A stretch of 44,192 nt of DNA from an uncultured Spartobacteria bacterium (lineage in GTDB: Bacteria > Verrucomicrobiota > Verrucomicrobiia > Chthoniobacterales > UBA6821), in assembly GCA_903847935.1 (NCBI GenBank), contig CAINEX010000073.1, positions 1-44,192 on the forward strand, read 5' to 3'. A program made the position numbers and the translations under genes. Position 1 is the first letter of the stretch, and each line of letters starts with the position of its first letter. Shown piece by piece: positions 1 to 44,192 of the stretch. The notes beneath the pieces were generated by a model. That model searched no databases. It was not told where the DNA came from and worked only from the letters and a program-made list of their open reading frames with translations.

Positions 1-46
1 CAAAATATATAATAATATATAGTGCAATTCAAGAATACTTGATTTA

Positions 47-1162
47 ATGAAGTTGTTAATAGTTCATACAGAAACCCATTATTTTGCTGGGGCAGAAACT
101 ATGCTCCTCTATTACTTACAAGGACTGCATGAGGCAAATATTGATTTTGCAGTTGCCTCTGTCGAAAATGGAAGGTTTTGGAATGCCATTCCAGAGGGTG
201 TATGTAAATTTGCTATTCCCGATAATAGCAAATTCTCTATATTTCAACTAATAAAGCAGGTATCGGGAATATTAAAATTACAGTCAGAGTATTGCTATGA
301 CATACTCCATGCATGGGCGGCGCGTGACTGGGAAGTGACTACCTTAGTTGGATTCATTGCAAGAAAAAAAGCTATAGGAACACTGCATGACCATCCAAGT
401 GCATCATTTCATTCTAAAAAAAGACAAATGCTCATGAAGGTCTGCAGCAAGATCGGATTAGAAAAAATTGTCTGTGTATCCAATGCTGTAAAAAAAGCCT
501 GTATAACTTCTAACTATCCGATTAAAAAACTAGAAGTTATCCATAATGGATTGCCAGATCTTACAATAAAGAGATCTCAATACCGAGGAGAAACAACGAT
601 CGGATTTCTTGGAGCTATTTCAGAAAGAAAAGGGCTGCATGTGTTTCTAGAAATAATAGATAAAATGTTTGAAATAAATTCTAGTCTCAAATGGAAAGTC
701 ATAGTCGGGGGTGAGGCGCTTGATGAAAAAGGAAGGGCCTACCTAGCAAATTTAAAATCAGCATTTTCAACTCGTAGTTGGTGGCCTCGAATTCAATGGC
801 TTGGGTGGGTAAAAAAAACAACAGAATTCCTTCAAATTATAGATATATTAGTTGTGCCGTCAACAGAATTTGATCCTTTCCCAACTGTAATTTTAGAGGC
901 CGGACGCGCTGGAGTTTCAGTACTTGCGTCAGATGTTGGAGGGGTTTCTGAAATCATCGATAACGGCAAGAATGGGTGGATATACCCAAAAGAAGACTGG
1001 AGATCAGCAGTTCTGAATCTCGTTAGTATGGTAAAAAATCCCGATTATCTTGAGGTTGCTGGTATAAATAACAAAATAAAATTCTCAAATACCTTTTTAT
1101 TAAAAAAGATGGTTGAAAATTATATTAGTATTTACAGTAATAATACAATCAAATCGCAATGA
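47..1162 (+). CDS. Family 4 glycosyltransferase (GT-B fold)
   Basis: This 371-residue protein has the layout of retaining GT4 glycosyltransferases, which transfer a sugar from a nucleotide donor to a growing surface glycan at the cytoplasmic face of the membrane. The N-terminal Rossmann half begins with a THYFAGAETMLL stretch typical of acceptor-binding domains. The C-terminal half carries GFLGAISERKGLHVF at the start of the donor domain and the E-x7-E type signature in VPSTEFDPFPTVILEAGRAG, followed by SDVGGVSEII and NGKNGWIYP. The stop codon overlaps the next start in ATGA, so the two are translationally coupled. The gene is A+T-rich compared with everything right of 7046. The sugar and linkage cannot be predicted. 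Confidence 0.88.
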   Translation: MKLLIVHTETHYFAGAETMLLYYLQGLHEANIDFAVASVENGRFWNAIPEGVCKFAIPDNSKFSIFQLIKQVSGILKLQSEYCYDILHAWAARDWEVTTLVGFIARKKAIGTLHDHPSASFHSKKRQMLMKVCSKIGLEKIVCVSNAVKKACITSNYPIKKLEVIHNGLPDLTIKRSQYRGETTIGFLGAISERKGLHVFLEIIDKMFEINSSLKWKVIVGGEALDEKGRAYLANLKSAFSTRSWWPRIQWLGWVKKTTEFLQIIDILVVPSTEFDPFPTVILEAGRAGVSVLASDVGGVSEIIDNGKNGWIYPKEDWRSAVLNLVSMVKNPDYLEVAGINNKIKFSNTFLLKKMVENYISIYSNNTIKSQ

Positions 1163-2616
1163 AATATAACATTAAAGCAATAGCAATTGCTGTATTTGGA
1201 ATTTTCATAGGGGTATGGGTAGGTAAAATAGTAGTCAATGGAGAAACCGATTCGCTAGCATATTTATTTATAACCATTATTGGTATGATTGGTCTGATAG
1301 CGCCAGGTTTTGTTGCATCTTTATCGGTTATGACAGTTCATTCCGGACTTACTCTACCGCAACTTCAAGGAAAACTTAATATACATTATGTTGCTATGGC
1401 GGGTTTGATAGGAATATTTATTGTAAATAGTATATTCAAAAAACAAAAAAATACATTTTTAAGTAGTGCGCACTATTGGCTCATTGCATTTGCTTTTGTT
1501 ATTATTATAACGATTATATATCGTGGTTTAGGGTTTAAAATTTTGGGTGCAAATCAATGGGGAGGTATGGTTTATGTGGAATTATTTCTAAATATTATTT
1601 GCGTTTTTATACTTCCACGAGTGGGAATTCATGCGAAACACTGGCGTCAGTTATTAACTATAAGCGCAATCGCTACAATATTTCCAGCAATTGCGATAGT
1701 ATTATCAAGTAATGGGATACAGACTATATTATCGGACTTTATTCAGGGTGACCATGAAACTACTTTACAGGATTACAATTCGTTTACTAGATACATCGTA
1801 TTGTTCCCATTAGGAATAGCAATATACCAATGTCTTTTCTTATATATTTCGTTTAAAAAAGCTTTATCTAAAAATTTGCTTATTTCAGTACTTTTTTTTA
1901 TTATTACGCTAGTATTGATAAGCCTTAGTGGATTCAGGATTGCCCTCATTGAATTAATTCTTTTCACTTGTGTGCTTGCTTATTTATCAAAGCAAATATC
2001 TTTTTTAAATATTATAATAATTACTGTTTTTCTAGCATTAATTTATCCATTAGTAATTATTTTTGCTCCATCCTTGCCACTTACGGGACAGCGAATGGTA
2101 TCTATCATTCCTGGAGTCATTGTGCAGCAAGAAGCCTCACAAGATGCAGACATTACAACTGAGTGGCGAATCGATGTTTGGGAACGTGGTGTAAAATCAT
2201 TGCCTGACTATTACTTGATTGGTAAAGGTTTTGCATTTAAAGAAGCGGATATTATTTCTGCCAATAACATTAGTAATGGAACATATGACGCTACCGATTG
2301 GGCTTTAGTTACAAGTTCTTATCACCAAGGAATCCTTAGTCTACTTATTGTGTTTGGTATCCCCGGGTTAATCACTGGCATGATGATGTATACATTATTT
2401 TTAAAAAGGCATTTATTACTTTTACATGAAAAATGGAATTCTGAGCCTCTGAAGCTATGTCATTTAGTCACAACAAGCATGCTAACAACGGGTTGGATTA
2501 TTTATATTACAATCTATGGCGACGTGCAAACAACACTTATTAGTGCCTTATATCTAATCTCTATCTTGGAATCACTTTGGGTGGCAAATGTTTCACTTAA
2601 TGAAAAAATAAGATAA
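1159..2616 (+). CDS. O-antigen ligase/polymerase-like membrane protein (Wzy/WaaL type)
   Basis: This 485-residue, strongly hydrophobic protein has about a dozen predicted membrane helices. In its C-terminal third it has a large extracytoplasmic loop containing TTEWRIDVWERGVKSLPDYYLIGKGF and SSYHQGILSLLIVFGIPGL. An Arg...Trp...G-x-G loop followed by an H-x-x-x-L segment is the usual pattern of the O-antigen ligase (Wzy_C) family, which polymerises lipid-linked repeat units or transfers glycan to lipid A or another acceptor. It starts inside the stop codon of the upstream glycosyltransferase. Sequence alone does not decide between polymerase and ligase. The location among glycosyltransferases supports a role in capsule, exopolysaccharide or O-antigen assembly. 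Confidence 0.75.
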   Translation: MKYNIKAIAIAVFGIFIGVWVGKIVVNGETDSLAYLFITIIGMIGLIAPGFVASLSVMTVHSGLTLPQLQGKLNIHYVAMAGLIGIFIVNSIFKKQKNTFLSSAHYWLIAFAFVIIITIIYRGLGFKILGANQWGGMVYVELFLNIICVFILPRVGIHAKHWRQLLTISAIATIFPAIAIVLSSNGIQTILSDFIQGDHETTLQDYNSFTRYIVLFPLGIAIYQCLFLYISFKKALSKNLLISVLFFIITLVLISLSGFRIALIELILFTCVLAYLSKQISFLNIIIITVFLALIYPLVIIFAPSLPLTGQRMVSIIPGVIVQQEASQDADITTEWRIDVWERGVKSLPDYYLIGKGFAFKEADIISANNISNGTYDATDWALVTSSYHQGILSLLIVFGIPGLITGMMMYTLFLKRHLLLLHEKWNSEPLKLCHLVTTSMLTTGWIIYITIYGDVQTTLISALYLISILESLWVANVSLNEKIR

Positions 2617-2635
2617 ACCAATAATTACTTTTTAT

Positions 2636-3694
2636 TTGAAACTTGCAATTGATACTAACTGTAGGCGGGTTACTTTGGCTGGCACGACTAGATATTTAAA
2701 TGGTTTGCTTAGAGGATTTAGTAGCATACCTGATTTATCTATATGCGAGATTGAATGGGATAGAGATAACCTGACATATAAACAGCCTGCAAGGGCGCTT
2801 AAAACTTTCTATAGGGAACTTTACTGGGCACGCTTCATTGGACCTCAAAAGATTCGAAATTATGGAGTTGATATTTTTCATAGCCCCGGAGGATTTCTAA
2901 TTATTCCTCCCCGTGGGGTTGCACGCGTCACGACGCTTCTTGATCTTGCAATTCTCAGATATCCAAAGCGTTATCGCTCATGGCAACGATTTACAGGCTC
3001 CATGAAGCTTAAGCAGGGAATTAAGCACTACAATAAATTTATCTCTATAAGTAGTTTCACCGCGGATGAGGCGATGAGGTTATTAGATATTCCCGCCAAA
3101 AATATCGAAGTTATTCATCTTGGATGCGACTTTCAAGAGAGTTCATTAGAGATAATGCCTCAAGCCATTTCTATACCGGAAGAGTTCTTCTTATTCGTTG
3201 GGAGTCTTGAACCAGGAAAAAACCTAGAACTTCTTCGTCAGGTCTATTTGCTATCTGAATTAATGGGGAAACCACTTCCACCTCTCGTTGTGGTTGGAGT
3301 TAGGTGGGAGGGTGTTGCACGTGAAGGAGAATGGCCTAAGAGCTGGATTGCGGCTGGAAGAATTCCGGATGTAAATCTCGTATATCTATATCGAAGAGCC
3401 CTGGCCCTAGTCTTTCCATCAATTTATGAGGGCTTCGGTTTTCCTCCCTTGGAGGCGATGACGCTTGCTTGCCCTGTGATCTGCTCCAGTGTAGCTAGTA
3501 TTCCTGAGGTAACTGGTTCCGCGGCATTATATTGCGAATTGAATCCCGATGCCTATTTGAATGCAATGATTCGCCTTGTGGAAGATGATCAGTTGAGAGA
3601 TGAACTCATCTCGAAAGGCCTTTTACAAGCCTCAAAGTTCTCTTGGGATAAATGTGCAGAAGAGACATACAAAGTCTATAAAAGTTTAGTTTAG
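2636..3694 (+). CDS. Family 4 glycosyltransferase
   Basis: This 352-residue GT4 enzyme starts with TTG; I find no better ATG, and the MKLAIDTNC opening begins the first beta strand of the fold directly. The acceptor domain includes GTTRYLNGLLRGF and FHSPGGFLIIPP. The donor domain has FLFVGSLEPGKNLELL and the diagnostic FPSIYEGFGFPPLEAM, an E-x7-E motif that contacts the nucleotide sugar, then SSVASIPEVTGSAALYC. It resembles mannosyl- and rhamnosyl-type GT4 enzymes of capsule loci, but specificity is an inference. It sits 19 bp after the polymerase gene and 12 bp before the beta-helix gene, consistent with one operon. No clear Shine-Dalgarno precedes the TTG. Confidence 0.88.
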   Translation: MKLAIDTNCRRVTLAGTTRYLNGLLRGFSSIPDLSICEIEWDRDNLTYKQPARALKTFYRELYWARFIGPQKIRNYGVDIFHSPGGFLIIPPRGVARVTTLLDLAILRYPKRYRSWQRFTGSMKLKQGIKHYNKFISISSFTADEAMRLLDIPAKNIEVIHLGCDFQESSLEIMPQAISIPEEFFLFVGSLEPGKNLELLRQVYLLSELMGKPLPPLVVVGVRWEGVAREGEWPKSWIAAGRIPDVNLVYLYRRALALVFPSIYEGFGFPPLEAMTLACPVICSSVASIPEVTGSAALYCELNPDAYLNAMIRLVEDDQLRDELISKGLLQASKFSWDKCAEETYKVYKSLV

Positions 3695-3706
3695 ATCTTA
3701 ATAATA

Positions 3707-5665
3707 TTGAAACCTTTTATATTATATTTTGCTACTATTGCTGCTTGCTTTGCGAATGATATTTATGTAGATAACAGAAATCACAATTCAAGTGATTCAA
3801 ATAATGGTTCCATTAAGCATCCATTGAAGAGCTTAAATGAGGCTGTTCGCCGCATTAAAGCAGGTCAAACTGTCTGGGTCAGTGGATCTACCTACCGCGA
3901 AAGTTTCACGATTCCTATTGGAAAGGAGGGAAATCCAACTATTTTTGCAGCAATGAAGGGTCAGCAACCATTGATAACCGGAATGGATCTAGTCACTGGT
4001 AAGTGGCAATCACATAAGCGCGGAGTCTATTCAATCTTCTGGGAAAATTCAACACAGATAGCTTCCTGCGACAATGAACTTCTAAAGCAAATAGGGATGT
4101 TCAAACATCTTGCTCCCAACGGATGGAAGGAGCCATCCACTCAACTTAAGGGCAATGAATATAATCTAACGCCAGGAACATTCTATTATAATTCGGAAAA
4201 AAGTCAACTATGGGTAATGTTGAGGGATTTATCCTCACCATCCATGCATAAAATGGAGGTTTCCTCTAGATCGTATGGAGTTAAACTTCAAAGTCATACA
4301 AGACTTTTTGGTTTTGAGACAGGCTACTTCCAAACATCTGATAAAGGGGAGGGTAACGGAATCCAAGCATCAGGAGACGATATTATTATTAAAGATTGTA
4401 ATTCGCATCATAATGATTTTAGTGGTATTTACCCTCAAGGCCGTAAAATTGTAATAGAAAAATGCAAATCAGAGTTCAATGGGAATAATGGTTATACTAG
4501 TAGTTTTGGTTTTAATATTACATTAAACAATTGTACATCACGAAGTAATAACACTCGAGGATATGATTTAGGATGGCATGGAGGCGGGCTAAAATTTGTA
4601 CAACAACGGAATCTTGTAATAATAAATCATATTTCAGAGAATGAAGGAATGGGGATTTGGTTGGATGTTAACTGCCTTAATTCAAGCATTATAAACTCAA
4701 AACTTAAAAATTGTGGTATTGGGATCTACTATGAAATAGGGCGGTGGGGAGTTATCATTAATAATACACTGGAAAACTGTAAACGTGGTATCTGGAGTTA
4801 CTCATCAGATATGCTTATTGCAAACAATGAAATGATGGGATGTAAACAGGGGATTATAATAACAGGTGATCACAGATGCTTTGAATATAATTTAGGCTAT
4901 GGGACAGAACCTGGCAAAGACACGCCAACAGTTGGTTCTGTAAGAAATAATGTTGTGATCAATAATCTTATCATCAATGCCTCTGAATGTAATGTTGGAA
5001 TCTGGACTGATTCCCCTTTTTGTGGTGGAAATATATGTGATTGGAATGCGTATGTAAAAACCCCCGATTTCCAAGAGAGGCTTATTAACTCTCAAGCTAA
5101 TGCAAATAAAATAGATGATATTAACAAAAAAACAGCAAAATATTTAGATATAAAAAACGAAGTTCAGGCTGTTAAAGAAAACTTTACATCGACAGTGAGC
5201 TTCTTGAATCGTGGAGAATTTGGTTTTTGGTCATCTTGGGGAACACTTGTCAGCCCAAAATTATGGAACGAACGAGGTTTTGATCTGCATAGTAGATTTA
5301 TTAATTATTCACAAGCAAATGGTTACCAACGAAAAGAGAAGGAAATAGAGAAAATAATTGCAACAAATTTACCCACCGATTTTACCAAAAAACTGATTGA
5401 CAATGAGAAAACACTCAAGTCTACGGGACGTAATTTTTCAATTAAACTTGACCGAGGCAAAGACTGGAATGGTCACCCATGGGTATTGATTGATAAAGTA
5501 AATTCCAATGAAACTGGAGCAATTAAAGTAGATGGAATGTGGTTTAAGGGTGATCAACCATTACCCTTTATTCGAAAAATCACAATTGTGGATGAATGCG
5601 CCCCCATGCCTGTAGGTCCAGTAGAACGCTTCAATGTGGTTACTAATTGCCCCAGTTTTAATTAA
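3707..5665 (+). CDS. Secreted right-handed parallel beta-helix protein
   Basis: This 652-residue protein opens with a signal peptide of about 16 residues (MKPFILYFATIAACFA) and then NDIYVDNRNHNSSDSNNGS, the YVD..G.D.N.G pattern that begins many beta-helix and DUF1565-type polysaccharide-active proteins. Residues from about 190 to 420 are Asn/Gly-rich irregular repeats (IIKDCNSHHNDFSGIYPQG, IVIEKCKSEFNGNNGY, IINSKLKNCGIGIYYE) expected of a right-handed parallel beta helix. These folds usually bind, cleave or epimerise acidic polysaccharides outside the cytoplasm. Activity here is unproven. The start is TTG. Its place inside the glycosyltransferase operon suggests it modifies, trims or retains the glycan made by its neighbours. 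Confidence 0.75.
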   Translation: MKPFILYFATIAACFANDIYVDNRNHNSSDSNNGSIKHPLKSLNEAVRRIKAGQTVWVSGSTYRESFTIPIGKEGNPTIFAAMKGQQPLITGMDLVTGKWQSHKRGVYSIFWENSTQIASCDNELLKQIGMFKHLAPNGWKEPSTQLKGNEYNLTPGTFYYNSEKSQLWVMLRDLSSPSMHKMEVSSRSYGVKLQSHTRLFGFETGYFQTSDKGEGNGIQASGDDIIIKDCNSHHNDFSGIYPQGRKIVIEKCKSEFNGNNGYTSSFGFNITLNNCTSRSNNTRGYDLGWHGGGLKFVQQRNLVIINHISENEGMGIWLDVNCLNSSIINSKLKNCGIGIYYEIGRWGVIINNTLENCKRGIWSYSSDMLIANNEMMGCKQGIIITGDHRCFEYNLGYGTEPGKDTPTVGSVRNNVVINNLIINASECNVGIWTDSPFCGGNICDWNAYVKTPDFQERLINSQANANKIDDINKKTAKYLDIKNEVQAVKENFTSTVSFLNRGEFGFWSSWGTLVSPKLWNERGFDLHSRFINYSQANGYQRKEKEIEKIIATNLPTDFTKKLIDNEKTLKSTGRNFSIKLDRGKDWNGHPWVLIDKVNSNETGAIKVDGMWFKGDQPLPFIRKITIVDECAPMPVGPVERFNVVTNCPSFN

Positions 5666-5692
5666 TAGGGGTAAACTTGTAATGATTATTAA

Positions 5693-6931
5693 ATGAAGGG
5701 GAAATTAATTGTTACTTCACTTGAACCTCGGCCCTACGCCGGCAGTGAGCCCGGTAAAGGATTCAATTGGGCCATGGCTCTTTCAAAGTTTTACGAGGTT
5801 CACGTCTTGGCGCTTCCTCATTCTGTAAAAACCTGTCAGGACTCTGGATTATGTGATGATTGGGTCTTTCATTCAATTAATTATACGATACCCCCATCAC
5901 AAGGAGGTATTGATTTCTATAAGTGGTATTACACATGGTGTCGGTTGGTAATTGAGAAATGTCATGAATTAATAGAGAAAAATACTTATGTTGGGCTTCA
6001 CCATACTGTGCTAGGTTCTTATAGGATACTACCTGCATACGAAAAACTAGGAATTCCCTTTACATTAGGACCACTTGGCGGAAGTGAATCGGTTCCAAGA
6101 AATCTTTTGAAGGATTATGGATTTCCAATCAAAGTTTATGCACAAGAGTATCTAAGATCGTCTTTGAATAAATGCTGCCTTTTGAACCCGTTTGTGCGTA
6201 AGACGATACGGTTGGCAAGCTACGTTCTAGCCACGACCTCTGAGACTGAAGATGATCTTAGATCGGCTGGCGCCTTAAAAACTAAGGCCGTTTTCCCTGA
6301 TGTTGTGGAAGGCTTGGGAGTATCGTTAGAACAAGCGATGGCTGCTCGCAATGTTCAGTGCTCTCAAATTAGCCAAAAGTTAAATTTGATTTTTTCGGGA
6401 AGAGCTCTTTGGTGGAAGGGGGGGCATATTGCTATTAGATTTTTAGAACGCTTACTAATAGCAGGAATCAATGCTCGTTTGGATATTTACAGTGATGGGC
6501 CAGCACTCAATGCCTGGAAAGAATTAGCAAATCAACTAGTAATACCACACGAGCGGTTAAGTTTCCATGGGATGGTGACTCGAGAAGAACTATTAAATGC
6601 TTATAAAGCCAGTCATTTATTTGTCTATCCGACATTACACGACTCATCTAGCAGCTCAATACCTGAGTCTTATATGTCAGGTTTGCCTACAATGACATTC
6701 TATTGTGGTGGTGCAAAAATGGCAGCTGTTCCAGAAGCTGGAATTAACTTTGCACCTCAGAGCGTTAATGAGTTCCTGGAGATTGGGACGGAGACTGTAA
6801 AAAAATGGGTGAAAGATCCTAAATTATGGATCCAATCTTGTAAGGCTGCATTGATTCAATCACAGAATTTTTCACTTCAATCAATTGAAAATGCAATTCA
6901 AACGACCATAGTTCCATCACTATTAAAATAA
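5693..6931 (+). CDS. Family 4 glycosyltransferase
   Basis: This 412-residue GT4-like enzyme has an N-terminal half with SLEPRPYAGSEPGKGFNWA, a glycine-rich opening found in a branch of GT4 enzymes, and GPLGGSESVPRNL in the cleft. The C-terminal half has LIFSGRALWWKGGHIAI (start of the donor-binding domain) and PTLHDSSSSSIPESYMSGLP, the equivalent of the E-x7-E donor site with the first acidic residue replaced by Asp. It begins at ATG, 27 bp after the beta-helix gene, and is the last gene of the A+T-rich block. A 114-bp gap then separates it from wecG. Sugar specificity is unknown. Confidence 0.86.
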   Translation: MKGKLIVTSLEPRPYAGSEPGKGFNWAMALSKFYEVHVLALPHSVKTCQDSGLCDDWVFHSINYTIPPSQGGIDFYKWYYTWCRLVIEKCHELIEKNTYVGLHHTVLGSYRILPAYEKLGIPFTLGPLGGSESVPRNLLKDYGFPIKVYAQEYLRSSLNKCCLLNPFVRKTIRLASYVLATTSETEDDLRSAGALKTKAVFPDVVEGLGVSLEQAMAARNVQCSQISQKLNLIFSGRALWWKGGHIAIRFLERLLIAGINARLDIYSDGPALNAWKELANQLVIPHERLSFHGMVTREELLNAYKASHLFVYPTLHDSSSSSIPESYMSGLPTMTFYCGGAKMAAVPEAGINFAPQSVNEFLEIGTETVKKWVKDPKLWIQSCKAALIQSQNFSLQSIENAIQTTIVPSLLK

Positions 6932-7045
6932 AGAAGAGGTTTCCTCTCCATGCTAATGAGTAAAAGTGCTAAGTAATTGATGAGGTGAGTAACAACATTC
7001 AAAGAACAGTCTCGTTATCTCTCGTAAGCTGAATCTCTTTTTAAG

Positions 7046-7831
7046 ATGTCACTAGTCGAATCCTATTCTGATATTTCTCTTTTTGGTTCACACTTGGCGG
7101 TGACTTCCTATGCAGATCTCTCCACAAGGGTGATCGATTTTGTGGAGACGGGAGTGGAGGTTATGGCCGTCGATTTTGCCAATACGCATGTGGTGACGCT
7201 TCGGCAACATGATCCGGAATTTGCTGCTCTTACCAGCTGTATGGATATCATGGTTCCCGATGGGATGCCACTTGTCTGGGTCATGAACTTGAAAGGTGCA
7301 GGTTTGAAAGATCGCGTTTATGGCCCGACTTTTACTCGTCGCTTTTTGGAATCCTGTTCAGGGGAGTTGACCCACTATTTGGTGGGAGGCTCCGAGGAGT
7401 GTGGGCGCAAGTTTCGAGAGCGTATGCTTGAACTCAATCCTTCATTGCAATTTGTCGGAGGGTATCACGGAATGTGTTCTGCTAGCGGGGTATTGAAAGA
7501 TGACGAGGAGGTGCTTCGAGAGATCCGTGAAAAACGACCGGATATCATTTGGGTGGGGCTGGGGGCTCCAAAACAATACAAATGGATCCATCGTATTAAG
7601 CCGAAGCTGGATCATGGGGTGCTGTTGGCGGTCGGCTTCGCCTTTGATGTGAATGCCGGGATGAAGCAGGACACGCCGCCTTGGATGCAGCGTCTGGGAC
7701 TCGGTTGGTTGCATCGGATGGCTAGCGAACCACGACGCCTGGTAGGACGCTATCTCAAATGGAATACACTCTTTTTATGGTATCTCCTGGAAGAATTACT
7801 GACCAAACAGGAGAGAATTAAAAAATTATGA
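7046..7831 (+). CDS. WecG/TagA/CpsF-family glycosyltransferase (GT26)
   Basis: This 261-residue protein matches the whole length of the WecG/TagA/CpsF family, which transfers N-acetylmannosaminuronic acid, ManNAc or another hexose to an undecaprenyl-linked or glycan acceptor at the inner face of the membrane. Visible family motifs are DFANTHVVTL, IMVPDGMPLVWVM (with the conserved Asp of the active site), WVGLGAPKQYKWIH, VGFAFDVNAGMKQ and the C-terminal membrane-associating WMQRLGLGWLHRM. The gene is richer in G+C than those to its left. Its C-terminal coding segment (7681-7795) is duplicated in degenerate form 420 bp downstream at 8101-8215, within the remnant described next. Confidence 0.9.
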   Translation: MSLVESYSDISLFGSHLAVTSYADLSTRVIDFVETGVEVMAVDFANTHVVTLRQHDPEFAALTSCMDIMVPDGMPLVWVMNLKGAGLKDRVYGPTFTRRFLESCSGELTHYLVGGSEECGRKFRERMLELNPSLQFVGGYHGMCSASGVLKDDEEVLREIREKRPDIIWVGLGAPKQYKWIHRIKPKLDHGVLLAVGFAFDVNAGMKQDTPPWMQRLGLGWLHRMASEPRRLVGRYLKWNTLFLWYLLEELLTKQERIKKL

Positions 7832-7879
7832 ATGATTGTGGAGTGAGCCGCGATCAGTTGAGATCAATGTTAGATAACT

Positions 7880-8220
7880 ATGAAATCTGATGACTTTGCT
7901 GATTTTCCCATCGTTCGATTCACTGTTGTCGCCATGCTTGGGTTGATCATTATGGGTGCGTTTCAGTTTTCGAACGGCAGTCATGGAGTTACTGAAAGTG
8001 GAGTTGTCATGAATCTTCCTGACCAGATAGAAGAATTTTTTTGGAAAGATCAACCTGCATCCGAAGGAGAAAAATTTATTCTTCCTAAGGAAACGCACCT
8101 TTGGATGCAGCGTCTGGGACTCGGTTGGTCGCACCGGATGGTCAGTGAGTCCAAACTGTTAATCGGTCGGTATCTGAAGTGAATACCCTTTTCTTATGGT
8201 ATTTACTCTCAGAAAAAATG
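7880..8220 (+). pseudogene. Chimeric remnant: epsI N-terminus joined to wecG C-terminus
   Basis: An open frame of 100 codons (7880-8182) is a fusion of two neighbours. Codons 1-73 resemble the N-terminus of the EpsI gene at 9382: TESGVVMNLPDQIEEF and ASEGEKFILPKET against TESGVIMQLPTTIDDF and PSEGEKTILPKDT. From 8101 the sequence switches to the C-terminus of WecG: the first 29 nt are identical to 7681-7709, and similarity continues to about 8215. The frame ends where TGG (Trp) of wecG has become TGA at 8180-8182, and similarity runs past it, so this is a dead copy. It suggests that a second wecG-epsI unit existed and was collapsed by recombination. A functional small membrane protein is possible but unlikely. 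Confidence 0.8.
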
Positions 8221-8237
8221 GAGCTTAGGTCCAAACC

Positions 8238-9356
8238 ATGACCCATTCAAATTATAAAAACATTAGAATTAAATTCTCCAAGAGAGTTGTCATCTATGCA
8301 CTCTCATTTGTATCAATCATCATTAAGGCATTACTGAGCTGCAAAAAAAAATCTGATCAGGTTATTGTCATAGAGCCATATGGAATGGGGGATGTAATCT
8401 CCCTACTTCCTCTTATTGAAAACCTTAAAATAGGTAATGTAATAACTTTTTTATATAAAAAAACAATGGCATGATTTATTGCAACTGATGATAATATGGA
8501 ATTGTTAGATTGTGATTTGCCGTGGTCGAGTTACAAATCTGGCAACAAATACAAAATATCGAGCATATACAATGCCATAAAACGACTTTGGAAATTGCGA
8601 GATAAAGTTGCAGGGTCGACTGGCATTGACCCCAGAGGAGATATTAGAAGTATCCTAGTCCTGTACATCCTTGGATGTAGCTCGGTAATTACCCTGAACA
8701 GATATTTGGGAACGAATGCCAAGATTCCCCAATGGGTAGCAAGCACCATAGACTATTCTAATAATAAGAGGCGGTGGGAGATTGCAGCGGAAATGTCTGA
8801 AAAAATAGGATTAAAAGAGCAAAAAACTCCTCCTAGACTTGGAAAGACCAAGGAAATCAGAGCTTTCAAAGATGCTATTTTTATCCCCATAGCGCCTTGG
8901 AGAGGAAAATTATGGGCTTCTGAAAGGTGGGCTGAATTAAAATTCGAATTAGGGAAAATGGGGATTTCATCCAAAGCAGTTTGTGGTCCAAGTCAAGAGA
9001 TGGAATTGAAGAGTTTTCTGCCCGAGTTCGATTTCGTTGTAGCTAAAAATATTCAAGATTGGATTGATATTTTTAATGGTACGGATTTTTTGATTACCTT
9101 GGATAGTGGACCGATGCACTTAGCGGATGCAATGGGAATTCCCTTAGTCGCTTTGTTTGGTCAGGGTCAACTGCCATTGTGGGCACCAAGTGGGATGTGT
9201 TCTATCATTATTCATCATCAAGATGATCCCGACTTTGAACCCTGTCATCAAATCGAAGGAAATGAACCTATAGGAAAATTACTAATGGAGAAAATTTTAG
9301 TTTCTGATGTGCTTGCTTCCATCAGCGATCTCCACAATCGCCTAAGCATAAAATAG
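8238..9356 (+). pseudogene. GT9 (heptosyltransferase-like) gene interrupted by an in-frame TGA
   Basis: Two open segments, 8238-8474 and 8496-9356, are in the same frame and separated only by a TGA at 8472-8474 plus seven sense codons before the next ATG. Read through, they give about 372 residues with the GT9 layout of ADP-heptose:LPS heptosyltransferases. VIVIEPYGMGDVISLLPLIENL is the N-terminal glycine-rich donor-side loop, GIDPRGDIRS follows, and the C-terminal domain has FLITLDSGPMHLADAMGIP (D-S-G-x-M-H-L-A-D) and VALFGQ. A single CGA or TGG to TGA change would explain the break. Other genes here use TGA as a normal stop, so recoding is unlikely. The ATG at 8496 would give only a truncated protein lacking the first loop. 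A sequencing error is also possible. Confidence 0.8.
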
Positions 9357-9381
9357 GCGAAAGGAATTTTAATATATTTCC

Positions 9382-10053
9382 ATGAAATACCGTATTCTTT
9401 TGGTTGTGGTTCTAGCGGCAATAACTCTCATTGCAATGCGATTAGCAAGTTCCATCAATACTCCTACTGAAAGCGGAGTGATTATGCAACTACCCACCAC
9501 GATAGATGACTTCACGGGAAATGATATCGAGCCATCGGAGGGGGAGAAAACGATTCTTCCCAAGGATACTGAAATCGTTAAAAAAAGCTATGTGGACTCC
9601 TCGGGTGATCAGCTGATCACATCAATTGTTCTTGCCGGGGCAGAAAAGAGAAGCATTCATCGCCCTGAATTCTGTCTTCCCGCCCAAGGATGGACCATTC
9701 AGAAGGAGAAGGTTGTCCCGATTCCTATGAAAAATGGACAGACATTAAACGTGATGCAGGTCGAGATCACGCGCCCAATCGAGGTGAGGCCGGGTGAGCA
9801 TAAAAACCTGACGAGCTTTTATGTTTATTGGTTTGTAGGTGATGGAGTCACCACACCGTATCATTCGACAAGGATCCTTCTCAATAGCTGGGACCGCGTG
9901 ATGCATCATAAAAATCACCGATGGGCCTACGTTGCTGTGAGCGCGCCTGTGTTGGAGGGATTCAAGCAGGATGGAAAGAACGCCGAGGAAACAAAAAAAA
10001 TGATTAATGAATTTATCGCTGAATTAGAGCCAAGCATTACTAAATCAAATTGA
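9382..10053 (+). CDS. epsI: Exosortase-associated protein EpsI
   Basis: This 223-residue protein is of the EpsI (DUF3485) family that accompanies exosortases in polysaccharide loci. It has an N-terminal membrane anchor (residues 3-22), a linker with TESGVIMQLP and EGEKTILPKDTE, then the family core SIHRPEFCLPAQGWTI (residues 91-105) and FYVYWFVGDGVTTPYHSTR. EpsI is thought to act in the periplasm with EpsH-type exosortases, either in polysaccharide export or in substrate handling; its exact reaction is not established. It lies 40 bp upstream of the exosortase gene, consistent with co-transcription. In many genomes EpsI is fused to the exosortase; here they are separate and epsI comes first. 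Confidence 0.88.
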   Translation: MKYRILLVVVLAAITLIAMRLASSINTPTESGVIMQLPTTIDDFTGNDIEPSEGEKTILPKDTEIVKKSYVDSSGDQLITSIVLAGAEKRSIHRPEFCLPAQGWTIQKEKVVPIPMKNGQTLNVMQVEITRPIEVRPGEHKNLTSFYVYWFVGDGVTTPYHSTRILLNSWDRVMHHKNHRWAYVAVSAPVLEGFKQDGKNAEETKKMINEFIAELEPSITKSN

Positions 10054-10093
10054 AGGAAAGTACTCGTTTTCTACTAGATCAGCCATACTAGAC

Positions 10094-11134
10094 ATGAGCG
10101 CCGTCATTTTGCCCTCGGGAAAAAACAATCAGAGCTTTCCAACCAACCTTTTGGTGGCAGCGACAGCTGTCATAGGATTTACAGCCCTGTTGCTCTCCTT
10201 GCCCTATACCTATGGGTATGACGCTACGGAGCACTCGATAGGGACTTTCATTTGGGGAGTATGGGATCATGGGGAGGACATGAGCCATGGATTCATGGTC
10301 CTGCCCGCAGTTTTCCTCATGATCTATCTCGATAGGGCTCGCTATCTAGCGCTACATACTAGAGCAGGCTGGGGGGGGCTTATTGTACTGGTATTCGGAC
10401 TGTTACTTTACTGGGGAGGTCATGTTGCAGATGTCACTTTTTTTGGGGTGATGAGCATCCTGATTTCATTAGTGGGACTGGTTTGGTGGTTGCTCGGGTG
10501 GGAGTTTCTGAAGGCGATGGCTTTTCCTCTGGCATTCTTGCTCTTTGCCATTCCTATTCCGGGAAGTGATACATTGATAGCCCTTCCGCTCCGTTACCTG
10601 ATGTCGCATCTCGGGGTGATGATTCTCAATCTAATAGGTATTCCCGTGGTGCTTAATGGCACAGGCATCCTCTCGGCGCCTGACCCGGCCCTTGGTCAGT
10701 TGGCCGGGCAAAAGTTTGCGGTCGATGTCGCCAATCCTTGCAGTGGTATTAGATCACTCTTTGCCCTCATGATGGTGGGCGCTCTCTATGCTCACTTCAC
10801 GCTGCAGGGAGCCTGGAAAAAGTGGATTCTCTTCTTATGCACAATCCCACTTGCCGTGCTCGGCAACCTCGCCCGGATTGTGATGCTGACGCTTGGCACC
10901 GTACTCTTCGGGAGTGAGTTTGCCCTAGGCAAAAATCCCCTTGAAAACCCCTCGTGGTTTCACCTAGCAGCTGGGTATCTGGTCTTTCTTATCGCCCTGC
11001 TTGGCATGATGGGCGTGGGAGCTTTGCTAGTTCGCCATAGGAGTTCTGGCTCTAAGAAACAAGGCAATGGTCATAAAATGACTCATCAGGATGCATTCCA
11101 AGATGTTAAGTCCTCCCAGCAGGATCTCTATTAA
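10094..11134 (+). CDS. xrt: Exosortase (EpsH/Xrt family transpeptidase)
   Basis: This 346-residue integral membrane protein has about eight helices and the three invariant exosortase residues: Cys216 in DVANPCSGIRSLFAL, Arg261 in LGNLARIVML and His290 in ENPSWFHLAAGYLVF. Exosortases recognise PEP-CTERM-like C-terminal tails, cleave them at the cytoplasmic membrane and are thought to attach the protein to a glycan or lipid acceptor. I cannot assign the subfamily (XrtA, C, D and so on). No protein in this window ends in a recognisable motif-helix-basic PEP-CTERM tail, so the substrates are encoded elsewhere. The neighbours (epsI upstream, wecG and GT4 genes around) are typical of exosortase/polysaccharide loci. 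Confidence 0.92.
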   Translation: MSAVILPSGKNNQSFPTNLLVAATAVIGFTALLLSLPYTYGYDATEHSIGTFIWGVWDHGEDMSHGFMVLPAVFLMIYLDRARYLALHTRAGWGGLIVLVFGLLLYWGGHVADVTFFGVMSILISLVGLVWWLLGWEFLKAMAFPLAFLLFAIPIPGSDTLIALPLRYLMSHLGVMILNLIGIPVVLNGTGILSAPDPALGQLAGQKFAVDVANPCSGIRSLFALMMVGALYAHFTLQGAWKKWILFLCTIPLAVLGNLARIVMLTLGTVLFGSEFALGKNPLENPSWFHLAAGYLVFLIALLGMMGVGALLVRHRSSGSKKQGNGHKMTHQDAFQDVKSSQQDLY

Positions 11135-11182
11135 TAAGATGGTGGCAATGGATCTTTCCTAAGTTGTCTTTCTGATCCTTTA

Positions 11183-12256
11183 ATGAAGAGGGTAACATTC
11201 TATCTTGCAGACCAGCATCCAGGTAGGGATCGCAGTCTGGGAATAACAGGATATTCTCTGCAACTGCTGGAAGAGTTACAAAAATCTAATCGAGTTAGAT
11301 GCGATGTGGTGAGTTCTAGATCATCGGTCTTGGTTCAAGGGGCAAAATATGAGCTCCCTTTTCGAACAGATTCCCCGATCAAACGTCTCATTGGAGATCA
11401 TCTTCACGGAGCAATTTTCTCCAAGCATGAAATTCTTCATTACCCCAAGGGTTACTTGCCAGCCTTTCTCCCGAAGGGCCCTCTCGTGGCTACAATTCAC
11501 GACACGATTATTCAGCACTACGTTGATTACTACCCTAAAGAACGATCACTTTTAGCTTATGCTTATTGGCTTGCAGTTACAAAACACTCCCTTCGAAAAG
11601 CCAGTCTCATTCTAACGGTTTCAAAGTCAGCAGAAGACGCCATCAAAAGATTCTGTAGTCGATATGCCATTACCACACCAAAAATTCATGTAACTTATGA
11701 GGGGGCTTCCGGAGAAGAATTTGCAGGGACTCTTGGAGAGAAGCAAGACTACTGCTTGGGATTTGCTTCTACTCAGCCTCATAAGAGAACAGAACGGCTT
11801 CTTGAATATTGGAGGCACTTCGAGAGCAAGGAGGGTAATCATCCGAAGCTTTTATTGATCGGAACTCCCAACGATCGTTTAATGGAGCTAGCACTACTCT
11901 GCAAGAGTGTGGAGTGGGTGCAGGCTCCTTCTTTCAATGATCTCGCAAAGCTTCTACGCGCGGCTCGGGGACTGATCTTCCCCTCTGAGATTGAAGGGTT
12001 CGGCCTCCCTGGAGTCGAGGCCTACTATCAGGGAACTCCTGTTGCCTATGTGCGAAATACAGCTGTCGAGGAAGTGCTCTGTCATCCGGATGTAGGGGGG
12101 TTCGATCTGGATGACTTCGATTCATTTCATGCGGCTGTGAATGGAGTCCTCAACATGCCGTCACAATCCGTTGCAAATCATGCGCTCCTTCTGCGTGATA
12201 AGTATTTGTGGAGTAAGGTGGCTGAAAGAACGGTCCAAGCCTACGAGAGCCTCTAA
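11183..12256 (+). CDS. Family 4 glycosyltransferase
   Basis: This 357-residue GT4 enzyme has an acceptor domain with GITGYSLQLLEEL and ATIHDTIIQHYVDYYP. The donor domain has LGFASTQPHKRTERLLEYW and LIFPSEIEGFGLPGVEAYYQG, a clear E-x7-E donor site, then AVEEVLCHPDVGGFDLDD. It begins at ATG 48 bp after the exosortase gene and closes the plus-strand run of the polysaccharide locus. Immediately after its TAA the sequence changes abruptly into purine-rich repeat DNA. Donor and acceptor are unknown. Confidence 0.87.
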   Translation: MKRVTFYLADQHPGRDRSLGITGYSLQLLEELQKSNRVRCDVVSSRSSVLVQGAKYELPFRTDSPIKRLIGDHLHGAIFSKHEILHYPKGYLPAFLPKGPLVATIHDTIIQHYVDYYPKERSLLAYAYWLAVTKHSLRKASLILTVSKSAEDAIKRFCSRYAITTPKIHVTYEGASGEEFAGTLGEKQDYCLGFASTQPHKRTERLLEYWRHFESKEGNHPKLLLIGTPNDRLMELALLCKSVEWVQAPSFNDLAKLLRAARGLIFPSEIEGFGLPGVEAYYQGTPVAYVRNTAVEEVLCHPDVGGFDLDDFDSFHAAVNGVLNMPSQSVANHALLLRDKYLWSKVAERTVQAYESL

Positions 12257-12629
12257 CTCCGCGCCTCAGGCGAGAAGTTAGGGGTTAGAAGATAGGATCG
12301 CCGAAGGCGGGGAGATTGGAGCGCTGAAAGCGCGAGATATAGGAGATAGGATATGGGAGATTGAAGGTGAGAAGATAGAAGATGGGAAATAGTAGATAGG
12401 AGGGGAGGCGAAGGAGGCGCTGATGGCGCCGAAGATGGAAGATAGGAGATAGGAACCAAGCCGTGACCGGCGCAGTAGACTACTGAAGGTGACCCTGAGT
12501 GTAAGCGAGGGACGGCACCGCTTTGCTTCGCAAAGGGCCGTCAAATGTGATCACCAAAGGCGGAGCTGGGCGAGAAGATAGAAGATGGGATATTGGAGGG
12601 AAGTCGAAAGTCGAAAGCTTGCGGTTTCA
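12257..12629. repeat. Composite hairpin/purine-tract intergenic repeat, copy 1
   Basis: The 373-bp gap between the convergent GT4 and gmd genes has no credible gene. It contains GCGCTGAAAGCGC (12321-12333) and GGCGCTGATGGCGCC (12416-12430), two short hairpins each followed by purine-rich text of GATAGGA/GATGGGA type on the plus strand. At 12511-12542 there is a nested inverted repeat: GACGGC pairs with GCCGTC outside, and CTTTGC pairs with GCAAAG around a TTC loop inside. The last part (12603-12620) has GTCGAAAGTCGAAAG, the third block of the repeat family. The minus-strand frames through it are low-complexity (Ser-Pro-Ile-Ser-Tyr-Leu-Leu repeats) and are not treated as genes. Confidence 0.75.
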
Positions 12630-13583
12630 TCAACGTAGATCACCTAGAAGCATGGTGATGATCTGATCAAATTTGTGTTTGGCCTCCCATCCCAGTACTC
12701 GCTTTGCCTTGGCGGGGTTTCCACAGATGTATTCAATATCGGAGGGGCGAAAAAGAGTAGGGTCTGTCTGTACGTGATCCTTCCAGTCGAGACCTAGTTT
12801 CTTAAATGTGAGCTCAACAAAATCCTGAATGGAATGAGACTCGCCGGTGGCAATGACATAATCATCGGGCACTTCTTGTTGTAGCATTAACCACATGGCC
12901 TCAACATAGTCGGGGGCCCATCCCCAATCTCGATAAAAATCAATTTTGCCGAGGTTAAGAGTCTCTTTAGAACCATTGGCAATTCTCAAGGCAGTCAAGA
13001 CGATTTTGCTGGTGACGAAACGCTCCGGTCGTAGTGGAGACTCATGGTTAAAGAGGATGCCCGTGGACGCATGGAGACCATATGCCTCCCTATAATTAGC
13101 CACGGCGTAGTGAGAGGCTGCCTTCGCGGTAGCATAAGGACTACGCGGATGGTAGCGAACATGTTCATCTGCAGGTGTCTTGGTGTTCCCGAAGACTTCA
13201 CTTGAGCCTGCATTATAGAACTTCACTTTCTTCTTCAAGAGACGGATGCACTCTAGAAGATTCATCGTGCCAGTGAGGATGCTATCAAATGTCTCCATGG
13301 GGTAAGTGAAGGACTTGCCCACAGATGTTTGGCCCGCAAGATTATAGATTTCGTCAGCATCAGACCTTTGGAGTGAGGTCAGCACGCTTCGAAAATCCGA
13401 GGCTACCATCGACTCTAGTTTTATCTGCTCCTTGATGCCTAATCTTTTCAGATTACTGAAGTTACTTACTTCGTGGTCTCGTGAGGTGCCGTGAACCTCG
13501 TACCCTTTTTCAAGGAGCAACTTGGCAAGATATGCTCCATCTTGACCGGAGACCCCAATAATCAGTGCTTTGAGTGGTGTCAT
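12630..13583 (-). CDS. gmd: GDP-mannose 4,6-dehydratase
   Basis: The protein is an extended short-chain dehydrogenase that converts GDP-D-mannose to GDP-4-keto-6-deoxy-D-mannose, the precursor of GDP-fucose, GDP-rhamnose and related deoxysugars. It has the NAD(P)-binding IIGVSGQDGAYLAKLLLEKG, the GTSRD specificity segment, EIYNLAGQTSVGKSF, the catalytic NAGSSEVFG and YATAKAASHYAV (Tyr-x3-Lys), and LFNHESPLRPERFVTSKI, all hallmarks of Gmd. I prefer the ATG at 13583 (MTPLKALIIGVSG, about 317 residues); a TTG four codons upstream at 13595 is possible. It is convergent with the GT4 gene and probably supplies a deoxysugar donor for it. The length is slightly short of proteobacterial Gmd (about 370). 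Confidence 0.93.
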   Translation of the reverse strand: MTPLKALIIGVSGQDGAYLAKLLLEKGYEVHGTSRDHEVSNFSNLKRLGIKEQIKLESMVASDFRSVLTSLQRSDADEIYNLAGQTSVGKSFTYPMETFDSILTGTMNLLECIRLLKKKVKFYNAGSSEVFGNTKTPADEHVRYHPRSPYATAKAASHYAVANYREAYGLHASTGILFNHESPLRPERFVTSKIVLTALRIANGSKETLNLGKIDFYRDWGWAPDYVEAMWLMLQQEVPDDYVIATGESHSIQDFVELTFKKLGLDWKDHVQTDPTLFRPSDIEYICGNPAKAKRVLGWEAKHKFDQIITMLLGDLR

Positions 13584-13654
13584 TTTTTCGGCCAAGGTTA
13601 GTTTTTAAGATTTCTAATAAAGTTCCTAATTGGTCCTCGTGTTCTTGTCCATCC

Positions 13655-13745
13655 CCGTCCTGAAAAGCGCGAGACTTAGTCGATAGACGACGGAGAGCGG
13701 TTGAAGGCGCCGTAGATGGGATATAGAAGATGGGAGGAGAGGCGT
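13655..13745. repeat. Partial composite repeat, copy 2
   Basis: This short stretch between gmd and the PAP2 gene carries degenerate pieces of the same family seen at 12257-12629: AAAGCGCGAGA near 13663, then GAAGGCGCCGTAGATGGGAT near 13702 and AGAAGATGGGAGGAGAGG. The complete hairpin is missing; only the 3' arm GGCGCC next to the purine tract remains. The purine-rich strand is again the plus strand although the flanking genes diverge. Confidence 0.55.
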
Positions 13746-13787
13746 TTCTGTTTGTGCGTGAAGACTGATCATTACAAAAAGTAGAGT

Positions 13788-14483
13788 ATGAAGATGTCGC
13801 TGATAACAAAGGTCTGGCTGATCATGCTGCCGCTCATTCTGTGTGCAGTTTTCTTCCTAGATCGTGGGCTAAGCGCCTACCTCTTCCAGAATAGCGTCCC
13901 GAAGAATCTCATGTTCTCGTTGCGGGAAATCTTGCATCTCCCAGCTGACGACCTCTCCTCGGTTCACGCCTCCGTACTGATGCTCGATGTGATCCCGCTC
14001 CTGATTGCCTGTTCGCCGATCGTCCTCTTTGTGGTGGCGATGATGCGGCCTGGTCGTCTGCGTGATTTGATGATGCTGGGTGGGGTGAGTGTGATGGTGG
14101 CCTTCGTGCTGAAGAACGACCTGAAGTGGTTCTTTCATAGGGACTGGCCCTTTCTCTGGACGGCTGATCACGCAAACTGGTACCTGAATCCGGCGCACGG
14201 ATTTCATCTGATGGCGGGGCGGTTTTCCCTGATTGACGATGGGATCGGCGCCTTTCCCTCGGGCCACTCAGCCGTGGCCTTTGCCTTCCTAACTTCGTTC
14301 ATGATGATCTTACCGAGGAGTAGGCCGTTGTGCCTGCTGGCCGGATGTGCTCTCAGCGCCCTGATGGTCCTGCTCTGCTTTCACTTCCTCGGTGATGTGC
14401 TGGCGGGGGCCTTGGTAGGGGTGAGCTGCGCCTTTGCCGTTAGGAAAATTCTAGGGGCGCGTTGCGCCGAAGTTGGGATATAG
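13788..14483 (+). CDS. PAP2-family membrane phosphatase
   Basis: This 231-residue protein has about six membrane helices and the three phosphatase motifs of the PAP2 superfamily: KNDLKWFFHRDWP (K-x6-R-P-like), FPSGHSAVAFAF (PSGH, with the catalytic His) and CFHFLGDVLAGALVG (H-x3-D, the nucleophile His and its Asp). These enzymes remove phosphate from lipid phosphates such as undecaprenyl pyrophosphate or lipid A at the outer face of the inner membrane. A link to polysaccharide carrier recycling is plausible because of the neighbouring locus, but this is inference. It starts at ATG 13788. The 3' end reads straight into repeat DNA (GCGCGTTGCGCCGAAG). Confidence 0.88.
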   Translation: MKMSLITKVWLIMLPLILCAVFFLDRGLSAYLFQNSVPKNLMFSLREILHLPADDLSSVHASVLMLDVIPLLIACSPIVLFVVAMMRPGRLRDLMMLGGVSVMVAFVLKNDLKWFFHRDWPFLWTADHANWYLNPAHGFHLMAGRFSLIDDGIGAFPSGHSAVAFAFLTSFMMILPRSRPLCLLAGCALSALMVLLCFHFLGDVLAGALVGVSCAFAVRKILGARCAEVGI

Positions 14484-14720
14484 GATATGGGAGATAGGAT
14501 ATGGTAGGGGCTGAGAGCTGAGTCGAAGGTCGAAAAGTCGAGGGGCGAGGGAAGCGCTGAAAGCGCAGGATATAGAAGATGGGAAGACGAGGGTCGAAGG
14601 GTCGAAGGTCGAAAAGACGAGGGAGGGCGCTGAACGCGCAGGATATAGAAGATGGGATATAGGAGGGGCTGAGAGCTGAGTCGAAGGGCGAGGGGCGAGC
14701 TAGCTCAATCCCGTATAAGC
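14484..14720. repeat. Composite hairpin/purine-tract intergenic repeat, copy 3
   Basis: The gap between the PAP2 gene and the DUF5615 gene holds two tandem units. Hairpins GCGCTGAAAGCGC (14554-14566) and GCGCTGAACGCGC (14627-14639) are each followed by AGGATATAGAAGATGGGA. Blocks of GGGGCTGAGAGCTGAGTCGAAGG begin near 14507 and 14666, and GGTCGAAAAG-type blocks occur near 14529 and 14608. No gene or promoter could be recognised in it. The order hairpin, purine tract, GTCGA block repeats, which shows it is a modular unit and not random low-complexity DNA. Confidence 0.75.
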
Positions 14721-14736
14721 TAATTTCTGAAGTTTC

Positions 14737-15054
14737 CTAAAAAACGACCTCGATGAAGCTGGAATCTTGCAAGGAATTTATGGCGGAAAGAACTTTGTCA
14801 GGGGAACTCCGAATCGTTGGCCAAGAGGTTGTGGATAGCACGATAATACCTATTTTTCTATGGGCCAGATTCTGTTGATAGCGAAGACTCTTGTCTGTGG
14901 TAATGAGTGCCTCATAACCCTCTCCTTCTGCGGCCGAAATAAGATCTCCGTTGGAGAGTTGTGACCAACCAAGTTCTGATGCGGTATCTATTGAATGTGG
15001 GGATAGCAGTTTACGAAGTGGAACCGGAGTTCCCTGATCAAAGAGAATCCTCAT
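14737..15054 (-). CDS. DUF5615 PIN-like protein (putative toxin)
   Basis: This 105-residue protein starts MRILFDQGTPVPLRKLL, the typical opening of DUF5615 PIN-like proteins, where the first Asp (Asp6) is a candidate metal ligand. Further acidic positions are Asp37 (SNGDLI) and Asp54 (LITTDKSL), matching the D-x-D-type layout of small PIN nucleases. Its start overlaps the end of the upstream DUF433 gene by 4 bp, and DUF433-DUF5615 pairs are a recognised putative type II toxin-antitoxin arrangement. The likely role is an RNase toxin, not demonstrated. The pair is bordered on both sides by the composite repeats. Confidence 0.78.
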   Translation of the reverse strand: MRILFDQGTPVPLRKLLSPHSIDTASELGWSQLSNGDLISAAEGEGYEALITTDKSLRYQQNLAHRKIGIIVLSTTSWPTIRSSPDKVLSAINSLQDSSFIEVVF

Positions 15055-15278
15055 GTCGCTGCAGGAGCGACTAAACTGGCAGAAGCAAATTCAAGCACAG
15101 CCTCGATCTGAGCGCGCTTCACACCTGGGAACCACTCAAGATACTCATCAACGGTGGCCCCATCCTCAAGGTTTTCAAATAGGGAGCTAACGGGAATACG
15201 AGTTCCACGGAAGACCCATGCTCCGCTAACGCGGTCACTTCGCTGCTCCACCGCCGTGCACTCGCTCCATTCTTTCAC
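15051..15278 (-). CDS. DUF433-family antitoxin-like protein
   Basis: The core AWVFRGTRIPVSSLFENLEDGATVDEYLEWFPGVKRAQIEAVLEF is a textbook DUF433 domain: a winged-helix-like fold with an RGTRIPV strand, an LEDGA turn and a WFPGV segment. DUF433 proteins pair with PIN-like DUF5615 partners and are thought to bind DNA and neutralise them. I place the start at GTG 15278, giving VKEWSECTAVEQ..., because family members begin about 25 residues before RGTR. A TTG at 15314 would add 12 residues, but those lie in the edge of the repeat. Neither start has a good Shine-Dalgarno sequence. Confidence 0.78.
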   Translation of the reverse strand: MKEWSECTAVEQRSDRVSGAWVFRGTRIPVSSLFENLEDGATVDEYLEWFPGVKRAQIEAVLEFASASLVAPAAT

Positions 15279-15320
15279 ACAAAGCAGTTTATCACGATCC
15301 TCCCCATGTTGCAAGGTGAC

Positions 15321-15655
15321 GGGGCGCTGAAAGCGCCGAAGATGGGAGATAGGAGATAGGAGATAGGAGATAGGAGATAGGAGATAGGAGATAGGAGATA
15401 GGAGATAGGAGATAGGAGATGGGAGATGGGAGATGGGAGGGGCTGAGTCGAAGGTCGAAAAGTCGAGGGTCGAAGTAGGCGCTGATGGCGCAGGAGATGG
15501 AAGATAGGAGATGAGAGGGGCTGAGAGCTGAGTCGAAGGTCGAAGGCGGCGCTGAAAGCGCAGGATAGAGAAGATAGGAGATAGAATATAGGATATGGGG
15601 ATAGAAGAGGGGAGATAGGATATAGAGGGTGGGGAAGGACGAGGGGTGAGGTGTT
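15321..15655. repeat. Composite hairpin/purine-tract intergenic repeat, copy 4
   Basis: The 382-bp gap before the exonuclease gene is almost entirely repeat. Hairpins occur at 15323-15337 (GGCGCTGAAAGCGCC), 15478-15491 (GGCGCTGATGGCGC) and 15549-15561 (GCGCTGAAAGCGC). Between them lie purine tracts (GATGGGAGAT, AGATAGGAGAT) and GGTCGAAAAGTCGAGGG-type blocks at about 15449, plus a shorter one at about 15535. All three units have the same orientation. No gene is supported; the long minus-strand frame through this region merely translates the repeats. Confidence 0.8.
15344..15434. repeat. Perfect tandem heptamer array, 13 copies of RGGAGAT
   Basis: Thirteen uninterrupted 7-bp units cover 91 bp: one GGGAGAT, ten AGGAGAT, then two GGGAGAT. 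The array sits directly after the hairpin at 15323-15337 inside repeat copy 4. Runs this regular are expected to change copy number by replication slippage. The G-run spacing on the plus strand also allows non-B structures such as triplex or G-quadruplex, which is speculative. The same heptamer occurs singly or in short runs in the other copies. Confidence 0.93.
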
Positions 15656-15696
15656 TAGACTTTTACTTGGTTGCGGGGCGCTTTTAACCTGATGGC

Positions 15697-16794
15697 ATGC
15701 CTCGTCCACGCCTGCTCTTAGTCGATGGGCATTATTATCTCTACCGCTCGTTCTTCGCGATACGTGGGCTAACCAACTCGAGGGGTGAGCCAACCAATGC
15801 GATCTATGGCTTCGTGAAGGCGCTGAGGAGGATGCTTGCCGATCTGAAACCCGATCTGGCGGCGGTGATCTGGGATGCCGGCCTGCCTGAGCGGCGCACC
15901 CAGCTCCAGCCGCAATACAAGCAGCACCGGGATGAGATGCCCGATGATCTGGACATCCAGCAGGAGCCGATCCAAGAGATCGTTCCCCTGCTGGGGGTCG
16001 CGAGCCTCTTTCTTGAGAATACGGAGGCTGATGACCTGATCGCGTCGTACGTGATCGAGGCCCGCAAGCAGGAGATCGAGTGCGTGGTCGCGACCAATGA
16101 CAAGGACATCCTTCAACTTGTCCGTGAAGGGGTTTCGATTTACTCGACGGCAAAGGCCGATGTCGGTGAGGGGAATGGCGGATTCAAGTTGCTAGGGGTG
16201 CCGGAGGTGAAGATGAAGTGGGGCGTGGAACCGGAACTGATCGCCGACGTGCTGGCCTTGACGGGGGATTCCGCAGACAACATCCCAGGTGTGCCCGGGG
16301 TGGGTGGGAAGACGGCGGCAAAATGGATCAACCAGTACGGGTCCCTCGATCATCTCTTAAAGAGCGATGATCTCGATCCCAAGGTGCGTGAGAAGGTGGA
16401 GGCTTCACGTGAGTTGATCGTGGCGAACCGCCAGATGGTAGCTCTCGATCTTGATCTACCACTCCCGATGCCGATCCCGGAAATGAGGGTTGCACCCCGC
16501 TACGCAGAGTTGATCGAGTCGCTCCGGCGATGCGAGTTCCGTTCGCTGACAGCCGAGGTGGAGCGTGAAGCGGCGAGCGTAGGAGCAGGAGCAGGGAGAT
16601 GGGAGATCGGAGATGGGGGGGATACAGGGAGGGGAGTCGAGGGTCCAGGGACGAGAGACGAAAGCAAGAAGCAGAATGCCGGGGAGAGGGGAGTTGAGAA
16701 TCCCTCTGAACGTGAGGGGAGTCCGTTGACGGAGTCTCTTTCCGATCACCTCTTGCCCGTTTCCCAAACCCCGACCCAAGGAGAGCTCTTCTAA
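15697..16794 (+). CDS. 5'-3' exonuclease (DNA polymerase I N-terminal-like / FEN family)
   Basis: The first roughly 290 residues match the 5' nuclease domain of DNA polymerase I as a stand-alone protein: LLLVDGHYYLYRSFFAI, TNAIYGFVKALRRML, VIWDAG, YKQHRDEMPDDL, NTEADDLIASY, VVATNDKDILQLV and the helix-hairpin-helix GDSADNIPGVPGVGGKTAAK. The acidic clusters bind the two metal ions, and the enzyme would remove RNA primers or 5' flaps. The last roughly 70 residues (from AASVGAGAGRWEIGDGG) are unlike the family and are encoded by purine-rich DNA resembling the neighbouring repeat (GGGAGATGGGAGATCGG). I infer repeat intrusion or read-through into repeat DNA. The final GELF may be a preserved native end. 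Confidence 0.9.
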   Translation: MPRPRLLLVDGHYYLYRSFFAIRGLTNSRGEPTNAIYGFVKALRRMLADLKPDLAAVIWDAGLPERRTQLQPQYKQHRDEMPDDLDIQQEPIQEIVPLLGVASLFLENTEADDLIASYVIEARKQEIECVVATNDKDILQLVREGVSIYSTAKADVGEGNGGFKLLGVPEVKMKWGVEPELIADVLALTGDSADNIPGVPGVGGKTAAKWINQYGSLDHLLKSDDLDPKVREKVEASRELIVANRQMVALDLDLPLPMPIPEMRVAPRYAELIESLRRCEFRSLTAEVEREAASVGAGAGRWEIGDGGDTGRGVEGPGTRDESKKQNAGERGVENPSEREGSPLTESLSDHLLPVSQTPTQGELF

Positions 16795-16812
16795 ATGGAT
16801 TCTCTCGAATCA

Positions 16813-16852
16813 TTGACGTCGAGAGCTTCATGATATAAATATCTATCATGAA
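16813..16852 (+). promoter_or_regulatory. Promoter with 9-bp inverted repeat overlapping the antitoxin start
   Basis: TTCATGATA (16827-16835) and TATCATGAA (16844-16852) form a perfect 9-bp inverted repeat with an 8-bp AT-rich centre. A TTGACG (16813-16818) followed by TATAAA/TAAATA (16834-16841) gives a plausible sigma70-type promoter inside it. The right arm contains the ATG of the Phd-like antitoxin, and no Shine-Dalgarno is visible. The natural reading is an autoregulatory operator bound by the antitoxin, with a very short or leaderless transcript. The inverted repeat is seen directly; promoter and function are inferred. Confidence 0.6.
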
Positions 16853-17102
16853 GAAAGCCACTGTTGCCGATCTTCGGAATCATTTCCGGAGGGTTTCTGC
16901 TTGGATCGAGCAGGGTGAGACCGTCCAAATTGTGAAGCGGGGAAAGCCATTTGCTCAACTTATCGCGCTACCTCCAGCCTGCGCTGCGGCTCCCAAGCCC
17001 GATATGATGAAACAGATGCGTTCTATCTGGGGGAGTCGCTCCTTCTCAGATGAGGAGGTTCGAGCCATGAGGGAGGCCGAACTCGCGGCGGAAGAGGGAT
17101 GA
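16848..17102 (+). CDS. Phd/YefM-family antitoxin
   Basis: This 84-residue protein begins MKKATVADLRNHFRRVSAWIEQGETVQIVKRGKPFAQLIAL, the classic Phd/YefM DNA-binding domain (A-x-x-L-R...F...V...G..V.I..R G.P.A.L). The C-terminal half (MMKQMRSIWGSRSFSDEEVRAMREAEL) would be the disordered toxin-neutralising tail. Its stop overlaps the PIN toxin start in ATGA. A perfect inverted repeat over its promoter and start codon suggests autorepression. It forms a type II toxin-antitoxin pair with the next gene. Confidence 0.88.
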   Translation: MKKATVADLRNHFRRVSAWIEQGETVQIVKRGKPFAQLIALPPACAAAPKPDMMKQMRSIWGSRSFSDEEVRAMREAELAAEEG

Positions 17103-17551
17103 CTTGCTATCCGGACACATCGTTCCTCTGCGCGCTTTATAGACCGCAGAGCAACTCGCAAGGAGCGTCCCGTTTTTTCGGATTGATGAAGGAACCCCTT
17201 TTCGTGAGTTCGATGCTGTTGTTCGAATTCCGTCAGTCCCTCAGGTTACAGGCGTTTCTCCACTCCAAGGATCGCACCAAAGGGTTCTCAAATCGGGAGT
17301 CGCTGGCAGTTTTAGAGGCTCTGGAGCGCAATTTGTCGGAGGGGTTCCTGCGGGTGGTTCCGCTGGACTTGGCTGATGTGATGAACCGCGCCGAGTACCT
17401 CTCCTCTCGTCACACCCGTCGCGAGGGTGCGCGTGGTTTCGACATTCTGCATGTGGCTTCTGCATTGCATCTGGGTGTGGCGGAGTTCCTGACCTATGAC
17501 CTTGGACAGAAGAGGATGGCATTGGCCGAGTCGTTAATCGTCCCTTTTTGA
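17099..17551 (+). CDS. PIN-domain ribonuclease toxin (VapC-like)
   Basis: This 150-residue PIN-domain protein has the expected acidic quartet: Asp6 in YPDTSFLCALYRP, Glu43 in LLFEFRQSL, Asp115 in GFDILHVASALHLG and Asp134 in FLTYDLGQKRMA. These bind Mg2+ or Mn2+ for RNA cleavage in VapC-type toxins, which usually cut tRNA or rRNA. It is translationally coupled to the Phd-like antitoxin by a 4-bp overlap. The start codon follows directly from that overlap. The RNA target is unknown. Confidence 0.88.
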   Translation: MTCYPDTSFLCALYRPQSNSQGASRFFGLMKEPLFVSSMLLFEFRQSLRLQAFLHSKDRTKGFSNRESLAVLEALERNLSEGFLRVVPLDLADVMNRAEYLSSRHTRREGARGFDILHVASALHLGVAEFLTYDLGQKRMALAESLIVPF

Positions 17552-17554
17552 TTC

Positions 17555-18217
17555 ATGAATAACTCCCTTCTCCTTGGTGCTGGTCGTGGGCCGAGACTTG
17601 AAATCCTGAAGCGGATCAAGCGTTCCGTGACGGGATTGAGCGTGAAGGAACTCTCTGCGGAACTTGGAATGAGCTACATGGGTGTGAAGGCTCACTGTAT
17701 GGCTCTTGCCACCGAGGGGTGCTTGGCCACCTTTAGGAAGCCCACCTCGACTTCGATGGGATCTTCAAGGGGAACCTCCAGGGAATTTTCAAGGGGCCGT
17801 CCCTCGATGATCTACAGGATCTCGCCGGCGGGCGAACGTCTCTTCCAAGGTCCCGAGACCGATTTCCCTTCCTTGCTCCTGAAGGAGGCGATCTCGCTTT
17901 ACGGACCGACTGCCGCTCAGAAGATCCTGGTGATGGCTTTTCGCTCCATGGCGCGTCGCTATGCCGGCCTCGTGGGAACGGGAAGCGCTGTCGAGAAAGC
18001 CTCCCTTTTGGCTAAAACGAGGGACCGTGAGGGGAGGATGAGCGAATTCATTCAAGGTGACTCTTGGGAGATCAGAGAGTGCAGTCAGTCGATCGTGAGC
18101 CTCACAGCGGATTTCCCTGAGATTCCCTCTCTCGAGGAGCATATGGTGAGCGAGGTCTTGGGAGTGCCGATGCAGAGGGTGGAAATTGAAGGGGTGGTCT
18201 GTTTCCGCCCCCGTTGA
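17555..18217 (+). CDS. Winged-helix transcriptional regulator, SufR/ArsR-like
   Basis: This 220-residue protein has an N-terminal winged helix: LEILKRIKRSVTGLSVKELSAELGMSYMGVKAHCMALATEGCL, with the recognition helix at MSYMGVKAHC. The wing region is unusually long and Ser/Arg-rich (TSTSMGSSRGTSREFSRGRP). The C-terminal half (ECSQSIVSLTADFPEIPSLEEHMVSEVLGVPMQRVEIEGVVCF) resembles the C-terminal sensor domain of SufR-type regulators, but with only two Cys visible there, not the four iron-sulfur ligands of SufR. It may therefore sense something else or bind no cluster. It starts 3 bp after the PIN toxin gene, so it is probably co-transcribed with that pair. Effector and targets are unknown. Confidence 0.65.
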   Translation: MNNSLLLGAGRGPRLEILKRIKRSVTGLSVKELSAELGMSYMGVKAHCMALATEGCLATFRKPTSTSMGSSRGTSREFSRGRPSMIYRISPAGERLFQGPETDFPSLLLKEAISLYGPTAAQKILVMAFRSMARRYAGLVGTGSAVEKASLLAKTRDREGRMSEFIQGDSWEIRECSQSIVSLTADFPEIPSLEEHMVSEVLGVPMQRVEIEGVVCFRPR

Positions 18218-18262
18218 GGAAGAGGAGGATGCCGATTGAAACCTGAAAGGGACTTGTTCTCG

Positions 18263-18277
18263 CTTGCTTCGAGCAAG
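18263..18277 (+). other. Short hairpin CTTGCT-TCG-AGCAAG
   Basis: A perfect 6-bp stem with a 3-nt loop lies in the 121-bp gap after the winged-helix regulator. It lacks a T-run, so a rho-independent terminator is not well supported. It could be a weak terminator or a structural element upstream of the membrane-protein gene at 18339. Confidence 0.35.
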
Positions 18278-18338
18278 TAACCCCTTGATTGTAGAGGGAT
18301 CCGTCGATTCGAAGAAGATGTTGTAAATCAAAAGAGAC

Positions 18339-18920
18339 ATGGCGAAACAACAACCCCGGAATTCGCGTCGGAGTGCGCCCTCGAGTGCTTCGAGCAGGCA
18401 TCTCAAGAATAGTCAGAATATTAACAGGCTTCTGATGGTCTCAGCTGTTGTGATTGTCGTGTTAGTTTCTATCGTTCTCCATTATCAGAACAAGGGCTTC
18501 GTGAGTCACACGCATCACGAGGTGGATTCACACGCTTTTGATCTGAATTATTACTCGGGTAACAAAGCCTTCGATGAGAGCTACAAACGTGAAAAAGCTC
18601 TTGAGAATCAGTTGAATAGTCAGAATCCCCCACCAGGAGGGTCGGAAGTCGACATGAATATTTCTGCCAAGGAACAACTATCGAGAATGGAAGAAACCTT
18701 AAGAAAGGCGAAAGCCATTATTCATGAAGAGCAGGCTACTGAAATCAAGCAGAGCGAGCTGGCTGCAGCACCGCAGTCTGCAAAACCAAGCGCCCCCTCA
18801 TTTAGCCTCCAGAAACCGAGCGTTATGAGAGAAAGGTGGTCCGGTGGAACGCTTAATGAAAGCGTGCCCGGCGTGGACACAAATACTCTCAACGCAACAA
18901 ACACAGGCCAGAGCAACTAG
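18339..18920 (+). CDS. Single-pass membrane protein, paralog 1 of a local trio
   Basis: I do not recognise a named family. The 193-residue protein has a basic, Ser-rich cytoplasmic N-terminus (residues 1-30), one membrane helix (about 31-48, LLMVSAVVIVVLVSIVLHY) and an extracytoplasmic part. About 55 residues after the helix comes VDMNISAKEQLSRMEETLRK (104-123), resembling helices in the proteins at 19933 and 20915 (MDVSVEDQMETMNRKIEEM; MDDQIEMMNRQIAEI). The C-terminal tail is Pro/Ser/Asn-rich. The common plan suggests a family of membrane-anchored coiled-coil-forming proteins. Function is unknown. Confidence 0.65.
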   Translation: MAKQQPRNSRRSAPSSASSRHLKNSQNINRLLMVSAVVIVVLVSIVLHYQNKGFVSHTHHEVDSHAFDLNYYSGNKAFDESYKREKALENQLNSQNPPPGGSEVDMNISAKEQLSRMEETLRKAKAIIHEEQATEIKQSELAAAPQSAKPSAPSFSLQKPSVMRERWSGGTLNESVPGVDTNTLNATNTGQSN

Positions 18921-18954
18921 GGAAGCGCTGCAGAAAGGGAAAATAGTGGAGTGA

Positions 18955-19764
18955 TCAGCCGGGGCGGTGTTGCGTGCAGTATTCCTCACCGTCAGCACTG
19001 ACTCTGAACTCGAGGTGAGGTGCCGAGGCTTCGGTGTGTCCGCAGGTATGACAACGATGGAATGTTTCCGCCGGTGCCTGCTCGGTGGGCCTCCTAGAGA
19101 GCAAGGAGGGCGCTCTGTTGGCTGTGGAACGGAATTGCAGAGCGGTGAGTTTGGGGCGTAGGATTTTCCCAAAAAAGAGAAGGTAGTTCAGAAAGGCAAC
19201 GCCGAGTGTGGCTGCAACGACCGGGGGCTGGCCGATGGATGAGAGGATCATTAGCACGGCACTGAAGATGGCCAGCCAGACAATCCTTACCGGGAGAATA
19301 AAAAAGACGAGCACTTTGAAGTCCGGGTAGAGCGTGGCGTAGGCCAAGAGAAGCGAGAGATTCAGAAACGTGTTGGCATGGGCAAGGGAGGCGCCGTAGG
19401 TGCCTGACCAACCAACGATGAACGAGGTGACGGTGCAGAGCAGAACCCCACAGGAGTAAAAAAGGGTGAGCCTTCCGGGGCCCATGGCTGCCTCAAGACC
19501 ATCGCCGAGGTAGAAGAGGAAAAGGACTGCAAAAATAATCCAGAACGGACTGAGCGTCTCGGGAATAAAGATCCAGGTGATGAGTCTCCAAACCTGTCCT
19601 TGAAGAACAAGGGAGGGGTCGAGTTCCAAGAGGGAGGTGTAGCCGGGGGCTATCAAATGAAGCACAAAGACAAGGGCATTCAGAAGCGCCACGTAGCGGA
19701 TCAGTCCCGGCACGGCAAAGTTGCCCAATAAGGTCCTGACGCGGTCGGAAATGTTGGAAGGCAT
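18955..19764 (-). CDS. Rhomboid-fold membrane protein, catalytically inactive, with C-terminal zinc ribbon
   Basis: This 269-residue protein follows the rhomboid layout: WRLITWIFIP (58-67), GDGLEAAMGPGRLTLFY (87-103) and LYPDFKVLVFFILPVRIVWL (145-164). Active rhomboid proteases need Ser in a GxSG motif and a His in a later helix. Here the Ser region reads GTYGASLAHANTF and the expected His position lies in AATLGVAFLNYLL, so neither catalytic residue is evident. I therefore call it a pseudoprotease. The C-terminal tail has Cys238-x2-Cys241 and Cys263-x2-His266, a probable one-zinc ribbon. It lies between genes for two related single-pass proteins. Possible roles are chaperoning or turnover of membrane proteins, inferred only from other rhomboid pseudoproteases. 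Confidence 0.72.
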   Translation of the reverse strand: MPSNISDRVRTLLGNFAVPGLIRYVALLNALVFVLHLIAPGYTSLLELDPSLVLQGQVWRLITWIFIPETLSPFWIIFAVLFLFYLGDGLEAAMGPGRLTLFYSCGVLLCTVTSFIVGWSGTYGASLAHANTFLNLSLLLAYATLYPDFKVLVFFILPVRIVWLAIFSAVLMILSSIGQPPVVAATLGVAFLNYLLFFGKILRPKLTALQFRSTANRAPSLLSRRPTEQAPAETFHRCHTCGHTEASAPHLEFRVSADGEEYCTQHRPG

Positions 19765-19851
19765 AGGTTTAGGGTGACACTTACTGCTGACGATGCACGC
19801 AGGAAGAATCTAAAAAGATGTTTTTATGAAAATCTGGTCTAATTTATCAAG

Positions 19852-19926
19852 GAGTCCCCGAGTCGGTAGCGCAGGTCTTGACTGATTTGTTTTCCGATAG
19901 TCGGGGAGAGTAAAAATTTTTTATAC
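19852..19926 (+). other. Inverted repeat and AT-rich promoter-like segment upstream of paralog 2
   Basis: In the 168-bp divergent gap, TCCCCGA near 19854 and TCGGGGA near 19900 can pair around a loop of roughly 40 nt. The run TAAAAATTTTTTATACT follows just before the ATG at 19933. This could be a weak terminator-like or regulatory leader, or simply a promoter -10 region (TATACT, 19922-19927) without a good -35. Evidence is limited to the sequence pattern. Confidence 0.3.
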
Positions 19927-19932
19927 TGAGCA

Positions 19933-20595
19933 ATGGCTGATCAACAAAAAATCCCGGAGGAGGGGAATCAGGCTATCACCCCTAGAAAGGTAAGATCAAA
20001 AAAGGATGATCCCGGGGAAAGTCCCGAACTATTACCGGATAGAAACTTCTTTGCCCTTCATGGAAGGGTGAACGTTGAGTTTTACGAGCGCCGGGAGAGC
20101 CAGTCAGAGCGAGTCAGTTCACGGTTTTCCCAAAAAAGGGGGGCTTTCAGTAAGAGAGCAGATTCATTAACGATCCGCCTCCTTATCTGCGCCCTTGTTG
20201 TCCTAATCGTTGTTTTCACCATCGTCCTAGTGAACAATAAAAAATACTTTCTTCAACAAGGGGAATCGCACAAGAGGCAGGCTGGTGATCTCTATCCGGT
20301 GAACTCTGTTTATTCGCGAAAAGCCGATGAAGAACAGGCGGCCAAGGGGGCGCACCGCGGAGGAGTTTCGCGTGGCGAGGGTATCGCTCAGCAAATGGAT
20401 GTGTCGGTTGAGGATCAGATGGAGACGATGAATCGAAAAATCGAGGAGATGCATTCCAAAAAACTCACAGACGAGACTCCCAGAACAAATCCTATCACCA
20501 GCGCGATCACAGGAATACCCCCACAAATGAAGCCGACCACGACCGAAAATATGAAAGCACCGCTTGATCTCAACGGGATGATCACGAAGCCATAA
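19933..20595 (+). CDS. Single-pass membrane protein, paralog 2 of a local trio
   Basis: This 220-residue protein has a long basic N-terminal tail (1-80), one membrane helix (about 82-101, IRLLICALVVLIVVFTIVLV), a linker of about 54 residues and the conserved helix MDVSVEDQMETMNRKIEEM (155-173). A Pro/Thr-rich C-terminus follows. The helix is shared with the proteins at 18339 and 20915. It diverges from the rhomboid-like gene across a 168-bp gap. No enzymatic motif is visible. I assign no function; an anchored oligomerising protein is the most I can infer. Confidence 0.65.
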   Translation: MADQQKIPEEGNQAITPRKVRSKKDDPGESPELLPDRNFFALHGRVNVEFYERRESQSERVSSRFSQKRGAFSKRADSLTIRLLICALVVLIVVFTIVLVNNKKYFLQQGESHKRQAGDLYPVNSVYSRKADEEQAAKGAHRGGVSRGEGIAQQMDVSVEDQMETMNRKIEEMHSKKLTDETPRTNPITSAITGIPPQMKPTTTENMKAPLDLNGMITKP

Positions 20596-20914
20596 ACGTC
20601 ACAAGAGCCTAGAAAGTACTATTGGACCACCTGATGGCTTTTGGTTCGGGTGGTCGTCACTGCTTTGGATGTCCAAAGCACGTCAGAAAGAAGTAAAAAT
20701 CAATGAAAACGATGGAAGTCCTTTACGAAGGATGGGTAATGGCTGATAAAGATACCTCTTCTCAATCGCAATGAAAGTGGTGACTTGTATTACGAATATA
20801 TATTCCCTACCTTTTCCCTGCTTGCATGAATTCAATCACCTCCCCAAGAAAAGAGAGAGTGCAGTGGCATGGGGAATGGCGGAAAAAATGCAGATCGAGC
20901 TAGGAGCTTAGCCA
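20596..20914. other. 319-bp intergenic region with two adjacent hairpins
   Basis: No conventional gene is visible. GACCACC (20625-20631) pairs with GGTGGTC (20649-20655), and TGCTTTGGA (20661-20669) pairs perfectly with TCCAAAGCA (20672-20680) around a 2-nt TG centre. No T-run follows, so a standard terminator is not proven; a structured RNA or protein-binding site is possible. A 23-codon frame at 20703-20774 (MKTMEVLYEGWVMADKDTSS...) has a weak AAGAAG ahead of it and is not claimed as a gene. A good Shine-Dalgarno AGGAG (20902-20906) sits 8 nt before the ATG at 20915. Confidence 0.55.
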
Positions 20915-21394
20915 ATGAATCACGATCAGGAAAATCAAGCTGATAACAAGGAACAAAAAAATCCTAATCAAAGGGTTTTATCGCCTCGGAAGAATCTCAC
21001 AAATATCAGTCTGCCCCATAGTTCCTCTAACAGCTACTCGGATCTGGAAGGAAAGAGTTTCTTGAGGAAATTTTTCAACAAAAATACTCACGCGGGCCGA
21101 GCCGATCGGTTGAGCTTCTTTTTATTGCTGATATCGGGTCTGGTTATCTTTGCGATCATGGGTGGATTATACTTGAACAGTGTTCAGCTCCACTCACAAA
21201 TTGCGTCGAAAGTTATTCCTCATCCCCGCGTCTCCAGTGAGGCCTCAGATGATAAACTGACTCTCGGTGAAATACCGATGGATGATCAAATCGAGATGAT
21301 GAATCGTCAAATCGCGGAGATTAAAAAAGAGAGGGAAGCAAAAATAAAATTAAAGCAACTGCAGCAAGAAGCGGATAAACTCAAAAATAAGTAA
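20915..21394 (+). CDS. Single-pass membrane protein, paralog 3 of a local trio
   Basis: This 159-residue protein has a hydrophilic Asn/Gln/Lys-rich N-terminus (1-65), one membrane helix (about 66-87, LSFFLLLISGLVIFAIMGGLYL) and a short linker. A predicted coiled coil runs to the C-terminus and starts with IPMDDQIEMMNRQIAEIKKE (120-139). That segment is the conserved helix shared with 19933 (MDVSVEDQMETMNRKIEEM) and more weakly with 18339. The start is well supported by AGGAG 8 nt upstream. Function is unknown. It converges with the pseudopilin cassette, 74 bp away. Confidence 0.65.
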   Translation: MNHDQENQADNKEQKNPNQRVLSPRKNLTNISLPHSSSNSYSDLEGKSFLRKFFNKNTHAGRADRLSFFLLLISGLVIFAIMGGLYLNSVQLHSQIASKVIPHPRVSSEASDDKLTLGEIPMDDQIEMMNRQIAEIKKEREAKIKLKQLQQEADKLKNK

Positions 21395-21468
21395 ACGGAT
21401 CAAACGCCCGTTCTCGCAAGGAGCCGCCTCTTCAAAGAGTGAGCACTCTAAAGGTGGGGCCGAAGGGA

Positions 21469-24192
21469 TCAGTGCCAGCAGATGTTATGGAGGGAGGGGA
21501 TGAGTTGACCCTCGGCATCAGGTGTGAGTTTCAGCAGGCACTCCATGAGGGATCGCCCGGTTGGTTTTCCAGATCGGTCTAGGGACTCCCCAATCACGTA
21601 AAGCCGGAAGACCCGTGTCTGCAGAATGCAGTGACCGATCACCTTCCCAAAGGCCTCCTCTCTAGCGCGGTCAAAGACGTCCGCCACGGGAGGGGAACTC
21701 CCAAGCACGTTCGTGGAGAGAGGTGGGGTGAAGGTATTGGCGTTGGCTAGTTCCGGAGTAAGGACTCGGAGATCCGAGAGTCGGGAAAATGGGCGCTTCT
21801 CTTCGATGAGCGTCGCCAATCTGTCCGCCGAATCAGTATGGATCATTGAATTGGTGAAGCGTGTGTCTGAGGTGACGGTGATTCCGTTGAAAAGGGCGGT
21901 GAGGACGGCATGCGACGCCGTGTTGACATTGATTCGGCCAGGTGCCCCTGCGTTGGTACCAACAGTGTTGGTGCCAGGTTGTCTGCCTTCATTGAGGGTG
22001 AAGAGATCGAGAAGTTCGATGGCACGTTTACCTTGAACATCCCAATCGACAGTCGCATCGGCAAAGTGAAACTCTGGCTGCCCTATTCTGAGCGTGCGTC
22101 CTCCACCACTGCAAAAAATGGTCTCAGGTGTCCCTGCGGGGGGAGCCATTCCCTTGTCATCGACTTGTGCGGGTTCAAAAATATTTCCAAGTTCCCCCAG
22201 TGAGCACATCGGTCCTTTCCTGATGACAAAGGGTGCCTCGGCCCCACTTGCCCCCGGTATGTAAGGGGAGGGGATCTTGTCGGGAGTCTGATCATTGGAG
22301 GGGCTTACTCCCGTGAAAGGGTTCACAGGGATCTTATCCCTGTTGTTCCATGTGGCGGCGGGATCGAGCAGGTAGCCGGCTTTGAAGGGACCCGAGGGAT
22401 TGATTCCCTTCCAACGTGTGTTGGGATAGTCGCTCATCGACCATTTGTAGGCGGTCAGGAAGCCGGCCCAGGGATCTCCCACAAAGCGGAGATCCCCTTG
22501 CTGAATTGTCTCCCCGGTGCTCGCTTCACCTTTTTTCCCTGAATAAGTTGGGATCGTGAAGCACTGCCATTGGGGGGTGGCATTGCTGAGCGTCTGAGCG
22601 TTATGACTGAGTCCGCCGGCGGTATCTCCAGGCGATATTCCGACAGGGCGTGTCCGGTCGACAAGATGCGCATTCCAGTAAAACAAGAAGGACTGGTGAT
22701 AATTGGTGTTGGCGTTTGCACTAGTTCCCTTATCCCATTTTGGGAAAGAGCTCTTATTCGTGATCGGATTTGCCGAGATCCATGTCTGTTCCGAGGGAGG
22801 AAAGGCAATAACGGTAAACTCATTGGGCCTGATCACGGGGAGAGGCTCGGAGGTGCCACTGTAGTTTTCAAAGGGGGTATTTGTATTATCCCCAAAGTGA
22901 AGGACTGCCCTGTTGCTGATAACGAGCTGCGCAATACCACCGGCAGGAATGGTGGAAGTTGTCGGATTCCATACCTCGGCGAAGAACTGACTCTGAATTG
23001 TCGTGCTACTGCTAGTGAGTTCCTTCCGAATGCAACGTTCCGCAATCTGGGTGACATAGGGGACGAGGTCTCTGCCACTCGGTTCGCCGTTAGGTGGACC
23101 GGTGGGGCCGGGATCTTTGGAGATGTAGTCGACGATACTACATGCCAGGCGTCGCAGGTAGAGGGTGGCATCAGTTTTTTTCCCAGCAAGTGAGGCGTCA
23201 CGGCTTTTGAAGTGTGGGAGGTTTTTATCGATGATTTCCGCGATCTTCACAGCTCTCTGATAGGAGGTGGCTCCCCAAGCTGGATTGGTGGCCAGATCAT
23301 TCAGGTTATACTTGGGAAGTCCCCCTTCCGGCAGATCGCTTGGAATGAGATCGGGGGAGTTGCAGGGGTCTCGTGTCAGGAAGAGTCGTTTTTCCTGGAA
23401 GTCATCCGGGTCCTCAAAGGCCATCTCGTAGCTATCGTCGGTCAGCATCGAGGGGGCCAATTCCCGAAGGGCCTCTGCCTCCTGCTCGCTCAGGAGGATT
23501 CCTGAGGAGTTCGTGAGCGAAAGATCCGAGGGGCCCTTATCCCAGTCATTGGGATTGTTACGAGGATTTCCCAGATGGAGCGCTGGATTGAGTCGAGCCG
23601 ACTCATCCGTCATGATGAAAGCGTATCTGGCAACACTCTCGCCGCTCGTGTCTTTCATGGGCTGCCAGAGTGCCGGGTAGCGCCCGGTTGGGGCAATTAC
23701 TCCACGTGCATTTGTTTCTGATGGATCCAACAGGTGAGCATCGTTGAGATCAACGACCTCTGATGGATTCAGGGAAAGACGCATTTCCAAAATATCCGAC
23801 AGCATATCCTCGGGAAGTTTTGGAAATGTGAGCAGGGACTTCAGATCACAGGAAATCAGGGGTACCATCTGCGACGCTGTAACGAGATTGGAGGCTCCGA
23901 TCATTAAAACGGGAGCGGTATTATCGCCTGAGATGCCCACCAAATAGGCCGGTCTGTTCGAGGTGGCAAGGAGAAGAAGTGCCGAGGCAGCGGAGGCTCC
24001 CGACTCCGCTGCTAGGTGGGCCTGCTCCGCAGCAGACATGGTGGCTGCATTAGCCCGTTCCAATCTGACGCTGTGAAGCATCGAAACAAGCAAGAGGCTC
24101 AGCAGTGCCAGAACGCTTAGAACGGCCACAACGGCCGAACCGCATTCCTTGGAAATCACCAAGGTCTCTCGATGTTGTTGGATGATCTTCAT
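21469..24192 (-). CDS. Verru_Chthon cassette protein A (large GspK-like pseudopilin)
   Basis: This 907-residue protein has an N-terminal hydrophobic helix preceded by a short basic stretch (KECGSAVVAVLSVLALLSLLLVSML), then VRLERANAATMSAAEQAHLAAESGA, as in GspK-type minor pseudopilins and Verru_Chthon cassette protein A. The rest is a large extracytoplasmic domain. It includes PGRINVNTASHAVLTALF (a GspK-like helix-hairpin element) and EEKRPFSRLSDLRVL. It is the last gene of a four-gene operon in the cassette's D-B-C-A order, starting in a 4-bp overlap with gene C. The cassette's function is not established; a type II secretion or type IV pilus-like fibre tip is the usual inference. Confidence 0.85.
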   Translation of the reverse strand: MKIIQQHRETLVISKECGSAVVAVLSVLALLSLLLVSMLHSVRLERANAATMSAAEQAHLAAESGASAASALLLLATSNRPAYLVGISGDNTAPVLMIGASNLVTASQMVPLISCDLKSLLTFPKLPEDMLSDILEMRLSLNPSEVVDLNDAHLLDPSETNARGVIAPTGRYPALWQPMKDTSGESVARYAFIMTDESARLNPALHLGNPRNNPNDWDKGPSDLSLTNSSGILLSEQEAEALRELAPSMLTDDSYEMAFEDPDDFQEKRLFLTRDPCNSPDLIPSDLPEGGLPKYNLNDLATNPAWGATSYQRAVKIAEIIDKNLPHFKSRDASLAGKKTDATLYLRRLACSIVDYISKDPGPTGPPNGEPSGRDLVPYVTQIAERCIRKELTSSSTTIQSQFFAEVWNPTTSTIPAGGIAQLVISNRAVLHFGDNTNTPFENYSGTSEPLPVIRPNEFTVIAFPPSEQTWISANPITNKSSFPKWDKGTSANANTNYHQSFLFYWNAHLVDRTRPVGISPGDTAGGLSHNAQTLSNATPQWQCFTIPTYSGKKGEASTGETIQQGDLRFVGDPWAGFLTAYKWSMSDYPNTRWKGINPSGPFKAGYLLDPAATWNNRDKIPVNPFTGVSPSNDQTPDKIPSPYIPGASGAEAPFVIRKGPMCSLGELGNIFEPAQVDDKGMAPPAGTPETIFCSGGGRTLRIGQPEFHFADATVDWDVQGKRAIELLDLFTLNEGRQPGTNTVGTNAGAPGRINVNTASHAVLTALFNGITVTSDTRFTNSMIHTDSADRLATLIEEKRPFSRLSDLRVLTPELANANTFTPPLSTNVLGSSPPVADVFDRAREEAFGKVIGHCILQTRVFRLYVIGESLDRSGKPTGRSLMECLLKLTPDAEGQLIPSLHNICWH

Positions 24193-24980
24193 GAGCCAGT
24201 GGAGGATTCCCGAAGTGGAGGGAGGCGAACGATCGTGGAGAACTGCTGAAGATGTCGAAGAATCAGGCGATCGTTGCGTTGCTTTGACGCCGGATCAGAG
24301 GAAAGCAGGCGTGCCGTGTCACTGTTAATCGCAGAAATCGAAACCGAGAGAGCTTCCGGATGGCCGCCGGGTAGAGTCTTGCCGATGGGTGACACGTTTA
24401 GACTCACAATGTTCTTTGCCAGCAATTCAGTGCTCCGTGGATCCGAAGGTGAGGCTTGGGCGTAGAGTTCCCGAAGCGTTCCCTTGACCAGGGCCTCCAT
24501 GACCTCCTTTCCCGAAGCGTGGAATCGGTAGAGATGATCGACTCCATTTGTCTCTGACGACCGCCCGACAAAATATCCAACTGCGCAGAGGTCCCCCCGT
24601 GCGTCTACCTCCCTGTGGTCAGGCGAATGGGAAACAAGAAAGAAGAGCTTAGCTCCCTCTTGCCTGCTTGGATCTGTGGAAGCTTCATCTGGAAGTTCAT
24701 GCCTCTGATCTCCCGGCTCAATGAGGAGGGTTGCCGGATTGCTTGTCACGACGGCGGAGTGGAGGTCATCCGAGATCATTTGTAATCCAGCGATTGCTTC
24801 CCTGAGAGATTCCCGTCGGTGTTCCCCATCACGCCAGAGGCGGGATGCGCCATCCGTCATCCCAATTAGGAGAAGCAGCAAAATGGAAAGAACCACCATG
24901 GAGACCATGACTTCAAGCAAGGTGAAGCCAGCCCTGAAGCCCCGCAGAGAATTTGCGATGGTGGTCAAGGCCTTCATCAT
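24189..24980 (-). CDS. Verru_Chthon cassette protein C (GspJ-like pseudopilin)
   Basis: This 263-residue protein carries the prepilin signature RAGFTLLEVMVSMVVLSILLL, with predicted cleavage after Gly and Glu at +5. It continues with MTDGASRLWRDGEHRRESLREA and LQMISDDLHSAV, the extended N-terminal helix of minor pseudopilins. Total length and the following beta-rich domain fit the C component of the Verru_Chthon cassette. It begins 2 bp after the stop of gene B and overlaps gene A by 4 bp, so all four genes are probably one transcript from upstream of 26054. The first residues before the signature form an unusually long leader (MMKALTTIANSLRGFRAG). Confidence 0.85.
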   Translation of the reverse strand: MMKALTTIANSLRGFRAGFTLLEVMVSMVVLSILLLLLIGMTDGASRLWRDGEHRRESLREAIAGLQMISDDLHSAVVTSNPATLLIEPGDQRHELPDEASTDPSRQEGAKLFFLVSHSPDHREVDARGDLCAVGYFVGRSSETNGVDHLYRFHASGKEVMEALVKGTLRELYAQASPSDPRSTELLAKNIVSLNVSPIGKTLPGGHPEALSVSISAINSDTARLLSSDPASKQRNDRLILRHLQQFSTIVRLPPLRESSTGS

Positions 24981-24981
24981 T

Positions 24982-25497
24982 TCATGGAACTGAAAGAAGC
25001 ATGACGTATCGTTGCAATGCTCGTTTTGATGCAGGGGCGGATGCTGGAGAGGCCACGATGACTTCCGCCGTTGTGATTCGAGGCATTGATTCCATGGGTG
25101 CTAATACGACGGTTACGACAGCAGTCGCATCGGCTTCAGAAATTCCCGATGCTGCTTCCTCAGTGCTTATGAGGCGGATGGGGTTGCAGGTGGAATTATA
25201 AAGGAGTAAGTGAGAGGAGCTGACAGCTGGATTCACGTGCTCCCAGAGTATGCTCCCGTCTCTACTCCCAATGGGGAACTTTCTCCACCCTGTCTTATCG
25301 GAGATATTCAGGGATTCCATGATTCCTGAGACAATAAGAGTTGCCCTCGCTTCCTGGATGCTCTCTCTTTCGGTGACATGGGCCACCGGAAAGAGTGTGA
25401 GAAGACCCGTCGCGGCAACAGCAAAGAGAATCATGGCGAGCAGGACCTCCGTCAGGGTGAAGGCTGCTCGCTGGTGATCTCGCCCCCTTCTTTTCAT
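24982..25497 (-). CDS. Verru_Chthon cassette protein B (pseudopilin)
   Basis: This 171-residue protein has the prepilin N-terminus HQRAAFTLTEVLLAMILFAVAATGLLTLFPV. The residue before the expected cleavage site is Ala, not the usual Gly, while Phe+1 and Glu+5 are kept. Prepilin peptidases tolerate Ala poorly in model systems, so processing may be reduced or the local enzyme may differ. The second half contains VASGIMESLNISD-like helix text and VTVVLAPMESMPRITTAEVIV. It overlaps gene D by 4 bp. The assignment to cassette protein B rests on position and N-terminal pattern. Confidence 0.83.
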   Translation of the reverse strand: MKRRGRDHQRAAFTLTEVLLAMILFAVAATGLLTLFPVAHVTERESIQEARATLIVSGIMESLNISDKTGWRKFPIGSRDGSILWEHVNPAVSSSHLLLYNSTCNPIRLISTEEAASGISEADATAVVTVVLAPMESMPRITTAEVIVASPASAPASKRALQRYVMLLSVP

Positions 25498-26054
25498 TGA
25501 TAAGAAGCACGACCTGTGGCGCGTGAAAGAGCCACGGAGCCGGGTGCAGGCCCCGAGGTGGATAAAAAATCGAGCTGGAGGCTCTTACTCCCGGGCTTGG
25601 GGACTCCGATCCGGCCGGACCGTAGGAACATGACGCTCCCAAAGCTTTCTTTGCTTGATGCTGTCTTGCCGTTTAGGCAGGCAACGAGAACATCCTCCGG
25701 GGGAGTCTCTTCCATGAGGGTGTTTTTATCACCCCGGAAGGAGATACCGGCAGGGAGTTTGAGCCAGCTTCCCTGAGGAGTGGCGCCATTAGTCTCCATC
25801 GTGACAACACGAAGAGAATCGGGGGTTTTATCCCCGGTGTGCCTAAAGATAACCCAGACGTTCTTTTTTGCACCCTGTGCAGTGACTCTTGCTCCTTCCA
25901 GCACATCCATGACAATTCCGATGGCCGACCTTCTGGCATGGGCCCTTGAGAGGGATGTCCACGAGGGAATCACCAGTAATGCTAGGGCCGCTATCACGGT
26001 GACTGTGACGAGTAATTCTAGAAGAGTGACTCCGGAGGATGCTTTTCGTTTCAC
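25494..26054 (-). CDS. Verru_Chthon cassette protein D (GspH-like pseudopilin)
   Basis: This 186-residue protein has the prepilin signature SSGVTLLELLVTVTVIAALALLVIPSW (cleavage after Gly, Glu at +5). RAHARRSAIGIVMDVLEGARVTAQGAKKNVWV follows, which is typical of GspH/FimT-like pseudopilins, where the helix leads into a beta domain. It is the first gene of the cassette operon. The cassette products would be inserted in the inner membrane, cleaved by a prepilin peptidase and assembled into a short fibre. No prepilin peptidase, ATPase or secretin is encoded in the window. Confidence 0.85.
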   Translation of the reverse strand: MKRKASSGVTLLELLVTVTVIAALALLVIPSWTSLSRAHARRSAIGIVMDVLEGARVTAQGAKKNVWVIFRHTGDKTPDSLRVVTMETNGATPQGSWLKLPAGISFRGDKNTLMEETPPEDVLVACLNGKTASSKESFGSVMFLRSGRIGVPKPGSKSLQLDFLSTSGPAPGSVALSRATGRASYQ

Positions 26055-26171
26055 ACTAAATACCTGTTCGTACAGAAGCAGATAGGGTGAATAAACGTCT
26101 TGTGCTGGGCGATATAAATCCTGACTGAGTGATCGGCCGCGATTTACCCAACCAGTCTGTAGGGGATGTTT

Positions 26172-26579
26172 CTAAAATGCCCTGATGACCGAAAACCCTG
26201 CCCAGATGCCAAGGACGCAGAGCACGACTGAGAGGAGGATGTTCAAAAAGGCTCCCATGAGATTGCCCTGTTCGATGAAGAGGAATGTCTGGAGACTGAA
26301 TGAGGAGAACGTCGTGTAGCCGCCAAGGACTCCAATCATCAGGAAGGTGCGCGCTCCGGGTGCGAAGATCAGCTTTCCTGGTTCGGATTCCCCATACCCT
26401 GCAAGTAAGCCCATCAGGATGGCGCCGGTGACATTCACCATGATCGTTCCGAAGGGGAATTGATTGCCCAGCCACTTATTCACGAGATCAGTCATCCCAA
26501 TGCGCCCGACGGAACCAATGGCTCCTCCCATTCCTGCCAGCAAATAGGGATGCTTGAGTAGGGCCGTGAAAAAAGACAT
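26172..26579 (-). CDS. crcB: CrcB-family fluoride channel
   Basis: This 135-residue protein has four membrane helices and the CrcB/Fluc pattern: GMGGAIGSVGRIGMTDLV, FPFGTIMVNVTGAILMG (conserved Asn) and GVLGGYTTFSSFSLQTF (the TTFSSF segment that lines the pore with Phe residues and the Na+ site). CrcB dimers export fluoride and protect the cell from it. The start is the ATG at 26579. I examined the upstream region for a fluoride riboswitch and did not find the conserved core. It lies 117 bp before the pseudopilin operon in the same direction; a functional link is not obvious. Confidence 0.93.
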   Translation of the reverse strand: MSFFTALLKHPYLLAGMGGAIGSVGRIGMTDLVNKWLGNQFPFGTIMVNVTGAILMGLLAGYGESEPGKLIFAPGARTFLMIGVLGGYTTFSSFSLQTFLFIEQGNLMGAFLNILLSVVLCVLGIWAGFSVIRAF

Positions 26580-26697
26580 GGGAAATGTTGATCAGGATGT
26601 CCCACCTTGGGTCAAGTCGTTGATTTAAAGCGAGAAATCTGGAGATTGATGGAGGTAATCGCCGTTGAAGCTTTTTGCCCTGTCTGATAATGAATGA

Positions 26698-27267
26698 ATG
26701 ATGAGGACTCAATTTCCCCCGCTCCTACTAATGACTCTTCTTTGTCTTGGCCTTCCCTTGGAGGCCCAAGATGCTGCTCCACCAGATACCTTTGCTCCCA
26801 CCCGGGTATCCATCTTGGATGCGAAAGCCTATCTTAGCCCTCTTCCCAAGAGCGGCGTGGTTCCCCTCAAGACAATCGCCGGGGACTTTGCCACGAATGC
26901 AGTGGCGGCCTCGGGAAAATACTCGAAACGCCGCATTACAGTTTTAGGTAGGATCGCCTCGTTGCGTAAGGGACATGGTTATAACAAGGCACTCGTCGTC
27001 ACCCTGCAGGACCGCTCGGCTTCCTTGCCAGCGGTGAAGGCGGAATTCCTTTCAGGATCAATCCCGGAAAACAGCGAATTTGATGTTTCCGGCGAGGGAG
27101 GGCAGGCCACTCTTCTGAGACGCGATCGATATGGGATGATTCTGAGCCGTACCCCCTACCTGTCCGTGGGCCAGAAGGTCGAAATATCCGGCTTTGTCAA
27201 AGGACTCGATGTGGGGGATATCGTTTTATCGGATTGCCGATTGGGAACGGGACAAAGTGACCAATAA
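26698..27267 (+). CDS. Secreted OB-fold-like protein, function unknown
   Basis: This 189-residue protein has a signal peptide (MMRTQFPPLLLMTLLCLGLPLEAQ). Its body, including YSKRRITVLGRIASL, ALVVTLQDRSASLPAVKAEF and LSVGQKVEISGFVKGLDVGDIVLSDCRLG, has the strand pattern of the tRNA_anti-like (OB-fold) family of bacterial secreted proteins. Those proteins often have a Y-x-K-x-V-x-V-x-G-x-V motif, seen here as YSKRRITVLGRI. No catalytic residues are apparent. Two ATG codons are adjacent at the start (26698 and 26701). Its neighbours do not suggest a pathway. Confidence 0.6.
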   Translation: MMRTQFPPLLLMTLLCLGLPLEAQDAAPPDTFAPTRVSILDAKAYLSPLPKSGVVPLKTIAGDFATNAVAASGKYSKRRITVLGRIASLRKGHGYNKALVVTLQDRSASLPAVKAEFLSGSIPENSEFDVSGEGGQATLLRRDRYGMILSRTPYLSVGQKVEISGFVKGLDVGDIVLSDCRLGTGQSDQ

Positions 27268-27350
27268 GTCGCGACGATAATCCTTTGAGATCCAAGACTA
27301 TTCTGACATAACTCGGGCTTAGGCGACAGATCCCCCAATCTAAAAATCTC

Positions 27351-27683
27351 ATGCCAAATCAAGAAGAGGAACTTTCCCAGGTTGTCGATCCCGAGACGGA
27401 GTCGAAACCCAAAGTTCGGAAAGTAGCCATGATTTCTCCTGGGTTTAGGGAACCCGTAGAGACCTCCGTTTTGCACCCCAAGGTCTTGGGCTTGAAGATG
27501 CCTTCAAATCCGAGTGATCTTAGAAATGTCAAAATGGGTCTGGTTGCCCTGGCTGTTGCGTTTGTGATCTTTATCGGACTGGAATATAAGCAGGTCTATG
27601 AAGCCGCCCGCGAGGGGAAGCATCAGTTGCATGCAGTGGCTCATGATGCCAAGCATTCGATTCTCGAATTTCTAAAAAAGTAA
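27351..27683 (+). CDS. Small single-pass membrane protein, function unknown
   Basis: This 110-residue protein has a charged N-terminal region (MPNQEEELSQVVDPETESK), one membrane helix (about 61-76, KMGLVALAVAFVIFIGLEY) and a C-terminal amphipathic segment ending in HSILEFLKK. I recognise no family. The membrane helix sits two thirds along the chain, as in the single-pass trio at 18339-21394, but the MNR helix of that group is absent. It is followed by a perfect hairpin at 27701-27721. Confidence 0.55.
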   Translation: MPNQEEELSQVVDPETESKPKVRKVAMISPGFREPVETSVLHPKVLGLKMPSNPSDLRNVKMGLVALAVAFVIFIGLEYKQVYEAAREGKHQLHAVAHDAKHSILEFLKK

Positions 27684-27700
27684 TTCAGAGTGGTGGGGAG

Positions 27701-27721
27701 TGTTCTCAAAGATTGAGAACA
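27701..27721. terminator. Perfect 9-bp hairpin TGTTCTCAA / TTGAGAACA
   Basis: A 9-bp perfect stem with an AGA loop lies 18 bp after the small membrane-protein gene and 87 bp before the DEAD-box helicase gene. There is no T-run, so it is either a weak terminator or an operator. The half site GTTCTC...GAGAAC is also the outer part of the palindrome at 43551-43566. Only the base pairing is seen directly. Confidence 0.45.
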
Positions 27722-27807
27722 TATGAACAAGTTCTTCCTCTTGATCTAATCCCGTGCATTTCCCACACATTGGGCCATAGTACCCGACTAGCTTCTTCAT
27801 CTTTCCC

Positions 27808-29238
27808 ATGCCATTCCGCTCGCTCGGCCTTGATGCCGCCATTCTCAAAGCCGTCCAAGAAACGGGCTATACTGAACCCACGCCAATTCAATCTGCGGCG
27901 ATTCCGTTGATCCTCCAGAGACGTGACCTTATCGGCATTGCGCAGACAGGCACGGGAAAAACGGCTGCATTCACCCTGCCCATTCTATCCATTCTCGCAG
28001 AGGCTCCGGTTTCCGGTATCCGGGCGCTTGTGATCGCCCCGACACGAGAACTCGTGGTTCAGATCGAGGAGAATGTCCGTGCGTACGCAAAACATTTACA
28101 ACTCTCCATGGCCACGATTTATGGTGGAGTCAGTGAAAAGCCCCAGATCAAGGCTCTCGAGCATGGCGTGGACATCGTGATCGCCACCCCGGGACGGCTG
28201 CTTGATATCATTAGGGGAAGGGAGAAGGCCTTTGCGGGCATCGAGTTTCTCGTCCTCGATGAAGCGGATAGGATGCTCGATATGGGATTCGTCCCGGCAA
28301 TCCGCCAAATCGTCAAGTTGCTGCCAAAAAAGCGCCAGACACTCTTTTTTTCCGCAACCCTCTCCCGAGAAATCGAGAAACTAACCGGAGAGTTTCTGCA
28401 GGAGCCCGAGACGGTTGAAATCGGTCGTCGCTCCAATCCGGCTGATACGGTTTCCCAGTCAGTCTATGAGATTCCCCAGCACCTCAAGCCGGGAATGCTC
28501 CTGCACCTTCTGCAGGATCCAAAATTCAACATGGTCCTTGTCTTCACGAGAACCAAACACGGGGCCGATAGGATTGCCAGACGCTTGGAGCAGGCAAAGA
28601 TCACGACTGGCACGATCCACTCCAACCGATCCCAAAATCAGCGTCTGCGGGCACTCAATGAATTCCGAGAGGGCAAGATCCGTGTCCTTGTGGCGACCGA
28701 TATCGCGGCGCGAGGCATCGATGTCGACGGCATCTCTCATGTCGTGAACTACGACTTTCCACCCCACCACGAGGACTACGTCCACCGGATAGGGCGTACT
28801 GGTCGCGCCAAGGCTGTTGGAGAGGCAGTCAGTTTTGTGAGCAGGGAAGATGACGATGCGCTTCGGGCACTCGAGCGCTTCACCCGCCGTGGTATTCCCC
28901 GTGTGAAGGCGGAGGGATTTGATTATACAGCCCCTGCGCCGCCAAGAGATCCCAATGGAGGTCGTCGTCCGCCTCGAAGGCCGGGAGAAGTCCGTGCTCC
29001 ACGCCCGAATCTTCATCGTGGGAACAGGCAGGATCGCTCCGCCGAGGGGGATAAGTCTCAGATTCGAGGCGATGCCAGGTCAGAACCTTCCCAGGGAGCC
29101 CCTCGCCAATCCCGATCAAGAGGAAGAAGCGATGGCAAGCCACGCAATATTTCGATGAGTGGCGAACCGGGCAAGGCCGCGGGCGGTCCTTCAAAAAAAG
29201 GAGGTATCGGTCGCTTCCTAGGCTTCGGTCGCCGCTAA
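27808..29238 (+). CDS. DEAD-box ATP-dependent RNA helicase (RhlE-like)
   Basis: This 476-residue protein contains all helicase motifs in order: the Q motif (YTEPTPIQ), motif I AQTGTGKT (45-52), Ia PTRELVVQ, Ib TPGRLLD, II DEAD (151-154), III SAT (182-184), V ARGIDVDGISHVVNYDFP and VI HRIGRTGRA. RecA domain 2 is followed by a long basic, Gly/Arg/Pro-rich tail (from about 370) expected to bind RNA nonspecifically. The size and tail fit RhlE-type helicases, which remodel ribosomal RNA or assist the RNA degradosome, often at low temperature. It starts at ATG 27808. A hairpin terminator follows. Confidence 0.95.
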   Translation: MPFRSLGLDAAILKAVQETGYTEPTPIQSAAIPLILQRRDLIGIAQTGTGKTAAFTLPILSILAEAPVSGIRALVIAPTRELVVQIEENVRAYAKHLQLSMATIYGGVSEKPQIKALEHGVDIVIATPGRLLDIIRGREKAFAGIEFLVLDEADRMLDMGFVPAIRQIVKLLPKKRQTLFFSATLSREIEKLTGEFLQEPETVEIGRRSNPADTVSQSVYEIPQHLKPGMLLHLLQDPKFNMVLVFTRTKHGADRIARRLEQAKITTGTIHSNRSQNQRLRALNEFREGKIRVLVATDIAARGIDVDGISHVVNYDFPPHHEDYVHRIGRTGRAKAVGEAVSFVSREDDDALRALERFTRRGIPRVKAEGFDYTAPAPPRDPNGGRRPPRRPGEVRAPRPNLHRGNRQDRSAEGDKSQIRGDARSEPSQGAPRQSRSRGRSDGKPRNISMSGEPGKAAGGPSKKGGIGRFLGFGRR

Positions 29239-29253
29239 TTGATCCAACAGGAT

Positions 29254-29290
29254 CGAGAAGGTCTTTCTCGGTCACTTCCTTTTCTCGTTT
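29254..29290 (+). terminator. Probable rho-independent terminator after the DEAD-box gene
   Basis: CGAGAA (29254-29259) pairs with TTCTCG (29265-29270) around a GGTCT loop. Pyrimidine-rich text ending in TTTTCTCGTTTTT follows within 20 nt. It sits 16 bp after the helicase stop codon. Confidence 0.6.
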
Positions 29291-29333
29291 TTAGCTTCCC
29301 AAGGAGAGTGGGTTTTTTTAGATTTAAAGGGTT

Positions 29334-30392
29334 ATGAGTTCTTTCATCACAAGGATTTTCAGTGATTCTTCAAGTGATCTTCGCGGCAAAATCGCTGCTA
29401 TGCTTGCTCTCCTTGTCGGATTTAATCTGGTCGCTTGGGGATGGGCGTTGACCTCTTTTCACTCTTTCCCCGTGCTGCTCGGAACGGCCCTTCTCGCTTA
29501 CGGTTTCGGCCTCCGTCACGCCGTGGACGCCGATCACATTGCGGCCATTGATAATGTCACTCGAAAAATGATGCAGCAGGGGAAGCGTCCCGTGGCCGTA
29601 GGGTTCATGTTTTCACTGGGACACTCCACGGTCGTTGTTCTAGCTAGCATTGCGGTTGCCGTGGCGGCAAATTCATTCAAGATGCAACTTGATGCCCTGC
29701 ATCACATGGGTGGCGTGATTGGGACGATGATTTCATCGGCATTCCTATTGCTGATCGCCATCATGAATCTGGCGATCTTCTCTTCCATAGCAAAGGCTTT
29801 CCAACGCGTCCGTCATGGCGAGCCTTATTCCGAGGATGATTTTGATATGCTGCTGGCGAATCGTGGGTTCCTCTCCCGACTTTTACGTCCTCTATTCGGT
29901 CTGATCTCCGAAAGTTGGCACATGTATCCGCTCGGATTTCTTTTCGGTTTGGGATTCGATACGGCTACGGAAATCAGTCTGCTCGGTATTTCCGCCACGG
30001 AAGCCGCAAAGGGACTGCCGGTCTTGTCGATTCTTGTCTTCCCGATTCTCTTCACGGCCGGGATGAGCCTCATTGATTCCATTGATGGAATCATGATGTT
30101 GGGGGCCTATGGTTGGGCATTCATCAAGCCGATCCGTAAGCTCTACTACAACATGACCATCACCCTAGTATCGGTCGTGGTCGCCATTGTTGTCGGAGGC
30201 ATTGAGGCTTTGGGACTTATCGGCGATCAACTCAAATTGGAAGGCCCTGTCTGGAAGGCGATTGGATCCCTGAATGATCACTTCGGAACAATCGGCTATC
30301 TTATCATCGGAATCTTCGCGGTTAGTTGGGCCCTCTCACTGATGATATATCGGTTCAAAGGATTCGATCGCTTGGAAGCGGGCATCCATTGA
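29334..30392 (+). CDS. NiCoT-family nickel/cobalt transporter (HoxN/NixA)
   Basis: This 352-residue protein has about eight membrane helices and the NiCoT signature RHAVDADHIAAIDN (61-74; the H-x4-D-H metal site, His62...Asp67-His68). Further family motifs are FSLGHSTVV and LGFDTATE. These permeases import Ni2+ or Co2+ with high affinity for urease, hydrogenase or cobalamin enzymes; none of those is in the window, so the metal cannot be fixed. It starts at ATG 29334 just after a terminator, so it is probably transcribed on its own. It is convergent with the next gene, 5 bp away. Confidence 0.92.
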   Translation: MSSFITRIFSDSSSDLRGKIAAMLALLVGFNLVAWGWALTSFHSFPVLLGTALLAYGFGLRHAVDADHIAAIDNVTRKMMQQGKRPVAVGFMFSLGHSTVVVLASIAVAVAANSFKMQLDALHHMGGVIGTMISSAFLLLIAIMNLAIFSSIAKAFQRVRHGEPYSEDDFDMLLANRGFLSRLLRPLFGLISESWHMYPLGFLFGLGFDTATEISLLGISATEAAKGLPVLSILVFPILFTAGMSLIDSIDGIMMLGAYGWAFIKPIRKLYYNMTITLVSVVVAIVVGGIEALGLIGDQLKLEGPVWKAIGSLNDHFGTIGYLIIGIFAVSWALSLMIYRFKGFDRLEAGIH

Positions 30393-30397
30393 CGGGT

Positions 30398-30988
30398 TCA
30401 GTGAGCACCCTGTAGTACGATCTCGGTGATACCGGGTTGTTGCGAGGTTTTCCCCGGATAGATTTCATCGATCGTCAATTCGATTAGGTCACCCTCATTG
30501 AGTTGAATGTCCTCAAAGTGAAAGTCCTGCCAGCGCCACGTATCTGCAAGGTGCAACCGCGCAATCGGCTTGTGATTCACGTTTAGGGTAATCGTCTTCA
30601 CGCGTGCGTAGCCTTGGAATTCCTCACGCGTACGGATCACACCATTGGCGATGGTCATTCCATAGAATGGGGTGTCTCGGCAGTCAGGAGGAAGCTTCTT
30701 GGGAATCCGGAACTGGATGATCTCACCAGGTCCCGAGGTTCTGGAGATCCAGGCACTCTTGGCATCGTCGTCGCAGAGTTCGGAGGCCGGGGCCATCGTC
30801 GAGGCTGAACTCCCGGCTAGTGTCTCCCAAAAGAAGGCACAGCGAAGTGAACACCCACCCATCAACTCTTGGAGCACCGGGTCGCCAACCTTGGGTTTGA
30901 TTAGAGGGATGGAACTGGCGCGAATAGCTGGCAAGGAGACCATCAGGGCCAGAAAGCTAAAAACAAGAGGAAGTTGCCTCAGGCACAT
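30398..30988 (-). CDS. Secreted protein with NADase-type glycan-binding (discoidin-like) domain
   Basis: This 196-residue protein has a signal peptide (MCLRQLPLVFSFLALMVSLPAIRA). The rest resembles the NADase-type glycan-binding domain, a galactose-binding-like beta sandwich: DDDAKSAWISRTSGPGEIIQF, FYGMTIANGVIRTREEFQGYARVKTITL, IARLHLADT and IELTIDEIYPGKTSQQPGITEIVL. In this family the D-x-x-x-A-W start and the I-x-N-G and E-I-Y-x-G segments are conserved. The protein has no catalytic domain, so it is presumably a binding module for an extracellular glycan or surface. Its start overlaps the end of the Fur-family gene by 10 bp, so it may be translated from the same transcript and be zinc-regulated. 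Confidence 0.7.
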   Translation of the reverse strand: MCLRQLPLVFSFLALMVSLPAIRASSIPLIKPKVGDPVLQELMGGCSLRCAFFWETLAGSSASTMAPASELCDDDAKSAWISRTSGPGEIIQFRIPKKLPPDCRDTPFYGMTIANGVIRTREEFQGYARVKTITLNVNHKPIARLHLADTWRWQDFHFEDIQLNEGDLIELTIDEIYPGKTSQQPGITEIVLQGAH

Positions 30989-31356
30989 GCTTTGCAGAGT
31001 CCGTGGAGAGTGATCTCATGATCGGTTACTTGAAATCCGGCAGGAACCAATTTTTTGATTCCTTCCACGCATTTTTCCAAGTCAAAGACCGTATGGCATT
31101 TTTGGCAGAGAAAGTGGTGGTGATGCCCTTTGTCAGAGCGTTCGTAACGGGGTGCTTGTCCTGGAATTTCAACACAACTAACCAGCCCCTCCTCTTGGAG
31201 GGTTTTAAGCGATCGGTAGACGGTAGCGATCCCAAGGGAGGGGACATCCTTTAACGCCAAGTTATGGATCTCATCAGGAAGCAGGGGACCCTCCTGGGTT
31301 GCCAGGACGGACTTGATGGCCTCTTTCTGTTTGGTGGTGCGACGCTCGAGTGACAA
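30979..31356 (-). CDS. zur: Fur-family metalloregulator, probably Zur
   Basis: This 125-residue protein has a winged-helix DNA-binding half (RRTTKQKEAIKSVLAT, HNLALKDVPSLGIATVYRSLKTLQEEG) and a metal-binding half. The His cluster HHHHFLC (78-84) and the two Cys pairs Cys84-x2-Cys87 and Cys121-x2-Cys124 form the structural zinc site of Fur-family proteins. Since it is divergent from a znuACB operon, Zur is the best call, but Fur or PerR function cannot be excluded by sequence. It starts with TTG at 31356, since no in-frame ATG lies upstream before a stop. An inverted repeat in the divergent gap may be its operator. Confidence 0.82.
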   Translation of the reverse strand: MSLERRTTKQKEAIKSVLATQEGPLLPDEIHNLALKDVPSLGIATVYRSLKTLQEEGLVSCVEIPGQAPRYERSDKGHHHHFLCQKCHTVFDLEKCVEGIKKLVPAGFQVTDHEITLHGLCKACA

Positions 31357-31427
31357 GGGTGCAACTTGAGCTGTTGAAGACGCTATTTCAAGTCATCAAC
31401 AAAGAACTCAGAAAGCCGAGACAAGGG

Positions 31428-31447
31428 ATCTCATTCTTTATTGAGAT
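31428..31447. promoter_or_regulatory. Candidate Zur operator between zur and znuA
   Basis: ATCTCA (31428-31433) and TGAGAT (31442-31447) form a perfect 6-bp inverted repeat around an 8-nt A+T-rich spacer in the 132-bp divergent gap. The position is right for a regulator that represses both directions in high zinc. The sequence does not match a Zur consensus that I can cite for this phylum, so the assignment is inferred from location. Confidence 0.4.
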
Positions 31448-31488
31448 TGACTTATCAGTATCGCAATACATAAATTTTGCTGAAGCTT

Positions 31489-32325
31489 ATGATCAATCAT
31501 TTCACGTTCCTGGTTGTCATCACATGCTTGCTGGGTGCTACGACGCTTCGCAGCCAATCGGTGAATATTGTTGCTGCGGAGAACTTCTACGGCGGAGTCG
31601 CGGCTCAGGTTGCGGGAACTTCCGCCAAGGTCACGAGTATCATGAGCAACCCGAATCAGGATCCTCACGAGTTTCAGACCGATGCAGCCACAGCCAAGGC
31701 GGTAGCCAATGCCGATATTGTGATTTATTCCGGCATTGGTTACGACACTTGGATGGAGAAGCTGATCGCATCCCAGGCCAAGACCGGGCGTATCGTGATC
31801 AAGGTTTCCGACCTAATAGGGGCCAAGGAGGGGGATAATCCCCACATCTGGTACGATCCCCGGACAATGCCTGCCCTTGTTGCCAGACTGGCATCGGTTC
31901 TTAACAAGCCTGATGCAGTCCCGAGATTCTCCAAGGCGATGCGACCACTTTTTGAGGAGATGGCCAAGTTACAGCCAAAAGCTCAAGGCGTCAAAGTCAC
32001 GGCCACCGAGCCTGTCTTTGGTTATATGGCCACGGCGTTAGGATTTGAGATGCTCAACTACGGCTTCCAGCTCGCCGTGATGAATGACACCGATCCAAGC
32101 TTCAGGCAGACTGCGAACTTTGAAAAAAGCCTCACCACCAAGAACGCAAGGATCCTTTTCTGCAACAGTCAGGTCTCCAATCCCGTAACTCAACGAATGA
32201 AGGATCTGGCAAAAAATAGTGGCATTCCCGTGGTTGGTGTCACGGAGACGCAACCTGCCGATGCCAAAACGTACGTGCAGTGGATGCTCTCGCAGTTGGC
32301 AGCCGTTGATGCTGCCCTGAAATAA
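31489..32325 (+). CDS. znuA: Zinc ABC transporter, substrate-binding protein
   Basis: This cluster A-I metal-binding protein begins with a signal peptide (MINHFTFLVVITCLLGATTLRSQ). After VNIVAAENFYGGVAAQVAG come PHEFQTDAATAKAVANADIVIYSG (first metal-ligand His in DPHEF) and DNPHIWYDP (second His), as in ZnuA/TroA-type zinc or manganese receptors. The long His-rich loop of many ZnuA proteins is absent. I prefer the ATG at 31489; a TTG at 31477 would add four residues ahead of the signal peptide. It is the first gene of znuA-znuC-znuB and lies divergent from the Fur-family regulator, which makes zinc the likeliest substrate. Confidence 0.9.
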   Translation: MINHFTFLVVITCLLGATTLRSQSVNIVAAENFYGGVAAQVAGTSAKVTSIMSNPNQDPHEFQTDAATAKAVANADIVIYSGIGYDTWMEKLIASQAKTGRIVIKVSDLIGAKEGDNPHIWYDPRTMPALVARLASVLNKPDAVPRFSKAMRPLFEEMAKLQPKAQGVKVTATEPVFGYMATALGFEMLNYGFQLAVMNDTDPSFRQTANFEKSLTTKNARILFCNSQVSNPVTQRMKDLAKNSGIPVVGVTETQPADAKTYVQWMLSQLAAVDAALK

Positions 32326-32334
32326 CCCCCGCTG

Positions 32335-33126
32335 ATGACCCCCGCTCTATCGATCCGAGACCTTGGGATTCGCATGGGGGGACGACAAATCCTACATGGC
32401 GTCTCGGCGGAAATTCATGAGGGGGAATTCATCGGAATTTTCGGACCGAATGGCGCCGGAAAGACCACCCTGCTGAGGGCTCTTCTGGGGCTTTGTCCCA
32501 TCAGTTGCGGTGAGTTGCTAGTTTTTGGAAAATCTCCGGGTAAAGCAAACCACTCCATTGGCTATATGCCGCAGCGGGGAGACAGCATCGAAGGAACGGC
32601 CTTGAGCGCACGTTCCTTGGTCTCCGCCGTTCGTCGTGGTGAATCCTGGGGGATCCCTTGGCCCTCCAGCGCTTCGAGGAATGACGTCGCGCTTGCGTTG
32701 GAGCTGGCAGGTGCCTCCTCCTATGCGGATCGACCTTTTTCCGTACTCTCTCCCGGTGAGAAGACTCGTGTCATGCTGGCGCAGTCACTGATCGACAAGC
32801 CCCGTCTTGTTGTTCTTGATGAACCGCTTGCGAGCCTTGATCCCAAAAATCAGATGCTCTTGGTCGAGCATATTGAAAAATTAAGAAAAGAGACCGGAAC
32901 CACGGTGCTGTTCATCGCTCATGACATCAACCCACTCCTCGGTGTGATGGATCGGGTCCTATTCATCGCTGGTGGCGGCGCGGCCCTTGGAACTGTTGAC
33001 GAGGTGATCACAGCTCCATCCCTGACTCGGCTCTACGGAATGGAGATGGATGTCATCAAAACCGATAAACATGTTTTTATCGTAAGTTCGGAGAGTAATG
33101 TCACCGAGGCTGCCTGCCATGCTTGA
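32335..33126 (+). CDS. znuC: Zinc ABC transporter, ATP-binding protein
   Basis: This 263-residue ABC ATPase has Walker A GPNGAGKTTLL (37-47), the Q-loop YMPQRGD, the ABC signature LSPGEKTRVMLAQSL (138-152, LSPGE for LSGGQ), Walker B LVVLDEPLASLDP (158-170) and the switch His in VLFIAHD. It would power ZnuB-mediated zinc uptake. It begins 9 bp after znuA, and its end overlaps the start of the permease gene. The C-terminal segment VDEVITAPSLTRLYGMEMDVI is usual for metal-ion importers of this class. Confidence 0.93.
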   Translation: MTPALSIRDLGIRMGGRQILHGVSAEIHEGEFIGIFGPNGAGKTTLLRALLGLCPISCGELLVFGKSPGKANHSIGYMPQRGDSIEGTALSARSLVSAVRRGESWGIPWPSSASRNDVALALELAGASSYADRPFSVLSPGEKTRVMLAQSLIDKPRLVVLDEPLASLDPKNQMLLVEHIEKLRKETGTTVLFIAHDINPLLGVMDRVLFIAGGGAALGTVDEVITAPSLTRLYGMEMDVIKTDKHVFIVSSESNVTEAACHA

Positions 33127-33943
33127 TCAACTTTTAAGCAACTTCAGTTACGACTTCGTTCGCAATGCCTTCTTTGCGGGCTCTATCGCTGCGATTCTCG
33201 GTGCGGTCGTCGGCTACTTTGTGATTATTCGTAATGTTGGTTTTGCGGCTCATGCCCTTGCCCACATAGGATTCACCGGGGCCACCGGAGCGGCACTCTT
33301 CGGACTCTCCTCTTTGCAGGGGATGCTGCTCATCAGTTGCGTGGCCGGGGCGCTTATGGGGGTTTCGGGAAACAAACTCCACCGCAGTGAACTTGCGGTC
33401 GGCATGGTGCTCTCCTTCGCGCTCGGTGTGGGAACACTCTTTCTGGCCCTTTACAAGGGGTTTGCCGGACAGGCCACGTCCATCCTCTTCGGCAACATCT
33501 TCGGGGTATCGCATTCGCAGATCGTGGCGACACTGGTGCTTGCCATTCTAAGCCTCGTTGCCCTTGCCCTTTTCTCCAAGCGCCTGCTCTTCGCCAGTCT
33601 CCTACCGGAGCTTGCCGAATCGCGGGGCATCTCGCTAACCGGGCTCTCCTCGGCTTTTATGGTGATTCTTGGCATCGCCGTGACTTTGGCCAGTCAGGTC
33701 GTTGGGATCCTGCTTGTTTTCACCCTGGTGATCGGTCCCGCCGGTATCGCGGCGCGCTTCTGTCGCGGTTTTTGGAGTTCCATTCTCATCTCGATCCTCA
33801 TCGGGCTCTTCTCTGTCTGGACAGGAATTCTCTTGGCCTGCGTCACCAACTGGCCGCCGAGCTTTTGGATTACGGCGATTATTTTTACTCTTTATCTGAT
33901 TGGAGAAACGCTAGCTCGTTATGTCTTCCGTTTGGAAAGGTAA
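33119..33943 (+). CDS. znuB: Zinc ABC transporter, permease
   Basis: This protein of about 274 residues has the eight-helix layout of ZnuB/TroC permeases: DFVRNAFFAGSIAAILGAVVGYFVI, AAHALAHIGFTGATGAALFG (the family A-L-x-H-x-G region), QVVGILLVFTLVIGPAGIAARF and TNWPPSFWITAI. I place the start at ATG 33119 (MLDQLLSNFSYDF), which begins just before the first helix and overlaps znuC by 8 bp; an ATG at 33098 would add seven residues. It forms the membrane channel of the zinc importer with ZnuC and ZnuA. Confidence 0.9.
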   Translation: MLDQLLSNFSYDFVRNAFFAGSIAAILGAVVGYFVIIRNVGFAAHALAHIGFTGATGAALFGLSSLQGMLLISCVAGALMGVSGNKLHRSELAVGMVLSFALGVGTLFLALYKGFAGQATSILFGNIFGVSHSQIVATLVLAILSLVALALFSKRLLFASLLPELAESRGISLTGLSSAFMVILGIAVTLASQVVGILLVFTLVIGPAGIAARFCRGFWSSILISILIGLFSVWTGILLACVTNWPPSFWITAIIFTLYLIGETLARYVFRLER

Positions 33944-34016
33944 TAAACATTGAAAAACAAAAAAAGCTCAATAATTGTTTCCTCCTATGGCGATCACCGC
34001 TTCACATCTCAGAGTC

Positions 34017-35399
34017 ATGAAAGATTTGGGCCGATATGTCCTCAATGTAGGCTTGAGTCTTCTCCTCTTAGTAGTTGGAGATGGGATTCTTCGCGCAGAC
34101 CCCGTTGAGATAGCGGATCCCTTTAACGTATTAAACCAATCTCAACTTGCGGGGGAGTTTTTTGGATTCAGGCCCAAAGCCGAAACGAACGGGGTGGTTC
34201 TTTCGTTACAATCTATCTCAGACTTGCTTGGCAATACTACTGGCGGGGAAACTCGTGGTGGGACTTACTCAGGACTTTTAAACCTCGGTCTTGCGGTAGA
34301 TCTCCAGAAGGCTGTTGGGTGGGAGGGAGCCTCCTTCAAGAACACGTGGATCTGGCTCTACGGTGACGATCTCTCCAAAAAGTACATTCGCAATGCGTTT
34401 ACAGCCAGTACGATCGCCGGGGCTCCTGCCTTCAGATGCTATGAACTCTGGTTCCAGCAGAATCTCTTCCATGATGTTGTCTCTCTACGTGGAGGTCTGA
34501 TTCCCTTTGACACGGAGTTTATGATGTCGGATACGGCAAATCTCTTTGTGAACTCGGCTTTTGGTCCTATGGCCATCGCTACGCTGAATCTTCCTAATGG
34601 AGGGCCTCAGTATCCGACCGCTACTCCGGGAGCGCGACTGGCCATTCAGCCCACATCCTGGCTCACACTGCGAACGGCGTTTATGCAGGCCAATCCCTTT
34701 GAACAGCAGAATAACCAGCATAACTTTAACTGGAACTTTGGATCGGCTGGGGGACTTCTGAATATCAATGAGGCTGCCGCTACATGGAACAAAGATCCAG
34801 CATCCAAAGGGCTTGCCGGTACAGCTAAAGTCGGCTGCTGGTTCCAGACTGGTGAGGGGCCACAGGGGGCTGGTGGGGAAAGTTTTTCCTACGGATCTCC
34901 GACAGCCGTTGCATATAGCAGTGGGTTCTACGGCATCATTGACCAGCAACTTTATGTGCCTGCTGCCAAAGCGACCGATGCTGAATCTGGTAAAAATCCC
35001 GTCTCCTCGGGCAAAGATACCAAAACTCCCGTTGATATCCCCTCAACAAAGGGGCTCTCGTCGTTTGCTCAGATTGGATTTGACCCACAGCAGGTCAGCG
35101 TGAGTTCCTTTTATTCCTCTGCGGGTCTAGTTTACACAGGGCTGATCCCTACCCGTGATGCTGATAAACTCGGACTTTCCTTTGCCTATGCTCAGATGAG
35201 TGATTACCTGCAGGGAAAAGCCGCGGAGGCAGGTCTGTCAGGTGCATCCTTTGAAGGAGTTGCCGAGCTTACTTATTCCATCCGTGTTGCTCCAGCCATC
35301 GCCCTCCAACCTGACCTCCAGTACATCCTGCATCCGGGAGGAACCCAGCGGTATGGGAATGCACTCGTTGTAGGGGCTCGGGCTGTGGTGGATTTCTAG
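34017..35399 (+). CDS. OprB-like carbohydrate-selective porin, in the zinc locus
   Basis: The protein is an outer-membrane beta barrel of the carbohydrate porin (OprB) type, with FFGFRPKAETNGVVLSL and TYSGLLNLGLAVDLQKAVGWEGA near the N-terminus. ELWFQQNLFHDVVSLRGGLIPFD follows, then alternating hydrophobic strands and a C-terminal aromatic residue (GARAVVDF) recognised by the Bam machinery. The best signal peptide starts at ATG 34017 (MKDLGRYVLNVGLSLLLLVV...RA). Upstream starts at TTG 33975 or ATG 33987 would add a non-hydrophobic stretch. It follows znuB by 73 bp and is probably part of the zinc response, perhaps as the outer-membrane entry route. Its substrate is not known. Confidence 0.78.
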   Translation: MKDLGRYVLNVGLSLLLLVVGDGILRADPVEIADPFNVLNQSQLAGEFFGFRPKAETNGVVLSLQSISDLLGNTTGGETRGGTYSGLLNLGLAVDLQKAVGWEGASFKNTWIWLYGDDLSKKYIRNAFTASTIAGAPAFRCYELWFQQNLFHDVVSLRGGLIPFDTEFMMSDTANLFVNSAFGPMAIATLNLPNGGPQYPTATPGARLAIQPTSWLTLRTAFMQANPFEQQNNQHNFNWNFGSAGGLLNINEAAATWNKDPASKGLAGTAKVGCWFQTGEGPQGAGGESFSYGSPTAVAYSSGFYGIIDQQLYVPAAKATDAESGKNPVSSGKDTKTPVDIPSTKGLSSFAQIGFDPQQVSVSSFYSSAGLVYTGLIPTRDADKLGLSFAYAQMSDYLQGKAAEAGLSGASFEGVAELTYSIRVAPAIALQPDLQYILHPGGTQRYGNALVVGARAVVDF

Positions 35400-35423
35400 A
35401 ATATTGGTGCCTATCCTTCAGGG

Positions 35424-36155
35424 ATGGAACTTCAGGAGGTCATCAATGGAAGCGGTCGCGATGCCGTGGCGGTGCGTGAATTCTTCAACGGATGGTCACT
35501 TTACCGCCGGATCGTCGATAACGATTATCTTTATCATCGCTCGGTTCGGGAGGTTTTTTCCCGATGGTTAGATGATTTCGGGAGGCCTTTCTCATTTTTG
35601 GATCTTGGCTGCGGCGACGCCGATTTCAGTGCTGGGATCTTAATGGGCAGGCCGCTTCAATCTTATACTGGGATTGATATTTCCCCTGTGGCACTTGACC
35701 TTGCACGTCAGAACACCGCATTGCTCGGAGTGTCATGCAATCTGATTGCGGGTGATTTCATGATGAGTCTTGGCTGTCTTGGAGGTACGTATGACATTAT
35801 TTATATCGGACTCTCTCTCCATCATCTCCAGCGGAGGGAGAAGGAGTTCTTCTTTAGGGAATTAAGCCGCAAACTGGCGCCGGGAGGGGTGTTACTCATT
35901 TTTGATCCTGTGCTGACTCCCGGTGAATCGCGTGAATCCTATATGGGGAGATGGGTGGATCATGCCCAGTGGGCCTGGAGGGCGCTTACGGTCGAAGAGG
36001 TTACTGGGGCTGTGGAGCATGTCACCACCTCGGATTATCCCGAGGAGATCACCACCTTGAACAGGATGGCGGTAAGCACTGGCATGTACCCGGCCGACGT
36101 GCTCTTCATGGATCCCACGGATTTTTATGCCTTGATGGCATTTCGCGGGGCTTGA
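35424..36155 (+). CDS. Class I SAM-dependent methyltransferase
   Basis: This 243-residue protein has a Rossmann-like core with motif I FLDLGCGDADFSAGI (58-72), the acidic SAM-ribose contact YTGIDISPVALDLARQ, NLIAGDFMMSLG, IIYIGLSLHHLQRREK and PGGVLLIFDPVLTPGES. These are standard class I methyltransferase elements. The substrate is not predictable; the N-terminus (VREFFNGWSLYRRIVDNDYLYHR) is typical of small-molecule or lipid methyltransferases. It begins 24 bp after the porin gene, so it may be read from the same transcript. It is the last chromosomal gene before the tRNA-Asp fragment. Confidence 0.85.
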   Translation: MELQEVINGSGRDAVAVREFFNGWSLYRRIVDNDYLYHRSVREVFSRWLDDFGRPFSFLDLGCGDADFSAGILMGRPLQSYTGIDISPVALDLARQNTALLGVSCNLIAGDFMMSLGCLGGTYDIIYIGLSLHHLQRREKEFFFRELSRKLAPGGVLLIFDPVLTPGESRESYMGRWVDHAQWAWRALTVEEVTGAVEHVTTSDYPEEITTLNRMAVSTGMYPADVLFMDPTDFYALMAFRGA

Positions 36156-36166
36156 AAGAATCCCAC

Positions 36167-36215
36167 CGGAGTTGACGGGGCTCGAACCCGCAACCCCCGC
36201 CGTGACAGGGCGGTG
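36167..36215 (-). tRNA. 3' fragment of tRNA-Asp(GUC), attachment site of the element
   Basis: On the minus strand the sequence runs from the anticodon stem (CCGCC, loop CTGTCAC, GGCGG) through the variable region and T arm (GCGGG-TTCGAGC-CCCGT) to the acceptor 3' strand CAACTCC plus discriminator G. The anticodon GTC is at 36204-36206. The 5' acceptor strand and D arm are missing; unrelated sequence starts at about 36216. CCA is not encoded. This is the classical remnant left when an element integrates into the 3' half of a tRNA gene. The int gene starts 75 bp away. It is not a functional tRNA by itself. Confidence 0.88.
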
Positions 36216-36223
36216 CGTAACTC

Positions 36224-36247
36224 TTATGACACAGAATGACTTGTCAT
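36224..36247. other. att-proximal motifs: TTATGACACA and ATGAC-TT-GTCAT
   Basis: TTATGACACA occurs at 36224-36233 and again at 37592-37601, directly repeated on either side of the integrase gene. ATGAC (36236-36240) and GTCAT (36243-36247) form an inverted repeat next to the first copy. Sites of this kind beside the core of a tyrosine-integrase attachment site may be arm-type binding sites for the integrase or excisionase; this function is inferred from position. Confidence 0.45.
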
Positions 36248-36289
36248 CTACTTGTCAAATAGACGCATCTTTTTCAATTTTGCGTGACC

Positions 36290-37525
36290 ATGCGCAAAAC
36301 AAAGCTGGCCCTTAAAAAAATCAAAAACAAAGCGGGAATCAGCTGGCAGGTTGTGTTTCCAAAACCCGGCAAGGGCCGGGATAGGAAAACATTCAAGTCG
36401 AGGATTGATGCTCAAACATTCTTCGAGCAAAAAAAAGTTGAGTTGGCCAATTTTGGAGCTGCCGGTGCTTCCATGAGTGAGAAGCTCCGCGGAGATGCCT
36501 TAGCTGCGGCTGAAGTACTTAAGTCACACGGCAGTACACTTTTGGATGCGGCAAAATTCTATGTGAATCACCTTTTGAAGACATCTGGTGGCATCCCTCT
36601 CAAGCAAGGGTTGGATTTGCTACTGCTCGATCGTGAAAAGCCGATGTTCTCTCCTATCTATCGCAAGTCGCTTAAACATCGACTGAATCCATTCGTGAAA
36701 AACTTTCCAGAGGACAAGTCAACAAGACAGGTCACGCCAGCTGATGTGGAAACGTTCTTAAATCAATTACAATCAATCGGACGCGCACCTGCGACAATTG
36801 AGTCTTATCGTAAGGAAATCTTCACACTCTTTTCCTTTTTAAAAGATAGGGGCCATTGCGGAGAGAATCCGGCGAGTCTTATCAAGAGAGATCAAATCGT
36901 TACCCGAATTGAAATCCTTACACCAACGCAGTGCGCGCGTCTTCTTGATGCTTGTGACGAGAAGACACTTCCATCGATAGCGCTAGGAATGTTCTGCGGG
37001 CTGCGTTCAAGCGAGTTAGAGCGCCTCGATTGGTCGAGAGTCAACCTTGTTGAGAAGGTTGTTGTAATCGATCCGACAGTTGCTCGAAAAACTGGAGCAA
37101 GGAGAGTTGTACCGATTCCAGAAAACTGCGTGGAATGGCTATTGCCTTTTGCAAAAGAGGCTGGTGCGGTTCAACCCAAATGTTTTCGTAATCTGCGCGA
37201 CTGCACACGCGTGAGAGCTGGATTTAGCCCCTCATACGCAAAGCGTGATTTTATAGAATTGCAGAGACTTTTGAAAGTAGCCAAGCACAACGAGGTAAAG
37301 CTACAGCCTTGGCCACAGAATTGCTTAAGGCACTCGGCTATTAGTTATGCATTAGCCAAATCAAGGGACGAGAGTAAGGTCGCATCATGGGCAGGAAATA
37401 GTCCTGCAATGATCAAGCGGCACTACGATTCGCAAGCCATGCCATCAGCCGCAAAAGCATTCTATGAGATTCGTCCGCAACTTCCCGATAATGTAGAGCA
37501 AGTAGGGTTTAGCGCGGCCGCATAA
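36290..37525 (+). CDS. int: Tyrosine recombinase (phage-type integrase)
   Basis: This 411-residue integrase has an N-terminal arm-binding region (KLALKKIKNKAGISWQVVFP), a core-binding SAM-like domain (from about 120, including TPADVETFLNQLQSIGRAPATIESYRKEI) and a C-terminal catalytic domain. Visible catalytic residues are Arg in FCGLRSSELERLDW, a Lys in ARKTGARRVVPI, Arg-His in NCLRHSAISYALA and the Tyr nucleophile in KRHYDSQ. The usual His of the H-x-x-R and G-H-S boxes appear as Asn (NCLR, AGNS). It would catalyse insertion into and excision from the adjacent tRNA-Asp site. I prefer the ATG at 36290 over the GTG at 36284. Confidence 0.92.
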   Translation: MRKTKLALKKIKNKAGISWQVVFPKPGKGRDRKTFKSRIDAQTFFEQKKVELANFGAAGASMSEKLRGDALAAAEVLKSHGSTLLDAAKFYVNHLLKTSGGIPLKQGLDLLLLDREKPMFSPIYRKSLKHRLNPFVKNFPEDKSTRQVTPADVETFLNQLQSIGRAPATIESYRKEIFTLFSFLKDRGHCGENPASLIKRDQIVTRIEILTPTQCARLLDACDEKTLPSIALGMFCGLRSSELERLDWSRVNLVEKVVVIDPTVARKTGARRVVPIPENCVEWLLPFAKEAGAVQPKCFRNLRDCTRVRAGFSPSYAKRDFIELQRLLKVAKHNEVKLQPWPQNCLRHSAISYALAKSRDESKVASWAGNSPAMIKRHYDSQAMPSAAKAFYEIRPQLPDNVEQVGFSAAA

Positions 37526-37542
37526 AAAAGATAGTTTGAGTA

Positions 37543-37568
37543 AAGAGTGGGGCCACTCTTATTTCAGT
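37543..37568 (+). terminator. Terminator hairpin after the integrase gene
   Basis: AAGAGTGG (37543-37550) pairs perfectly with CCACTCTT (37553-37560) around a GG centre, followed by ATTTCAG. It lies 17 bp after the int stop codon. The T-run is short, so efficiency is uncertain. The stem also works in the reverse direction. Confidence 0.65.
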
Positions 37569-37591
37569 TATGATGAACGGCTTATGGGCTT

Positions 37592-37690
37592 TTATGACAC
37601 AAAAAGCTTCCTGAGTGTAAGTACTTATCGGTGATTTATATACTAAACCTAAGCGGCTTGGAAATACCTGACTATAAGCGGTTTACAGAA
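37592..37690. other. Intergenic region with att-type repeat and TAAGCGG repeats
   Basis: The 245-bp gap between int and the HTH gene has no gene. It holds the second TTATGACACA (37592-37601) and two near-identical TAAGCGG motifs, CCTAAGCGGCTT near 37646 and CTATAAGCGGTTT near 37672, spaced about 27 bp. Such spaced direct repeats could bind the adjacent excisionase-like protein. The region is A+T-rich and probably also carries the promoter for the replication genes. Confidence 0.45.
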
Positions 37691-37770
37691 TATGCCATCT
37701 TGACCTGCGATTGTATTTATGAAATCTGTCTTGCATCCGCATTCATGCAGATAAATCAACCCGAACCATC

Positions 37771-37998
37771 ATGTATCAAATCGTAAAGTCATCACAACCA
37801 TCGACCCCATCAGAATTTATCACTGGCTTTCAGTGCAAAGCAGATGTTGCAAAACGCTGCAAAGTCAGCACCAGAACCATCGACTCTTGGATGAGTCAAA
37901 AGAAAATCCCATTTATCAAGGTGGGGAGAACAGTCCGCTTCCGCTGGAACGCCGTGGAGCATGCTCTCAATCGGTTCGAACACAAATCTATCAGTTAA
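37771..37998 (+). CDS. Excisionase-like helix-turn-helix protein (AlpA/MerR-like)
   Basis: This 75-residue protein has the single domain of excisionase-family DNA-binding proteins: CKADVAKRCKVSTRTIDSWMSQKKIPFIKVGRTVRFRWNAVEHALNRF. The helix-turn-helix is followed by a beta hairpin with the P-x-x-K-x-G-R-x-x-R-F signature. In phages and satellites such proteins bend attachment-site DNA to favour excision or activate transcription of the replication genes. It starts at ATG 37771 and lies directly before the primase-like gene (38003), so it is probably the first gene of a plus-strand operon. Confidence 0.82.
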   Translation: MYQIVKSSQPSTPSEFITGFQCKADVAKRCKVSTRTIDSWMSQKKIPFIKVGRTVRFRWNAVEHALNRFEHKSIS

Positions 37999-38002
37999 TC
38001 TT

Positions 38003-39148
38003 ATGAACCACTCAATCAACACGATTCAACCAGCCTCAGAAGATGCAGTGGATAAAAAACTAAAGTCTTATGGTTTAAAATATATCCGAATGGAAAACCG
38101 CTCTTTGACATCAAGGATAAGTTCCACAAAGACAGCAATCGATATAGCAGCTGAGGATTTGGCTAAGAAAATCTTCATACAGCGTCTATCTCAGGGCTCC
38201 GAGACCGGGCAACTTCCGATGCTTAATACCAAGGAAGCATTCATCACTCCTTTGATTTTGAAAAAGCGAAAAATGCGAATCCCAAAGCGCATTTCTAACG
38301 AACTTAAAACTCCTCCTCATCGAACTGGAGGACTTCATAAATGGATTTTTGTGATGGCGCTTAAGCTGCTTCGTTATCGTTCTCCAGAAGAAGCCATCCG
38401 CCTGATAGATGGGGCTACGGCTAGTGAAGCGGTTCGATCCGGTGAAATAGAAGAGGCTGTTCAAAATGCTGCTAATGGCGGCAGCCGTAAGGCATCAACG
38501 GGTGCAATCATCCAATCACGTCCCCCAAGATTCCCAACAGTTAATCAAGTACTCCGCAGAGATATAATTGTAAGAGGCGGTGGCCTAGCCGATCTATGTG
38601 AGGCAAGTCCTATTCGATTTTTGGATGATGAGCCTCATACAAATGAAATCATCGATGCTCTCTTCCCGGCTGAATCCCTACTCTGTTGTGGGATTAGTTC
38701 CTCCCGATTCGATACCAAGGAACGTAGCAAGTGGCGTGATTTGTCCTCGCTTCAACTGATCGTTCCCAACCCTATGTCCTCACTAAAAGGACTGACAAAG
38801 GCGGGGAAGCAGTCAGCTCATACCCTTGATAATACAGGCCCACGGCGGTTTCTTATCGTCGAGCAAGATTCAGGCAATACGGATGAGCAATCATCAATAA
38901 TGCTGCACCTTGCTGAAAAAGCTCCTCTGGCCCTTGCGGTGCATAGTGGCAGCAAGTCTATTCATGGGTGGTTCTACTGCGGAGATGAGTCAGAGGAACG
39001 TCTACGTTCTTTCATGAATTACGCGGTCTCACTTGGTGCCGACCAAGCAACTTGGACTCGATCTCAGTTCGTTCGCATGCCCGGTGGCCTACGCGATAAT
39101 GGTAATCGCCAAAGTATATATTTCTTCAACCCATCGGTAACCTTATGA
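38003..39148 (+). CDS. Primase-like replication protein (AEP superfamily, tentative)
   Basis: This protein of about 381 residues is probably divided into an N-terminal region of unknown fold and a C-terminal domain. The latter contains RRFLIVEQDSG, LALAVHSGSKSIHGWFYC and WTRSQFVRMPGG. The S-G-x-K-x-x-H-x-W and R-x-P-G-G segments are reminiscent of archaeo-eukaryotic primase domains of plasmids and prophages. The expected acidic D-x-D metal ligands are not unambiguous, so activity is uncertain. I place the start at ATG 38003, right after the HTH gene; an earlier ATG at 37961 lies inside that gene. It overlaps the helicase gene by 4 bp, as in two-gene primase-helicase replication modules. Confidence 0.6.
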   Translation: MNHSINTIQPASEDAVDKKLKSYGLKYIRMENRSLTSRISSTKTAIDIAAEDLAKKIFIQRLSQGSETGQLPMLNTKEAFITPLILKKRKMRIPKRISNELKTPPHRTGGLHKWIFVMALKLLRYRSPEEAIRLIDGATASEAVRSGEIEEAVQNAANGGSRKASTGAIIQSRPPRFPTVNQVLRRDIIVRGGGLADLCEASPIRFLDDEPHTNEIIDALFPAESLLCCGISSSRFDTKERSKWRDLSSLQLIVPNPMSSLKGLTKAGKQSAHTLDNTGPRRFLIVEQDSGNTDEQSSIMLHLAEKAPLALAVHSGSKSIHGWFYCGDESEERLRSFMNYAVSLGADQATWTRSQFVRMPGGLRDNGNRQSIYFFNPSVTL

Positions 39149-40686
39149 ACAATTTAGCCAACAATCTAGTTCCTCAGGAGGAAATCACTCCAATCATCAC
39201 GATCAATGGTAAGCCAGCAGTACGACTACCCGGCGACTTTCACCTTGTGTCAGAATTCGCTGAAAATCTTGGTCGACTTGTAAAAGGACATGGAATCTAC
39301 GTCCGTAAGGGAATTGCTTTTACGCTCAACCTAGATACGCAACGTCTGGAACCCGCAACTCCAACCTGGTTGAGAACGTGGGTTGAAAAGCATGCTGTGC
39401 CTTTTAGGAACTCTAATCAGGGAGGTGATATTCAGATAACGAAGTCGATGAGCAAGGACAATGCCGAAGCAGTCCTTGCGTCCGAACAGTTTTTGGATCA
39501 GCTGCCCAAGGTTGAGAGGTTTCATCCATGCCCGATGCCCGTACTCCGGAAAGATGGAAGTATTGAACTCTTGCCCATAGGGCTTGACGAAGAGAGTCAT
39601 ACATTTACAGCTGACCCCGAGTTTTTGATTGAGCCTGATTCTTTAATCGATGCGCGTATGGTTTTAGACACCTTGCTTAATGAATTTGCATGGCCTGATG
39701 ACCAAGGTCGTTCGAAGGCAGTCCACATAGCAGCCATGTTGACGGTATTCGCTGGAGGTATAATGCCACCTGATTCAATCAAGCCTGTCTTCTTCTACAC
39801 GTCTAATGCTGAAGGCAGCGGAAAAACCACCTTAGCGCAACTGGCCGGCATGCCTTATCGCTCTACCCCAGTGGAAACAGCTCCCAAAGATGAGGCCGAG
39901 TGGCAAAAGAAACTCCTTACAGTAGCTATATCTGGGCGCAGGCTTCTTTTACTCGATAATCTGAAAGGGCATCTAAATTCAGGGGCCTTTGAGGCTTACA
40001 CGACATCTTCCCAGTTTACCGGGCGTATTCTAGGAGGATCTAAGGAGTTTACAGGTGAGGCTGGAGCAACCGTGCTGATAACGGGGAATGGGCTTACCAT
40101 TACTCCCGATCTTCGGCGGAGGTCGCTCTTCGTCGAACTCTTCCTCAAGGAACTTCGTGCAGAGGATCGTAAGTTCAAAAGAATTCTGGATCCGTATGCC
40201 ATTGCTTCAATGCGGAGAGAGGTTCTTTGCGCTCTTTGGGGACTTGTTCATGAGTGGGACAAGGCTAGGAGAAAAGATGCTTCAGTTCAAAATGCTTCAT
40301 TTTACAATTCTAGCTTCCCGCGCTGGTGTGAATCTATCGCAGCTATAGTCGAGTTTGCTGGTTATGGTTGCCCCACAATTCCGGCTGAAATAGATGGAAT
40401 GGGAGATACGGATACAGCAGATATTTCTTCACTCTTAGAGGTGATGGAGTCGGGGAAGCACTATGAATTCTCAGATCTCACCAATATTGCAATCGAGCAG
40501 GGTCTATTTGAGCGATTTACGTCAGATTTAGATCCGGGAAATCCTCTTGAATTAAGCAGACGGGCAAAGCGGCAGTTCGCGTCAATTCTGAAAAGATATG
40601 ACAACAGACGGGTTAAAGATAACCCGGTTTTTCTCGTTCAAGGCAAAGGTCATTCCCGGCGGTATCTCAAGTCATCGGATACATGA
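39145..40686 (+). CDS. SF3-like replicative helicase / P-loop ATPase
   Basis: This 513-residue protein has a P-loop ATPase domain in its middle: Walker A SNAEGSGKTTLA (220-231), Walker B RRLLLLDNLKG (266-275), sensor Asn in LITGNGLTITPDL (Asn315) and the Arg finger region DLRRRS (322-327). This order is that of D5/SF3-type helicases in phage, plasmid and satellite replication. The N-terminal 200 residues may be a primase-linker or DNA-binding domain. The C-terminal part (from about 380) is alpha-helical and may load onto the origin. It overlaps the primase-like gene by 4 bp and ends inside the iteron array, so the origin lies immediately downstream. Confidence 0.8.
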   Translation: MNNLANNLVPQEEITPIITINGKPAVRLPGDFHLVSEFAENLGRLVKGHGIYVRKGIAFTLNLDTQRLEPATPTWLRTWVEKHAVPFRNSNQGGDIQITKSMSKDNAEAVLASEQFLDQLPKVERFHPCPMPVLRKDGSIELLPIGLDEESHTFTADPEFLIEPDSLIDARMVLDTLLNEFAWPDDQGRSKAVHIAAMLTVFAGGIMPPDSIKPVFFYTSNAEGSGKTTLAQLAGMPYRSTPVETAPKDEAEWQKKLLTVAISGRRLLLLDNLKGHLNSGAFEAYTTSSQFTGRILGGSKEFTGEAGATVLITGNGLTITPDLRRRSLFVELFLKELRAEDRKFKRILDPYAIASMRREVLCALWGLVHEWDKARRKDASVQNASFYNSSFPRWCESIAAIVEFAGYGCPTIPAEIDGMGDTDTADISSLLEVMESGKHYEFSDLTNIAIEQGLFERFTSDLDPGNPLELSRRAKRQFASILKRYDNRRVKDNPVFLVQGKGHSRRYLKSSDT

Positions 40687-40774
40687 CCTGCATGATCTGC
40701 ATGATATTTAACCCCATATAGAAATACCCCTTTCCCTAGATAGCTTAAGAATGATGCAAGTCATGCATATCATG
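40682..40774. repeat. CATGA 9-mer iterons in two opposed clusters, candidate replication origin
   Basis: Three tandem 9-mers read CATGACCTG, CATGATCTG, CATGATATT (40682-40708). After a 48-bp A+T-rich stretch, two copies occur in inverse orientation, CAAGTCATG and CATATCATG (40757-40774). TGCATGAT appears at 40689 and 40698 and as its complement ATCATGCA at 40769. The helicase stop codon lies within the first iteron. Tandem and inverted iterons flanking an A+T-rich stretch directly after a primase-helicase gene pair are the expected shape of a satellite or plasmid origin. The repeats are seen directly; origin function is inferred. Confidence 0.75.
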
Positions 40775-40811
40775 CACACCTCTTAGAGATCAGGCGGGAA
40801 CAACCAAAATT

Positions 40812-41219
40812 ATGAAACCAAACTTGAAAAAACAAACCTCTGTCAAAAGAGCAGTACCTGCCCCCCCCTCAACCGAATTCAAGGAAACAATGCTCCTGCT
40901 CATGGAGCGTATTATAGAGGCGCAGGAGAAGCGTGATACTCTGCAACACGAACGCAACCTCGAAATGCTCGATAAGGGCATTAAAGCCTACGTTGTAGCT
41001 GAAAAGTCAAAGATCAGTATCATGCAAGCAATTGCCCGTACAGACTCCCTGACTAAAATAGCACTTAGCGACCTGCCCGGTTTAAGTAGACCGGATCTTG
41101 AGAGATTCTTCAAAGAAGTCGTTACCCCCACCAGTCGTCAAATACACTACGCAAGTGAATTTGCGGCACCTGAATCTGAAGAGGGATTTTGGGAAATATT
41201 TAACGAGGCTGGACTTTAA
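40812..41219 (+). CDS. Small charged protein of the element, function unknown
   Basis: This 135-residue protein has a basic N-terminus (MKPNLKKQTSVKRAVPAPP) and a long, charged, probably coiled-coil helix (FKETMLLLMERIIEAQEKRDTLQHERNLEMLDKG, about 23-56). The C-terminus is acidic (APESEEGFWEIFNEAGL). I recognise no family. It follows the iteron array by 37 bp, so it could be a replication, segregation or partition accessory protein, but only the location supports this. It starts at ATG 40812. Confidence 0.55.
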   Translation: MKPNLKKQTSVKRAVPAPPSTEFKETMLLLMERIIEAQEKRDTLQHERNLEMLDKGIKAYVVAEKSKISIMQAIARTDSLTKIALSDLPGLSRPDLERFFKEVVTPTSRQIHYASEFAAPESEEGFWEIFNEAGL

Positions 41220-41257
41220 TCATTTTCTAAAGCCCCCAAGGAGCCACTCTACAACGC

Positions 41258-41330
41258 TGCACTGATGCACTGTAAAATTGTTGCACTGCAGCAAGGAAGC
41301 AGAGCTACAGGGCATCCTTGCAGCAGTGTA
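41258..41330. repeat. TGCACTG repeats and 16-bp imperfect inverted repeat
   Basis: TGCACTG occurs at 41258-41264, 41266-41272 and 41282-41288. Positions 41282-41297 (TGCACTGCAGCAAGGA) and 41315-41330 (TCCTTGCAGCAGTGTA) form a 16-bp inverted repeat with two mismatches around a 17-nt loop. It lies in the 177-bp gap between the converging ends of the plus-strand unknown gene and the minus-strand pentapeptide gene. It could be a bidirectional terminator or a second protein-binding site of the element. No T-run follows. Confidence 0.6.
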
Positions 41331-41396
41331 GTAGGGTGTCGATGTGCTCCCGGTGAATGCTGAATCAGTGCTACACGCCGCATTAAAGTCTTCAGA

Positions 41397-43523
41397 TTAA
41401 TGAAACGCTTTAACCGTCATGACGCGGGAAACGGGTTTTGCAGCGCTGTAGAGCCCGTTACCTGACTGGGTAGCCGTGATAGTGGTTACTCCAACGCCGG
41501 TAACCGTGACTGTGTCTCCGCTGATCGTTGCGACCTTCGGATTGGACGAGGAGAATGAGACCATTAATTCCGAGGAGCAACTAGCTGTAATAGTGAAGGG
41601 AGGCTCCCCAAATGTTTGAGTTGGAAGAGGGTTGAAGGTGATTGTTTGTGGGTTTTTAAAGATATATAAATAAGCGGTCGAGGTAGCGGGTAGGTAGTTT
41701 GCGTTGCCTGCTTGCGAGGCTATGATGGTGGTGGCACCTACCCCATTCAGGGTCATGGTGGATCCTGATACAGATGCAACGTCGATATTTCCACTCGTGA
41801 GTGTGACTGGAAGCCCCGCGGAAGTACGAATGTTAAAGTCGAGTAGGTTAATCGACCCCAAACCTATCCAAGCGTACGTCCAGCCTTTAAATGAAAAAAA
41901 GGAGGGGGTGTTTGCTGGAGGAGTAAATGAGAATGTCTGTAGAGCCTTTGAGACCACTAGTTTTTGACTTACTGGGGGTGCCCAGAAGAAGTTCGAGTTC
42001 CCATACTGTAACGCACTTACAGTCGTGGTGCCGGCGCCAGTGATGATTAGATTTGAGCCCAAGACTGAAGCTACGTTGGAATTTCCTACCAAGTAGCTAC
42101 AGGGAAGCTTAGAGAAAGCCGTTGCCTTGAGTGAGATTTGCGGGCCACCATAAATTGCTGCCGGTAGTGGCGGGAACTTAATTGTCTGTGTTTTGGGAGA
42201 GGGGTTGAGGACGACGGCTCCGGCAGCAATGGGATTGAATCCCTTAGGAAATATAGTCCCCGCCGCGATCTTTGCCCCTGTGAAAACAGCATTAGATAGA
42301 TTGGCCCCTTTAAAATTAGCAGCATATAAAATACTCCCTGAAAAATTGCACCCGGTGAGGTTGCAATTTGTGAAGCTAGCGGCTGTGAAATCAATTCCGC
42401 GCAGGTTATTCAAAGAGAGATTCTCTCCCTGAAAGTTGATTCCGGGGCCAAGAGCTCCTAGATGCAAAAAGTCAAATCCAGTAGGCCAGATCGTGTTGGT
42501 AGTATAGAGGGTGTTTGTGAAAAGAGCCCCCGTGAAATTAATACCGGATAGGTTGATGCCCGAAAGGTTTACCTCAGAGAGGTTAGCATTAGGCCCGTAG
42601 GCTCCTGAGGACTGGTAAGGAAAGTTTGTTGGCCAAACTGTGCTGCTGTCATAGATCGCACCAGTGAGATTTGCGCTATCGAGATTGGCAATAGTAAGAT
42701 TGATGCCAGATAGGTTGATTCCAGAGAAGTTAACCCCTGTAAGATCTGCATTTGGCCCGATAGCTCCTGAATTCTGATAGGGAAAATTGGTTGGCCAAAT
42801 TGTATTAGAATCATAGATCGCACCGGTTAGTATCGTGCCCGAGAGGCTTACCTGTGAAAGGTCAACTCCAGAGAGGTCGCACCCTGATAAAATAGCATTA
42901 GGGCCAAAAGCTCCTGACGTCTGATAATCAAACCCGGCAGGCCAAAAAGTATTGGAATCGTAGAAGGCGCCTTTAAAACTAGCGCCAGTTATATATGCTC
43001 CATACATATATGTCCCGCATAAGTTCGCACCATTAAACTGATCTCCTGCTAATGATAAACTTCCTATGAAGGCGTCTTTCAGATTAGCTCCTGTAAAGTC
43101 TATACCTGATAAATCTGTGGAAAAGTCGTATCCGGAAAGCTGGGCATGAGGGCCAAAAGCTCCTGAGTATTGGTAAGAAAACCCGGCAGGCCAAATAGTT
43201 TTGCTATCATAAGTAGCTCCATCTAGTTGACCCGGGTAGTAAAGAGGGACGTTGGACAGATTTGCTCCTCTTAGGTTTGCATAAAAAAATTGAGTGTTTA
43301 AATCATTAGTAGCAACTAATGTTGCTCCTGAAAGATTAGCATAATTGAAGTTATAGTATGAGATGTCACCAAACCTTAGTGTCTGACCGCTTAGATTAGC
43401 ATGATCGTATTGTGCTAAAAGGTTCGGCCATATTGGCGAGATTAAATTCCCTAGCAGAACAAGTACAAAACCCCTGAACGGTGTACTTCTTTTGATACGC
43501 CTAGATTTTGTGAGGATATTCAT
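41397..43523 (-). CDS. Secreted pentapeptide-repeat protein with C-terminal Ig-like domains
   Basis: This 708-residue protein has an N-terminal basic stretch and signal-like helix (FRGFVLVLLGNLISPIWPNLLAQ). Residues from about 40 to 440 are pentapeptide repeats of the A-x-L-x-x kind (ANLSG, ANLRG, ADLTG), expected to build a right-handed quadrilateral beta helix. At least five copies of a separator interrupt them: Y-D-S-x-T-I-W-P-x-x-F-x-Y-x-x-S-G-A-x-G-P-x-A-x-L. The C-terminal 260 residues are two to three Ig-like modules (QTIKFPPLPAAIYGG, QTITFNPLPTQTFGEPPF; each ends in V-x-G-x-G-x-T-T). It is probably an extracellular or surface protein. Its role is unknown; no DNA-gyrase-mimic evidence is visible. 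Confidence 0.8.
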   Translation of the reverse strand: MNILTKSRRIKRSTPFRGFVLVLLGNLISPIWPNLLAQYDHANLSGQTLRFGDISYYNFNYANLSGATLVATNDLNTQFFYANLRGANLSNVPLYYPGQLDGATYDSKTIWPAGFSYQYSGAFGPHAQLSGYDFSTDLSGIDFTGANLKDAFIGSLSLAGDQFNGANLCGTYMYGAYITGASFKGAFYDSNTFWPAGFDYQTSGAFGPNAILSGCDLSGVDLSQVSLSGTILTGAIYDSNTIWPTNFPYQNSGAIGPNADLTGVNFSGINLSGINLTIANLDSANLTGAIYDSSTVWPTNFPYQSSGAYGPNANLSEVNLSGINLSGINFTGALFTNTLYTTNTIWPTGFDFLHLGALGPGINFQGENLSLNNLRGIDFTAASFTNCNLTGCNFSGSILYAANFKGANLSNAVFTGAKIAAGTIFPKGFNPIAAGAVVLNPSPKTQTIKFPPLPAAIYGGPQISLKATAFSKLPCSYLVGNSNVASVLGSNLIITGAGTTTVSALQYGNSNFFWAPPVSQKLVVSKALQTFSFTPPANTPSFFSFKGWTYAWIGLGSINLLDFNIRTSAGLPVTLTSGNIDVASVSGSTMTLNGVGATTIIASQAGNANYLPATSTAYLYIFKNPQTITFNPLPTQTFGEPPFTITASCSSELMVSFSSSNPKVATISGDTVTVTGVGVTTITATQSGNGLYSAAKPVSRVMTVKAFH

Positions 43524-43550
43524 TTTGGCAAATCAATCAGGGATACAATC

Positions 43551-43566
43551 GTTCTCCTAGGAGAAC
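43551..43566. promoter_or_regulatory. Perfect 16-bp palindrome between divergent genes
   Basis: GTTCTCCTAGGAGAAC at 43551-43566 is its own complement. It lies 27 bp before the pentapeptide gene start (43523) and 37 bp before the XRE gene start (43603), in the only gap between them. XRE-type regulators commonly bind such palindromes and repress divergent promoters, so it is a good candidate operator for the adjacent regulator. Binding is inferred. Confidence 0.65.
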
Positions 43567-43602
43567 TACCCTCCTGCAAATGTAACATATCGTCAAGTTC
43601 CC

Positions 43603-43845
43603 ATGAAGGAACGGCGCAACATGAATGTGGTAGGGCCTCAGGTGCGCAAGTTCAGGATGCAGCGTGGATGGAGCCAGCCCAATATGGTGACAAAGTGCCA
43701 AATAAAGGGATGGGACGTGAGCCGTGAGTCGCTTGCTAAGATCGAGTCAAGGCTCCGAAGCGTTACCGATATCGAAATCCTGAAATTAGGAAAGATTTTG
43801 GAAGTTCATCACTCGGCCCTCTTCCCTGACTCTAAGGGAGTTTGA
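43603..43845 (+). CDS. XRE-family helix-turn-helix regulator
   Basis: This 80-residue protein is a single XRE/Cro-CI domain: VGPQVRKFRMQRGWSQPNMVTKCQIKGWDVSRESLAKIESRLRSVTDIEILKLGKILEV. The helix-turn-helix lies around WSQPNMVTKCQIKGWDVSRESLAKIE. There is no sensor domain. It starts at ATG 43603; a second Met seven codons later (43621) is also possible. A perfect palindrome in its upstream gap suggests autoregulation and control of the divergent pentapeptide-repeat gene. As in many elements, it may act as a lysogeny-like switch, which is speculation. Confidence 0.82.
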   Translation: MKERRNMNVVGPQVRKFRMQRGWSQPNMVTKCQIKGWDVSRESLAKIESRLRSVTDIEILKLGKILEVHHSALFPDSKGV

Positions 43846-44008
43846 GATGGCGGTGTTAGACTCATGCGAGTGGGATAGCGTTCCAATCTGACGTTTAGTG
43901 ATATGAATGCCTTTCGGCTTTCATCTTCCACCCTTGGTTTGATTTTTCTGTTCTTTGAAATGAGATCTTAATGATGTTCTCACCAGAGACCCTATTGGCA
44001 AGCTCGGC
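43846..44008. other. Intergenic region without recognised genes
   Basis: The 163 bp between the XRE gene and the partial gene at the right edge contains no supported coding region. A short GCC-TTTC-GGC hairpin near 43907 could help terminate either gene, but no T-run accompanies it on the plus strand. I see no tRNA, repeat-family copy or attachment site here. Confidence 0.4.
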
Positions 44009-44192
44009 TTATTCCTCCTCGTAGTCGTCCTGCTCTTCCGGGGAGCAGAACTTCACGATTTCAGCGTGCTCCTCCTCTGTCAAAGGACGTCCGAGTTCTT
44101 CTTCTTTTTGTTCGACAAACGCTTGGATCACGTCGTCGATCTCTCCGATGTCGGTATACCATCCGCGATCTTTGGATGAGGACTCCTCCTCA
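44009..44192 (-). CDS. Partial acidic protein, C-terminus only, running off the right edge
   Basis: The minus strand has an open frame that enters from beyond 44192 and ends with TAA at 44009-44011, giving at least 60 residues. The visible part reads GWYTDIGEIDDVIQAFVEQK, then EEELGRPLTEEEHAEIVKFC and SPEEQDDYEEE at the end. It is very acidic and mostly helical. Its start is outside the window. No family is recognised. The continuous frame to the window edge and sensible codon use support a real gene. Confidence 0.6.
   Translation of the reverse strand, partial: EEESSSKDRGWYTDIGEIDDVIQAFVEQKEEELGRPLTEEEHAEIVKFCSPEEQDDYEEE

Follow-up and report, generated by a model that had tools for sequence, protein, structure and literature searches.

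In the PICIs, the replication origin lies directly 3' of the rep gene and consists of an A+T-rich region with a set of iterons on either side; the pri-rep-ori segment drives plasmid replication (PMC6092414). The related question of how such iterons are recognized has been addressed for SaPI Rep and for Cch2, both of which bind the iterons downstream by means of their C-terminal domain (PMC7581432). Other small replicons organize the same functions in different ways. In the alpha protein of P4, a TOPRIM-type primase is fused to a helicase, and in plasmid pRN1 a segment located 3' of the primase-helicase gene is essential for replication and has been presented as a stem-loop that lacks iterons (PMC4234260). 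Phage satellites, in turn, are defined operationally by an integrase between attL and attR, a size of 7-20 kb, regulatory and replication modules, the absence of structural genes and mobilisation in helper particles (PMC13376191).

Here we describe a locus of a Spartobacteria genome that can be compared with these systems. We are confident that it represents an integrative, self-replicating island of 11.69 kb at a tRNA-Asp gene. For its spread, the particles of a helper phage would be the most likely means, a step that we hold with much less confidence.

Borders and gene content of the island

The host assembly comprises 2.18 Mb in 140 contigs, and the window, i.e., the whole stretch of 44,192 nucleotides that was analysed, is contig C73. 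The left border of the island is a 58-bp direct repeat containing a displaced 3' part of tRNA-Asp(GTC) (minus strand, 36167-36215). The second copy of this repeat is located on contig C100 (C100:3718-3775), where it forms part of an intact tRNA-Asp (C100:3726-3799). C73 ends in the same 61 bp with which C100 begins, and one open reading frame stays open across the join. In the congeners G013 and G008 the site is empty, with the left flank of the window and the right flank on C100 adjoining each other across one tRNA. A third genome, G005, agrees with this arrangement, as two of its contigs overlap in the tRNA; its two tRNA-Asp matches do not mark an occupied site, but a single intact tRNA that is present on both contigs where their ends overlap. 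The predicted join between C73 and C100 rests on the 61-bp overlap and the geometry of the empty site. Repeat, empty site and overlap therefore bound the island at 11,690 bp when drawn as a circle, of which about 3.66 kb are contributed by C100. The element is thus larger than the interval 37771-40774 to which the earlier note had assigned it, and reaches from 36159 to the end of the window and on into C100.

Table 1. Positions of the island's features in the window and the evidence for each
Feature	Position	Strand	Evidence or remark
attL: 58-bp direct repeat, displaced 3' part of tRNA-Asp(GTC)	36159..36216	-	identity and tRNA calls; empty site in congeners
Island part in window	36159..44192	.	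rest on contig C100 1-3717, past 61-bp overlap
Tyrosine integrase, 413 aa	36284..37525	+	PF00589 5.7e-8; phrog_1 1.5e-31
HTH_17 / excisionase-type DNA-binding protein, 75 aa	37771..37998	+	PF12728 4e-7; TIGR01764 1e-7
AEP-type primase, 381 aa (catalytic part, residues 208-381)	38003..39148	+	phrog_2597 1.6e-5; model; motifs
SF3/D5-like helicase, probable replication initiator, 513 aa	39145..40686	+	invariant motifs; Foldseek matches
Left iteron array, 3 x 9 bp	40680..40706	+	
Core, 43 bp, 63% A+T, putative melting site	40707..40749	.	
Right iteron array, 3 x 9 bp, inverse	40750..40776	-	
135-aa protein	40812..41219	+	no relative found among 210 same-order genomes
Pentapeptide-repeat protein with Ig-like domains, 708 aa, cargo	41397..43523	-	PF00805 2.4e-42
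HTH_3-like regulator, 80 aa	43603..43845	+	PF01381 6e-4 (below curated cut-off); phrog_5823 4.6e-5
105-aa acidic ORF, continues into contig C100	44009..44192	-	

The integrase gene adjoins attL, and the genes for integrase, HTH_17 protein, primase and helicase are all encoded on the plus strand (Table 1). Besides the pentapeptide-repeat protein and the HTH_3-like regulator, the cargo of the island comprises an SRA-HNH protein, a NUDIX protein (PADLOC PDC-S07) and small ORFs. The 135-aa protein was rejected as a conserved member of the module, since the 210 genomes of the order yielded no relative. Across the 11.7-kb island, no gene for a terminase, portal, capsid or relaxase was recognized by Pfam or PHROGs; the earlier note had seen no capsid, relaxase or packaging genes, and none was recognized in the whole bounded element. 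Weak PHROG matches to "portal" and "structural" entries are not credible, as they fall on the NUDIX domain and an Ig-like domain. Likewise, neither a small terminase subunit gene (terS) nor a cos or pac site was recognized in the island, and the same applies to the PICI master repressor, capsid-remodelling and interference genes and to the P4 morphogenesis genes sid, delta and psu.

The primase, the helicase and the repeat array

The primase was modelled at a pLDDT of 86; over residues 208-381 the model matches AEP primases at Z scores of 8-11, among them the S-2L PrimPol (Z 11.2), RepB' (10.8) and the human and yeast primase subunits (about 10). The motifs E287xD289 and S319xH321 are invariant in 52 sequences. 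Judged by the modelled fold together with the acidic and S-x-H catalytic motifs, the protein belongs to the AEP primases. In the Verrucomicrobiota this primase family is common, and three kinds of partner follow it, namely the helicase family of the window, a DUF5906 helicase or an AAA_25 ATPase.

The start codon of the helicase gene overlaps the stop codon of the primase gene (ATGA). Residues G226, K227, D271, N272, N315 and R326 of the helicase, candidates for the Walker A, Walker B, sensor Asn and Arg-finger positions of an SF3/D5 helicase, are invariant in nine sequences. Its ten best Foldseek matches include D5/E5, the SaPI5 primase-helicase, AsfvPrimPol and NrS-1, with E values of only 7e-4 to 5e-3 and a best Z of 5.3, obtained on a poor model of pLDDT 61. 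As far as this model allows, the matches fit an SF3/D5 helicase. The profile searches proposed earlier for both proteins succeeded in part: the primase matched phrog_2597, and neither primase nor helicase gave a match in Pfam or NCBIfam. A sequence search of the PDB gave nothing meaningful. When the single helicase sequence served as query against genomes and viral contigs, no confirmed related locus was obtained, and an alignment of 12 rows proved too diverse.

An array of six iterons in exact 9-bp register overlaps the stop codon of the helicase gene and continues downstream of it. The left arm consists of TACATGACC (40680), TGCATGATC (40689) and TGCATGATA (40698); the right arm, read on the reverse strand, consists of TGCATCATT (40750), TGCATGACT (40759) and TGCATGATA (40768). 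The three direct copies described in the earlier note are confirmed, whereas the inverse copies number three instead of two, the third having one mismatch in the core word, and the array spans 40680-40776 rather than 40682-40774. The core between the arms is indeed richer in A+T than its surroundings, but only mildly so (63% as compared to 54-55% in the flanks). By a score that rewards tandem units per arm and complementarity between the arms, none of 5000 dinucleotide-preserving shuffles matched the array of the window, be it with the 2-unit or the 3-unit score. With these results, the HTH gene, here identified as HTH_17 (37771-37998), the primase and helicase genes and the repeat array reported in the earlier note are all substantiated.

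The arms fold as RNA better than shuffled sequences do (z -3.7). Single iteron-like words also occur elsewhere, one of them at 37741, upstream of the HTH gene.

Arrays and gene neighbourhoods in relatives

Among 23 helicase relatives, the window included, a period of 9 stood out, with eight members at P <= 0.01 and a combined P of 1e-7. A further 42 relatives, which were found later and had not been used in forming the hypothesis, served as a held-out set. Mirrored period-9 iterons were present in 21 of them at P=0.0025, which is the floor of a test with 400 shuffles. The combined P is 2.7e-26; as the relatives are not fully independent, combined P values are indicative, and counts against controls are the safer measure. 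Other periods were far weaker in the held-out set, with some signal at 6-8 and 10-12. The ends of 93 other genes from the same loci showed no excess (P=0.27), and in a wider window a score of at least 1.5 was reached by 30 of 65 relatives and by 2 of 311 controls. About half of the helicase relatives are without an array by the period-9 test. Mirrored 9-mers also occur 3' of the gene in 8 of 16 DUF5906 partners; the AAA_25 partner set included three members of the DUF5906 cluster (L225, L227, L231), and its array signal is thus weaker than computed.

The iteron word itself varies by member. It reads TGCATGAYN in the window and CCACACCAA in the congener G012, while CCGCAGCAA, TCCCCYCAA and GCACCCCGT are found elsewhere; what is kept across relatives is the 9-bp tandem register. 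Similarity between words tracks similarity between helicases (Mantel P 0.001), and the correlation is nominally highest for the C-terminal part of the protein (rho 0.36 as compared to 0.22-0.27 for other parts). According to the earlier note, its reading would be refuted if iterons were missing from related elements with the same genes; in the relatives, iterons of differing sequence adjoin the same genes.

The closest relative, L081/L163, encodes a helicase 55% and a primase 44% identical to those of the window. It is a complete element of 8.3 kb at a tRNA-Arg, bounded by direct repeats at about 135-180 and 8449-8494. Its integrase gene, its two HTH genes and the genes for primase and helicase follow the order seen in the window, and a TerS-like gene is also present. 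The 3+3 iterons of this element are found inside the 3' end of its helicase coding sequence.

These data bear on an alternative view, in which the array, instead of being an origin, would act as a regulatory operator or form a hairpin in the transcript where the helicase gene ends. The folding of the arms and the lone words, such as that upstream of the HTH gene, speak in its favour. However, any mirrored array folds, and a hairpin has no need of a 9-bp tandem register that persists while the word changes; in L081, moreover, the arrays are placed within coding sequence. A transcription terminator is not supported either, since no hairpin with a T tract is present at 40680-40776, and the array has no Rfam match. 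We therefore regard an operator or hairpin as very improbable. In contrast, the case for a PICI-like pri-rep-ori segment with a predicted iteron origin is strong. The replication module proposed in the earlier note, i.e., primase, SF3-like helicase and iteron origin, is well supported by the non-chance array, the iterons of the relatives, the AEP fold and the matches to D5- and SaPI5-like proteins.

Upon induction, the HTH protein and the integrase would release the island in circular form. Next, the helicase would bind both iteron arrays, probably via its C-terminal part, assemble on either side of the core, melt the core and unwind outward. Subsequently, the AEP primase from the same operon would prime synthesis, and the host polymerase would copy the circle. 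The helicase loading step is suggested by the precedent of SaPI Rep/Cch2 and the PICIs and by the co-variation of word and helicase.

The same helicase family is also found in other surroundings. It lies beside terminase and portal genes in L083, L085 and the viral contigs L343 and L344, and beside a terminase in L176. In the Akkermansia phage Moulinsart (31-kb record), adjacent primase and helicase genes of the same families are located beside an integrase; no period-9 array was found 3' of this helicase. The module is hence common to phages and small islands, and alone does not prove a satellite. These neighbourhoods, together with the primase-helicase pair of Moulinsart, would suit a prophage remnant. 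In that case, a temperate phage with the same module would have integrated and then been stripped of its head and tail genes, and the island would now be decaying instead of living as a satellite. On the other hand, the two att repeats are intact, as are the integrase, HTH, primase and helicase genes, the cargo does not consist of phage structural genes, and the closest relative is an independent insertion of similar plan that is also devoid of structural genes. We consider such a remnant improbable.

Since the helicase family also serves complete prophages, a helper-dependent satellite is plausible but unproven. The island could instead be a self-replicating integrative element that is no phage satellite, whose replication stabilises or multiplies the circle and which is transferred by transformation, general transduction or a conjugative element. 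This would be in line with the fact that no terS, capsid-remodelling, interference or relaxase gene was recognized, and with the NUDIX and SRA-HNH cargo, which is typical of defence islands. Nevertheless, size, att repeats, gene order and the absence of structural genes fit the satellite definition (PMC13376191), and TerS-like genes are carried by the relatives L081 and L137, the latter also with integrase, HTH_17, primase, helicase and iterons. We hold the non-satellite alternative to be rather unlikely, and lean slightly towards a satellite lifestyle, in which the island may spread in helper-phage particles. As to the hosts of the relatives, L163 is contig 42 of G083, a Chthoniobacter MAG, L137 belongs to the Chthoniobacteraceae and L151 to the Spartobacteria; the contigs of these same-order relatives would put the window in the Chthoniobacterales of the Verrucomicrobiota.

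Comparison with known systems

With regard to the operational definition of phage satellites, the island has an integrase, 58-bp att repeats, a length of 11,690 bp, HTH_17 and HTH_3-like proteins, a primase and a helicase, and no structural genes were recognized. A literature search of incomplete coverage found no described satellites in the Verrucomicrobiota, for which the present locus provides a bounded island of satellite type with a predicted origin.

The earlier note had compared the locus to replication of the P4 or plasmid type. The replication module stands, but its closest published layout is the pri-rep-ori of the PICIs, because the island has a separate primase of AEP type, unlike P4, in which alpha joins a TOPRIM primase to a helicase. 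P4 does share with the island that it is a small integrative element, and its crr, like the array, is situated 3' of the initiator gene (alpha) and has type I iterons in both orientations, two of which are 9 bp apart. The crr is less regular, and was rejected as an exact match since its period-9 score is not significant.

The SaPI5 PriRep and the Cch2 of SCCmec resemble the island in having a D5/SF3-type helicase with repeats directly downstream of its gene (PMC7581432), and SaPI5 also in its AEP primase. In SaPI5, however, primase and helicase are fused, and the repeats of Cch2 are 5-nt direct ones instead of mirrored 9-mers.

The archaeal plasmids pRN1, pRN2 and pHEN7 likewise combine an AEP primase and an SF3 helicase with mirrored 9-bp pairs 3' of the gene; unlike the island, they are free plasmids with primase and helicase fused. 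Their GTCCA, GGAC and GTCAC words are exactly 9 bp apart and surround cores of 58-65 bp (P 0.002 each), the three being relatives of one another and not independent cases. In pRN1, these pairs fall in the very segment that replication requires (PMC4234260). The period-9 test failed for the phages phiBT1, Nitro, 9NA, Dismas, Pmp7 and Vibrio 1.098, the satellite Javan605 and the plasmids pDL10 and pHTUR06. In view of these failures among the two plasmids and among phages and a satellite of other groups with P4-type primases, the mirrored layout is a property of one class and not of all P4-type systems. We speculate, with arguments that seem to us evenly balanced, that one class of SF3/D5-type initiators could share a general origin design, be it in bacteria, phages, islands or archaea: tandem 9-mers in mirror arrangement on both sides of a core of about 35-65 bp, located where the gene for the initiator has its 3' end. 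In this view, the step of 9 bp would be set by the DNA-binding geometry of the initiator, the word would drift with the protein, and the stem-loop origin of pRN1 would be such an array. This offers a new reading of an experimentally mapped origin, and with a fixed step and a word that follows the helicase, the recognition between origin and initiator can be put to the test.

Among all these systems, the PICIs (SaPIs, EcCICFT073; PMC6092414) are most similar in plan. They share with the island an integrase, an HTH/xis-type gene, a primase, a helicase-initiator and an origin 3' of the initiator, and are likewise devoid of structural genes. In the island, the predicted origin follows directly 3' of the helicase gene, with two iteron sets flanking the A+T-richer core. 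The island differs in its phylum and in a helicase family that is absent from Pfam and NCBIfam. A PICI-like origin layout is hereby seen to be common outside the phylum of the PICIs, in islands as well as in prophages. Altogether, the island is a variant of the PICI-type pri-rep-ori plan that employs this helicase family.

The attR end of the tRNA-Asp island and its surroundings

At its attR end, the island carries overlapping genes for a NUDIX protein, which PADLOC assigns to PDC-S07 (9e-47), and an SRA-HNH endonuclease; this pair is possibly a defence cassette that targets modified DNA. The 105-aa acidic ORF, which spans the joint between the window and C100, the contig with the rest of the island, has a second DNA copy on another contig of the same genome (C110), and this 87%-identical copy is probably responsible for the assembly break.

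Outside the island, a segment of about 1.5 kb that includes a gene for an MFS transporter adjoins tRNA-Asp; most congeners lack this segment at the equivalent site.

Features and their coordinates
Feature	Location	Match
NUDIX and SRA-HNH genes	C100 2138-3423	
105-aa acidic ORF, duplicated DNA	window 44050-44192	C110:2116-2258
MFS-bearing segment	C100 about 3872-5397	
L081 iterons	L081:5078-5177	
Lone iteron-like words, 5' of HTH gene and at its start	window 37741-37775	
Lone iteron-like word within 135-aa gene	window 41018	

Iterons within genes and single words

The iterons of L081, the closest relative, lie within the helicase coding sequence; their 9-bp step preserves the reading frame, and they are translated into repeated short tripeptides (QGP, LAD). 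Single iteron-like words also occur at the HTH and 135-aa genes of the window, where they may be autoregulatory or may have arisen by chance.

Primase partners and mirrored pairs in archaeal plasmids

Across the primase loci L131-L243, one primase family is followed downstream by three unrelated ATPases (AAA_25, DUF5906 and the window-type helicase), which suggests that modules have been swapped.

On the 3' side of their primase-helicase gene, the archaeal plasmids pRN1, pHEN7 and pRN2 carry 9-bp tandem pairs that mirror each other across a core of 58-65 bp. In pRN1 these pairs occupy the same place as the mapped origin, reported as a stem-loop without iterons (PMC4234260).
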